Shown one piece after another: positions 1 through 45,197 of a stretch of DNA of 45,197 bases. Positions within the stretch are counted from its first letter, which is position 1. Each line of letters opens with the position of its first letter. This DNA comes from a virus, in IMG/VR virus record IMGVR_UViG_3300005915_000036, positions 1 through 45,197 of that record. One strand, 5' to 3'. Position numbers and translations under genes: made by a program. The notes under the pieces were generated by a model. That model ran no database searches. It saw only the letters and a program-made list of their open reading frames with translations, and was not told the origin of the DNA.

Positions 1-27
1 AGACATATCGACGATGTTAAAGCTGAT
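1..27. repeat. 27-bp terminal direct repeat, left copy
   Basis: Bases 1-27 are identical to 45171-45197. Both copies lie in the same frame of the portal gene, so the repeat is best read as the overlap of a circularised assembly. The true genome unit is then 45170 bp. Confidence 0.95.
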
Positions 28-1167
28 GAAAAGTATATGAAGAAGCATCGGGCCAAGCTCAAACCTGATATTAACATTGGTGAGACAACAGCAGGTATGG
101 CTGGTAGCTATAACCGAGACATTGACCTTGAGCATGTCATGCTGTGGGATCATTACAATTATAAGACCAGTAAGCGAACAAGCTATAATGAGAACTACGG
201 CTTTGCGATGGCCGATGATGTCGATGAGATAATGATACGGATAGACCGATTACCAGTTCACTCTATCGTATTCAATCGTAACAGCAGGATGTTCTGGGGT
301 ACTTCTGACTTTAATTTCCAGGAAGATAACGCAATGGAAATAAATGACATCAGAACCCAGCAGATGAAGTTGCGTAGATTACAGTCAGCTAAGGGTTTCT
401 ACGATAAGAATATGTTGGAAGATGAAACTGACATGGAGAACTTTGAGAAGGCACTGGCTTCAATGACTTCAGATGAGGTCATGGCATTGATAGGGATTAA
501 CGGCGACCCTTCCAGGTTCATACAACAGTTCACTCCACACCAGATGCCTGATTTAAGTGGCCAGCTACAGACATGCAAGTCTGAGATTCAGGAGTTTGGT
601 CTGGGAATAGGCCCGCACCAGAGGGGCCAGATGGCTCCCGGCAGGCATACGAAATATGAAACGCAGGTAGCTGAAGGTGGATTCGATATGTCACTGACAC
701 CACGCCTGAAGGTTATCAGAGATGTCTATATCGAGATATTCAAGAACTGGTCTGAGTTGATATTTGAGTTCTGGGATGAACCCCAGCAAGTTCAGACTTT
801 TGACGCTATGGGCAATCCGGTAATGGTAGAGTTCAAGGGAGCGGACCTGAGAGGCGACTATCGGTTCAATATCTCACTGGATTCCATGAGGACAAAGAAC
901 CAACAGCAGAGGGTTGAAGAGGCTAATATGATCTTGGCACAGACGATGCCGGGCGTACAGATGGGGGTTGTGGACCCGCGAGTATTATATCGTCAATATC
1001 TATCGAGGATAAATAGCGATTGGGATATAGATTCACTGGTCCCAATGCCACAACAGCCAAAGGCAATGCCATTCAGTGAGTATCAACAGGGGTTCGGGCA
1101 GCAGATGCCACAGAACGAACAGGGGATAGCTCAGATAATGGGACAAATGGGAGGACAGATAGGTTGA
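1..1167 (+). CDS. Portal protein, C-terminal part (gene crosses the window ends)
   Basis: The reading frame is open from base 1 and continues the frame of 44601-45197 across the 27-base overlap of the two window ends. The joined gene has 578 codons before its TGA. The protein forms the dodecameric portal through which DNA is packaged and ejected. The call rests on position (directly after terminase and one small gene, before the scaffold and capsid genes), on length, and on the look of the sequence: a long charged helical middle and a Gln/Met-rich C-terminal tail, both common in podovirus portals. Its stop overlaps the TTG start of the neuB-like gene. Confidence 0.8.
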   Translation, partial: RHIDDVKADEKYMKKHRAKLKPDINIGETTAGMAGSYNRDIDLEHVMLWDHYNYKTSKRTSYNENYGFAMADDVDEIMIRIDRLPVHSIVFNRNSRMFWGTSDFNFQEDNAMEINDIRTQQMKLRRLQSAKGFYDKNMLEDETDMENFEKALASMTSDEVMALIGINGDPSRFIQQFTPHQMPDLSGQLQTCKSEIQEFGLGIGPHQRGQMAPGRHTKYETQVAEGGFDMSLTPRLKVIRDVYIEIFKNWSELIFEFWDEPQQVQTFDAMGNPVMVEFKGADLRGDYRFNISLDSMRTKNQQQRVEEANMILAQTMPGVQMGVVDPRVLYRQYLSRINSDWDIDSLVPMPQQPKAMPFSEYQQGFGQQMPQNEQGIAQIMGQMGGQIG

Positions 1168-1943
1168 CGTATATCATAGCAGAAGCAGGGATTAACCATA
1201 ACGGCGATATGGGTATCGTTAGAGAGATGATAGATGCAGTAAAGCAAGTTGGGGCAGACTGCATTAAGTTTCAACTATATCATACTAACAGGTTGATATC
1301 AGAGTCTAAGACCGGCGTGAGACTCAGGGACGAAATTATCCAGAAACGTGTAAAGGCCAGGGGCCATCTCCAGCAATGCGAACTCACAAAGGGTAATGTT
1401 TCCGCGATAATGGATATGTGTGCCAAGTCTAAAATAGATTTCCTTGCTACTCCGTTCGACTGCCAGTGGGCCGATATTATGATGGGGCTTGGCTGTAGAG
1501 AGTTCAAGGTCGGCTCGGACCGCATATTCGATGTTCAGTTGATGGAGTTACTCTATCAGTACGCGAACACGCTATATGTATCTCTGGGCATGGCTCAAGG
1601 TGCTGACATAGAGAGGCTGTTAAGCAATAGCTACAATGAGGGTGTGGAGAGCCTTGTCTTAATGCACTGCGTTAGCAAGTACCCAACGCCACCTGAAGAG
1701 GCTGATATGAAGAAGATTCGGCGGTTGCAGGTGAGGTTTGGCAATGAGGTTGGGGTTGGCTTCTCAGATCACACTACTGATATACATGCGGGTGCTTGTG
1801 CTGTTATCAATGGGGCAACGTACCTGGAGAAGCATTTCACATTAGATCATAACATGAAGGGGCCGGACCAGAAGATGTCTTTTACCCCAGATGAGTTAAA
1901 GACTTACATCACGCTGGCCCGTGGCGTGGAGGTTTATACATGA
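1164..1943 (+). CDS. neuB: NeuB-like nonulosonic (sialic) acid synthase, without SAF domain
   Basis: NeuB enzymes condense phosphoenolpyruvate with an N-acetyl-hexosamine-type aldose to make a nine-carbon nonulosonic acid. Family motifs are in order: IAEAGINHNG (5-14), KFQ (35-37), FLATPFD (93-99), KVGSD (115-119), SLGMA (140-144), SDHT (201-204) and EKHFT (222-226). H203 and H224 match the two metal-ligand histidines of the family. The usual GPDH motif reads GPDQ (233-236). At 259 aa it has the TIM barrel but lacks the C-terminal antifreeze-like (SAF) domain of ~350-aa enzymes. The start is TTG, supported by GGGAGGA at 1149-1155 and by overlap with the portal stop. Its substrate (ManNAc or a di-N-acetyl sugar) cannot be told from sequence. 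Confidence 0.88.
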   Translation: MTYIIAEAGINHNGDMGIVREMIDAVKQVGADCIKFQLYHTNRLISESKTGVRLRDEIIQKRVKARGHLQQCELTKGNVSAIMDMCAKSKIDFLATPFDCQWADIMMGLGCREFKVGSDRIFDVQLMELLYQYANTLYVSLGMAQGADIERLLSNSYNEGVESLVLMHCVSKYPTPPEEADMKKIRRLQVRFGNEVGVGFSDHTTDIHAGACAVINGATYLEKHFTLDHNMKGPDQKMSFTPDELKTYITLARGVEVYT

Positions 1944-2206
1944 TTTATCAATATCAATGTCCTAAATGCCTCAAGGTTATGGAAGAATATCGTCGGGTCG
2001 CAGATAGGAATAACTGCCCTAAATGTGCTGAGTGCGAGGTTAAGACGACAAAGCAACTGATAATCCCAGATATTAACACAGGAGCAGGCGACCGGATACC
2101 GGGTCTATGTAAGTCGCTACCGGGTAAGCCTGTCTATGTGAAGAATAAGCATCATTTCAGAGAGTTATGCAAGGAAAGGAACGCCGGAACGCCGGTTAAT
2201 TTATAG
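1940..2206 (+). CDS. FmdB-like zinc-ribbon protein
   Basis: An 88-aa protein whose N-terminus (YQCPKCLKVMEE, then NNCPKCAEC) has the two CPxC knuckles and spacing of the FmdB-type putative regulatory zinc ribbon. Its start overlaps the neuB-like stop by ATGA, so the two are probably translationally coupled. Its function is unknown. Its place behind neuB may mean a role in expression or handling of the sugar enzyme, or it may simply be a hitchhiking small gene. Confidence 0.6.
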   Translation: MIYQYQCPKCLKVMEEYRRVADRNNCPKCAECEVKTTKQLIIPDINTGAGDRIPGLCKSLPGKPVYVKNKHHFRELCKERNAGTPVNL

Positions 2207-2231
2207 AAATATCAGGAGATAATTTGGCAAG

Positions 2232-2912
2232 ATGGAAAATAAAGGTAATATAGATAAGAAGATTAGTGACGCTTGTGTCAAGTTTAACGATTATGTGAAG
2301 CCCGCTATCGAGTGGATGAAAGAGAGTATTAAGCATAATCAGAACATGGACCTGATGATAGATTTTTGCAGGTTCAATTACTATATATCGTATTATTTGA
2401 AGTTAATGGACTTAGTAGATTGTAAGGCTTATAGTAAATCAGACATTTATAAGATGAATAGAATGCTGGACTTATATAATAATATACTGAAGACGCAAGA
2501 CACTGATGAGCTTGCCGCTATGACCAGATGGGCTATGCGGACGATCATCACTGATATGTCGGTTGACTATTATTTATTCGACCAGAAGAAGATGGATGAT
2601 CTCACTGATGATAACTTAGGTAAGCTACTGGACATGGAAGTGGTAAACTGGGCAAGTTACGAAAGCTACGCAATACCGATAATCAATACGCTATTGCATG
2701 AGGTGGATGGTGAAGTGGTTGTTAGGGAAGACCCTGACCTGGAGCTATTGGCTCAGGATGTGGGTTCTTCTCAATATCTGGCTTACGCACACATTATGGA
2801 GGCTATGGAGGATGCGGCTCAGAGTCATATCCTATTTGAAGAAATACAGGAAAAAATGGACGCGAACAAAATGATAGTCCAGAAAGTCTATGAAAGGGAA
2901 ACAGCAATATGA
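2232..2912 (+). CDS. Hypothetical helical head-region protein
   Basis: A 226-aa, mostly helical, acidic protein with many Met, Asp and Tyr residues, no signal peptide and no membrane segment. I do not recognise the family. It lies between portal/neuB and the scaffold gene, in the same direction, and its last codon overlaps the next start by ATGA. A role in head assembly or as a minor virion protein is inferred from position only. Confidence 0.6.
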   Translation: MENKGNIDKKISDACVKFNDYVKPAIEWMKESIKHNQNMDLMIDFCRFNYYISYYLKLMDLVDCKAYSKSDIYKMNRMLDLYNNILKTQDTDELAAMTRWAMRTIITDMSVDYYLFDQKKMDDLTDDNLGKLLDMEVVNWASYESYAIPIINTLLHEVDGEVVVREDPDLELLAQDVGSSQYLAYAHIMEAMEDAAQSHILFEEIQEKMDANKMIVQKVYERETAI

Positions 2913-3373
2913 TTTCGCAAGAAGAATACAATCTGTTGAGTGCGCAGAAGAGGCGACTGGAAGAAGAGAATGAGATTTCTGAAAAGCGTCTTCAGGAGGC
3001 AGAAGAGGCTAATAGCAATCTATCCCAGAAGTATAACGATGTTGAGAAGAAGCATCGTATTCTGATGAGGAAGATTGAGAATCTTAACCGTGACAAAATG
3101 ATGACTATACAGATGGAGGCAAATGGCCTGCTTCATACTGAACTTATGGGTCCGTGGACGTTCGGTGACTGGCGTAGTTGCCAGAAGCAGATATTCCAGG
3201 ATATCAGGCAGAATCAAATATCTCTTGAAGCTAAACTGCCAGTTGCAAAGGTTGATGTTGACCTGTCCGATGCGGTTATAGAGGAGCCGGTTGACCCGCT
3301 AATAGAGGCCGAAAAAGAAAAAGTCAGAAAAAAGAAAGGGATATTTAACAATGTCAGAACAAGAATACAATAA
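2909..3373 (+). CDS. Hypothetical coiled-coil protein upstream of the scaffold gene
   Basis: A 154-aa protein. Residues ~5-65 have a strong heptad pattern rich in Glu, Lys, Leu and Gln, typical of a coiled coil. The middle holds WTFGDWRSCQKQ, and the C-terminus is Lys-rich. The start overlaps the preceding gene (ATGA) and the end overlaps the scaffold gene by 23 bases, so this is one tightly packed head operon. A small assembly or chaperone-like protein is possible. The family is not recognised. Confidence 0.6.
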   Translation: MISQEEYNLLSAQKRRLEEENEISEKRLQEAEEANSNLSQKYNDVEKKHRILMRKIENLNRDKMMTIQMEANGLLHTELMGPWTFGDWRSCQKQIFQDIRQNQISLEAKLPVAKVDVDLSDAVIEEPVDPLIEAEKEKVRKKKGIFNNVRTRIQ

Positions 3374-4175
3374 CGAAATACCAGAGTCTCAGTCAGACAC
3401 ACCGACAGACCTCGATGAGGAAGTAAGCGACTTAAATGTCCCTGAAACAGAACCGGATGTTATGGATGACGACCAGGAGGAAGTTCTTGACGATACTGAA
3501 GAGTCCTCAGATGCGGAAGAAGAGGATTATGATGAGGGTTCAGGCGACGAAGAAGTTGATGAACCAGCAAAACCAGCATCGAATCAAGACGAACGCTTCG
3601 ACAAAATGTCGCAGCAAATGGAGCAGTTACAAGGTGTTGTTACATCTATGGCCGACTTTATGCAACAAGGAGGCCAGCAACAGCAACCAGTTCAGCAACC
3701 TGCTCCTCAGCGTCCCGTTAGACCGCAGATAACGATACCTGAAGACGTAGAAGACTACAGCCAGCGAGATGCCGTGAAATACGCGGTTGAACAATCACAA
3801 GAGCAAAATAACTCTGTGATTAATGAGTTGGTTTCCAATCTCTCAAAAAGATTGAACATCTACGACAACCTGCTGGACACAGCATTGCAAGGTCATCCAC
3901 AGAAGCAGATGATTTCTGAAGCATTAACAATGATGCAGAAGAACCCGTCTATAAGCTTCCAGATGGCAATGCAGACAGCGGACGGATTAGCTGCTAAGAA
4001 GCGGGTAACGTCCCTTGAGAAGCAGAGCAAGCAGTCCCGCAAAGCCCAACAGAAACGTAAGGCTAAAGCGAGTCGCAGCTCTCAAAGACCGACCCAGATG
4101 AGAAAGCCAAAGACAACGAGAGTCCTTTCGGTAAGAGAGGCAGTTGACTTAGCAGAAGCTCAGGCGGGTCGCTAG
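3351..4175 (+). CDS. Probable capsid scaffolding protein
   Basis: A 274-aa protein with an extremely acidic N-terminal ~80 residues, a Gln/Pro-rich stretch (residues ~105-125), a helical middle and a strongly basic C-terminus (residues ~220-260, many Lys and Arg). This acidic-to-basic architecture, with lack of globular motifs and position immediately before the major capsid gene, is typical of podovirus scaffold proteins, whose basic C-terminus binds the capsid protein. The assignment is by architecture and context rather than by a sequence motif. Confidence 0.68.
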   Translation: MSEQEYNNEIPESQSDTPTDLDEEVSDLNVPETEPDVMDDDQEEVLDDTEESSDAEEEDYDEGSGDEEVDEPAKPASNQDERFDKMSQQMEQLQGVVTSMADFMQQGGQQQQPVQQPAPQRPVRPQITIPEDVEDYSQRDAVKYAVEQSQEQNNSVINELVSNLSKRLNIYDNLLDTALQGHPQKQMISEALTMMQKNPSISFQMAMQTADGLAAKKRVTSLEKQSKQSRKAQQKRKAKASRSSQRPTQMRKPKTTRVLSVREAVDLAEAQAGR

Positions 4176-4199
4176 AGTTCTAAAATAGTAAAAAGAATA

Positions 4200-4277
4200 G
4201 CCAATCAAGTTGGCTTCTTTGAGCAAGTGTACCGGCACTTACACTTGCTCTTTGTCTAAGGTAAAAGTGCCGGAGGA
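4200..4277 (+). promoter_or_regulatory. Structured leader of the major capsid gene; potential H-type pseudoknot
   Basis: A perfect 10-bp stem pairs 4221-4230 (GAGCAAGTGT) with 4241-4250 (ACACTTGCTC). Nine bases of its 10-base loop (4232-4240, CCGGCACTT) are perfectly complementary to 4265-4273 (AAGTGCCGG), which includes the first GG of the capsid Shine-Dalgarno GGAGGA (4272-4277). A smaller hairpin (GCCAA 4200-4204 with TTGGC 4210-4214) precedes it. The pairing allows a pseudoknot, or an alternative hairpin that masks part of the ribosome site. The 10-bp stem is followed only by TTTG, so it is a weak terminator at best. Confidence 0.6.
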
Positions 4278-4284
4278 AAGCATT

Positions 4285-5289
4285 ATGGCTAAGGCAACCT
4301 ATTACAAAAAGGGAAATACCGCGTACCTAGATATGCTCTTTATGAGTTCCTGGGACCAGCGGTGGAAGACCATTGAAGATCAGATATTCCATAAACATCC
4401 AACACTTTCGTGGATGTTAGAACGTAAGAATACCAATATGCTAGGTGAAGGTGGCGAACAGTTTCTTGTTCCGCTGCTGGTTGAAGAGAATCCTAACGGT
4501 GGCTGGATTAACGAGGAAGAGGGAGTTTCGATGGACGACTTCGACCCGGATGATGGTGCTGCCTACTGGGCTAAGACACTAGCTTACGGCACAAGATGGC
4601 CGAGGTATCAACAGAGAGTCAACCGTGGCTCCAATAAGAAGTATTCCATCATTGAGCATAAAGAAGAAGTGACTATCAAATCTGTTAAGAATCTTCTGGC
4701 TCAAGCTGTTTATAATGGCTCTGGTGGAGCAGGTAAGCAACCTGAAGGTCTGAATCGTCTTATCCCGGCAACCGTTCCGGCCAGTCAATCGGTATCCATT
4801 GGCGGTTTGTCACCATCTACTAAAGCATGGTGGAGAACGCAGGGTACGAACATGAGTGGTTCCCCGGCAACGACCAACTTGGAATCTGAGATGATCGACA
4901 TGCACGATATCATCGAGTTAGAGACTGGCACGCCGGATGTCATCTTCACTCATAAAGACGTGAAGCAGATTTACGAAAAGAACGCCATGTCATTTATGAC
5001 TGTGGATTCTAAGACCAAAATCGGTGACGCTACGTTTGATATGGTGAAGTTTAAAGGCTTACCTCTCATCTTCGATAAGGCTGCCCCTGCTGGCGAATTG
5101 CGTATGGTTACGAATGCTGGTATTCTGTGGTGCGTTGACCCTGAGTTCTACATGAAGTGGACCGATAGTAAAGAGGCCGTTAATCTGCCTATTACTAAGT
5201 TCCGCCAACTTGTAACTGTTTGTGCGATGGCACGTACAGCGGCACGTTCGCATGGTTGTATCTTCAACATTAGTGCTAATGGCGACTAA
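4285..5289 (+). CDS. Major capsid protein (HK97-fold type)
   Basis: A 334-aa protein starting at ATG 4285, supported by GGAGGA at 4272-4277; the frame is open upstream to 4210 but without a good site. It lies right after the scaffold gene. Its sequence pattern fits HK97-type capsid proteins of podoviruses: an N-arm, a conserved-looking middle (GEGGEQFLVPLL at ~55-66), an ETGTPDVIFTHKDV-like P-domain helix/strand segment near residue 210, and a C-terminal A-domain segment with FRQLVTVCAMARTA. It is followed by two small beta-rich proteins that could be decoration proteins. Ser/Thr-rich loops around residues 165-195 could be candidate glycosylation sites, but that is speculation. Confidence 0.82.
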   Translation: MAKATYYKKGNTAYLDMLFMSSWDQRWKTIEDQIFHKHPTLSWMLERKNTNMLGEGGEQFLVPLLVEENPNGGWINEEEGVSMDDFDPDDGAAYWAKTLAYGTRWPRYQQRVNRGSNKKYSIIEHKEEVTIKSVKNLLAQAVYNGSGGAGKQPEGLNRLIPATVPASQSVSIGGLSPSTKAWWRTQGTNMSGSPATTNLESEMIDMHDIIELETGTPDVIFTHKDVKQIYEKNAMSFMTVDSKTKIGDATFDMVKFKGLPLIFDKAAPAGELRMVTNAGILWCVDPEFYMKWTDSKEAVNLPITKFRQLVTVCAMARTAARSHGCIFNISANGD

Positions 5290-5347
5290 TAGTTGTGGAT
5301 GAATAGTGTATCGAAGTTTTTAACCTGATTATTACAGGAGAATTATT

Positions 5348-6127
5348 ATGCAGGTTCATAGTTATGGAAAAAGTGTAAAGGCACTGTTGACCGCTGGTGT
5401 CCAGTCCACTAAGAGTGATATACCTCTTGGCCAGAAGTTTGAGGACGGCGAAAGAGTTTATCGCTGGGCTTATGTTAAATGTGCTTCGGCAGTACCGGGT
5501 CTTTGCTTTATATGCAGTAGCTATCGTTCGACGATTAGCACCCAGGCGTTATCTGGTCCAGGCGACCACTTCAACAGTGCGGTTGCAGGTTGGGGCGGGA
5601 GTATTGGCGATGTCAATATTAAGCTGTATGGTGTTTCCGGTATGACAGACGAAGATATGTATGAAGACGGTACTTTTGAAGTATTGTCTGGTACAGGCAA
5701 GGGATTCAGCTACAAAGTCAATAGCTACGAGCGTGGTGGCTCCGGTGTTCACACCTTACGATTGAACGACCCATTACAGGTAGCCCTTGATACGACCACG
5801 TATGCTTATCTGCGACCGAACAAGTACTACGGCTTGGCGTTCCAGGCGGGAGTCTTGTCTGCCTCTCAGGTGTATCTCAGGGGTGGTGTCGCTACTGTTA
5901 GCGTTACTGCTTCCGGGTACTGTCTTGTTCAGACTAGAGGGCCGGGTATTGGTATGGCGATTGCAGCTACCAGTGCTGGAAGGCTTGTCGCTCCGATGAA
6001 TGTATCGGGCCAGATTTCAGCAATAATTATGTCTGGGATAGTGAATGCTGTTATGCCTTGGGGTTATTCGGCGGGCGAAGCTATTGGCGCAGATGACTTC
6101 TTCGCTGTTGACTGGTGTATTGAATAA
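5348..6127 (+). CDS. Hypothetical beta-rich structural protein, possible capsid decoration
   Basis: A 259-aa Gly/Ser/Thr/Val-rich protein with short alternating beta-type segments, no signal peptide and no clear membrane helix. The start is ATG with AGGAG at 5336-5340. It directly follows the capsid gene. Composition and position suggest a head decoration, head-fibre or other virion surface protein. I do not recognise the family. Its many surface-type Ser/Thr residues make it a plausible target for the phage's own glycosyltransferase, an inference only. Confidence 0.6.
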   Translation: MQVHSYGKSVKALLTAGVQSTKSDIPLGQKFEDGERVYRWAYVKCASAVPGLCFICSSYRSTISTQALSGPGDHFNSAVAGWGGSIGDVNIKLYGVSGMTDEDMYEDGTFEVLSGTGKGFSYKVNSYERGGSGVHTLRLNDPLQVALDTTTYAYLRPNKYYGLAFQAGVLSASQVYLRGGVATVSVTASGYCLVQTRGPGIGMAIAATSAGRLVAPMNVSGQISAIIMSGIVNAVMPWGYSAGEAIGADDFFAVDWCIE

Positions 6128-6158
6128 TTAACCCCTTACCTCTGAAGGGAGGTTTGTT

Positions 6159-6470
6159 ATGGCTATTACTGTTACAAGAAAGTCAAGGCCAGTACGTGTA
6201 AGCACGGGTGGCAGAGGCTATTCTATAATCAGCTTCAGTGCAGTAGCAAGTGGTACTTCTACATTCCCAGGAAGTGGATTTGAAAGTTATTATCAGTCTA
6301 TTGATAATGTTGCTATCAATATGTTATCCGGCAAGGCACAAGTAGTATGGAAAAAGCAAGGCGACCCAGGTTCCGGCATCTTTATTGAGATACAGGCATC
6401 TAATGGTGGATTTGTTGATGCTGCTGAGGTTGTCAGATTTACGTTTACTGCGTTCGGAATTACAACATAG
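6159..6470 (+). CDS. Small hypothetical beta-rich structural protein
   Basis: A 103-aa protein with a basic N-terminus (AITVTRKSRPVRVS) followed by beta-strand-like, Gly/Ser/Thr-rich sequence. AGGGAGG at 6147-6153 supports the start. It sits between the possible decoration gene and the neuD-like gene, in the late block. A minor head or decoration protein is likely from context. The family is not recognised. Confidence 0.55.
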   Translation: MAITVTRKSRPVRVSTGGRGYSIISFSAVASGTSTFPGSGFESYYQSIDNVAINMLSGKAQVVWKKQGDPGSGIFIEIQASNGGFVDAAEVVRFTFTAFGITT

Positions 6471-6488
6471 TTCCATTTTTTTGTCTCC

Positions 6489-6520
6489 GAGGCAGGTCGT
6501 TACCTTTCGCGGCCTGCCTC
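6489..6520 (+). promoter_or_regulatory. Strong hairpin between structural genes and neuD
   Basis: GAGGCAGG (6489-6496) pairs perfectly with CCTGCCTC (6513-6520), and up to four further inner pairs (two of them G-T) can form. There is no T-run behind it. Instead AAGGAGG (6525-6531) and the neuD start follow at once. It may be an RNA-processing, stability or translation-control hairpin rather than a terminator. Confidence 0.6.
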
Positions 6521-6535
6521 ATCTAAGGAGGTTTT

Positions 6536-7180
6536 ATGAAGGTAGCTATTGTAGGTGCTGGAGGGCATGGCCGTGTTATCCTGGATATACTCCGTAATAA
6601 CCACCAGTTTGATGTCGTTGGCTTTTTGGATAACAACATTCAAATGCAAGGTAGCGATGTTGACGGTATTCCTATTATCGGACAACCCGATAACATTACT
6701 TTTATGCGGTATGATTTCGATAGCTGTGTTATTGCTATTGGGGATAATAGCATCAGAAATAAGATCGCTCAGAAGTTAAAGGGCGTTCATGTATCTCTGG
6801 TTAATGCTATCCATCCATACGCGACTATCGCTGGTAATGTAAAGATAGGTAACAATGTAACGATAGCGGCTGGTTCGGTGGTATGTACTCATTGCGAGAT
6901 AGCTGACTCAGTAATCCTTAATACGGGTTCTATCGTTGACCATGAGTGTAAGGTCGGTAGAGCTTCACATATATGCCCCGGTGCTAAGATAGCTGGCCGC
7001 GTTAATATAGGTGAGGAAGCGTTTATCGGTATAGGAGCAACAATCGTTCAGGATATTACTATCGGTGACGGTGCTATTATAGGTGCTGGTTCGGTAGTAC
7101 TGGAAGATGTTAAAGCACATACTACTGTGGTTGGCGCACCGGCCAGAGTGATTAAGGCATTGGAACTGGTGAGGGCATAA
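6536..7180 (+). CDS. neuD: NeuD-like sugar O/N-acyltransferase (left-handed beta helix)
   Basis: A 214-aa protein with the full architecture of NeuD/PglD-type acetyl-CoA sugar acyltransferases: an N-terminal Rossmann-like sugar-binding half with GAGGHG (7-12) and GFLDNN, then hexapeptide repeats (~95-205) forming a left-handed beta helix that binds acetyl-CoA. The catalytic-type histidine is in VDHEC (H136), with a second conserved histidine at SHICPGA (H145). These enzymes acetylate sialic acids or their amino-sugar precursors. AAGGAGG precedes the start. The last base pair overlaps the next gene start. Its place inside the structural gene block is unusual. Confidence 0.88.
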   Translation: MKVAIVGAGGHGRVILDILRNNHQFDVVGFLDNNIQMQGSDVDGIPIIGQPDNITFMRYDFDSCVIAIGDNSIRNKIAQKLKGVHVSLVNAIHPYATIAGNVKIGNNVTIAAGSVVCTHCEIADSVILNTGSIVDHECKVGRASHICPGAKIAGRVNIGEEAFIGIGATIVQDITIGDGAIIGAGSVVLEDVKAHTTVVGAPARVIKALELVRA

Positions 7181-7845
7181 TGAAACAATCAGAAATGAAA
7201 ACGCATCTTAAACAGAATCTTGGCAATAGAAGTATATCTTCATTGGAAACAGATTGGCTGAACTTCGCGTTACAAGATACAGCGGCGTTGCGTAACTGGC
7301 GTAAGATGAAAGTGCTGGATAGTACAACCGTTAAGACGGTTCCTAATAAGCTTTATTACCCCGTTCCCAACAGGACTAAGACTATTCTGGATGCTATCTA
7401 TATGGATGGCTCAAATTCAAGGCCGTTGATTTACATAACGCCGGAACATTATCGGGATACTTTCTCGTCACCAACTGACAGTGGTGCTGGTCCGGTTAAA
7501 TATTACACCTATGAAGGTGACTATATAAAGCTGTACCCAATACCGGATGATAGCATCCCTATCGAGTTATTCCTGACTCAGTGGCCAACTGCATTTAATA
7601 GTAGTGCTGACACTGACAATCCACTGGGCGATCTGTTGGACTTGGCAGTGATAGCAAGAGCAACGGTCTGGGGTGCAACTGCAATGCGAGACTTCCAGAC
7701 ACGTAACTTTTTCAACAATATATTTGGCAAGCAATGTAAGCGGATAGCTGTCTCTGACGGTAACTTCCAGGATTGGACTCCGCAGTATGCTTCCAAGCAG
7801 AATCTAAGAAACAGAGAATCAGGGTTATTAGTCCCTGCAATATAG
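7180..7845 (+). CDS. Probable head-tail connector / tail adaptor protein
   Basis: A 221-aa protein with an N-terminal helical segment (MKTHLKQNLGNR, WLNFALQDTAALR) and a mixed beta middle containing KYYTYEGDYIKLYPIP, the pattern of podovirus adaptor proteins of the SU10/P22 gp4 type that bind under the portal ring. Length (~200-220 aa) and position upstream of a nozzle-like protein fit. The start overlaps the neuD stop. The family assignment is from memory of the pattern and is moderate. Confidence 0.65.
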   Translation: MKQSEMKTHLKQNLGNRSISSLETDWLNFALQDTAALRNWRKMKVLDSTTVKTVPNKLYYPVPNRTKTILDAIYMDGSNSRPLIYITPEHYRDTFSSPTDSGAGPVKYYTYEGDYIKLYPIPDDSIPIELFLTQWPTAFNSSADTDNPLGDLLDLAVIARATVWGATAMRDFQTRNFFNNIFGKQCKRIAVSDGNFQDWTPQYASKQNLRNRESGLLVPAI

Positions 7846-7854
7846 GAGAATTAC

Positions 7855-8280
7855 ATGGCAGCTTTAACAACAGTCAATGTTGGCCTGACGATGCGAAATA
7901 TTGGAGATGCTACAACCAGAGACAATATTGCAACTCTGTCTGGTTATCGGGCGGTGCATGGCGGGACAGGAATACTCACCACCAGCGGGACTACATCGCA
8001 ACTTTTGGATTTTGGTGCTATATCCAGTAACGGCATAAAGGGAATATTTATTCAGATCCTATCAAGCTGGTTGAATCCCAGCGCAGCAGCAACTATGTCT
8101 AGTTTAAGTGGTGTGTTCTTATATACGTCAAAAGCATCAGCAGGACATTGGCAGCGTCTTAGCGATGGTGATGCCAGTTATCTTCAACCATATGCCGCAT
8201 CAGTCATACCATATAGACTCAGTATCAGAGCCGGTGAGTATAGAGAATATTATTACAAGTACAGTGTGTTTGGAATCTAA
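7855..8280 (+). CDS. Hypothetical small structural protein
   Basis: A 141-aa Gly/Ser/Thr-rich, beta-type protein with no cysteine. AGGAG (7845-7849) supports the ATG. It lies between adaptor and nozzle genes, and the next start follows its stop directly (8281). The family is not recognised. A tail or connector accessory role is inferred from context. Confidence 0.55.
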   Translation: MAALTTVNVGLTMRNIGDATTRDNIATLSGYRAVHGGTGILTTSGTTSQLLDFGAISSNGIKGIFIQILSSWLNPSAAATMSSLSGVFLYTSKASAGHWQRLSDGDASYLQPYAASVIPYRLSIRAGEYREYYYKYSVFGI

Positions 8281-10734
8281 ATGGCAAACTATAAATACAT
8301 CATAGTTAATAAACCTGACCGTGGCTTAATGTTGAATGAGCAGGATGCAAACATCTCTAATGAGCATTGCTCTGACTGTAAGAATGTCTATTTCCGTGAC
8401 GGTCAGATTATCAAGAGATTCGGATATGGGACGAAGAAAAGCATTGTTAATGATATTGGAATTGTAAGTGCTGGGAATTATATTCAGTCTGCATACACTG
8501 ATGAAGCAACTCATATCCAGATGCACGAATCTAATATCAATGTATCGACTGCAACTCGCAGATTATATGGTTTTTCATTAGAAGACGCCATGTATTATAA
8601 ACCTGTATCGGGTGTATGGAAAATTTTAGGGAAAGATATAGATAAAGATGCAACCGCTTCTGGTTGGCTAAATTGGGATGAAATTGGCATTCAATACAAC
8701 GGCATGGTACGCAGTTCTTTTGGCGGCATTGACATAGGCTTATCGCCAATATGTTCCGCAAGAACTGCTAACATAAGAGTTGAGATAGATGATGATGCTG
8801 CAAACCCCAATACATTCCGATGGCGACATGCAAATGGTGGCCCGTGGATTCAAGCAGGGGTTGCTTGCACAACAACACCTGTATTATTAAGTGCTGCTGG
8901 GACGCAATATTCTTATGCTTCATTTTCTCTATCGACAGGCGGTGCAGTAAGTGACTATAGCCTTTTCCAGTTTGGGCCTGCTGAAACACTGTTCTACGCT
9001 GATACTACATCTGGGCCAAATGGCTCTTGTATTACTGGGGCATCGTGTCTTCTTGTAAGTACCCTATCAAAAGGATTCACGGCCTTCAAATATTATAACT
9101 CATCAGGATGGGGTGGAGCAGACACGTTATCTTTCTGGTTCTATGCAAACAGGGTTGTCTCGGCAGATGATTTCAGATTCAAGATAGCAAACGATAGCGG
9201 GGCTGCTTATGGTATGCCTCTTTATTCTGAAGATAGTGCGGCGCATGGTGCTTTTATAAACGTACCTATTGACTCTACGTACCCAGCTAATACATGGAAT
9301 AATGCGGTACTGACTTTCTCTACGTTACCAAGCACATATAGCCAAACAAGCAGGCTTTTACTACTTGAGGTTGATTTTGATGGTGCAGGATGGAAGTCTG
9401 TATATTTTGACTATCTACAGCTATTAAAATCAGGTGGAACTACAAACCTCAGTGCTACCTCTACTAAGAAATCTCCAACATTATCTGATGCTGTACTTGC
9501 GAATATAAACTCGTCCACGCAATCGTATCTTGTGACAACGAACTATGAACAAGAACATTACGTCAGATATATAGACAATGGTATTACTGACCCGAAGTGG
9601 ATGTTAGTAGCTGGTGCTGCCGACGCTGGTAGCGGATACAACGATACATCTGCATCTGATTACCATAAGTGTAAGGCGATAAGTGGATATAAGGAGAAGC
9701 TACATTTACTGGGTGGCAGCGAAGATACTGCCGGTACTGGTGCGGTTGATAAGCTACTGCAAGACAGATGGAGTGCAACTAATGACGCTATGGAATGGCA
9801 GGGTGGCGTTGCTACTGCAAGAAACGTTGCCGATACTTCTGGTGCTATTCTCAATGCGGTACGATTAACCGATGATAACAACTACATATTCAAGACAGAC
9901 GCTATTGTAAGGCAGTCATTCTTAGGTGGTGAGTCTGCGATATTCTCATATAACACGGTATTCCAAGAGGATGCTTTATTGGCCGCTAAGATGGTGCAGG
10001 TAATCGGTGACTACTGCTATTGGGTTGGCAGAAGGAATGTATATGCGTTTGGCTCTGGAACAACTATGAGTCCAATTGGCGATGGCATTGAGTCAGAGTT
10101 CTATTCTACTGATGGAATTGAATACGCTGAAGGCCAATACCATCGCCGAAGTTTCTGGATGGATATGAGTATCGTTAATCTTGTGGGTATCATGGTCCCT
10201 GTCAGTAGCAATTATCCAGATAAGGCATTCATGTTTGACCCGGATGAGAAGGTATGGGCGATATGGGATTTCTCTGCTGGTACAAGTACTAATATAACTG
10301 CGTCTGACTATGCAATTGGGTTGGTAACTGAGGGGACAGAAACAAACCTACAGCATTCAGTTCACTTCGGTAACTCATCTGGTGAGTTTTATGAGTTTGA
10401 TACAACTGCTAAGAATGATGGAGCTAAAGCAATAGATGGCTATTGGATTTCCAAGGCATTCTCTAATCCGAAGAGTGAGAGGGCAGAGATTACCGCATGG
10501 AACGGTCTGGACTTTGAAGCTAAAGGTGATGGTATCACTGTGAGTATTAAGGCAGATGACGGTGCATGGCAAGAGATTGAGACAAAGGTTCTGACATCCA
10601 GCTATGATTGGTACACGGTTGGTTTCCATCAACAGGCAAGATTCCTGAAGATCAAGTTCTCTAATTCGACATTGAGTGAAACGTTCTCTGTAAGGTCGTT
10701 TACTATGAGATACGAAGATGGAGCAACTCACTAA
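8281..10734 (+). CDS. Probable tail nozzle protein with inserted jelly-roll (carbohydrate-binding-like) domain
   Basis: An 817-aa protein. The N-terminus (residues ~12-45, DRGLMLNEQDA, CSDCKNVYFRDGQIIKR) resembles the start of podovirus nozzle/tail-tubular-B type beta-propeller proteins. Residues ~240-385 (YYNSSGWGGADTLSFWFYA, LLLEVDFDGAGWKSVYFDY) look like a jelly-roll carbohydrate-binding module inserted in the propeller. The region after ~420 returns to propeller-like sequence (GYKEKLHLLGG, YNTVFQEDALLAAKMVQVIG, MFDPDEKVWAIWDF). It would form the end of the short tail. The inserted module could bind host glycans. The last base is shared with the next ATG. Confidence 0.6.
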   Translation: MANYKYIIVNKPDRGLMLNEQDANISNEHCSDCKNVYFRDGQIIKRFGYGTKKSIVNDIGIVSAGNYIQSAYTDEATHIQMHESNINVSTATRRLYGFSLEDAMYYKPVSGVWKILGKDIDKDATASGWLNWDEIGIQYNGMVRSSFGGIDIGLSPICSARTANIRVEIDDDAANPNTFRWRHANGGPWIQAGVACTTTPVLLSAAGTQYSYASFSLSTGGAVSDYSLFQFGPAETLFYADTTSGPNGSCITGASCLLVSTLSKGFTAFKYYNSSGWGGADTLSFWFYANRVVSADDFRFKIANDSGAAYGMPLYSEDSAAHGAFINVPIDSTYPANTWNNAVLTFSTLPSTYSQTSRLLLLEVDFDGAGWKSVYFDYLQLLKSGGTTNLSATSTKKSPTLSDAVLANINSSTQSYLVTTNYEQEHYVRYIDNGITDPKWMLVAGAADAGSGYNDTSASDYHKCKAISGYKEKLHLLGGSEDTAGTGAVDKLLQDRWSATNDAMEWQGGVATARNVADTSGAILNAVRLTDDNNYIFKTDAIVRQSFLGGESAIFSYNTVFQEDALLAAKMVQVIGDYCYWVGRRNVYAFGSGTTMSPIGDGIESEFYSTDGIEYAEGQYHRRSFWMDMSIVNLVGIMVPVSSNYPDKAFMFDPDEKVWAIWDFSAGTSTNITASDYAIGLVTEGTETNLQHSVHFGNSSGEFYEFDTTAKNDGAKAIDGYWISKAFSNPKSERAEITAWNGLDFEAKGDGITVSIKADDGAWQEIETKVLTSSYDWYTVGFHQQARFLKIKFSNSTLSETFSVRSFTMRYEDGATH

Positions 10735-11075
10735 TGAATCACACACAGATAATATCGTTGCCTAAGATACCAGTGCTTGCTTCGCAGGTTAAAGGTCAGG
10801 AAGCTACGCTGGAAGACGTTAAGAATGATGTGGGGATATTGACCTCATATCTACAACATCTTCAGGCTTCAATTGAGGGTCTATCATCTAATCTATATAA
10901 GGATTTATCCCAAGGGAGATCGAGACATGAAGTTCGAGCAGATACTTGGACTATTGCAGACAATATAGATAACGGTGAGATAAAGTTTTCGCATGGTAAA
11001 AGTCACGAATTACAAGTTATGTTAGGCGGAGTCATGTACTACGTCGGGTTGACCGCTATTCCGGTTGGCCCATAA
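10734..11075 (+). CDS. Small hypothetical tail-region protein
   Basis: A 113-aa protein. Residues ~20-60 form a probable coiled coil (KGQEATLEDVKNDVGILTSY), followed by a short globular beta part ending in GLTAIPVGP. The start overlaps the nozzle gene stop. It could be a trimeric or hexameric tail accessory piece. The family is not recognised. Confidence 0.5.
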   Translation: MNHTQIISLPKIPVLASQVKGQEATLEDVKNDVGILTSYLQHLQASIEGLSSNLYKDLSQGRSRHEVRADTWTIADNIDNGEIKFSHGKSHELQVMLGGVMYYVGLTAIPVGP

Positions 11076-11087
11076 GGAGTTATAGAT

Positions 11088-12587
11088 ATGTCTATGGGAT
11101 ATGATGCAGCTTTACCCAAAGAAGTACCCGGATTTGATTTTGGTGGTGTCGGCATGGGCCTTGCTGGCCTTGGTAGTGTCATGGGTGGCGCAGGGATGAT
11201 GTTCGGTGGCGACGACCCAGAGATGCCTGCCCCTCCGGTCAATACTGGACTGATTAAGCCAGCGGCTAATCCGATGGAGCAAGAGTTATATAATCGTATG
11301 ATGATGATGGCGTTAGAGGTTACACCTAAGAATGTGCCGGAATCTCTGACTTTTGCAGAGGGTGGCAGACCTCAGACTGACGTTATCAATCTGGTAGGTG
11401 AGATAGGACCGGAGTTGTTCGTATCTGACGCTGGTAGAATGAATATGATTGGCGAATCAGGGCCAGAGTTCTTTGACCCTGCATCTAAGGGTACGGTTGT
11501 TCCCAATAAGAACCTCCCCGCTTCTATGGCAGCCGGTAAGGGGCCACAGCAGGTCGGCGGCGACAAAGAGATAGCTATACAGCCAAAGGCTGAGGGAGGG
11601 CGTGTAGGGGGTTCTGTGGGTGCTGGAGGCGACCACGGAGGCGGCAGAGGCAAGGATGGTGACTCTGGTACTAATCTAGCTAACTATCAGCCACAGCAGT
11701 ATCAACCCTCTTATCCGGGGTCACAGTATGCGTTACCAAATACGCTATCCCAGCAGCCATTATTCAATGCAGACCAGACGGCAGGGGCATTAAAGGCTAA
11801 AGGGCCGATTGGCGGTGAGATGGCCAGTAGGGTCTTAAATCAGGGGCCAACATATCAATATGACCCTAATGTGGTTAATCAGGAGTTCCAGGCACAGGTA
11901 TTCGACCCGGCTATGCAGAACTTCCAAAACAACCTATCCCCGTTTATGAGGGAGCAGGCGTTGATGTCTGGTAGTGCTACAGGTGAGGAAACACCTCGAT
12001 ATATTACTCGACAGTTGGGAGATATGGCCCAAGGGTTAGAGGCTCAGAGGTCAGCTATGCAGACTGCTGGAAGGGATAGAGAGACACAGGCTTTTGAGGC
12101 TAACTATAACCGTCAACTACAGGCGATGCCTATTCTTAACGATATGTTCGGTGATGCCTTAGACCCATTGCGTCAGTTGCAAGAGTTTAGGCAGCTTGGT
12201 GGTGATGTTAGCGGTCAGCAATACGATGCGTTAGCTGCCCAGTTACAGCCTCAGTTGGCTACATCGTTCCCAAATACGCAATATAGCCCAAATCCAATTG
12301 GCGGCTCTACTGGTCAGAATCCGTTGACAGTTCAAAGGTTTGCCCAGGGCGGGCGTATAAACCCTGACACGCCTGGAGAAACGAAAATTAACAGAGACTT
12401 AATGGCACATCCTGAGAATATTGGGATGGAACAACCTGCATATACTAACAATCGTTTTGGTGCCGATAAAACTATGGAAAGAGTAATGGGCTTACAGCAG
12501 TTCATGCAGGCGATGTTTGGTGCAAACCAGCCAATGTTACCATCACAAGAGAAGGTGGCAGACTGGAAACAGTTGAGCCAGCTATAA
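11088..12587 (+). CDS. Probable internal virion / ejection protein, first of three
   Basis: A 499-aa Gly/Gln/Met/Pro-rich protein with a hydrophobic Gly-rich N-terminal segment (residues ~20-45) that could associate with membrane. Residues ~100-145 carry two degenerate copies of a motif, VGEIGPELF and IGESGPEFF, followed by GTVVPNKNLP; this EGGxP...VGExGPELF...GTVxPN signature is common in tape-measure and internal virion proteins. The C-terminal half is Gln-rich and disordered-looking. It is followed by two further internal-type proteins, as in podovirus ejectosomes. Confidence 0.55.
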   Translation: MSMGYDAALPKEVPGFDFGGVGMGLAGLGSVMGGAGMMFGGDDPEMPAPPVNTGLIKPAANPMEQELYNRMMMMALEVTPKNVPESLTFAEGGRPQTDVINLVGEIGPELFVSDAGRMNMIGESGPEFFDPASKGTVVPNKNLPASMAAGKGPQQVGGDKEIAIQPKAEGGRVGGSVGAGGDHGGGRGKDGDSGTNLANYQPQQYQPSYPGSQYALPNTLSQQPLFNADQTAGALKAKGPIGGEMASRVLNQGPTYQYDPNVVNQEFQAQVFDPAMQNFQNNLSPFMREQALMSGSATGEETPRYITRQLGDMAQGLEAQRSAMQTAGRDRETQAFEANYNRQLQAMPILNDMFGDALDPLRQLQEFRQLGGDVSGQQYDALAAQLQPQLATSFPNTQYSPNPIGGSTGQNPLTVQRFAQGGRINPDTPGETKINRDLMAHPENIGMEQPAYTNNRFGADKTMERVMGLQQFMQAMFGANQPMLPSQEKVADWKQLSQL

Positions 12588-12600
12588 GGAGATACCAGCA

Positions 12601-13827
12601 ATGGCAGATATAGGCAGAGCATTACAGGGATTATCTATGATGTCCACAGGTGTCGGTAACGCCATGATGGGTTATCAGCAGATACAGCAGAGGCAGCAGT
12701 ATTACGACCAGTTGCGTAAGCAGGAAGAGCGTGTCGCTGCGAGGGACGCGTGGCAACAGAAGAATGCCCAACGGAACTACGATCTGAATGTGTCTAAAAA
12801 CGAGGACGATAAGAAACAAGATGCAGCAGAACAGCTACGGCAGCAGCGGCTTGACCGATTTAACATTGCTAAAGCAGCGGGTGCTATAGACACTGGATTA
12901 GGTGTAGAGCTCTTGGGGAATATCTTAGATGATGGGGCTAATGTTCCTAATCAACAGCAGCCGAATGCTACACCAACGCAGACACCTACACCTTCACCTT
13001 ACGACACGGACTTAGGCGGTTTCGGTATGGGGCTGGGCGATTTAATACCCAGTGCGATAGGGACACAACAACCTACAGTTGCCCCAATGGGTACTCCTAC
13101 GGCGGTAGAAACACCGGCCTATCAAGGCAATTACACCAGTAGGCTAAAGGCTGCCGAGCAGAAAAAGATAGCGGCAAAAAACTATAAGACGCTGTTCCCG
13201 AAGGTTCGGGACAGTATCATTGGTTATGCTAACAATTCAGCAGATAACCTTAAACGCGTTTCTAACGTACTTGAAACTACCACGAAAAGTGATGCAGGTA
13301 ATATTCCAGAGGGCGAGACACCTAACTACACAGAAGTTACCAGAAGTAATGAGCCAGAACTCTTTAAGGTCTTGGAATTGCCCTATGTAGGGATGAAAGA
13401 TTCTCCGTATTCTGGCTCGTCGGCATGGGTTAATAAGGATTACCTAGAGGCTTTTAAGATGACAAGGTTAAGGTCTGCTGTTGCCCGTAAAGTGAAAAAT
13501 ATATTCAAAGGTGAAAAGCTAACTAAAGCTGACCTTGATGCTTTGCGTCAAATGGATGACCTTCCGGTTAGTCCAAAATGGGACTACGATGAAATGAAAG
13601 ATATGAAAAGCGACAAGCTTGCTCGTAAGGTTGCGGACTATGCCCATCTTATTGCAAGTGGTAAGGTTGCTGTACAGAGAGATTCTGAAACAGGGGTAAC
13701 TATGACTCTCCAAAAATGGCAGACGAAAGCATCATATCAGGCGTTATCACCTACAGACAGGAAGACATTCAATAGAAGAGTGGCCGCCGGAGCAATTACC
13801 CCAGAAGATATTAAAAGGATGAAATAA
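12601..13827 (+). CDS. Probable internal virion / ejection protein, second of three
   Basis: A 408-aa protein. Residues ~20-90 are an almost continuous charged, Gln-rich helix (QQIQQRQQYYDQLRKQEER). Residues ~115-175 are a Pro/Thr/Gln-rich linker, and the C-terminal half is a basic helical region. No catalytic motif is visible. AGGAG precedes the start (12587-12591). It is placed between two internal-type proteins, and its stop abuts the start of the 1771-aa gene, which supports a role in the ejectosome. Confidence 0.55.
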   Translation: MADIGRALQGLSMMSTGVGNAMMGYQQIQQRQQYYDQLRKQEERVAARDAWQQKNAQRNYDLNVSKNEDDKKQDAAEQLRQQRLDRFNIAKAAGAIDTGLGVELLGNILDDGANVPNQQQPNATPTQTPTPSPYDTDLGGFGMGLGDLIPSAIGTQQPTVAPMGTPTAVETPAYQGNYTSRLKAAEQKKIAAKNYKTLFPKVRDSIIGYANNSADNLKRVSNVLETTTKSDAGNIPEGETPNYTEVTRSNEPELFKVLELPYVGMKDSPYSGSSAWVNKDYLEAFKMTRLRSAVARKVKNIFKGEKLTKADLDALRQMDDLPVSPKWDYDEMKDMKSDKLARKVADYAHLIASGKVAVQRDSETGVTMTLQKWQTKASYQALSPTDRKTFNRRVAAGAITPEDIKRMK

Positions 13828-16800
13828 ATGGTAACGGCAAGAGAACTGCTCGACAGCACCAACGATACGACTACAGTAACACCAGATGACCAAGGCGTAA
13901 CCGCTCGTAGTTTATTGGACCGGGAAGCAACTGTTGACACTTATAATAGCATGAATAACCGGCAACGGATGAATCATCAACTAATTCAACCGCCAGATGG
14001 GTTTGAGCCTGGGTTAGATGTATCTGATGTTCAAATGGGCGAACATCCACCGAGGGAGATAGTTCAGCCTACATCGCCTCAACCTGTTGATTTGGACACG
14101 GCATCGCTAGGGTGGGATATACCGGCTGACCCATCCACAGCACCGTCTGGATTTGAGATTCCTGACGAGTTGAAACCTACAGTACCGGAACCGGGTTTGT
14201 ATTCGCCAGAAGCGTTGGCCGGGAAACATGGCCGATTCGTTGACGAGTATGTTGGGCCCCCTGCCCGTAGCGTGAAACGTGATTACGCTGCTAGTTTAGG
14301 CCAAGGAATTATGACTGTTGGGGCTGCCGGTAAAAGCCTCAACGAGGTTGTCTATACTTTAACTGGAAACCAGAAAAAGGCCGACTCTTTTATGAGGCAA
14401 GCTCGGGAGTTAAAGGAGATGGCCAGTGGTCGTGAATGGGGTACTACGATAAATAGGGTTGAAGATGTAAAAAGCTTCAAAGACTTTGTTCATTTAGCAG
14501 GTAATTTTATAGGCAAACAAACCCCCATCCTGACGGCTCTTTATGGTGCTGGTGTATTAAGTGGTCCTATAGGGGGGATGTTAGTTGGAAGTGCTTTAGA
14601 GACAGGCTTCATTTATGGGGATATGTCTGACAGGGGACTCAGAGGAAAGAAAGAGGCTAAGACTGCTATAGCTTTTGGAACCATAGCGGGTATATTAGAT
14701 TATCTTCCTGTTATGCGAGTCCTAAACCGTACTGGGTACGGCAAGAAGGCAAAAGGAGCTGTTGTCAGGGAGTTAGTTAAAGATGGCTATCTCCTGACTG
14801 CTGGCAAAGAGGGAGCAAAGCAATACTTCATAGGTTCAGGGACAGAGGGCGCACAGACTGTCATCGAAAGGGCCGCAATAAAGTGGATTGATAGGAATTA
14901 TAAAGTGTTCGACGCAGAAGGTCGTAGCGAGATAATGAATGCCATGCTGGGCGGTGGTTTCTTAGAGGGGATAATAGGGGTGGGAACCTCTCCTATGCAG
15001 GTTAATCATGCTAAATCTCAGTTCCCATACATAGAAGATATGGAGTATCAGGACGAGCAGGCTGATCTATTACAACAATCGCAGGAAACGGCAACAGAAG
15101 ACATCCTCACTAAGAAGATGGTAGATGAGTTAGGAATAGAGGAACAAGAGGCACGGACAGCAGTTAGAGAAGCTATTGATAAGAACAAGCAAGAGGGGGG
15201 AGACTTTGTTCCTGCGTCAGATGAATCTATTGATAAGAACATGGCAGAGGGTCTTGCTCCTGCAAAGGCTCCTGAACCTATTGTTGTACCGGGGAGAACG
15301 AGGTTACAGAAGAAGCAGGACAGCACAAGACAGCGGAAAGAACATAATATTCTCAAGAGAATCCAGAGAAACGCTTTTGAGAGAGAGGTCAGCCCGGAAG
15401 ACATTAAACTATATCATAGAATCCGAGAGAAGCAGATAACGGAGGAAATCCAAACAGAGGCAATGGGTGGGCAAGAAGATGTTGCTGTGGGTAAGCTATT
15501 AGAGTTAGAAGGCGAAATAGCAATACTCAAGTCTTTATCTACAGAGGTGGCTGATAGTTCTATAAATGATGCGGTTAATGTGGCTCAAGAGCAGGCCGAC
15601 CAAGGGGGTAAGCCCTTGTATGTTGTTCAGGATTCTGGCGGTAGAGTGATAACTGTTAGCAATAAACCGAAGGGGAATAACTTCGTTAGGGTTGCTCCAC
15701 AGGAGAAGGGGCAAACATCATCGCCTACGGCAATGGAGTTGTTACAAAAGACAGAAACAGTTGGCCCGCAATATACCCCGTTCCCAAGCACGGAACTTCC
15801 TGCCCAGATGCAGCAGGAGCAGATGGGGCCGCCTGATGCTTATGTTCCCAAGGTTGACAGCAAAGGGCAGATAATAGGGAAGGACGGGGAAGTGATTGGA
15901 CAGGTGTTAGAGAAGGGTGATGTTGGAAAGGCAACGCCTGCGTCTAAAAGGATATTCTCTGACGAGCAATATCAGCAGGACAAGAAAGATGTTATGGGTG
16001 GCAGTACTCTGTCAGCAGGTATAGACCCTGTAAGGTTTGCAAAAGCACTTCGTATTGGTGCATATCACCTTGAGAGTTTAGCGATAGCGGCTAAAGGGAA
16101 GGCGATCAGTTTTGCCGAATGGTCTGCAAAGATGATAGCAGACCTGGGTAAGAATATAAGTCCGCACCTTGATAAGATATGGGCAGATGTTAATAAAACG
16201 CAGTCAAACGCCCAACCAACAGAGGGAACAAAGAAACCAAAAACATCTGCTATTGCCGAACAGCTTTTGCAAGACCTACAAATCGAACCAGCACAGAAGA
16301 AAGGGAAGAAAAAGAGGAAGAAAGCACCTACGCCTCCTAAAGGGCCAGCGACTGCTGAAGAAGCCGCACAACAGGCAATGCCGATATTAAAAAAGTTGCA
16401 GTCTGGCGAACTCGATATAAAAGATGTTGGTGCGAAGGATATAAGGAATCCTGGAGAAACAGAAGCTACCCGCCAGATGATTGCAGCGGTTACTGAGATA
16501 AGGCGTGGAACTGCGAAGACCACAAAGCAGAAGATATGGAAGAAGGCAAAAGAAATACTTGCTAACCCTGCGGAGCGTGAACGCCTATTAAATAAGATAG
16601 CGAATGAACAAGCTGCTTCGACACCGGAAGAAGAAGGTGCGATGCAGATTCTAACAGAGGAGATTGGCAATAAAGGCTTTCTAGAGGGTGACGAAGATGT
16701 AGTAATGGAAGGTCTTAGGATGGATAGCAACAGGGAGGTAATAAAGACTTTGCATGGCCAGATACTTGTAATGAGTTCTGGCCTTATGAGACAGTTTGAT

Positions 16801-19143
16801 TCAAAGGCCCAACTAGTCTTACAGTATATGAAGTACGTCCCTCGCAGTATCCGAGAATCAATAGCGAAGCAAAAGAAGCTTGCCAAGGAAGCACAGGACG
16901 CTGGACTACCCGGTAAGGCGTTAAAACATCTCAATAAGATTAAAGAAATCAATAACGGTCAGCGCGATCAGATAATGGAGTTACGGAAAAAGTTCTTAGA
17001 GTGGGGCGTTGATTTAACAAGTCTTGAGGCGTTAAATGAACAGATCAAGAATGACCCTCGTATTATGTTCGAGATGATGACAGAAATCGAGTTAGTGAAT
17101 TCTGACGCTAACTACTGGGATACCGGCATGGAGCTAATAAGGTGCAATCTTATGTCTGCTCCTATAACGCCTTTAAGAAACCTTCTTTCTGGTACTTATG
17201 CAATTACGGACTTAGCTGCGAAGGCGGCGTTGATTCCTTTACGAATAGGTATCGCAAAGCTGAACGGGGAAACTACTGTATCTAATAGTACATGGAAAGA
17301 ATTGCCTGCTTTATGGCAAGCTATAACCAGCAGAGAAACATGGGCAAGGTCAATCGAATTCGCTAAATTAACGGCGATGTATGGACAGCCTGCTCTTGAA
17401 CTAATGACAGGCAATCTTCAAAACTCAAAAAACGTATATATGTATAATAATCCTGCGATGAACGGGAAGTTCATAGGAAAGGTGTTGGGTGCGGCTTTTG
17501 GTCCTCTTGGCGGCAGGATTGGCAAAGCAACTGGTCGTGTTGGTGGTAAGATTGTCAGGGGTGTCGGAATGAGGCCATCTGCTGTAGGCGACCAGTTTGT
17601 TAAAACAGCCTATTCACATGCGGTTGTAGCTATGGCCGCCGCAAGGTTTGCCCAAGAAAAAAACCTGGCATTAGATGGTAAGGCATTCAAGGAATTTGTT
17701 CAAGAGCAGATGCACGACATGGACAGTGTTTCATGGGAGAGAGCTATTGCAGAAGGCGATATGTATAGAGTCACCTTCCAGGCTGAAGGAGATGCTTTTG
17801 AGCAATCGCTTATGAAGGCACGAAACTTCAGAATATTAGGCATGAAACCTGCGCAGCTAATTGTTCCGTTCTTGAAAACGCCATACCAATTAACTAAATT
17901 AGCAATTGGCAATACAGTGCTGGGCGTACCGAAGATGGGTATAAAGGGATTGCGGTCTGCTATAGATGAAAAACATTATTCAGCACAGGAGGCAGTTACC
18001 GATCTTGGCGAGGTTGTAACAGGTCTGATGATGTTTGCTGTAGCGGCATCCCTCTTGGACGATGATAGAATAACGCCAACGCGTGATTACAGACAGGGGA
18101 AACGAAAGGAAGCAAATACCATGAGGCCCATCAAGCCGCCCGGAAGCATTCGCTTATTTGGCCAGTGGCATTCTTACGAAAACTTTGGTCCACATTCTAC
18201 TGCGTTAGGGATAACCGTAAATACCGCTAGTGCAGTAAAAGAACTTTTCCAGCGTCTTAATTACGATACGTCTAAGATGGACGTAGATCAGTTGAGGGAC
18301 TTTAACAAGAAGACGAATAACTTGTGGAAAGGGTGGGTTTCCAGAACTACAGGTGTTATTTACGACCAATCGTTTATGAAGGGCATTGGCAATTTGGTTA
18401 AAGCGGTTATGGATACTGAAACCTATGGGGACAAGTTCCTCCAGGATTTGGCACGAATGGCCATCCCTAACCTTTGGAGTGCTACGTTCAGGGCTACTGA
18501 CAAAAAGGTCAGGAATATGCGTACTGACAAGACAAAAGGATTTCTAGAAAATTTATCACAGAGCATTGGTTATTCGACTGGAACATCAGAAACAGTACCA
18601 CCTCCTGTTACAGATTGTCTAGGTGAAGACATAGAGAGAGTTGGCGATTCTGACTTAGCTGTATTCATGAGGTCTTTCTGCTCACCATCCATTACAAGGG
18701 CCATTCCGACTGGAAAAGATTATGACGCACTTAGGATGGTTGATAACTGGAATAAAAAACATATTGACGACCGTACATGGTTTTCAGAGATGCAAAGAGG
18801 TTTCCCTGCCGAAGAAAAGGCAGACCGTTTAACCAAGCCTGCAATTATTCTTAATAAGCAAGAGATATATGACATGCACAAATTGGGCGGCAAGCTATTT
18901 GCTGAAGCATTCTTAAATAATTACTCCACATATAATATTAAGAAGCCAACGATTGGAAACATGCGTAGCTTGAGAGAATTAAAGAGAGTAACCGCTGAAG
19001 ACGCGTCAAGTGCGATGAAAAATATCAAACTTCTTGAGAGCAGTGGTCAGCTCGATAAGGCCCAAGTTGAATACAATAAACTGAGGGTGAGAAGCCAGCT
19101 TGTTCAAGGAAACGTTGAGCAGTTACGCAAGAATCTAAAATAA
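13828..19143 (+). CDS. Giant internal virion (ejection) protein, 1771 aa
   Basis: The longest gene here. The N-terminus holds two copies of a TARxLLD motif (TARELLD at 3-9, TARSLLD at 25-31). Residues ~222-305 are hydrophobic and Gly-rich, possibly membrane-inserting. Residues ~727-790 (GIDPVRFAKALRIGAYHLE, FAEWSAKMIADLG) match a segment common in large polyvalent phage proteins, followed by a Lys-rich linker near 823-840. Residues ~1100-1400 contain further amphipathic segments (LIVPFLKTPYQLTKLAIG). No transglycosylase or polymerase motif could be found. Such proteins are packed in the head and ejected to extend the short tail through the envelope. Confidence 0.68.
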   Translation: MVTARELLDSTNDTTTVTPDDQGVTARSLLDREATVDTYNSMNNRQRMNHQLIQPPDGFEPGLDVSDVQMGEHPPREIVQPTSPQPVDLDTASLGWDIPADPSTAPSGFEIPDELKPTVPEPGLYSPEALAGKHGRFVDEYVGPPARSVKRDYAASLGQGIMTVGAAGKSLNEVVYTLTGNQKKADSFMRQARELKEMASGREWGTTINRVEDVKSFKDFVHLAGNFIGKQTPILTALYGAGVLSGPIGGMLVGSALETGFIYGDMSDRGLRGKKEAKTAIAFGTIAGILDYLPVMRVLNRTGYGKKAKGAVVRELVKDGYLLTAGKEGAKQYFIGSGTEGAQTVIERAAIKWIDRNYKVFDAEGRSEIMNAMLGGGFLEGIIGVGTSPMQVNHAKSQFPYIEDMEYQDEQADLLQQSQETATEDILTKKMVDELGIEEQEARTAVREAIDKNKQEGGDFVPASDESIDKNMAEGLAPAKAPEPIVVPGRTRLQKKQDSTRQRKEHNILKRIQRNAFEREVSPEDIKLYHRIREKQITEEIQTEAMGGQEDVAVGKLLELEGEIAILKSLSTEVADSSINDAVNVAQEQADQGGKPLYVVQDSGGRVITVSNKPKGNNFVRVAPQEKGQTSSPTAMELLQKTETVGPQYTPFPSTELPAQMQQEQMGPPDAYVPKVDSKGQIIGKDGEVIGQVLEKGDVGKATPASKRIFSDEQYQQDKKDVMGGSTLSAGIDPVRFAKALRIGAYHLESLAIAAKGKAISFAEWSAKMIADLGKNISPHLDKIWADVNKTQSNAQPTEGTKKPKTSAIAEQLLQDLQIEPAQKKGKKKRKKAPTPPKGPATAEEAAQQAMPILKKLQSGELDIKDVGAKDIRNPGETEATRQMIAAVTEIRRGTAKTTKQKIWKKAKEILANPAERERLLNKIANEQAASTPEEEGAMQILTEEIGNKGFLEGDEDVVMEGLRMDSNREVIKTLHGQILVMSSGLMRQFDSKAQLVLQYMKYVPRSIRESIAKQKKLAKEAQDAGLPGKALKHLNKIKEINNGQRDQIMELRKKFLEWGVDLTSLEALNEQIKNDPRIMFEMMTEIELVNSDANYWDTGMELIRCNLMSAPITPLRNLLSGTYAITDLAAKAALIPLRIGIAKLNGETTVSNSTWKELPALWQAITSRETWARSIEFAKLTAMYGQPALELMTGNLQNSKNVYMYNNPAMNGKFIGKVLGAAFGPLGGRIGKATGRVGGKIVRGVGMRPSAVGDQFVKTAYSHAVVAMAAARFAQEKNLALDGKAFKEFVQEQMHDMDSVSWERAIAEGDMYRVTFQAEGDAFEQSLMKARNFRILGMKPAQLIVPFLKTPYQLTKLAIGNTVLGVPKMGIKGLRSAIDEKHYSAQEAVTDLGEVVTGLMMFAVAASLLDDDRITPTRDYRQGKRKEANTMRPIKPPGSIRLFGQWHSYENFGPHSTALGITVNTASAVKELFQRLNYDTSKMDVDQLRDFNKKTNNLWKGWVSRTTGVIYDQSFMKGIGNLVKAVMDTETYGDKFLQDLARMAIPNLWSATFRATDKKVRNMRTDKTKGFLENLSQSIGYSTGTSETVPPPVTDCLGEDIERVGDSDLAVFMRSFCSPSITRAIPTGKDYDALRMVDNWNKKHIDDRTWFSEMQRGFPAEEKADRLTKPAIILNKQEIYDMHKLGGKLFAEAFLNNYSTYNIKKPTIGNMRSLRELKRVTAEDASSAMKNIKLLESSGQLDKAQVEYNKLRVRSQLVQGNVEQLRKNLK

Positions 19144-19158
19144 TTTATCATTTTTAAT

Positions 19159-19186
19159 TTGACTTCCTGATTCTATGGTTCATAAT
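19159..19186 (+). promoter_or_regulatory. Putative sigma70-type promoter before the recombination genes
   Basis: TTGACT (19159-19164) and CATAAT (19181-19186) are separated by 16 bp; each matches 5 of 6 consensus bases. It lies in the only gap between the ejection genes and the next operon. No clear terminator is seen before it. Confidence 0.5.
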
Positions 19187-19235
19187 TACCCTGTTGGAAA
19201 GAATAAAAACTACTCAAACTGGAAAGGGCGTTATT

Positions 19236-20141
19236 ATGCAAGATGAAATCCATGATGTTAGTGTAGATGATGGTACGATTGTACCGATTGAGAATGATAA
19301 GGGTGGGGCGGTAAACAATTTACAAGTCTTTGACGATGCGTTTGTTGCGCAACTTGAAGGTGCATCTAAGAATGCCGCAAGAGCAGAGGCCGCTATTATG
19401 GCTACCTTCATAAACATCTGTCACGAAGGGGATTGGATAGACCATGATGGTACTGCCTGTTTGAGTTCTGCTGGTGCAGAGAGATTCCTGAAGCATCTAC
19501 CATTCACTTTTGATAACTGGACTATTAAGAAGAACTCTGGCTCTGACGGTAAGGGTCCGTGGTACACATACATCTGTTCTGCTACCGCTTATCTGTGGGG
19601 CCGTAACCTGCCCTGTGAGGGTGTTTATGGCACAAGGGATAGGTTCCTTGGCTATACTAAGAAGGATGGCTGGAGGGCGTTAGAGGACATCAATGAGAAC
19701 GATATAAGGGCTGCTGCCAGGCATATTTGTATCGGTAACGGCATCAAGCAAATGCTTGGTCTGCGTGGCATTAAGACCGATAAGCTTGCTGAGATCATAG
19801 CAAAACATGGTGGCAAACCCAACCTGATTCACAGTGTATCTTATGGTGGTGGCGGTGGCAGTCCACAGAACAAGCCTCCTGTTGACAAGTCTGGTGACGC
19901 TACTAAGCGTAAGGATATAACAGCTTGGCTCACTGAGATGAACAATGGTGACAAGGCCGCTATGAAGACACAACTGATTTCTCTGACTAAGTTTACGGGT
20001 AAGGATGGAACTGAAGTATCATTCGATACTACTACTCGTATGTCTGGGATGTCCTTGAACATTTGCCACAAGAAGACTAAAGAGGCTCATGAAGCACACT
20101 TGAAGGTTACAGGTGGTAACGCTGGTGAGATGTTCAAATAG
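19236..20141 (+). CDS. Probable recombination protein (single-strand annealing type)
   Basis: A 301-aa protein. ATG 19236 is chosen over an upstream in-frame TTG at 19194 because of its GGAAAGGG site. The pattern LSSAGAERFLKHLPFTF, YTYICSATAYLWG, NDIRAAARHICIGNGIKQML is that of a compact alpha/beta domain, with a basic C-terminal part and a Gly-rich linker (GGGGGSPQNKP). The next gene is a RecB/Cas4-type nuclease, the usual partner of a phage annealing protein, which is the main ground for this call. It could instead be another replication accessory protein. No RecT signature is certain. Confidence 0.45.
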   Translation: MQDEIHDVSVDDGTIVPIENDKGGAVNNLQVFDDAFVAQLEGASKNAARAEAAIMATFINICHEGDWIDHDGTACLSSAGAERFLKHLPFTFDNWTIKKNSGSDGKGPWYTYICSATAYLWGRNLPCEGVYGTRDRFLGYTKKDGWRALEDINENDIRAAARHICIGNGIKQMLGLRGIKTDKLAEIIAKHGGKPNLIHSVSYGGGGGSPQNKPPVDKSGDATKRKDITAWLTEMNNGDKAAMKTQLISLTKFTGKDGTEVSFDTTTRMSGMSLNICHKKTKEAHEAHLKVTGGNAGEMFK

Positions 20142-20159
20142 AGTTTTCTCCCATTTGCA

Positions 20160-20279
20160 GCGGTGGTAGGGTTTTTCATGTTTTTCCCCCTACTGCCGCA
20201 CTTTGAAACAATTAAACACAACGGTGGCGGTGGGTTCACTTCTTAAATAACCCGACCTTTCCGGCCTGCTGCTGCCGTT
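20160..20279 (+). promoter_or_regulatory. Two related stem-loops in the 163-bp gap before the nuclease gene
   Basis: Stem 1 pairs 20160-20171 (GCGGTGGTAGGG) with 20188-20199 (CCCTACTGCCGC), 12 bp with two G-T pairs. Stem 2 pairs AACGGTGGC (20220-20228, first base at 20220) with GCTGCCGTT (20271-20279), followed by a T-rich stretch TTCTTTTT. Both share the CGGTGG / CTGCCG theme. They may be weak terminators, processing sites or translation-control hairpins. Confidence 0.5.
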
Positions 20280-20304
20280 TCTTTTTACATAAAGGAATAC
20301 CATA

Positions 20305-21294
20305 ATGGAATTACCGAACATATCTGAGAACGCTATTGAATACTTAAAGACTAAATCTAAGGTATGGCCATGTCATACTAACCGGGCAAGTCAACTGGAT
20401 GACCCATGTGAGCGTAGGTTGGTATATATGCGTACCGCATGGCAGAATGCTAAACCTGCTGGCCCGTATCTCCAGGGTATCTTTGAGACTGGTAAGGAGG
20501 TAGAGCCTCTTATCGAGAAGATACTATCTGAGTTGGGTAGGTCTGCATCTCCGAGATGGCGTATCGTTGGTTCGCAGAGTGAGATAGACGCTAATATGCA
20601 GAAGACTCATCAGATAACCGGACATATAGATGGCCTGATGCAGGTGGAGAACGAAGAGGATGGTTGGGATACGGCCTGTGTATGCGACATTAAGACATGC
20701 TCAGACCATGTATTCAACTCTATCAACGGCTACGATGACCTTGTTCGTTATCCGTGGACAAAGAAGTATCGGGGACAGTTATTCCTTTATGCTCTTGGCC
20801 TGGAAGTGGAGAAGTGCTGTATTATCTTCGTGAATAAGCAGAATCTATATAACATCAAGACTGTCTACTTTGATTTGGATTATGACTACGGTGAAGATTT
20901 ATTCCAGAAAGCTGAGAGAGTTAATGTTCATGTTGAGGATGGTACACTACCCGATAAGATCAACTCACCAGAAGATTGTTCAAGGTGTGCATATGCCCAT
21001 ATGTGTTTACCTGACCTGATTGCTACTGGTAATCTTGAACTGTTTAATAATGAAGAGATTGAGGAACTATTGAAGCAGAGAGATGATGCCCAACCTGCCA
21101 AGAAGCGTTTTGATGCTATCGAGAGACAACTGAAGAAGAAGTTGATTGAAGGTCAGGACATCTTGTGCGGTGAATACATCGTACAATGGAAAGAGGTTAT
21201 TAAGAAAGCGTATGAAGTCGCTGCAAGTAAATACTGGAAGAAGACAGTTATCTGTGTGAATCCAGATGAAGCTAAAGAGTCAGAGACAGCTTAA
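20305..21294 (+). CDS. PD-(D/E)XK exonuclease with Cas4/AddB-like four-cysteine cluster
   Basis: A 329-aa nuclease with the RecB-family active site: E65 in the ETGKEVEPLIEK helix, GHIDG (106-110), DIK (128-130) and Q158 in the RGQLFLYALG helix. C35 plus C225-x2-C228-x5-C234 has the one-plus-three cysteine spacing of Cas4/AddB nucleases, which bind an iron-sulphur cluster. It would resect DNA ends for annealing recombination together with the upstream protein. AAGGAATACCATAATG gives the start. A Lys-rich C-terminus follows the cluster. There are no CRISPR genes nearby, so a recombination role is favoured over spacer acquisition. Confidence 0.82.
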   Translation: MELPNISENAIEYLKTKSKVWPCHTNRASQLDDPCERRLVYMRTAWQNAKPAGPYLQGIFETGKEVEPLIEKILSELGRSASPRWRIVGSQSEIDANMQKTHQITGHIDGLMQVENEEDGWDTACVCDIKTCSDHVFNSINGYDDLVRYPWTKKYRGQLFLYALGLEVEKCCIIFVNKQNLYNIKTVYFDLDYDYGEDLFQKAERVNVHVEDGTLPDKINSPEDCSRCAYAHMCLPDLIATGNLELFNNEEIEELLKQRDDAQPAKKRFDAIERQLKKKLIEGQDILCGEYIVQWKEVIKKAYEVAASKYWKKTVICVNPDEAKESETA

Positions 21295-21298
21295 CATA

Positions 21299-21391
21299 AC
21301 CCGTACCGTCTAAACTAAAACTTAATAGTCGATTATTCAGCTTTATAGTTTTGGGTTATATATTGAACACATTTAACGTGGCGGTGCGGGT
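21299..21391 (+). promoter_or_regulatory. Long-range inverted repeat between nuclease and zinc-ribbon genes
   Basis: ACCCGTACCGTC (21299-21310) can pair with GGCGGTGCGGGT (21380-21391) over 12 bp (two G-T pairs), enclosing a 69-base AT-rich loop that itself has AAAACT/AGTTTT complements. The right arm resembles the CGGTGG arms near 20160 and 20220. It lies just before the ribosome site of the next gene. Confidence 0.5.
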
Positions 21392-21410
21392 AACTTTGAA
21401 AGGATAAATT

Positions 21411-21563
21411 ATGCCAGAGAAATGTGAATGGGAAAAAGAGGACGATGAACATTATCACACAGACTGCGGCCACTGGCAATTTTGGCTAAGTGGTAATCCG
21501 TTAGCTGAATGTGGATATGTGTTTTGCCCATTTTGTGGCAAAGAAATACAGGTAATTGATTAG
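21411..21563 (+). CDS. Small zinc-ribbon protein, 50 aa
   Basis: A 50-aa open frame with AAAGGA (21399-21404) before its ATG. It carries Cys/His pairs spaced as in a zinc ribbon: C5, H14/H16, C19, H21, C35 and CPFC near residues 40-43. It begins an accessory run of small genes. Its function is unknown; small zinc ribbons like this are common in phage early regions. Confidence 0.65.
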   Translation: MPEKCEWEKEDDEHYHTDCGHWQFWLSGNPLAECGYVFCPFCGKEIQVID

Positions 21564-21577
21564 CCGAAAGGAATGCT

Positions 21578-21922
21578 ATGCCAAGAAACATGAGTTTTGC
21601 GATGACAACTGAGCAGGTCAGAGGGAGAACGATAACTGTTACTCGTCGATTTGGCTGGTGGTTCTTAAAACCCGGCGATGTAGTTTGCGCTGTTGAAAAA
21701 GCAATGGGTTTACAGAAGGGAGAAAAAGTTAAACGGCTTGGCATGATACGAATTGTATCAACTAGGGCTGAACCATTGGACGTAATAACACAAAAGGATG
21801 TTATTAAAGAGGGATTCCCTGATTGGACGCCGTTAAAGTTTGTGCAGTTCTTAGTAAAATATTATGGAGCAGCCGACGATTTGCTTGTGAACAGGATAGA
21901 GTTCGAGTATGTGGACGAATAA
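21578..21922 (+). CDS. ASCH-domain-like protein
   Basis: A 114-aa protein with the order of segments typical of ASCH/PUA-like domains in phages: MSFAMTTEQVRGRTITVTRR at the start, GWWFLKPGDVVCAVEKAMGL, then IRIVSTRAEPLD and EGFPDW, ending in RIEFEYV. ASCH domains are related to PUA RNA-binding folds, and some act on modified nucleosides. AAAGGAATGCT precedes the ATG. Its role in the phage (RNA binding or nucleotide hydrolysis) is not known. Confidence 0.65.
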   Translation: MPRNMSFAMTTEQVRGRTITVTRRFGWWFLKPGDVVCAVEKAMGLQKGEKVKRLGMIRIVSTRAEPLDVITQKDVIKEGFPDWTPLKFVQFLVKYYGAADDLLVNRIEFEYVDE

Positions 21923-21927
21923 AAAGA

Positions 21928-21948
21928 TTAGCCGGAAAGACCGGCAGA
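21928..21948 (+). repeat. Intergenic hairpin repeat, copy 1
   Basis: A 21-bp unit with core GCCGG-AAAGA-CCGGC, a 5-bp GC stem with a 5-base loop. It recurs with one base change at 22707-22727. A shortened form (TTAGCCGAAAGG) lies at 21560-21571. All sit just after a stop codon and just before a start. Confidence 0.75.
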
Positions 21949-21961
21949 AAGTGAGACTAGA

Positions 21962-22252
21962 ATGAAAAAGAAAATGGTAGTAGTGACAACCGATAAGGAT
22001 TGCCGAGGCGTGTTCATGGGTGAACTGCTTCGTTATGACGAAGACAAACAGATTGCCGTATTGAAAGATGCACAAATGGCGGTGCATTGGTCGCAAGCAA
22101 CTAAAGGCGTTTTAGGGTTAGCTGCACATGGTCCGCAAAAAGGCTCTCGCATAACTCCGCAAATTCCGCAGATTGAAGTAAACAAAGTTACTTCTGTTAT
22201 GTCGGCAACAGATAAAGCTGTTGCCGTATGGAGGACTGAGCTGTGGGATTAA
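21962..22252 (+). CDS. Small conserved-looking hypothetical protein (DUF6948-like)
   Basis: A 96-aa protein with segments KKMVVVTTDKDCRGVFMGEL, MAVHWSQATKGVLGLAAHGP and a terminal TSVMSATDKAVAVWRTELW. This resembles a small phage family (DUF6948) that is often followed by a Gly-Tyr repeat gene, as here. The assignment is from memory. Its stop overlaps the GTG start of the repeat gene, which suggests coupled expression. No function is known. Confidence 0.6.
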   Translation: MKKKMVVVTTDKDCRGVFMGELLRYDEDKQIAVLKDAQMAVHWSQATKGVLGLAAHGPQKGSRITPQIPQIEVNKVTSVMSATDKAVAVWRTELWD

Positions 22253-22710
22253 ATAGCATTTACGGTTACGGTTACGGTTCCGGTGACGGTGACGGTGACG
22301 GTTACGGTTCCGGTTACGGTTACGGTTACGGTGACGGTTACGGTGACGGTGACGGTTACGGTTACGGTTACGGTTACGGTTACGGTGACGGTGACGGTTC
22401 CGGTTACGGTTCCGGTGAAATAAATATCCTTAAGCAGAATGCTTTCAAGGCGTTTCATTATATCAAACGTATTGGCAATAAACTAAAAACGCGAAATGGC
22501 GATTTTGTGCAAACAGGAGAGGTTTTATATGAGCCGGAAATTAAAATGTGTGAGTATGGCCTCCATGCTAGTTTGAGCAAAAAGGACGCACGACAATATA
22601 AACCAGCCAATAGCGTATTGACAAAAGTTATTGTTTGGGGCCAAGTTATTGTAAGTCAAGATAAACTTGTAGCGACTCATCGTAAGATAATTGAAGTAGT
22701 TGATATTTAG
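22243..22710 (+). CDS. Gly-Tyr/Asp/Ser repeat protein with C-terminal globular domain
   Basis: A 155-aa protein starting at GTG 22243 (GAGGA at 22231-22235). After MGLNSI come 26 dipeptides of the form YG, DG or SG (residues 7-58), encoded by a hexanucleotide array. The C-terminal ~95 residues are globular: AFKAFHYIKRIGNKLKTRNG, then MCEYGLHASLSKKDARQY and KVIVWGQVIVSQDKLVATHR. This tail is like a small domain (DUF7666-type, from memory) found at the end of repeat proteins in phages. The repeat could be a flexible, aggregation- or ion-binding segment. Its role is unknown. Confidence 0.7.
   Translation: MGLNSIYGYGYGSGDGDGDGYGSGYGYGYGDGYGDGDGYGYGYGYGYGDGDGSGYGSGEINILKQNAFKAFHYIKRIGNKLKTRNGDFVQTGEVLYEPEIKMCEYGLHASLSKKDARQYKPANSVLTKVIVWGQVIVSQDKLVATHRKIIEVVDI
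22261..22416 (+). repeat. Coding hexanucleotide array, 26 units
   Basis: Twenty-six tandem 6-bp units of the forms TACGGT, GACGGT and TCCGGT, in frame with the gene, giving YG, DG and SG. Only positions 1-2 of each unit vary, and only among three codons. Gain or loss of a unit keeps the frame, so length can vary without breaking the gene. The opposite strand reads as a long Thr-Val repeat. Confidence 0.95.
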
Positions 22711-22727
22711 CCGGGAAGACCGGCAGA
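22707..22727 (+). repeat. Intergenic hairpin repeat, copy 2
   Basis: The same 21-bp unit as at 21928-21948, with GCCGG-GAAGA-CCGGC. Here the repeat starts inside the last codons of the repeat-protein gene (TAG stop at 22708-22710) and ends 12 bases before the lipoprotein start. Confidence 0.75.
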
Positions 22728-22739
22728 TCGGAGCGTGTT

Positions 22740-23369
22740 ATGAAGAAACTATGGATTATTATTGTGGCGGGTGTGTTGTTGCTTGGTTGCAACGGCACAA
22801 GCCAAGAGAGGCTAGACGGTTTGGTGGCATTTCTTGGCATGGCCAAAGATCAGTCGGCACTGGTTGACGATGATGTTGCTACGTTGCAGCAGACGTTGAC
22901 AGATTTGCAGGTAGCGGCTGACGACCCTGCACTATCACCAGCGGACGCGGCGAAGATTGAGGCCACGTCGACCGTAGCGGCTGAAAAGCTGTCGGAGGCG
23001 TTAGATGTTAAGGCGAAGATTGACAAGGCTGTAGTGGACGCAGAGGCGGCTATTGCTGAGATTGCGGCAGGCGGTGACGCTAATATCGGGGACGAAATAC
23101 AAGCGGCAGGGGCTACGCTTACGGCTGTTAGCCCAGCAATACCTCCACCGTGGGGAACTCTTACGGGTATTGCCGGAACATTGCTCGCAGCCTTTGGTGG
23201 CATTATTGCTAAGCGATACAAAACCGCGTTGGTTGACGTTGTGGGGTCGGTTGATAAGGGTGTGGATGTTTTGGTTGGTTATTCCAAAGCAGAATTTGTT
23301 GCAGAATTGAAAGCTAACCAGAAGAAGCCCGCTACTAGGGATATTGTTCGCAAGATACGCGAAGCCTAA
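22740..23369 (+). CDS. Phage-encoded lipoprotein, possible outer-membrane lysis or exclusion factor
   Basis: A 209-aa protein with a lipoprotein signal: MKK, a hydrophobic stretch and the lipobox LLGC with C17 as the acylation site. The middle (residues ~45-115) is a long Ala/Asp-rich helix. Residues ~130-155 (PWGTLTGIAGTLLAAFGG) form a second hydrophobic segment, followed by a basic tail. A lipoprotein plus coiled rod recalls outer-membrane spanins, but a gene of 209 aa with a second membrane segment is not typical. Superinfection exclusion is another possibility. GGAG precedes the start. Confidence 0.55.
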   Translation: MKKLWIIIVAGVLLLGCNGTSQERLDGLVAFLGMAKDQSALVDDDVATLQQTLTDLQVAADDPALSPADAAKIEATSTVAAEKLSEALDVKAKIDKAVVDAEAAIAEIAAGGDANIGDEIQAAGATLTAVSPAIPPPWGTLTGIAGTLLAAFGGIIAKRYKTALVDVVGSVDKGVDVLVGYSKAEFVAELKANQKKPATRDIVRKIREA

Positions 23370-23389
23370 TCGCTACGGCTTGCCGTGGA

Positions 23390-23528
23390 CATGGTGTGGC
23401 GGAATTGGCAGACGAGACGCTACATACGAATAGTGACAACATTACTAAGAAACAAGTACCATCCGGTTGAGAGCCCGTTAGTGCGTTGCTTGACGATGAA
23501 GATTGCGGGTTCGAGTCCCGCCACCATG
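23390..23528 (+). tRNA. tRNA-like element (Leu/type II body) with ~48-base insert, probably atypical
   Basis: The acceptor strands CATGGTG (23390-23396) and CACCATG (23522-23528) pair perfectly. A D-arm of the tRNA-Leu type follows (GCGGAATTGGCAGACG), and the T-arm GCGGG-TTCGAGT-CCCGC (23505-23521) is perfect. The stem CGCTA (23418-23422) can pair with TAGTG at 23431-23435 or with a second TAGTG at 23479-23483. Removing the 48 bases between leaves a ~91-nt type II tRNA with a short variable stem. The anticodon loop would be eight bases (CATACGAA, perhaps anticodon ACG). The D-stem has one mismatch and CCA is not encoded. It may be a degenerate or intron-like tRNA. Confidence 0.45.
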
Positions 23529-23604
23529 TTTTGTAGTCACTCAAATATCCACAAGGTGTTTTGCGGATACTGAAACAGTGAATGGATAGCAGAAAGGAAA
23601 CGAA

Positions 23605-23937
23605 ATGACAGTTCAAATACTAACTATAAACAAGCTTGAAGAAGGCAACCGAATCCCTCCTAGAGAACTACTTGATAGGAATCTTTTATCAATTAAAGCC
23701 GAAACTGAGGGTCTGCCGCAAAAAGATGATGCCCAAACAGAATTGCGTAACTTTTACAGAAACTTACCTACAAAAACTCGTCCTGAGTTGATCACTAATG
23801 ATATGGATCAAACTATTCTTTGTGTCTGCTTAGATTGCAAAGAAAGATTCTGGGCAGACGAAAGAGATGTTCGTTATCGTGACAATTATTACAGAAAAAT
23901 AAAACTTTCCTGTCCTTTTTGTGGGGATAAGAAATGA
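23605..23937 (+). CDS. Hypothetical protein with C-terminal zinc ribbon
   Basis: A 110-aa protein. The N-terminal ~65 residues are a charged helical region. The C-terminal third has CVCLDC (near 73-78) and CPFC (near 103-106), a zinc-ribbon pattern. AAAGGAAACGAAATG gives a good start. Its stop overlaps the next start by ATGA. Its function is unknown, possibly nucleic-acid or protein binding. Confidence 0.6.
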   Translation: MTVQILTINKLEEGNRIPPRELLDRNLLSIKAETEGLPQKDDAQTELRNFYRNLPTKTRPELITNDMDQTILCVCLDCKERFWADERDVRYRDNYYRKIKLSCPFCGDKK

Positions 23938-24254
23938 AACCAAACTACCTGATACCTTTTGCTATTCTTGTCTTGTTCGTGTTTCTGGTGGGTATATCTG
24001 TTGGCAACAACGCTAAGAAAGCCGCCCGCATTGCATCAAACTGGCAAATGAACTATCCAGATGCTATGTGGGCTGGTGGTAGATTACTTAGCGACCCTAA
24101 CGAGGTAGTGTTAGTTAGACATGCTTTGCCAATGGTAAAGAGAGGCGAGATAATATACATAGACTTGAGGATAAACGGATTGCCTGAGCCTGTTCGAGTT
24201 GGGTTCAGGTACGAAATGTCGGATAGAGTCGATTTGAAGAGTTTTAAGAGGTGA
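23934..24254 (+). CDS. Small membrane-anchored hypothetical protein
   Basis: A 106-aa protein with one N-terminal membrane helix (residues ~5-25, IPFAILVLFVFLVGISVG) followed by a basic boundary and a ~80-residue soluble domain. The start overlaps the preceding gene, and the end overlaps the dnaB region. The family is not recognised. An inner-membrane accessory protein is likely. Confidence 0.55.
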   Translation: MKPNYLIPFAILVLFVFLVGISVGNNAKKAARIASNWQMNYPDAMWAGGRLLSDPNEVVLVRHALPMVKRGEIIYIDLRINGLPEPVRVGFRYEMSDRVDLKSFKR

Positions 24255-24259
24255 ATAAA

Positions 24260-25564
24260 ATGGAAAAACTACCCCCACAAAACCCGGAGGCAGAAACGTG
24301 TGTACTGGGTTCTATAATCCTGGATGAAGACGATGAGGTCCGGTCTGATATATTTAGTCTCATATCAATGGATGACTTCTATTGTAATGTTAATCAGATT
24401 GTATTTAAGGCAATGTTCGCATTGCAAGCTGATAACCTCCCGATAGATTTAGTTACATTAAGGGACCAGTTGAATAAGACTGAATCTCTGAAGGTCGTTG
24501 GCGGCATTGATTATCTGATAGAATTAGCTGAAAGCGTTCCTACGTCAGCTAATGGTTCATACTATGCTAAGATAGTGAAAGAGAAGGCTACCTTGCGGTC
24601 TTATATTAAGATGGCAGGGCAATTGATTGAAGCTGCATATCATCCTGCTGCTGACTTATCTGTTATTGCCGATCAAGCTGAGTCTGCCTTGATGAAGGTG
24701 AGTGAACAGAAGCAGATAGTTAAACCGGAACATATCTCTGTAATTATGCCCAGAGTAGTTGAAAGTGTTAAACGGCGAGCCATACATGGTGCTGAAGGAA
24801 TGGCTACTGGATTCAGAGATGTCGATGATGTGGTGGGAGGGCTACACGCTGGTGAAATGATTGTTGTCGCTGGCCGCCCTTCGATGGGCAAGTCTATTCT
24901 TGCTATCAACATCGCCACTAATGTCGCTGCCGCTGGGGGGGCGGTAGCGGTCTTTTCACTTGAGATGTCTGCTGACGCTCTGATTGAGAGGCACTTAGCC
25001 GCATCCAGTGAGCTTGGCTATTATCAGATGCAGAAGGCGTACCTGGGTGACGTTGGAATAACTATGATGGAATATGTTGCGGCACAAGAGTCTATGCTAC
25101 CGCTACTTATCTGTGATTGCCCGAAGTTGACCCCGTATGGGTTAAGGAGTCAATGCCGGATATTGAAGCGTAAACACGATATCAAGCTGGTTGTGATAGA
25201 TTATCTGCAATTGATGGAGATTAAGGGTAAGGGCAAGAGATACGAAGCGGTGGGCGAATGTTCCCGGTTAGTTAAGTTATTGGCAAGGGAGCTTGATATT
25301 CCTATCGTTGTGGTATGTCAGCTTAATCGGTCTGCTGATGATCGTACTAATAACCGGCCTGCTATGTCCGATCTGAGAGAGTCTGGTTCGCTTGAACAGG
25401 ATAGTGACACTATCATGCTCCTTCTCCGTGACGATTACTATAAGAAGGATAAGGCACAACATGATGGTATGGCTACACTTATAGTTGCCAAGCAAAGGAA
25501 CGGACCAACTGGAGACATTAAGCTACGATTTGAAGGCAATAACATGAGGTTCTTGGACGCATGA
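24260..25564 (+). CDS. dnaB: DnaB-like replicative DNA helicase
   Basis: A 434-aa protein with the complete DnaB plan: an N-terminal helical domain (PPQNPEAETCVLGSIILD), then a RecA-like motor with Walker A GRPSMGKS (~205-212), the FSLEMS segment, Walker B VVIDYLQLM (~311), and the C-terminal SDLRESGSLEQDSDTIMLL stretch. It would unwind DNA at the phage fork. ATG 24260 is chosen (AGAGG at 24246-24250) rather than a GTG nine bases upstream. With no phage DNA polymerase in sight, the phage likely recruits the host replisome via this helicase and the O-like initiator. Confidence 0.93.
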   Translation: MEKLPPQNPEAETCVLGSIILDEDDEVRSDIFSLISMDDFYCNVNQIVFKAMFALQADNLPIDLVTLRDQLNKTESLKVVGGIDYLIELAESVPTSANGSYYAKIVKEKATLRSYIKMAGQLIEAAYHPAADLSVIADQAESALMKVSEQKQIVKPEHISVIMPRVVESVKRRAIHGAEGMATGFRDVDDVVGGLHAGEMIVVAGRPSMGKSILAINIATNVAAAGGAVAVFSLEMSADALIERHLAASSELGYYQMQKAYLGDVGITMMEYVAAQESMLPLLICDCPKLTPYGLRSQCRILKRKHDIKLVVIDYLQLMEIKGKGKRYEAVGECSRLVKLLARELDIPIVVVCQLNRSADDRTNNRPAMSDLRESGSLEQDSDTIMLLLRDDYYKKDKAQHDGMATLIVAKQRNGPTGDIKLRFEGNNMRFLDA

Positions 25565-25576
25565 AAGGAATAATAA

Positions 25577-25822
25577 ATGCCAAGTAAAGAGCGTAGAGAT
25601 GCAGATAGAGAGCGTACAGAAGCGAAACTGGCCAAGTCTTTATGTCGCGATAAAAAGTGGGGCATAAAGCAATTGATTAAGGCAGAGACAGCTTTGTATT
25701 ATGGACCTCGGAAGGCGAAAGAAGTGCTGGTCCGAGCGAAGGCGGTTGGTCCATCCAGTCAGACAGAGCTATTTAATGACCGGATAGCGGAATACGAGAG
25801 GATGACAAGGAGTTTAACATGA
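25577..25822 (+). CDS. Small basic hypothetical protein
   Basis: An 81-aa, strongly charged protein (many Lys, Arg, Glu) with a helical N-terminus (KERRDADRERTEAKLAKSLC). AAAGGAATAATAA precedes the ATG. It lies right after dnaB in the same operon. A nucleic-acid-binding or helicase-accessory role is possible, but nothing more can be read. Its stop overlaps a short 11-codon frame with a very similar initiation site. Confidence 0.55.
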   Translation: MPSKERRDADRERTEAKLAKSLCRDKKWGIKQLIKAETALYYGPRKAKEVLVRAKAVGPSSQTELFNDRIAEYERMTRSLT

Positions 25823-25872
25823 GTAGAATATTAGTCGCATCTAAGCGACCGTAATATCAGATGGAGTTTAAT

Positions 25873-26118
25873 ATGAGTAAGACGTTGTTTAGTTACGCTA
25901 AGTCGCATTGTGCCAACTGGGGCAATCATAATGGCTGTTATCTCCATGAGGTGATAGAGTGGAATCCACCGAAAGCCGGGGCGGGCCGGTGTGTATTACT
26001 GGATGATGAGCCATGCGACTATTTCCGGGCTTGTGTTGTGAAGGTTGCCCCGGTCCCGATTCAGCAGGAATATATGGAGATAGACAAGAAACTTTCGGTG
26101 GTCAAAAAGACCTCTTGA
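25873..26118 (+). CDS. Small Cys-containing hypothetical protein
   Basis: An 81-aa protein. ATG 25873 (GGAG at 25863-25866) is preferred over an in-frame ATG at 25861. Residues include five cysteines in a loosely spaced pattern (HCANWGNHNGCYLHE, GRCVLLDDEPCDYFRACV), possibly metal binding. The family is not recognised. Its initiation region is nearly identical to the one at 25809-25825. Confidence 0.55.
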   Translation: MSKTLFSYAKSHCANWGNHNGCYLHEVIEWNPPKAGAGRCVLLDDEPCDYFRACVVKVAPVPIQQEYMEIDKKLSVVKKTS

Positions 26119-26149
26119 CCCCCTGTTTAAGGGGTGGTATTTGTAGAGG
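26111..26149 (+). promoter_or_regulatory. Composite hairpin in the 128-bp gap after the Cys-rich gene
   Basis: ACCCC (26118-26122) pairs with GGGGT (26131-26135), and CCTCT (26111-26115) can close outside with AGAGG (26145-26149). No T-run follows, so termination is doubtful. The rest of the gap to 26246 is AT-rich, with nothing else that I can name. Confidence 0.4.
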
Positions 26150-26246
26150 GTGTCAAAGTACCATTAAATTATAAAAGCCTCTGTTTCTGCACCTTTTCAG
26201 TCAAAAAGTGTGCAAAACAAGCCACTACAGAGAAAGGACAAGTGTC

Positions 26247-26474
26247 ATGCCAATCAATAAAGTCAGGGAAATGAGTGAAGTCCAGAAAAAGAAGCACGCT
26301 CAACTTCCGAATGCTGAAAAGATATGTTTTAAGACGGCTTGTACAACACGCTCTAAGCGGGCGGCTATCAAGGCAATGTGTAGAGAGTGTTTTGGGTGGG
26401 AGAATCCGGTTAAGCAGATACGAGAATGCACCTCTAAAGATTGCCCATTATACAACCACCGTCCGTATAAATAG
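26247..26474 (+). CDS. Small Cys-rich phage protein, probable zinc binder
   Basis: A 75-aa basic protein. ATG 26247 is supported by AAAGGA. Cysteines at C27, C31, then CRECFGW and CTSKDCPLYNHRPYK; this end (C-T-x-x-D-C-P-L-x-x-x-R-P-Y) is one I associate with a widespread small phage protein family of unknown function. Probably a zinc-binding, nucleic-acid-associated protein. Confidence 0.62.
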   Translation: MPINKVREMSEVQKKKHAQLPNAEKICFKTACTTRSKRAAIKAMCRECFGWENPVKQIRECTSKDCPLYNHRPYK

Positions 26475-26484
26475 GAGACAAGTA

Positions 26485-26691
26485 ATGGCTCATATTAAGT
26501 GTATTTACGAGGAATCAAACCCTCAGCAGGTGCGTGGCTTATGTAAATGCCCAGAGGCACATAGGTTAGCGGGTGTAGCAAGGAGTATCGGGATGTTTCA
26601 GTCGGCAACGATGGTTGAAAATCTCCTTTGCTCCTATCCGGACTGTGTTTTTTATGAAACTAAACTTGACAAACCCGGAACCGTGGAGTAG
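26485..26691 (+). CDS. Small Cys-containing hypothetical protein
   Basis: A 68-aa protein. The frame is open much further upstream, but there it overlaps the previous gene, and AGGAG (26473-26477) marks ATG 26485. Four cysteines (CIYEES, LCKCPEAH, LLCSYPDCVFYE) suggest metal binding. No family recognised. Confidence 0.55.
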   Translation: MAHIKCIYEESNPQQVRGLCKCPEAHRLAGVARSIGMFQSATMVENLLCSYPDCVFYETKLDKPGTVE

Positions 26692-26718
26692 TGTTTAAGT
26701 AGCTAACTAAGGTGATAT

Positions 26719-26814
26719 ATGATTTCAACAAATAATAGCCCTGACGGACAAGTCTTTATTGCCTTGGTTAGCACTGTTGGGGCTATTTTTTTAATTACCG
26801 AGGTAGTTAGATGA
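26719..26814 (+). CDS. Very small membrane protein, 31 aa
   Basis: A 31-codon frame with AAGGTG upstream, encoding a short polar start and one hydrophobic helix (VFIALVSTVGAIFLI) with a terminal Arg. Its stop overlaps the initiator-gene start by ATGA, which favours a real, coupled gene. It may instead serve only as a translational leader for the replication initiator. Confidence 0.45.
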   Translation: MISTNNSPDGQVFIALVSTVGAIFLITEVVR

Positions 26815-27638
26815 GTGGTTACACTAAGCTGTATAAGAGCCTTATTACCAGTACGATATGGCAGGAAGATAATGCAACTCGAATATTGTGGATTACTATG
26901 TTAGCAATGAGCGAAATGGATGGAACGGTTGAGGGGTCAATACCTGGAATGGCAAGGTTGGCAGGGGTAACTATTCCAGAGTGTAAAGATGCTATCAAAG
27001 TGCTGACATCACCAGACGAATATAGCCGTACAAAAGATCACGAAGGTCGAAGAATCAAGGAGATTGACGGGGGATGGATTATCCTAAACCGTGACAAATA
27101 CAGGGATAAGCACGAAAGTAGGGCAGAGTATTACAGGAACTATAGGGCTAAACAGAAGGAAGAGAGGGAGTGGAATACCACAACAGTTGCGCAACAGGAT
27201 AGCAACAGCGTGCAACAGAATAACACACAGAAAGAGAAAGAGGAAAAGAAAGAGGAAGAGTTAAAGGAAGATAAATATAAAGAACTCTTTGACACTTTTC
27301 GTAAGAAATACCCTGCCAAAAAGAGAGGATTGAATACAGAATTCTATAACTTTAAGAAGAAACATAAGGATTGGAAAGAAGTATTACCACTCCTAATACC
27401 TTCTCTTGAACAGCAAATATCAATTAGAGATAATACACCGAGGGCAACTTTTATACCAGAATGGAAACAGTTGGTAACATGGATAAACAATCGGTGCTGG
27501 GAAGAAGAGAGTGGTGGCGATGTTAATATAGGTAAGACAGAGGACTTTTCAGAACAGACCAAGACAGAGGTGGCAGGGATGAAGATACCTAAATATCCTT
27601 CACCGAAACAAGAACCAAATGACGATGTACCTTTTTAA
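26811..27638 (+). CDS. O-like phage replication initiator
   Basis: A 275-aa protein. The N-terminal ~105 residues match the winged-helix domain of O-type phage replication proteins: GYTKLYKSLITSTIW, RILWITMLAMSEMDG, IPGMARLAGV, LTSPDEYSRT, GWIILNRDKYR. A Lys/Glu/Gln-rich linker (~125-160) leads to a C-terminal domain that in lambda O-type proteins contacts the helicase loader. It would bind the phage origin and bring in DnaB, whose gene lies 1.2 kb upstream. No iterons were found inside the gene itself, unlike lambda. The origin may be in the 36.6-37.9 kb region. Confidence 0.75.
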   Translation: MSGYTKLYKSLITSTIWQEDNATRILWITMLAMSEMDGTVEGSIPGMARLAGVTIPECKDAIKVLTSPDEYSRTKDHEGRRIKEIDGGWIILNRDKYRDKHESRAEYYRNYRAKQKEEREWNTTTVAQQDSNSVQQNNTQKEKEEKKEEELKEDKYKELFDTFRKKYPAKKRGLNTEFYNFKKKHKDWKEVLPLLIPSLEQQISIRDNTPRATFIPEWKQLVTWINNRCWEEESGGDVNIGKTEDFSEQTKTEVAGMKIPKYPSPKQEPNDDVPF

Positions 27639-27648
27639 GGAGACAATG

Positions 27649-27987
27649 ATGGCTAAGAAGAAAAAAGAAGTAGAAAAAGTTGTGGTATCTGTGGAAGTTG
27701 AAGCTGGAGTGTATGAAGATTTGGATATTCGGGCCACTGCTTTCAACACGATAGTGGAGTTACAGCAGGGTGTCCACCAGAAGCAGTTGCTTATGAAGAC
27801 GAAGCATGACCAATACAAAACAGCCAAGCAAGAATACGAGGCTGCTGTGGAGTTTCTGATGGAGCAGATTGTGGCCCTGGGTAGGGAAGAGCCTTTGTTC
27901 GATCAGGCTAACCAAGATGACACACCTGACAAGGGTGAAGACGAGAATATGACTGCCGAGGAATTGGCGGGAGTGAAAGATGACTAA
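27649..27987 (+). CDS. Hypothetical acidic helical protein
   Basis: A 112-aa protein. ATG 27649 has AGGAG at 27638-27642 with 6-base spacing; ATG 27646 is too close. A Lys-rich start is followed by a helical middle (QQGVHQKQLLMKTKHDQYK) and a very acidic tail. It overlaps the rusA-like gene by 8 bases. The family is not recognised; perhaps a small recombination or replication accessory. Confidence 0.55.
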   Translation: MAKKKKEVEKVVVSVEVEAGVYEDLDIRATAFNTIVELQQGVHQKQLLMKTKHDQYKTAKQEYEAAVEFLMEQIVALGREEPLFDQANQDDTPDKGEDENMTAEELAGVKDD

Positions 27988-28411
27988 AGACATCATCACC
28001 TTCACCGTACCCGGTAGCCCGCAATCGTTAAAGCGACATCGGACGTTCCGCAGGGGTGATTTTGTCGGTCAGTATGACCCAAGCAAGGGTGATAAGCAGG
28101 ATTTTCTTGCTAAATGTATGGAGTATAAGCCCTCAGTTCCGTGGTCGGGGCCACTTAGAGTTGACCTTTTGCTGTTTTTTCCCCGGCCACGGAGCCATTT
28201 TCGTACTGGCAAGCATAGTGACGAGTTGAAACCAAATGCCCCGATGTGGCATGATAAGAACCCAGACCGCGATAACGTGGAGAAGTTTGTATGTGACGCA
28301 CTGAACGGTATCTTCTGGTCTGACGACCGGATTATCTGTGATGGTGTGATACAGAAGAAGTATAGTGACAGACCAAGAATTGAAATAACTATTGAAAGGA
28401 TTGAATTATGA
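27980..28411 (+). CDS. rusA: RusA-like Holliday junction resolvase
   Basis: A 143-aa protein with RusA-family features: an N-terminal FTVPGSPQSLKRHRTFR, a middle LRVDLLLFFPRP, and the catalytic-type segment NPDRDNVEKFVCDALNG (D residues near 94-97 and 104) followed by WSDDRIICDG. RusA enzymes are dimeric nucleases that cut four-way DNA junctions, used by phages to resolve recombination or branched DNA before packaging. It lies among replication genes, with its stop overlapping the next start. Confidence 0.85.
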   Translation: MTKDIITFTVPGSPQSLKRHRTFRRGDFVGQYDPSKGDKQDFLAKCMEYKPSVPWSGPLRVDLLLFFPRPRSHFRTGKHSDELKPNAPMWHDKNPDRDNVEKFVCDALNGIFWSDDRIICDGVIQKKYSDRPRIEITIERIEL

Positions 28412-29406
28412 GTAACGAGATTATCAAATTGGATTCACCGGAATTACAGACGATCGAGTCTTCAAAGGCCGAGCAAATTAAAGCCACGTTTGAACCAATG
28501 GCTGTAATGCTTACGGAGCTTGAAAGTGTTTTTAACGAGGTGATAACGGAGTCTGAAAAAGAGATTACGCCAGTGGTAATAGTCAAAGCTAAACGGCTAA
28601 GACTTGATATTAGCAAGATTCGGATTGCTACTGAGAAGGCCCGGAAGACACAAAAAGAGGAATACTTACGGGCCGGTAAAGCAATAGACGGTGTGAGTAA
28701 TATTTTGAAATGGGCGGTAGTTGACAAAGAGAATAAGCTCAAGGATATCGAAGATCACTTTGTAATACAGGAGCAAAAACGAGTAGCCGCATTGCAGACC
28801 GAGCGAGCCGATAAGTTGTTGCCGTATATAGAAAATGCTCACGACCTTAACTTATCCGGCATGGAAAATGATGTTTGGTTAGCCTACTATAACACCAAGA
28901 AAAAAGAACACAATGACATGCTAGAGGCAGAGCGAGTGGCGGAAGCCGAGAGGGTAGCCAAAGAAAAGGCCGAAGCCCAAGAACAAAAGCGTATCAGGGA
29001 AGAAAACGAACGATTGAAAAAAGAGGCAGAAGAAAAAGACCACGTAGCCAAGATTGAAGAGGCTGAAAGGGTTAAGGCTGATGCTGCTAAATGTAAGATA
29101 CGTGAAGAAAAAGAACGCAAGGTGCATGAGGCCAATGAAGCCGCATTAAAGATAGCGCGTGAAGCCAGAGAGAAAGTAGAAGCTGAGTTAAAAGCTAAAG
29201 AGGAAGCTGAACGCAAGGCAAGGGTAGCTGAGGCCGAGAGGGTCCAGACTGAGCTGAATAAGGGCGATGCTGCCAAAGTAAAAGACCTAATCTCCGACCT
29301 GAAGGTTCTGCAAACTAAATACGTCTTTGAATCTGCCCAAAATAAAGAGGTGTATGCCAGTATAGGAATACATCTCCAACATTCGATTGACCTTATCAAT
29401 GGATAA
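28408..29406 (+). CDS. Long coiled-coil protein (DUF1351-like) of the replication region
   Basis: A 332-aa protein. The N-terminal ~110 residues are helical and charged, followed by residues ~165-300 almost wholly made of heptad-rich Ala/Glu/Lys/Arg sequence (AERVAEAERVAKEKAEAQEQ). The C-terminus is a small domain (SDLKVLQTKYVFESAQN). Proteins of this layout occur with phage recombination genes (DUF1351-type). A structural or recombination-accessory role is inferred. The opposite strand gives long Ser/Ala-rich open frames that are only shadows. Confidence 0.6.
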   Translation: MSNEIIKLDSPELQTIESSKAEQIKATFEPMAVMLTELESVFNEVITESEKEITPVVIVKAKRLRLDISKIRIATEKARKTQKEEYLRAGKAIDGVSNILKWAVVDKENKLKDIEDHFVIQEQKRVAALQTERADKLLPYIENAHDLNLSGMENDVWLAYYNTKKKEHNDMLEAERVAEAERVAKEKAEAQEQKRIREENERLKKEAEEKDHVAKIEEAERVKADAAKCKIREEKERKVHEANEAALKIAREAREKVEAELKAKEEAERKARVAEAERVQTELNKGDAAKVKDLISDLKVLQTKYVFESAQNKEVYASIGIHLQHSIDLING

Positions 29407-29440
29407 TGTATGCAAGAATAGAGATAACAGTGGAGAAGTT

Positions 29441-29677
29441 ATGAATGAGCAAGTTATATGGCCGACTGTGGTTGTTGAGGAGAGCATCATCCCCTTTGTA
29501 ACGTGGTTTAAGTTGCGAAAAGAAAGAAAGGAGCTTCATGCGTTGTGTTTGATATATGAGAGCCAAGGATATGTATTTGGAGAAATAATGGAAACATTAT
29601 GGAAAGAGCTGGTGTTTCGTAATTGTTTTAGATCGAAAAGAAAGATTAAGCACATTTACGTAGAGGGCAAAAGATGA
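29441..29677 (+). CDS. Small hypothetical protein upstream of the glycosyltransferase
   Basis: A 78-aa protein. The frame opens at a TTG at 29387, but ATG 29441 with GTGGAG (29430-29435) is the better start. It has an internal basic helix (FKLRKERKELHALCLIYES) and a basic tail. Its stop overlaps the start of the Maf-like gene by ATGA. Not recognised. Coupling suggests a link to the sugar genes, but this is weak. Confidence 0.5.
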   Translation: MNEQVIWPTVVVEESIIPFVTWFKLRKERKELHALCLIYESQGYVFGEIMETLWKELVFRNCFRSKRKIKHIYVEGKR

Positions 29678-31458
29678 GTAACCCAAAGCGCGAGCGACGA
29701 ACAAAGATTCTACAATCTAACTGGGATGTGATAGGTGAAGACATCCGCGAGAAGTTGCTTAATGCAAAAAAGCGTAAGAAACTTCCATCCGGTACAATCT
29801 ACCCCGATGTGATGGATGTAGTGAACGACGACCCTTGGGTTTATATCTTACCAGGTATCTCAGACGGCGTATTCCTTGAGAAGCTGATTGATAAGACATC
29901 GGACGACGAGGTAATCATCCTACTGGAGAAGTCCCCGTCTATTCTGAAATACGCACTGGGACGGATAGATATATCAATGGCCATCTTAATGAATAAGATC
30001 ATCCTGATTGATACGGAGAAGCCAAGTGAGATAGTTATCCGGTTGCAGTTGAGTGTGGATAGATTGAGTCGTGGTGTTAAGATAGTCAAACCTGTATGGA
30101 ACTATGACAATGCGTTCTGGTCTGCTGCTGCCCGCGTTGTCATGGACTATGCAGATGCACAGAAGACTCTCATGCTCACCCAGATGACCAATAGCAAGGT
30201 AACAGCGGATAATATCTTGGGTAACAGCTACTTCTACCTCCATAACCCAACGATTGAGAATCTAAAAGATTGCGTAAAAGAAAAGAGTGCCACGCTTGTC
30301 ACGGTGGCGGCAGGCCCAAGTGTTGACGATGTTCTGCCCGGACTGAATCAACTCAGCGAGTTGCCGCCATTCGTGACATGCTTAACTATGTTGAAGCCGC
30401 TACTAGCTCATGGTATTAAGCCCGCATACGTTACTGCACTGGATTACCATGAAATATCAGGACGGTTTCTCGATGATGTAACGCTGGAGCAGTGTGAAGG
30501 TACGGTATTCCTGATGGACCCGAAGGTTAATCCAGTGGTCATTAAGAATATCCAGAAGATGGGTGGTAAGTTGTGCTTCTTCTCTGATGGATGGCTCAAT
30601 GAGTTGTGCGGGCTAAAGAGAGATGATTATATCGGTGGCTGTTCTACGGTAGCACACCTGAGCTTCCAGGTTGCTGCGTGGCTGGGTGCAGAGAAGATCA
30701 TTATGATTGGTAACGACCTATCGTTCCCAGATGAGAAGTATTACGCTGAGGCTGTATATGAGCATCACAAGTGGAAAGAACCGTCAAGGCTAATGACATC
30801 ACCACAACATCGGATGCTGAGAGTGTGTAAGAATAAAGAGGGTGACCCTGTGTATTCTGATGAGCAGATGGTGAGTTACCTGAAGCAGTTCGAAATGATG
30901 TGGAGAAACTTCGATGGTACTGTCGTCGATTGTTCCCATCCCAAGAGTGTTAAGAAGGCCCACTGTGAAGAGATGGATTTGGATAAAGCTATTGAGACAT
31001 ACCGCAACAGTGGAGAGCTATCGTTCCCGGACTTAGTGGAACAGAAGATGGACATGAATGATGTATTTGAGCATATAGATAAATATCTGGGTGAATTGGA
31101 TAGATTCATCATATCTCATAAGAAGATTTTGAACGCTTACACAATGCTGGAAGGGAAGTTTGAGGATGAGGTCTTATGGAATAAAGCCAGGGCAATCATT
31201 ATTAAGGAGAAGAAGACGCTGGACGAGCTTATGCACCTTGCTCCCCGTATTGAGAGCTTTTCTGGTATCGCAGAGTTTATCAAGCGGTGGGAAGATACTA
31301 TATGCAAGCGACATGAAGATAAATGGGATAAGCATAAGATTAAGGAACATCGATTCAGTCGTGACTTGCGATATATATCAAACATCCAGAACTCAGCGGA
31401 GAAGATGTATGAGATAATCAGTGAAATGCGTGACGGCCTAAAGAATAAAACTTTGTAA
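29674..31458 (+). CDS. DUF115 / Maf-like glycosyltransferase (nonulosonic acid transferase type)
   Basis: A 594-aa protein. The core is the DUF115 domain of motility-associated factor (Maf) proteins: VTVAAGPSVDDVLPGL (209-224), TMLKPLLAHGIKPAYVTALD (~238-257), GGCSTVAHLSFQVAAWLGA (~321-339), and KIIMIGNDLSF (341-351). Maf proteins transfer CMP-activated pseudaminic or legionaminic acid to Ser/Thr of flagellin in several bacteria. The residues before ~200 and after ~450 are helical extensions. In a phage beside neuA and with neuB and neuD elsewhere, the likely job is to attach a nonulosonic acid to a protein. The acceptor is unknown. Related DUF115 proteins include MptE-type pterin enzymes, a weaker alternative. 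Confidence 0.8.
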   Translation: MSNPKRERRTKILQSNWDVIGEDIREKLLNAKKRKKLPSGTIYPDVMDVVNDDPWVYILPGISDGVFLEKLIDKTSDDEVIILLEKSPSILKYALGRIDISMAILMNKIILIDTEKPSEIVIRLQLSVDRLSRGVKIVKPVWNYDNAFWSAAARVVMDYADAQKTLMLTQMTNSKVTADNILGNSYFYLHNPTIENLKDCVKEKSATLVTVAAGPSVDDVLPGLNQLSELPPFVTCLTMLKPLLAHGIKPAYVTALDYHEISGRFLDDVTLEQCEGTVFLMDPKVNPVVIKNIQKMGGKLCFFSDGWLNELCGLKRDDYIGGCSTVAHLSFQVAAWLGAEKIIMIGNDLSFPDEKYYAEAVYEHHKWKEPSRLMTSPQHRMLRVCKNKEGDPVYSDEQMVSYLKQFEMMWRNFDGTVVDCSHPKSVKKAHCEEMDLDKAIETYRNSGELSFPDLVEQKMDMNDVFEHIDKYLGELDRFIISHKKILNAYTMLEGKFEDEVLWNKARAIIIKEKKTLDELMHLAPRIESFSGIAEFIKRWEDTICKRHEDKWDKHKIKEHRFSRDLRYISNIQNSAEKMYEIISEMRDGLKNKTL

Positions 31459-31468
31459 GGAGATAGAT

Positions 31469-31768
31469 ATGAAACCACAATACAAAACAAGAGAAGCGTT
31501 GATCGGGGCATTGGAAAGACAAGAGAAGAAGCACTCTGACTTGATTAAGTCACACAAGAAGCATGAAGAGACAGTGGGTAAATTACAGACAGAGCTTGCC
31601 GCTACTCAAGAGGTCGCTGTAGCTGCACGTAAGGCATTAGCTACAACCGAGAGGTTACTAATCGAGATGGGCGACCTGAAGATAGCCGCTGCCCGAACCC
31701 GTATCCAGGAGATAATTAAAAGAGGTCTAATGGATGGTAAAAATATCAAACACTTTTGTGGAGATTAA
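31469..31768 (+). CDS. Small coiled-coil hypothetical protein
   Basis: A 99-aa protein with AAGGAG before ATG, forming nearly one long helix (ALERQEKKHSDLIKSHKKHE, then KLQTELAATQEVAVAARKAL). It lies within the sugar operon between the Maf-like gene and an HhH-like gene, and could be an adaptor or oligomerisation partner. Not recognised. Confidence 0.5.
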   Translation: MKPQYKTREALIGALERQEKKHSDLIKSHKKHEETVGKLQTELAATQEVAVAARKALATTERLLIEMGDLKIAAARTRIQEIIKRGLMDGKNIKHFCGD

Positions 31769-31772
31769 GAAG

Positions 31773-32018
31773 ATGGACCGTTTGAAATATTTCAAACAGA
31801 GTAAGCTTTGCGGTAAGAATATAGGCCATCATATTGATAAACACCTCAAGCAAGCAGGACTCATAAAAGACGGAGTACTGGATGTGGATCAATTGCGACA
31901 AATGGTATTGACCGGGAAGGTATGGTCGATAAGAGGGATAGGTGAAACTTCTATTATGTCTATATGCGACTGGCTTGAAGAGCAAGACAAGAAAGATGAG
32001 GCTAAAAATGACCTGTAA
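31773..32018 (+). CDS. Small helix-hairpin-helix-like protein (RNA polymerase alpha-CTD-like)
   Basis: An 81-aa protein, ATG 31773 with GGAG upstream. The C-terminal half, VWSIRGIGETSIMSICDWL (residues ~51-69), has the I-R-x-hG-x-x-S-hhx-I pattern of helix-hairpin-helix domains such as the bacterial RNA polymerase alpha C-terminal domain, which binds UP-element DNA and transcription factors. A DNA-binding or transcription-adaptor role is possible. It overlaps the radical SAM gene by 11 bases. Confidence 0.5.
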   Translation: MDRLKYFKQSKLCGKNIGHHIDKHLKQAGLIKDGVLDVDQLRQMVLTGKVWSIRGIGETSIMSICDWLEEQDKKDEAKNDL

Positions 32019-33393
32019 AGACATAACACTAATAAACCCTCCTGTGAGATTGCAAGATAAACCGCGTAACTTTCCACATGGACTGGGAAGCATAGCTGCT
32101 GTATTAATAGACGCTCATATAGATGTTGGTGTGATAGATGCTAACGCTCTGCGTATGCCTGATGATATGGTGATTGAAGAACTAAAGAAGCAGTCACCGA
32201 AGTATATCGGTATCGGTGGTATGGTAACTACGTACACATGGCAGAAGAGAATGGTCCCGCTGATTAAGAATGCACTGCCTGATGCTAAGATTGTACTGGG
32301 TGGCGGACTTGCTACTGCGTGTACAAAGATCGTGGAGAGGAATATACCGCATGACTTTCTAATTACTGGTGAAGGTGAAGATAAGATTCTTCGGGAAGTG
32401 TTTGGGATAGATATATCACCCCCAGAGGAATTCAACTTTGACCATCCTGCATACACACCATACTATCTATTTCCGATGAAGGTGTACTTGTCTAATCCCG
32501 TTGTTGGTTTTGGCAGGGATATGGATATGATAACGTCCAAAGGATGTCCTTACGATTGCAGGTTTTGCTATAGACTGAGTGGGACTAAGTGGGTGAGTAA
32601 ATCTGCATCTACTGTGGGATGCGAGATTTCCCGCCTTAGAAAAAACTATCTAATAGACTTTGTTTCCTTTCAGGACGACTGCTTTGTTATAAACAAGCAA
32701 AGGGTCTATGATATATGTTCGATAATAAGAGTGCATTTTTCTGACCTCAAATGGTCATGCACTGGCCGGGTGGGTATCTGCGACCTCGATATGCTCAAAG
32801 AGATGAAAGCATCGGGATGTGTATCAGTGAGCTATGGCATTGAGTCAGGTAGTAATAAGATGCTCAAGTTAATGGGCAAGAAACAGACAGCAGCACAGGC
32901 TGCACAAGCCATCAAGGACACAAGAGAGGCAGGTATGCTATGCCCGACCTCGTTCATCTTCGGATACCCAGGTGAGAATCCAGACACTCTAATGGAGACT
33001 CAAAACTTCTGCATAGATAATCAGATACCACTGACCTCACTGATGTATGCGACACCATATCCGGGTACACAACTATACGAACAGGTACTTGGTCTTATTA
33101 GGGCAGCGTTCGTAAGCGAAGAAGCGTATCTTGGCGCATTGTGTGATAGCGGGGATTGCAACAATTTTTTAATAAACCTTGCGTGGCCAACTAATGTTCC
33201 TAGTTTAGACCAATGGTGTGTTAATGACGCGATAATACAGACGCATGACGGCATGATTCAAACAGTCAATAAGAAGGTTAAGCCATATATGACTCAAGAA
33301 CAGATAGCTGAATTGTACGGCCCCAACTTCAAGGGGTTCAGTGATAAAGATAAGGAACACCGCAGACAGCATGGATTTAATTTGGGAGATTAA
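32008..33393 (+). CDS. B12-binding-type radical SAM enzyme
   Basis: A 461-aa protein. Residues ~5-140 fit a cobalamin-binding (Rossmann) domain, including LINPP (8-12), GLGSIAAVL (25-33) and IGIGGMVTTY (~67-76). The radical SAM cluster motif is C180-x3-C184-x2-C187 in SKGCPYDCRFC. Downstream are SYGIESGS and GYPGENPDTL, typical of the family. Such enzymes methylate or rearrange unreactive carbon centres and often sit in surface-sugar clusters. Here it lies between the Maf-like and neuA-like genes, so a sugar modification is likely. Its substrate cannot be told. ATG 32008 follows GAGG at 31998-32001. Confidence 0.85.
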   Translation: MTCKDITLINPPVRLQDKPRNFPHGLGSIAAVLIDAHIDVGVIDANALRMPDDMVIEELKKQSPKYIGIGGMVTTYTWQKRMVPLIKNALPDAKIVLGGGLATACTKIVERNIPHDFLITGEGEDKILREVFGIDISPPEEFNFDHPAYTPYYLFPMKVYLSNPVVGFGRDMDMITSKGCPYDCRFCYRLSGTKWVSKSASTVGCEISRLRKNYLIDFVSFQDDCFVINKQRVYDICSIIRVHFSDLKWSCTGRVGICDLDMLKEMKASGCVSVSYGIESGSNKMLKLMGKKQTAAQAAQAIKDTREAGMLCPTSFIFGYPGENPDTLMETQNFCIDNQIPLTSLMYATPYPGTQLYEQVLGLIRAAFVSEEAYLGALCDSGDCNNFLINLAWPTNVPSLDQWCVNDAIIQTHDGMIQTVNKKVKPYMTQEQIAELYGPNFKGFSDKDKEHRRQHGFNLGD

Positions 33394-33397
33394 GAAC

Positions 33398-34102
33398 ATG
33401 GATACAGTAGTAATAATACCAGCAAGAGCAGGTAGCAAGGGGCTGGAGAATAAGAATATGATGAAGATTGGTGGCTTATCACTAGTTGCCCATACCGTGT
33501 TGTATGGGTCACGAACTGGATGCGATGTGGCATTAACAACGAATATTACATTATGGGCTAAATATGATAACTCAATCGCAACATATGGACTGAAAACTAT
33601 AGCCAGACCCGAATGTCTATGCCAAGACGATACCTCAATTGACATGGTGTTGAGACATGCCGTAGAAAGGCTCAAGCCCGACTCATACGAATATGTGGCC
33701 CTACTGTACCCGAATGTAGTACGCAAGCCGGGCATACTCAAGGCGTGTATTGATAAGATCAAAGAGACTGGTTGTGATTCAGTCCAGACTGTTACAGAGG
33801 TATCTGAGCAGCATCCATTCTTCATGCACACTAAGAACAAGGACGACCAGATTCACAAGCTAATCTATAACCAGGTATATCGCAGGCAGGAACTACCTAA
33901 GTACTACTACGTAGATGGAGCAGCAGCAGTAGTTAAGACAGAGGTGTTGATGGAAGCAAACACAAGCGACGACCCGCACGCCTTCTGGGGCACAGATCGC
34001 CGTTGTGTTGTCCAGCAGCAGGGCGATTCAATTAACATAGACACCCAGCACGACTACGAGATGGCTGTAGATTATATGGCCCGACTCACCTCTGGTAAAT
34101 GA
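33398..34102 (+). CDS. neuA: NeuA-like CMP-nonulosonic acid synthetase
   Basis: A 234-aa protein with the nucleotide-binding loop of acylneuraminate cytidylyltransferases, IPARAGSKG (7-15) followed by LENKN, then ARPECLCQDDTS (69-80) and the C-terminal IDTQHDYEMA (214-223). It would activate a nonulosonic acid with CTP to give the CMP-sugar donor for the Maf-like transferase. Two places deviate: the usual QPTSPLR reads YPNVVRK (near 104-110), and the usual NGA near the C-terminal half reads VDGAA (172-176). It may thus use an unusual substrate, or be divergent. ATG 33398 has GGGAG upstream. Its end overlaps the convergent recombinase by 31 bases. Confidence 0.82.
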   Translation: MDTVVIIPARAGSKGLENKNMMKIGGLSLVAHTVLYGSRTGCDVALTTNITLWAKYDNSIATYGLKTIARPECLCQDDTSIDMVLRHAVERLKPDSYEYVALLYPNVVRKPGILKACIDKIKETGCDSVQTVTEVSEQHPFFMHTKNKDDQIHKLIYNQVYRRQELPKYYYVDGAAAVVKTEVLMEANTSDDPHAFWGTDRRCVVQQQGDSINIDTQHDYEMAVDYMARLTSGK

Positions 34103-34809
34103 CCAAGCATACGTAAGGCTCGATAGACTGTGGATATGCTGATGCTCTGGGTCTTAGCTATGGTCGGAGCCTTCATACCATTCATGGCCAGACTATTGAT
34201 AGCCTTAACATGGGCATCGGTCAGCTTAGTCCTCCGGCCCTTACGAGAGCCGCCCCACTTCTTACCAGTCCACTCATGCTGGCATGTCTTGCACTTATAA
34301 TGGAACTCTTTAGGATGCTTCTGCCTGGGGTCGGGGGTAGGCTTACACTTAGCCTTACACTCTGGGCAGTTAGATCGCCGGGCAGCAGAGATACCGGCCC
34401 GAATCCTCTCGGCCCTCATATCAGCCTCATATTGAGCGAATGAGGCCATAATGTTAGTTATCAGCTCGCCCAGCTCTGTTGAGTTATCTATGCCCTCAGA
34501 TACGGATATGATGTTGACCTGGTTATCCTTGCACAACTGGAAGAACTTGCAAGCCTCAATCATTGACCTGCCCAACCGATCAACACGCCAGACCACCACA
34601 CGCTCTATATTGCCTCCTGAGACTAATCGTTCTAAATCGTAGTATTGTGGCCTACCTGTACGCGAACGCCCGGAGGCGGTATCCTCAAGCCAAATCTGGT
34701 CTTCTGGGTGTATATGTGATAGCTCTAACCAACGTTCTATGTCTGGTCGCTGACTGGCTGTACTCTGATGGCCCGTACTAACCCGCATGTATATTGCTGT
34801 TTTATTCAA
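34072..34809 (-). CDS. Serine recombinase of the resolvase/invertase family with zinc-ribbon insert
   Basis: A 245-aa protein from TTG 34809 (GGGGGTGGAAA upstream; an in-frame ATG at 34833 is an alternative). The catalytic domain has YMRVSTGHQ with S11 as nucleophile, LEDTASGRSRTGRP (~41-54), VVVWRVDRLGRS (71-82), and the E-helix FAQYEADMRAERIRAG (~124-139). Cysteines 148, 151, 155, 173 and 176 form a zinc ribbon inserted before a Hin-like helix-turn-helix (residues ~195-235). It may resolve genome multimers, invert DNA or integrate. It is too short for a classical large serine integrase. No tail-fibre inversion site was seen. Confidence 0.85.
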   Translation of the reverse strand: MNKTAIYMRVSTGHQSTASQRPDIERWLELSHIHPEDQIWLEDTASGRSRTGRPQYYDLERLVSGGNIERVVVWRVDRLGRSMIEACKFFQLCKDNQVNIISVSEGIDNSTELGELITNIMASFAQYEADMRAERIRAGISAARRSNCPECKAKCKPTPDPRQKHPKEFHYKCKTCQHEWTGKKWGGSRKGRRTKLTDAHVKAINSLAMNGMKAPTIAKTQSISISTVYRALRMLGHLPEVSRAI

Positions 34810-35080
34810 TTTCCACCCCCAGTACCGAATCATGGATGAACTCGGCAGCTTCGTAGAAAGCATTGATATTGGCAATCTTTGCCTCTGCTGTCATCCCGTC
34901 CCGACTTATAATTCGCTCGATCTCAGTAGTTATCGCGCCCATAATCATAAGCCAGACTTTAGTATCCAGTTGGATACAATGCTTGACCAGGAGTGAGTCC
35001 GGTTCATGCTCAATCATATTAAGCACGACTTCACCTATTGCACGCCGTACTTCTTTTGCTTTTGTTCTCATATGTTCCAT
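34802..35080 (-). CDS. Hypothetical helical protein of the leftward operon
   Basis: A 92-aa helical protein, ATG with AAGGAGC on the minus strand. No Cys cluster or membrane segment. Its stop overlaps the TTG start of the recombinase, so the two are probably co-translated. It could be a partner or regulator of the recombinase, an inference from coupling only. Confidence 0.55.
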   Translation of the reverse strand: MEHMRTKAKEVRRAIGEVVLNMIEHEPDSLLVKHCIQLDTKVWLMIMGAITTEIERIISRDGMTAEAKIANINAFYEAAEFIHDSVLGVEIE

Positions 35081-35092
35081 TGTAATTGCTCC

Positions 35093-35368
35093 TTATAGTT
35101 TGCCATTGGCTTTACAGTCTCTTTTTTTACCGTCTGAGACTTCCCATAGTATATTGTGAGAGGTTCTGTCATTGTAGTCACTAGGCAGCCAGCCAGCTTT
35201 TTGCATTATCTCAATAGCTGTCTGGCGATAATGCTCATCGTATCCATAGGTCAACTCGTGGGCTACCTCTGCGCCGTCTGAGTGTCTAGTACACCTTACA
35301 GAGTGATAGGTATTACCCCAATACTTGTCAAACCATCGGCACGCCTTTACTGAGAATTGTTTTTCCAT
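35093..35368 (-). CDS. Small hypothetical protein of the leftward operon
   Basis: A 91-aa protein with AAAGGAT before its ATG (minus strand). It carries aromatic-rich segments (KACRWFDKYWGNTYHS, MQKAGWLPSDYNDRT) and a basic tail. No family recognised. It is the first gene after a terminator-like hairpin. Confidence 0.55.
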   Translation of the reverse strand: MEKQFSVKACRWFDKYWGNTYHSVRCTRHSDGAEVAHELTYGYDEHYRQTAIEIMQKAGWLPSDYNDRTSHNILWEVSDGKKRDCKANGKL

Positions 35369-35401
35369 TGTCTTAATCCTTTCATTAGTGGTTATTCGTT
35401 A

Positions 35402-35446
35402 CAAAAACCCCTTGCCGGATTCGATCCCGGTTACGATCCAAGGGGT
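35402..35446 (-). terminator. Rho-independent terminator, leftward, with T-arm-like inner hairpin
   Basis: ACCCCTTG (35407-35414) pairs perfectly with CAAGGGGT (35439-35446). Read leftward, the hairpin is followed by TTTTTGT, giving an intrinsic terminator for the upstream small genes. Inside the loop CCGG (35415-35418) pairs with CCGG (35427-35430) around ATTCGATC, a shape like a tRNA T-arm. Confidence 0.65.
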
Positions 35447-35452
35447 AGGCTA

Positions 35453-35545
35453 TCACCTCTTTTCTTTGTGTAATTGATAAACTATTCCAGCTATAAAGAT
35501 TGTGCCCCAAATGCCATAGGCTAGGATGTAGGCTAGGATTTTCAT
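35453..35545 (-). CDS. Very small membrane protein, 30 aa
   Basis: A 30-codon frame on the minus strand, starting one base after the stop of the 90-aa gene. It encodes one hydrophobic helix (ILAYILAYGIWGTIFIAGIV) and a basic tail (HKEKR). The tight spacing and membrane-helix-plus-basic-tail plan support a real gene. Its function is unknown. Confidence 0.5.
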   Translation of the reverse strand: MKILAYILAYGIWGTIFIAGIVYQLHKEKR

Positions 35546-35546
35546 G

Positions 35547-35819
35547 TTATAGCCCCGCCATAACTAGAGATAAGGCAGATTCAAAGACATCGCCGGGCAA
35601 GCGGTTCTTTTTATCGCCACTGTCTATGGCGTTTAGGTGTTTCTCGGTTGTCGGTCCCCAATCATTCTCTCGAATAACTAACAAGCCATTTTGACGGAAC
35701 GCCACCGGCGTTTTATAGCTGTAATACACGTCAACTCCAGCCATACTAAACTTCAAAGCCCGGATATTGCCTAATTCATCACTATAATTCCCGTAACCTT
35801 CAAAACTTGGTAAATTCAT
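35547..35819 (-). CDS. Small hypothetical protein of a common phage family (DUF8033-like)
   Basis: A 90-aa protein with AAAGGG before ATG (minus strand). The segments YGNYSDELGNIRALKFSMAG, VYYSYKTPVAF, ENDWGPTTEKHLNAID and GDKKNRLPGDVFE are a pattern I associate with a small early-phage family (DUF8033, from memory). No function is known. Confidence 0.62.
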   Translation of the reverse strand: MNLPSFEGYGNYSDELGNIRALKFSMAGVDVYYSYKTPVAFRQNGLLVIRENDWGPTTEKHLNAIDSGDKKNRLPGDVFESALSLVMAGL

Positions 35820-35842
35820 TGTTTTTCCCTTTAGGTAAGATG

Positions 35843-36028
35843 TTAAATAATATGTCCATACATTAAGTCTATAGTGTTATATATTTTCAAAGACTTACAG
35901 TCTTTTAGCCGTCTGATATATAATAACGTAGCCCCACGATCTTTGAAGTGGTCCGCTATTTCGCAAGCTTTCCATAATTTAACCGCTTTACTTCGCTTCC
36001 CGTTCCATACTATGCAATAGGATTCCAT
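35843..36028 (-). CDS. Small hypothetical protein
   Basis: A 61-aa basic protein; ATG 36028 (GGGGA upstream on the minus strand) is preferred over TTG 36043. A lysine-rich start (WNGKRSKAVKLWKA) and ATLLYIRRLKDCKSL. It begins four bases after the stop of a 28-aa membrane gene. Not recognised. Confidence 0.5.
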   Translation of the reverse strand: MESYCIVWNGKRSKAVKLWKACEIADHFKDRGATLLYIRRLKDCKSLKIYNTIDLMYGHII

Positions 36029-36032
36029 GTTT

Positions 36033-36119
36033 TTAGTCCCCAATCTGTGTTTCGCTATACCAATAGCAATAGCCTACAATGGCCACCGCTGCGATTGTTG
36101 TTAGGATGTTAGAGAGCAT
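36033..36119 (-). CDS. Very small membrane protein, 28 aa
   Basis: A 28-codon minus-strand frame encoding one membrane helix (NILTTIAAVAIVGYCYWY) with a short acidic tail. It is packed between two other leftward genes, four bases before the next ATG, as for the similar 30-aa gene at 35453-35545. Function unknown. Confidence 0.45.
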   Translation of the reverse strand: MLSNILTTIAAVAIVGYCYWYSETQIGD

Positions 36120-36132
36120 TGATTAAACCTTA

Positions 36133-36363
36133 CTACACAAAAACAGCGTTCTTGAAGTTATCATCGGCCTGCAAAATACAGCGGATACTGGCAGCACCTG
36201 TAAAATGAGGGTTGACCGGCCAACGTATAGCAAAACCCTTTTTAGGCATCGGGCTGACTTCCAGTGTTTTCTCGTCCGGCATCACAACGCGGTATCTATT
36301 CCCGCCCAGTTCTTCAATTGCCAAATTAAAGTCTATTTGTTCAGTGTTTTCGATGCGTTCCAT
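36133..36363 (-). CDS. Small hypothetical protein of the leftward operon
   Basis: A 76-aa protein; ATG 36363 has AAAGGAAATTACA upstream (minus strand). Segments LAIEELGGNRYRVVMPDEKT and GFAIRWPVNPHF give a compact beta-type fold guess. No cysteine cluster, no membrane segment. Not recognised. Confidence 0.55.
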   Translation of the reverse strand: MERIENTEQIDFNLAIEELGGNRYRVVMPDEKTLEVSPMPKKGFAIRWPVNPHFTGAASIRCILQADDNFKNAVFV

Positions 36364-36379
36364 TGTAATTTCCTTTCGA

Positions 36380-36562
36380 TTAGTGGTTGCTCTGTTCAAT
36401 CAATACTACCCAAAAACAACTGTCAATATGACAACTAGCATAATCCCATATCTGTTTGCGCCAGTTGTAGTCGTTGTCATCATAACAATAAATCATAATA
36501 TATGTCCCTTCGTTTGAGCAAATAACCTTGTTTCCACTAACAGTATAACCCGTATCGGCCAA
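36380..36562 (-). CDS. Possible first gene of the leftward operon
   Basis: A 60-aa minus-strand frame that can start only at TTG 36562, with no strong ribosome site. It has several Tyr, Asp and Cys residues (CSNEGTYIMIYCYDDNDYNW). Its end leads straight into the ribosome site of the next gene, which favours it, but start and reality are uncertain. Confidence 0.35.
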   Translation of the reverse strand: MADTGYTVSGNKVICSNEGTYIMIYCYDDNDYNWRKQIWDYASCHIDSCFWVVLIEQSNH

Positions 36563-36582
36563 GAAGCAAACGATACTTGAAA

Positions 36583-36625
36583 AGATAATTATCTCATCTA
36601 TTAATAAACAGAGATAACCGTATCT
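36583..36625. promoter_or_regulatory. Paired operator-like palindromes upstream of the leftward operon
   Basis: AGATAATTATCT (36583-36594) is a perfect 12-bp palindrome. AGATA-ACCG-TATCT (36612-36625) repeats the half sites with a 4-bp spacer. More AGATAA/TTATCT half sites lie at 36679-36684, 36708-36713 and 36758-36763. Such clusters usually bind a dimeric regulator. None could be identified in the window. Confidence 0.5.
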
Positions 36626-36859
36626 ATATCAATCAATTACATCTATTTGATAAATCTTCATTTAATTCAATAATCTTGAGATAACAATAGAATGCAGCTA
36701 ATCAGTCTTATCTATTACAATATGTAAAATGGTATGCTATTTGCTCTTAATATTATATTATCTTATATTCTCTTAAGAGTAAGAAGGTATATACGTTCTA
36801 TACTGTATTGTCTGAGATATAGTTTTATTCTATTCAATCTGATCAGAGTTATTTATTAA

Positions 36860-36887
36860 GTGAGTGAGTGAGTGAGTGAGTGAGTGA
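36860..36887. repeat. (GTGA)7 microsatellite
   Basis: Seven perfect tandem GTGA units in the AT-rich gene-poor region, outside any gene, followed by CACAC and two GACACA words. Confidence 0.9.
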
Positions 36888-37190
36888 CACACATTGACAC
36901 ATAGTGTTCCATGTTAAGATGACACACTCGATAGGTATAAGACTATAGGCCTACTACTTTAGGGGTACAACGATATAAGTATATGTCTTGATGGATAGGT
37001 AAAGAGTGATAGTTACTACTTGACCAGAGGCAGTAGATCGGGACGAGTAACAGCAATCAATGGGCTATAGCTGGCAAGCAATCAATGTATTGTCATATCA
37101 ACTATCCAGGAATATCGTTCATAAGTCTATTGTTTAGCAGGGTTCTGGTAGTGTTGTTGGTGTTCTGGTGGTCTATAGTTGAAAGAACGT

Positions 37191-37258
37191 GTTCTAATCG
37201 CACCCAGGAACCATTCTCGCACCCGTGAACCAACAACGCAGGCGTTCTAATCGCACCC
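37191..37258. repeat. Iterated CGCACCC direct repeats
   Basis: A 15-bp direct repeat GTTCTAATCGCACCC occurs at 37191-37205 and 37244-37258, with a shorter copy (ATTCTCGCACCC, 37213-37224) between them and GTGCCCC-type variants after. Spacing and degeneracy are iteron-like. The second copy lies in the loop of the terminator hairpin. Confidence 0.65.
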
Positions 37259-37277
37259 CCGTGCCCCTGCGTTTTTT
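37235..37277 (+). terminator. Rho-independent terminator in the gene-poor region
   Basis: AACGCAGG (37235-37242) pairs perfectly with CCTGCGTT (37266-37273), and the stem runs directly into a T-run (37272-37277). No protein gene ends here on the plus strand. It may end a small untranslated transcript from the AT-rich part, or block rightward read-through. Confidence 0.6.
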
Positions 37278-37353
37278 GTTCGTGCCCCCCGGTGCAATCC
37301 CCCCTCCCCCCCTGCCGCATATACGTGTTACTTAGCCTCTAATTTCTCTATTA

Positions 37354-37428
37354 GAAAAGCGGACTATCTTTTCGGTCCGGTTTGGATATATAAGTCTAGT
37401 TTTATAGGCGAGTTATGAAAAGCGGACT
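37354..37428. repeat. Direct repeats GAAAAGCGGACT with CCGGTTTG followers
   Basis: GAAAAGCGGACT occurs at 37354-37365 and 37417-37428, 63 bp apart. Each copy is followed 10-11 bases later by TCCGGTTTG. The first copy can form a small hairpin CGGAC (37360-37364) with GTCCG (37375-37379). Probably regulatory or origin-related. Confidence 0.6.
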
Positions 37429-37779
37429 TTTTGTACACTCCGGTTTGTTTTATTTTTTTAATAATAAATTTGCAATATGGGATGTGTGTAGTATATTTAA
37501 TTAACAGCGTGGGCTTGTGTGCATTTTACAGTCTACATGAGTTCGCGCTTTTTTTAGAAAGATGTAAGATGCAGGTTCTAATCAAAAAAGAGTTAATCCT
37601 TGAGAATTGTTACATACTGGGTGGATTCTCTAAAAATTCTATGTTCAACCCCTCGGAAGAAACCAGCGGTACGAGTTCCATTTATCTGGAAGCTGGCCTA
37701 ACTCATGACTAACTACGGCTATACTGGGGCAATGCGAACAGAAGTATTTTACTTAGTCTTTGATTTACAATTGAGCCAG

Positions 37780-37806
37780 TTGATTAATATACCTCATTAG
37801 TATAAT
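37780..37806 (+). promoter_or_regulatory. Putative promoter of the 37.9-39.1 kb genes
   Basis: A perfect TATAAT lies at 37801-37806, with TTGATT at 37780-37785, 15 bp apart, a short spacer. It is about 70 bp upstream of the first rightward gene. A plausible early promoter, not certain. Confidence 0.4.
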
Positions 37807-37834
37807 ATGAGATAGAACTCGGTGTAGATATGGG

Positions 37835-37860
37835 TATTGAATTAAAGTATTGAATTAAAG
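37835..37860. repeat. Perfect 13-bp tandem duplication before the 37.9-kb gene
   Basis: TATTGAATTAAAG occurs twice head to tail (37835-37847, 37848-37860), between the putative promoter and the ribosome site of the next gene. It could be an operator or a leader element. Confidence 0.8.
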
Positions 37861-37873
37861 AGGTGTTAATATT

Positions 37874-38197
37874 ATGGAAAGCGAGAAGCTGCAATTAACG
37901 AGAGATATGGCTCATGGTATGGAGTTAGCTGCTGAGATAATGCACGATATGATGAAGGATTCTGACAGTAGGGCTTTGAGTCAAAAGGTTGACGGTAGGA
38001 TGACGATAGGGATATGTCGGCATGATATTGCGGTGATATTTGCGGCCTTATTGATGTATTGTATGGCTATGATAGAGGAGGTTGATGGTGACTGGAGTGG
38101 TCCTATTAAAAACGTGTTATCTTTGGCAGATAAGTTTTTAGACGGTTTGCCTTCTGATTATATTGAGAGGCATGGTATATTGAGTTATGACAAATGA
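37874..38197 (+). CDS. Hypothetical helical protein
   Basis: A 107-aa protein rich in Met and Asp (LTRDMAHGMELAAEIMHDMM), with a hydrophobic stretch (IAVIFAALLMYCMAMI, residues ~52-67) that may be a membrane helix or a buried helix. AGAGGTG precedes the ATG. First gene after the gene-poor region. Not recognised. Confidence 0.55.
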   Translation: MESEKLQLTRDMAHGMELAAEIMHDMMKDSDSRALSQKVDGRMTIGICRHDIAVIFAALLMYCMAMIEEVDGDWSGPIKNVLSLADKFLDGLPSDYIERHGILSYDK

Positions 38198-38252
38198 AGA
38201 GATGTTGGATTATTAAATTCACTTTAGTACTTATTTTGAAAGGGAAGTTATT

Positions 38253-38444
38253 ATGGGAACAGAAGTTAAGAAGAGTGCCTTTGAGTATGTGATACACGAT
38301 GGAGAGAAGATTTTGGAGCGTGATGCGGTAATGGCTGTAAGTCGAGAGCAGGCATTGGTGCTTATCGGTTCTCGAACTAAGCCTGACATTGACGCTGCTG
38401 GTGTTGAGGTATTACTACGTCCCTTTTGTCGAGAGTTCAAGTGA
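38253..38444 (+). CDS. Small hypothetical protein
   Basis: A 63-aa protein with AAAGGGAAG before its ATG. Segments SAFEYVIHDGEKILERDAVM and SREQALVLIGSRTK give a compact alpha/beta look. The 3' end may overlap the next frame if that gene starts at an upstream TTG. Not recognised. Confidence 0.5.
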   Translation: MGTEVKKSAFEYVIHDGEKILERDAVMAVSREQALVLIGSRTKPDIDAAGVEVLLRPFCREFK

Positions 38445-38460
38445 CCAGTTGACCCGCATT

Positions 38461-39135
38461 ATGAACGGTATCATGGCCCTCCCGGAGAATAAGAAGGCTA
38501 TCAGTGACGCGGTATTTGGGAACTTAGCTGGGGTGGACCATTTTACTAAGGTTGGCTATTCATCCAAGACCGCTACCCATCCCTGGTGGAATTCATGGGG
38601 GCATGAAGCTGGCTCTGCGAGGCTAACATCTTTCATAGCCGGCAAGTTAGAATCTGAGATGGTGGATATGTTTGACAGTTGTGAGTCAACGGACCATCCT
38701 TCTGATGGCGACCTAATCTCCCTAACCCCGAAAGAGTTGCAGAGGTCTTTGGACTGGGATAAGGCTCATGCTCCGGGCGATAGAATTAAGACTACCTTTG
38801 GCGCTTATAGGTATGTGCAGTTTGGTGGGGGTAGTATTGGCTCTGGCGAAGTTCTGGGCCCGGTCAAAGAAACTACTATCCGTAAGATCAATAACTTCTT
38901 TCCTGACAGCATGTTGGATGGATATGAAGAGGGTGGCCTCCCGATGGGACCGCAATTGACCCCTGACGAGCAGTATGTGATATATCGCAGGTGTGCGTAT
39001 GAGATTGAGGGTCGAAAGCGCGGTCTGCTATCTGACTGGAGGCTCGCAGAGGTCAAGCGTAAGATTATAACAGCATGTGGCTTTCAGGTTACTTTACAGC
39101 ATAGGCTATGCGGGCTTGTTGTATTCAATATCTAA
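38461..39135 (+). CDS. Hypothetical protein before the late-region terminator
   Basis: A 225-aa protein from ATG 38461; the frame is open upstream to TTG 38404 or 38389, and the start is not settled because no ribosome site is clear. Segments include HPWWNSWGHEAGSARLTSF, LTPKELQRSLDWDKAH and GAYRYVQFGGGSIGSGEVLG. I see no known lysis, recombination or structural motif. It is followed at once by a strong terminator, so it ends the short early transcript. Confidence 0.55.
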   Translation: MNGIMALPENKKAISDAVFGNLAGVDHFTKVGYSSKTATHPWWNSWGHEAGSARLTSFIAGKLESEMVDMFDSCESTDHPSDGDLISLTPKELQRSLDWDKAHAPGDRIKTTFGAYRYVQFGGGSIGSGEVLGPVKETTIRKINNFFPDSMLDGYEEGGLPMGPQLTPDEQYVIYRRCAYEIEGRKRGLLSDWRLAEVKRKIITACGFQVTLQHRLCGLVVFNI

Positions 39136-39176
39136 CATGAGTTAAATTTTTTATTCACAGTAATTTAGAGAAGATT

Positions 39177-39207
39177 ATGGCAGGGCTTAGGTCTTGCCAT
39201 TTTTTTA
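39177..39207 (+). terminator. Rho-independent terminator
   Basis: ATGGCAGG (39177-39184) pairs with CTTGCCAT (39193-39200), one G-T pair, 8-base loop, followed by a run of Ts (39200-39206). It ends the 37.9-39.1 kb transcript and insulates the late block. Confidence 0.85.
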
Positions 39208-39283
39208 TACACGGTCGGTCATATCTGTAAGTTTATACCTGTAAGATGTTTATACATATCTGGTTAGTCAACCATGTTTAGTT

Positions 39284-39325
39284 ATCACCGCGCGCTATAT
39301 GTCAGAGGGGGTAGCGCGCGGTGAT
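39284..39325. other. Perfect 14-bp GC-rich inverted repeat with 14-base loop
   Basis: ATCACCGCGCGCTA (39284-39297) and its exact complement (39312-39325) flank TATGTCAGAGGGGG. The GC-rich stem is embedded in AT-rich DNA, with no T-run on either side, so it is not an ordinary terminator. It may be a protein-binding or recombination site, a cruciform or a very stable 5' RNA hairpin of the late transcript. Confidence 0.9.
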
Positions 39326-39354
39326 TTCTGGGTAATTTAATTATTTTGGTTAAT

Positions 39355-39407
39355 TTGACAAGATGGGAAAAATAGGCAATGTTAATATAGCTAATATGTT
39401 AATATAG
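39355..39407 (+). promoter_or_regulatory. Late-promoter candidate with 12-bp direct repeats
   Basis: A perfect TTGACA (39355-39360) is followed by two copies of ATGTTAATATAG (39379-39390, 39396-39407), one 17 bp after the other. No good -10 box is at normal spacing, so the repeats may bind an activator or be the start site itself. The late block begins 40 bases on. Confidence 0.4.
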
Positions 39408-39446
39408 GATATTTACACTACTTTGAAGGATGAGGCATGACCACAC

Positions 39447-39749
39447 ATGGCACAACCAACAAACGGAAGTTTCAGGCTTACAGCGTTGACAATAGCAGTT
39501 TTAATATCAGTTGTAGGGATGGCCGTTGCCTGGGGGACGCTTAATACAACCGTCGAAGAACATATTAAGTACGACGAGCGGTGTACCACTGATGCCCATA
39601 AGCATATATATGCGGAGGTGGCAAAGAAGGTGGATGTGAAGCAATATCAAGAGTGTATGAAGGGATTTGAGAAGGATATGAGGCTGGTTCGGGAACAGAT
39701 AGGCCGGATGGATGAGAAGCTGGACAAAGTATTATTGAGGGTGAAATAA
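39447..39749 (+). CDS. Holin-like membrane protein with coiled coil
   Basis: A 100-aa protein with one membrane helix (residues ~11-32, LTALTIAVLISVVGMAVAWG) followed by a long charged helix (FEKDMRLVREQIGRMDEKLD) ending in a basic tail. This one-helix plus coiled-coil plan recalls class III-type holins and XhlA-like membrane proteins, and also i-spanins. First gene of the late block, right before the tailspike. No adjacent endolysin is recognisable, so the lysis role is only suggested. Confidence 0.5.
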   Translation: MAQPTNGSFRLTALTIAVLISVVGMAVAWGTLNTTVEEHIKYDERCTTDAHKHIYAEVAKKVDVKQYQECMKGFEKDMRLVREQIGRMDEKLDKVLLRVK

Positions 39750-39751
39750 AG

Positions 39752-39898
39752 ATGAGTCGCTATCCGCGAAACAGTCCAAAGATTGATAACCAGGCTACTA
39801 AAGGGTTGCTGGGTAAGCAATGGTTAAATGTGCAACAGACAACGCAACAGCAAGTTTCTTTATTGGCGTACATGAATATGAAGGATAATAAATTATGA
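39752..39898 (+). CDS. Small hypothetical protein before the tailspike
   Basis: A 48-aa frame with GAGGGTG upstream and a stop that overlaps the tailspike start by ATGA. It is basic at the start and Gln-rich in the middle (NVQQTTQQQVSLLAYM). The coupling supports a real gene. Function unknown. Confidence 0.5.
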   Translation: MSRYPRNSPKIDNQATKGLLGKQWLNVQQTTQQQVSLLAYMNMKDNKL

Positions 39899-41895
39899 GC
39901 GTAAGAGGCAGATATAGAAAAGATAGTTACAAGGGTATTGGAATATCGGTAGCGGCATCTGACGCTGACAATGATACCAAGCAATATGCGGATTACGTTT
40001 GTAACGGTACAAACGATGATGTGACAATCGAGTTGGCCCTTACTGAACTTGTGGCTGCTGGCGGAGGGACGTTGAACTTGTCAGCGGGGACGTTTTCTTT
40101 AGGTGCGGGTGAAATTAATTTAACCGAACTTCATGATGGTATCCATATTCGTGGTGCTGGTATGGGAAACTTTACATCAGCCAACTACAAAGGAACGACT
40201 ATCAAGACAGATGCCCGTGGAGCCAACCTGGATATATTTGACATCAATGCTGGTGGAACCTTAGATAATGTATCTATTTCTGATATGACATTGCGATTAA
40301 ATTCATCAGCCAGTGCTTTTGCTATTAGAGTAGCCGCTGCTGGTAACTGTCGGAATATACATTTGGAGCGATTAGAAATCGTAGCGGCATCTAATACCGC
40401 AGGTGGTATCGCAATTGCTTCTAGTGCCATTGATGGAATCTATATCACTGACTGTCGAATTTTTTCTCAATACACAACCTGTTATGGGATTTTCGTTAGT
40501 GCCGCCGCATCTAATATCTGGATAAGAGGTTGTTATTTAGATTTGTCTTCGGCTTCTTCATACAATGCCATTGCCATGTATAAGGATTGTTATAATTATC
40601 ATATATTAGGAAATCATATTGAACATAGTGGTCATTCAGGTATAGCTCTCAGTGGTTCTTACAATGGTATAGTGTCTGGTAATTTCGTTAATGCTTCTGA
40701 ACACGCATCGCAAACAGAGGCAGGAATTGAGGTTGAGTTCAAAGGTCATACTACAGCACCTCATAGTGTATATCCATCCCATGATATAGTAATTGATGGC
40801 AACATTGTAACCGCTAAAGCATCTCCGGGTGGTACTCAGCATGGTATCATGGTCAGAGTTGACGAAACTGATGTGGCTGCTATAGGGACAGCCCTGCCAT
40901 ACGATATCACTATTTCAGACAATAGAGTCCATGGTGTTAAATCAACTGGCATATCATTATCAAATTGCGTAAAAATCAATCTAACAGGTAATCAAATAAC
41001 AGATTGTAATTACGGTGTGACTATCGCATCTACAGCAATTGATGTATTAGCGACTAATAACCAGGTACTTGGTAATACGACTGAAGATTGGGATGATAAT
41101 ACTAACAATAAATGTTTCGTGCAGGCTAGTGGTAACGTTTCGACTATAGGTGCTGAATTAGTTACTAATGGCGATTTTGCTGCATGGACAACTACTGACC
41201 CTGATGACTGGAATGCTACTCAACCAGATGGCAATGAGATATATGAAACAGACCGTGATGGTACGGCCGGGACAGGGGCTTGTACGATTCACGAACTCGG
41301 TGCAGGTAATTGTCTTATTGCCCAAGCAGTAGCAGTTAGTGATGATTCTGTTTACAGGTTGTCAGTTGAATTAACAGCCGTAACTGCGGGTGGTGTTAAT
41401 GCTTCTTGGGCTAACATTGATATTGGCGCAGGAGTTAGCACAGCGGTATTGTTGCAGCAGGGAACGAATGTTTTAACTTGCATTCCAACACTTGCATTAA
41501 CAACAAGTAATCTATCGTTTAGTCGTTCAGCCGGCGGTGCTCAATGTACTATTGACAATGTTTCTGTACGTAAGATACTGGCGGAGACTAAAACAACTAC
41601 AGCTACGAACGATGAAACAATTACTACAGGCTCACCAGCTTTATCAGTTAGTGGTAATAGTACATTAGACTCTAATGGGGGTGCGATAACTGCCACGCTA
41701 GGTAGCGCCAAGAATATTGGTGACGAGAAGCTCATTGTTATGACAGAAGCTTCTAATAGTTCAACGGTTACAATCGCCTTGCATGAAACAGAGGCTGACG
41801 AAGTACTTACATTTGATGCAGTAGATGAATACGCTCTACTTCGTTGGACTGGTACTGAATGGGTAACAATAAATATGACAGCTACGGCGGTATAA
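39895..41895 (+). CDS. Tailspike with pectate-lyase-like beta helix and C-terminal binding modules
   Basis: A 666-aa protein. After a short N-terminal adaptor (~1-30), residues ~35-410 form the signature of a right-handed parallel beta helix: NDDVTIELALTELVAAGGG, then GTLNLSAGTFSL, followed by many strand-turn repeats with isolated Asn/Gly (ISGNFVN-like, ITISDNRVHG, NLTGNQITDCN). Residues ~419-560 look like a carbohydrate-binding jelly roll (ELVTNGDFAAW). The C-terminal ~100 residues are a separate beta domain ending in LLRWTGTEWVTINM. It likely binds and may cleave a surface polysaccharide. The active site is not identifiable. Confidence 0.8.
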   Translation: MSVRGRYRKDSYKGIGISVAASDADNDTKQYADYVCNGTNDDVTIELALTELVAAGGGTLNLSAGTFSLGAGEINLTELHDGIHIRGAGMGNFTSANYKGTTIKTDARGANLDIFDINAGGTLDNVSISDMTLRLNSSASAFAIRVAAAGNCRNIHLERLEIVAASNTAGGIAIASSAIDGIYITDCRIFSQYTTCYGIFVSAAASNIWIRGCYLDLSSASSYNAIAMYKDCYNYHILGNHIEHSGHSGIALSGSYNGIVSGNFVNASEHASQTEAGIEVEFKGHTTAPHSVYPSHDIVIDGNIVTAKASPGGTQHGIMVRVDETDVAAIGTALPYDITISDNRVHGVKSTGISLSNCVKINLTGNQITDCNYGVTIASTAIDVLATNNQVLGNTTEDWDDNTNNKCFVQASGNVSTIGAELVTNGDFAAWTTTDPDDWNATQPDGNEIYETDRDGTAGTGACTIHELGAGNCLIAQAVAVSDDSVYRLSVELTAVTAGGVNASWANIDIGAGVSTAVLLQQGTNVLTCIPTLALTTSNLSFSRSAGGAQCTIDNVSVRKILAETKTTTATNDETITTGSPALSVSGNSTLDSNGGAITATLGSAKNIGDEKLIVMTEASNSSTVTIALHETEADEVLTFDAVDEYALLRWTGTEWVTINMTATAV

Positions 41896-41904
41896 AGAGG
41901 AATT

Positions 41905-41967
41905 ATGGCAAATAAAGATGATACAGACATTACTTTAGATAATATAAGTTTTAAGAAGGTATCATAA
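41905..41967 (+). CDS. Possible 20-aa peptide gene
   Basis: A 20-codon frame with AGAGGAATT before its ATG, between the tailspike and small terminase genes. It is acidic (DDTDITLDN) with a basic end. Spacing and ribosome site are good, but so short a frame cannot be proven. Confidence 0.35.
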   Translation: MANKDDTDITLDNISFKKVS

Positions 41968-41975
41968 GGAACTTA

Positions 41976-42410
41976 ATGCCAAGAACAAAACTACAACCTG
42001 AAGAAGACTTGCACGAAACGATATTAGCGTTGGCTTATAACGGTTCAGAGGCAAGGGCTATAGCTACAAAGGCAGATGTTCCATTAAAAGCAATTGAGTT
42101 CTTCATGCCGTTACTGCGTGAACTCGCACAGTTAAAAAAGAATCCCGATAAAGAGACAGTAAGAAATAAGATTGTTATGAATGCAGTCGGCTGGATAATG
42201 AGTGACGACCCAGCGGTTCAACTGAGAGGTCAGAACCACCTGATGAAACTATGGCCGAATCAGTATGCAGATATATTCAAAGCATTACTACACTCCGACC
42301 AAAAACAAACAGTACTTGTTGAGTCACGGATTGTAGATGTTGTACCGGAAGGCGATCAGGCTAAAGTACTGGAAGAAATAAAAGCAGCGGAGGTTAAAGA
42401 AGATGATTAA
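41976..42410 (+). CDS. Probable terminase small subunit
   Basis: A 144-aa protein. The N-terminal ~60 residues fit a helix-turn-helix (ILALAYNGSEARAIATKADV, then a second helix), the middle is a helical oligomerisation segment, and the C-terminus is acidic. It lies directly upstream of terL and overlaps it by eight bases, the usual arrangement. It would bind the packaging start site and hand DNA to the large subunit. The call is mainly by position. Confidence 0.68.
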   Translation: MPRTKLQPEEDLHETILALAYNGSEARAIATKADVPLKAIEFFMPLLRELAQLKKNPDKETVRNKIVMNAVGWIMSDDPAVQLRGQNHLMKLWPNQYADIFKALLHSDQKQTVLVESRIVDVVPEGDQAKVLEEIKAAEVKEDD

Positions 42411-44019
42411 CTCCGTTCCCGATAACTACACAGAAGCACATCGACAGATAGACCTGATTAACAGTGAGAAGTCATTGTATTATTTCGGTAAGCATATTCT
42501 TGGCTATGAAGACGCAGAACCTCAACCTCACTTAGAGTTGTGCAATTTCATACAGAACGGTGGCGACAGAAAACTTCTAGTTGGTACACGCGGCATATAC
42601 AAGACCTGTTTTGGAACGGTAGCCTACGCTATACAGAGAGTTATTAAGAATCCTAATATACGGATACTTATAGTCCAGAACACAGAAGACAATGCACAGA
42701 AAACATTGGGTGAGATTAAAGATCACTTTGATAGAAATCAAAAGCTACGAAGAATGGTTCCGAGTATCATTCCTACGAATACGCACAAGGTCGCATGGAG
42801 TAAATCGTCAATAGAGGTCAACCGAGACAGGGTTTATCGAGAACCAACTATCATGGCCGCTGGTGTCAATACAGATTTAGCTTCATTGCATTTTGATTTA
42901 ATATTAGGTGACGATGTAGTAGCCGCTAAGAAAGATGATATGAAAGAGGGCGGCATGATTATTCTCCGTCCAGAGGAAGTGGAAAAGGCAATCGGATGGT
43001 ACAAGATTACTGCACAGGGTTTATCGGTCAATAGAAAGGGAAAGAAAACCGAAGTACAGTTCATTGTAAACCGATGGGGACCGAAGGACTTTGCTGAACA
43101 CATCATGTCTAACCATCTCAAAACGGAAGAAAATCCATATGGTTTCTCCTTTTTGCAGATGGCTGCACATAAAGATGACGGTGAACTTCTATGGCCTTCC
43201 GTAATGACAGAAGAGTACCTTGCCCAAGCAAGGCAGGCGATGGGCGACTTCATGTATTTCACCCAGATGGAATGTCGTCCGTACAATCCAGCCGATAGAG
43301 GATTCCCGCCAGAGCTTAATGTATTCTGGCAAGGGAAAGAGCCTCCGCAGTTAGATAAGAAAAGCCAGGTTAATCATTATAGAATCTATGCACTCATGGA
43401 TATGGCAGACGTTTCAACAGCATCAAGCTGCTACACTTCGTTTGTCGTTTTGTGGGTTGACCAGGATAATCATATCTGGTTGGGCGAAGCTATACGGCAG
43501 AGGTTAGATACTGTTGGTAAGATCGCATTGATTCACAGCATGGTAAGAAAATATAAACTCACAAAGGTTCACATCGAGGAAAATCTATATAAAGAAACAT
43601 TGAGATTCGTTTTGCGCAATGCGATGGTGCGGGAGAATGTATTCTACCGAATCGAGCCGCTAAAACCTAAAAATAGAAATAAAGATGCTCGTATTCTTAG
43701 GCTACAGCCCCACCATCAGCAAGGCGCATTCCATCTTAAATCAGAACACGTTGACCTTATGCAGGAGATGAGAGATTTTCCATATACACCGTGGAAAGAT
43801 ATTATAGATAGTTGTGGATATATTATGGACTTCATACGTGGTCCTATTATACCTAAAGATGAACCAGAGCTAGTGTATAAACCGAGAACAGAGTTCAGTA
43901 TGAAAGAGATGAAAGACAGCATCAAAAACAGGAATGCTGCGGTTTACGGTTCTGGTAAGAAATTATTCAGAAAGCAAGGCAGGCACTTGCGAGATAATGT
44001 TAAGGAGTTCGTAGCATGA
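42403..44019 (+). CDS. terL: Terminase large subunit
   Basis: A 538-aa packaging motor. The ATPase has a Walker A-like GTRGIYKT (61-68), a strand ILIVQNTEDNA (near 89-99), and Walker B FDLILGDDVV (~163-172). The nuclease half begins near residue 329 (YALMDMADVS) with the first metal-binding Asp, followed by KVHIEENLYKE (near 388-398). The Walker A lacks the canonical GxxGxGK spacing but keeps the Lys-Thr. It cuts concatemers and pumps DNA through the portal. Its stop overlaps the next start. Confidence 0.85.
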   Translation: MINSVPDNYTEAHRQIDLINSEKSLYYFGKHILGYEDAEPQPHLELCNFIQNGGDRKLLVGTRGIYKTCFGTVAYAIQRVIKNPNIRILIVQNTEDNAQKTLGEIKDHFDRNQKLRRMVPSIIPTNTHKVAWSKSSIEVNRDRVYREPTIMAAGVNTDLASLHFDLILGDDVVAAKKDDMKEGGMIILRPEEVEKAIGWYKITAQGLSVNRKGKKTEVQFIVNRWGPKDFAEHIMSNHLKTEENPYGFSFLQMAAHKDDGELLWPSVMTEEYLAQARQAMGDFMYFTQMECRPYNPADRGFPPELNVFWQGKEPPQLDKKSQVNHYRIYALMDMADVSTASSCYTSFVVLWVDQDNHIWLGEAIRQRLDTVGKIALIHSMVRKYKLTKVHIEENLYKETLRFVLRNAMVRENVFYRIEPLKPKNRNKDARILRLQPHHQQGAFHLKSEHVDLMQEMRDFPYTPWKDIIDSCGYIMDFIRGPIIPKDEPELVYKPRTEFSMKEMKDSIKNRNAAVYGSGKKLFRKQGRHLRDNVKEFVA

Positions 44020-44597
44020 GTCGAGTATATGCAATATTAGGAACAGACGTATATAACTGGAAGGTTGCCCGGAGGAATATTGTCACCCTCTCGGCTCCCG
44101 ACTTTAATTTAAGTAACCCAGGTAGTGGTGGTATCTTTGACAATAGGGCAACTCTCTGGAATGCAATCCAATTGGACAGATTATGGAGAGGTAAGGATGC
44201 TCCCAATGGCATTAAGATTTCTCCGTACCTGACGACCAATTCAACAGCTACATTGAACAATGTTAATTTCCGGTTTCAGGTAGATGCCTTCCGAGGGCGA
44301 GAGAACAACCTTGAAAGAATCTGTACTGTTTCCGGTACTGCCGGTGCATATACATTCTTCAAAGATGATGACGGACTTAGCAGCTACGGTGGCTATACTA
44401 TCGCATCTGGTCGTTATGCTGATTTTCTGAATTTGACCGAAGATTATAATCACTCGATAGACCTTGAAGATGCAGCCAGCGATAACGGAAGAGCAATGCT
44501 GTCATTGGACTGGGAAGGCCGAGGGATGATAGCTATAAATATGTTAAGTACACTGGATGCAGGCATTGGTCTGGGTTTTGCAATATCAGGATGGTAA
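44016..44597 (+). CDS. Hypothetical structural protein between terminase and portal
   Basis: A 193-aa beta-rich protein (AILGTDVYNW, FRFQVDAFRGRENNL, LSSYGGYTIASGRYADFL), no Cys cluster, no membrane segment, start overlapping terL (ATGA). Genes in this slot often encode minor head or decoration proteins. Family not recognised. Confidence 0.55.
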   Translation: MSRVYAILGTDVYNWKVARRNIVTLSAPDFNLSNPGSGGIFDNRATLWNAIQLDRLWRGKDAPNGIKISPYLTTNSTATLNNVNFRFQVDAFRGRENNLERICTVSGTAGAYTFFKDDDGLSSYGGYTIASGRYADFLNLTEDYNHSIDLEDAASDNGRAMLSLDWEGRGMIAINMLSTLDAGIGLGFAISGW

Positions 44598-44600
44598 CAA

Positions 44601-45197
44601 ATGAAAGTTAAGGATTTATCAGACTTAAAAGCTAGGCAGAAGGCTGCGATGGATTACCGCGAGTCTTTGTATAAAGATACTGACTGGCGTGAGTATGAAG
44701 ACTACTGGATGGCTAGGTATCCCAACCAAGAGGGTATCTTAAACGTTCCGGTACTTGTATCTGACGCACAAAGGCAGATGGCCTCTCTGACAGGTGCAAC
44801 TCCGGTATTGGAGTTATCTACTAACCAACCAGAACTCATCCCTGCCGCCCGCGTAATATCAGCACAGCTTAATCAGCTTGCAAGGTATATGAAGATAGCT
44901 GACGAGATGCAGGACGCGGTACAGGACGCTATAACTCTAGGCACTGGTTTTCTGCTTGATGGCTATGGAAGTCAATACGGCACATCTTATACAACTGCTA
45001 ACGAAGGTATCGACGATTCCCGCTATGACGATAAGTATCAGCGTATCGAATACCATGAGAATATCCAAGATAATATGCCTTGGACGTTGAGGGCGCATCC
45101 GTCAGATATTCTTGTCCCGTCAGGAACTATCAGAGAAGCAGATTGCTCTGGATTCTGGCATAGGTATATAAGACATATCGACGATGTTAAAGCTGAT
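44601..45197 (+). CDS. Portal protein, N-terminal part (continues at base 1)
   Basis: The frame runs open from ATG 44601 to the window end; bases 45171-45197 are the repeat of 1-27 in the same frame. The N-terminal 190 residues (KDLSDLKARQKAAMDYRESL, DAQRQMASLTGATPVLELS, then DAITLGTGFLLDGYG) have the layout of podovirus portal proteins, including the GTG-F-LLDGYG beta hairpin common in this family. The spacing behind the preceding gene is only three bases. See the C-terminal entry for the rest. Confidence 0.85.
   Translation, partial: MKVKDLSDLKARQKAAMDYRESLYKDTDWREYEDYWMARYPNQEGILNVPVLVSDAQRQMASLTGATPVLELSTNQPELIPAARVISAQLNQLARYMKIADEMQDAVQDAITLGTGFLLDGYGSQYGTSYTTANEGIDDSRYDDKYQRIEYHENIQDNMPWTLRAHPSDILVPSGTIREADCSGFWHRYIRHIDDVKAD
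45171..45197. repeat. 27-bp terminal direct repeat, right copy
   Basis: Identical to bases 1-27, in the same portal reading frame. See the left copy. Confidence 0.95.

Follow-up and report, generated by a model that had tools for sequence, protein, structure and literature searches.

The window, which is the whole 45,197-base virus record analysed here, was judged to be a complete genome of about 45 kb since its ends carry a 27-base direct repeat and the portal gene continues from one end of the record into the other. Gene calls placed five abutting genes between positions 29674 and 34102. In order, these encode a Maf-like transferase, a coiled-coil ORF, an HhH-like ORF, a B12-radical SAM enzyme, and a NeuA-like protein (Table 1). 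A preliminary description of this DNA had named four of them, and its placements of the Maf-like, HhH-like, radical SAM, and NeuA genes stood. Its list was incomplete, as the coiled-coil ORF at 31469-31768 had been left out. The junctions it gave were confirmed: the radical SAM gene starts at an ATG at 32008 and overlaps by 11 bases the HhH-like ORF, which ends at 32018, and a 4-base gap separates the radical SAM stop at 33393 from the NeuA-like ATG at 33398. The pathway genes are not a single operon, being spread over three places in the genome.

Table 1. Genes considered in this analysis, with their positions in the window
Feature	Position	Strand	Evidence
Maf/PseD-like motility-associated-factor type glycosyltransferase (predicted), 594 aa	29674..31458	+	PF01973, profile comparison
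Coiled-coil-like ORF, 99 aa	31469..31768	+	ORF call; conserved in L005-L008
HhH-like ORF, 81 aa	31773..32018	+	Sequence reading
B12-binding-domain radical SAM enzyme, 461 aa, NulO-associated clade, CxxxCxxC at residues 180-187	32008..33393	+	PF04055, PF02310
NeuA/PseF-like CMP-nonulosonate synthetase (predicted), 234 aa	33398..34102	+	PF02348; motif ARAGSKGLENKN
NeuB-type nonulosonate synthase without SAF domain, 259 aa, directly after portal gene	1164..1943	+	PF03102
NeuD/PglD-family sugar acyltransferase, 214 aa, in head gene block	6536..7180	+	TIGR03570
Serine recombinase (invertase/resolvase type)	34072..34875	-	PF00239 5.2e-32

Relatives of the phage were found at 100% identity (L001-L004) and at 77% identity (L005-L008). 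The order Maf-like, coiled-coil, radical SAM, NeuA is kept in L001-L008 wherever the contig reaches, and NeuB, NeuD, NeuA, and Maf are all present too in the relative contig of L008/L018. When computed against one diverged relative, 77-90% identical, dN/dS was 0.06 for the Maf-like gene, 0.09 for the radical SAM gene, 0.16 for NeuA, and 0.19 for the coiled-coil ORF, with values of 0.057 for NeuB and 0.093 for NeuD. The Maf-like, radical SAM, NeuA, and coiled-coil ORFs are real genes under purifying selection, which also acts on NeuB and NeuD. The coiled-coil ORF, about 74% conserved in L005-L008, received no confident family assignment. The HhH-like ORF, whose label is a sequence reading, had no match in any domain or family library searched. 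It is absent from the 77% relative L008 and is, therefore, predicted to be dispensable. Replication-type genes (DnaB, RusA) lie upstream of the Maf-radical SAM-NeuA block. A serine recombinase gene is convergent with the NeuA gene and overlaps it by 31 bases, an arrangement also seen in L008. The recombinase is probably not part of the sugar pathway, and a repeat search for its target or inversion sites gave nothing convincing. Elsewhere in the genome, the ORF at 22243-22710 has a long Gly/Asp/Tyr/Ser-rich repeat at its start, followed by a DUF7666 domain.

The first gene of the block encodes a protein with a PF01973 domain (MptE-like, DUF115; E = 3.1e-25, 89.3 bits against a cut-off of 34.6). 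Four bacterial Mafs were used for comparison, two or more of which are near flagellin or flagellar genes. The hhalign profile comparison with these four gave a probability of 99.8% and an E-value of 3.9e-28 over residues 59-446, bearing out the earlier label of Maf-like transferase. The phage protein was also found by tblastn with a bacterial Maf near flagellar genes (L188; 27% over 455 aa, E = 6.8e-35). It did not pass the curated PseD model NF050051 (75 bits against 670, E = 5e-21). A bacterial Maf near flagellin, in L235, scored only 88 on the same model, so NF050051 describes one Maf subgroup and does not define the family. These comparisons place the phage transferase, as predicted from its sequence, in the Maf family over its N-terminal and central parts. 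Archaeal MptE, a pterin diphosphokinase, was considered as the identity of the transferase and ruled out, because the similarity to flagellar Mafs reaches beyond the shared domain. The AlphaFold model of the Maf-like protein had a pLDDT of 38, too low for the model to be of use.

The assignment of the fourth gene to the B12-radical SAM enzymes held, with a radical SAM domain (PF04055; 1.3e-18, 68.2 bits against 29.5) and a B12-binding domain (PF02310; 9.4e-13, 48.5 bits against 32.1). The CxxxCxxC motif reads CPYDCRFC and its cysteines are invariant in the alignment. No DxHxxG motif was seen by eye in the protein; as AprD4 illustrates, a B12-type domain need not bind cobalamin. Scores were below the family cut-offs for AprD4 (73 bits against 500), HpnJ (110 against 578), BchE (119 against 481), and PhpK (118 against 600), and the best NCBIfam scores were for unrelated enzymes, BchE, PhpK, ApyD, and HpnJ, all far under cut-off. 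The structural model was of medium confidence (pLDDT 66), and its best matches, at fold level only, were AprD4, OxsB, TsrM, and MgmA. AprD4 (6fd2), a radical SAM 1,2-diol dehydratase, was the top solved match by both sequence and fold, and several of the further matches are methylases. Like AprD4, which acts on an aminosugar, the phage protein combines a B12-type domain with a radical SAM domain. It matches AprD4 in sequence only over the radical SAM part (E = 2.7e-16) and, with its score under the AprD4 cut-off, does not belong to that family. Since most characterised B12-radical SAM enzymes methylate, we put slightly more weight on C-methylation as its reaction. A defence system was also considered and rejected, as the only PADLOC result was a weak match between the radical SAM protein and a candidate family.

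The last gene of the block had been described as NeuA, and its product is indeed a predicted NeuA/PseF-like cytidylyltransferase by PF02348 (CTP_transf_3; 3e-9, 37.5 bits against a cut-off of 22.6). Solved CMP-Neu5Ac synthetases were also matched (6ifd, 1e-12; 1eyr, 5.9e-11). The PseF equivalog TIGR03584 was not reached (6.8e-14, 52 bits against 205.7). We, therefore, call the predicted product of 33398-34102 NeuA-like, with PseF membership below cut-off. In our reading of the alignment, the phage protein has Asn at one of the two metal-binding Asp positions of Neisseria NeuA. A stretch at about 33500-33600, in the N-terminal third of NeuA, has 41% DNA identity to L008 and well-conserved flanks. 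This divergence could reflect recombination or selection on substrate range.

Two further sugar genes, NeuB and NeuD, are both located among the head genes. NeuB has the PF03102 TIM-barrel (5.7e-61, 206.5 bits against 22.1) and retains the KVGS, SDHT, and EKHF motifs. It scored under the cut-offs of TIGR03569 (9e-67, 225 bits against 399.65) and PseI (2e-48) because its C-terminal part is missing. The SAF domain helps sugar binding in Neisseria NeuB, and none was found in the 259-aa phage protein or downstream of it. Among the viral NeuB ORFs with a complete barrel (L016-L063 loci), 49 of 56 have fewer than 50 residues after the barrel, which leaves no room for SAF, and viral NeuBs seem from their sequences to be a shortened type. 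NeuD scored over the curated TIGR03570 cut-off (223.5 bits against 160.8). With NeuB and NeuD elsewhere in the genome, the sugar class can be narrowed to the nonulosonic acids (NulO: sialic, legionaminic, or pseudaminic type). NeuC, PseB, PseC, PseG, and PtmE-type early genes had no match anywhere in the phage genome, so the six-carbon precursor would have to come from the host. The phage is predicted to encode the late steps of NulO synthesis together with a Maf-type transferase.

The neighbourhoods of related genes were compared in viruses. Scanning viral contigs turned up 51 NeuB loci. Among 50 viral records, the majority of which had been selected for NeuB, a NeuA-family gene was present in 45, a PF01973 gene in 23, and a radical SAM gene in 17. 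Background records were drawn by a random 15-base pattern; none of these 31 had a radical SAM gene, although the random records were shorter on average and size is part of the contrast. Ten of 21 viral radical SAM genes were within 5 kb of NeuB compared to 3.8 expected (P = 0.00045), in a test that left out the phage's own family and used positions entered by hand. Six diverged viral contigs have a B12-radical SAM gene next to either NeuA or NeuB. One virus, L024, has the same order as the phage, Maf-like, B12-radical SAM, and NeuA. In another, L022, a capsid gene is soon followed by consecutive Maf-like, NeuB, and NeuA genes.

Some viral clusters contain fused genes. In L022:8275-9993, methyltransferase and Maf-like (PF01973) domains are joined in one protein, with NeuB and NeuA following. 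In L033:8623-9990, a NeuA-type cytidylyltransferase is fused to a methyltransferase domain, and the surrounding cluster includes NeuB, a Maf-like gene, and two radical SAM genes. Matches to Moritella in the phage collection were set aside, as they come from a bacterial contig and not a phage.

An alignment scan with the radical SAM protein over 84,980 genomes found relatives at 24-37% identity among the matches listed. One bacterial locus, L079, has pseudaminic acid genes together with flagellin: pseB, pseC, spsF/pseF, pseG, and pseI are followed by a B12-radical SAM gene, maf, flagellin, and fliD. Further bacterial loci were found from relatives of the L079 genome, by radical SAM sequence alone. 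L214 and L215 contain flagellin, maf, a methyltransferase, B12-radical SAM, neuB, and neuA, and L235 contains maf, B12-radical SAM, and flagellin. In L239 and L241, neuB, neuC, a nucleotidyltransferase, and neuA occur with B12-radical SAM, and neuD is ahead of neuB in L241. L217 and L218 are NulO clusters in bacteria whose B12-radical SAM gene is of the same clade. In L216, neuB, neuC, and a nucleotidyltransferase accompany a B12-radical SAM gene that abuts neuA, as in the phage. Of the cellular proteins found, that of L216 is also the closest to the phage enzyme (36% over 490 columns, and 42% when only query residues 143-456 are counted). In both L216 and L241, NeuB and NeuC scored over curated cut-offs. 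No maf was present in the L216, L239, and L241 clusters within the 8-15 kb read. L240 is a weak case, with NeuB on the opposite strand about 4.6 kb away. For the clade member L234, whose 12.5 kb contig covers 3 kb upstream of the gene and 8 kb downstream, no NulO gene was found, nor was one found for L221 in 6.5 kb downstream. The preliminary description had proposed a comparison of homologue neighbourhoods, and this came out in its favour: radical SAM relatives lie repeatedly beside neuA, neuB, and maf in viruses and bacteria, so these homologues do occur near sugar genes. Next to the B12-radical SAM gene, L214 and L215 also carry an apparent further radical SAM gene, as well as a methyltransferase-like gene rich in cysteine codons, and their NeuB is within a long ORF of about 780 aa.

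A quick maximum-likelihood tree was made with 103 radical SAM proteins. A single branch (SH-aLRT 96) sets apart all 19 proteins that have a NulO or Maf gene no more than 7 kb away, and 4 rows with little context fall with them. The 49 rows with read context but no NulO or Maf gene are all on the other side. When the labels were shuffled, 16.9 changes were needed on average, and none of 500 shuffles gave as few as observed. The pattern was repeated with 96 rows. Viral rows had been picked via NeuB and some bacterial rows via L079; the independent test is provided by the bacterial rows picked by radical SAM sequence, and these agree with the pattern. There is, then, a recurrent link between NulO genes and a clade of B12-radical SAM enzymes common to phages and bacteria. 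A role in DNA or nucleotide modification was rejected: phage SF3 has its radical SAM gene next to those for thymidylate kinase and Nudix proteins, but the SF3 protein forms a long branch that is not part of the NulO clade.

The explanation we favour, with a probability of roughly 0.6, is that the phage carries the late half of a NulO protein-glycosylation pathway, in which the radical SAM enzyme alters either the NulO or a precursor before the sugar is activated and Maf attaches the sugar to Ser/Thr. We infer the substrate, the reaction, the order of steps, and the acceptor. Several observations speak against this explanation: the phage has no match to the early-step genes, its NeuB is short of SAF, its NeuA has Asn at a metal-binding position, the genes are dispersed, and L234 and L221 have no NulO gene in the stretches read. 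NeuB would join a host-made six-carbon sugar and phosphoenolpyruvate to form the nine-carbon NulO, and NeuD would acylate this product or its precursor. The B12-radical SAM enzyme may make a radical-type change on one or the other before CMP activation, with C-methylation being a little likelier than epimerisation or dehydration/deoxygenation. NeuA would form the CMP-sugar, and the Maf-type enzyme would transfer the sugar in the cytoplasm to Ser/Thr of a protein. A phage structural protein is the most likely acceptor and host flagellin the main alternative. We favour a virion acceptor since NeuB and NeuD are among the head genes and the set in L022 is close behind the capsid gene.

That same placement bears on the possibility that the cassette modifies host flagellin or surface proteins instead of the virion, altering receptors and blocking further infection. 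Bacterial Mafs do act on flagellin, and the position of the Maf-radical SAM-NeuA block downstream of the DnaB and RusA genes would allow early expression. However, NeuB and NeuD are inside the head gene block and the maf-neuB-neuA row of L022 follows a capsid gene closely, and we consider host modification fairly unlikely.

The preliminary description left it between the sugar and the glycosylated protein as the target of the radical SAM enzyme. Action on the protein or the protein-bound glycan after Maf transfer would fit the position of the gene between maf-like and neuA in the phage, and its position beside maf and flagellin in L079, L214, L215, and L235. Some B12-radical SAM enzymes modify proteins, such as MgmA, one of the fold matches, which acts on methyl-CoM reductase. 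On the other hand, L216, L239, and L241 pair the radical SAM gene with neuA, with no maf in the stretch read, and the top solved match, AprD4, has a small aminosugar as its substrate. We regard a step after transfer as unlikely. Because of these pairings with neuA in bacterial clusters, the most likely substrate, judging from gene context, is the sugar before or at activation, rather than the glycosylated protein.

It is quite improbable that the radical SAM gene rides along at a site of variable gene content, has some other job (lipid, cofactor, or nucleotide), and is only accidentally adjacent to neuA; in favour of this are the great size of the B12-radical SAM family, the top NCBIfam scores for unrelated enzymes, and the distant radical SAM gene beside thymidylate kinase in SF3, but the phage gene is under purifying selection, its neighbourhood recurs, and the tree result falls on a single branch, including the bacterial rows chosen by sequence only.

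One of the closest known systems is the O-glycosylation of flagellin by Maf/PseD with pseudaminic or legionaminic acid in Aeromonas, Campylobacter, and Clostridium. Both combine Maf with NeuB-, NeuA-, and NeuD-type enzymes, and by analogy cytoplasmic O-glycosylation of protein would be expected in the phage. Unlike that system, the phage has no flagellin found and no early pathway genes; its genes are in three places and a B12-radical SAM enzyme is added. The bacterial NulO clusters described above (L079, L214-L218, L235, L239, and L241) resemble the phage in having the same radical SAM clade beside neuA, neuB, or maf, with L216 being closest. They differ in that several have the early steps. 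The preliminary description suggested a new phage chemistry, such as C-methylation or epimerisation. Bacterial loci for NulO synthesis and flagellin glycosylation contain this radical SAM group too, and for this reason the chemistry probably originated in bacteria.

An Acinetobacter baumannii prophage offers a precedent for phage enzymes acting on a nonulosonic acid: its EpaA-EpaB carry out a two-enzyme 8-epimerisation of pseudaminic acid with an AciE-like oxidoreductase, and we found no mention there of a synthase, activator, Maf, or radical SAM enzyme (PMC12053666). Phage enzymes altering pseudaminic acid (PMC12053666) and Maf-dependent flagellin glycosylation are already known. Among open-licence papers, we did not find described a link between radical SAM enzymes and pseudaminic acid, legionaminic acid, or flagellin glycosylation, nor the clade of radical SAM enzymes tied to NulO genes, nor any phage that itself encodes a NulO synthase, activator, Maf, and B12-radical SAM enzyme. 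Although the sialic-acid-like sugars of bacterial surfaces and flagella have been studied well, no radical enzyme is, to our knowledge, known to take part in making them, and none came up in those papers. We suggest tentatively, and at less than an even chance, that an undescribed clade of B12-radical SAM enzymes does a radical step on NulOs (C-methylation, epimerisation, or deoxygenation), giving a new sugar, and that phages decorate their virions with it via their own Maf.

The presence of a NulO-tied B12-radical SAM clade in many bacteria points to unrecognised sugar structures. The bacterial clade members in flagellin loci make the link between radical SAM enzymes and NulOs directly testable. 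If it is true that a phage makes and attaches a NulO, this would be a new surface change for virions or infected hosts, with relevance to receptor binding, defence evasion, and phage glycobiology.
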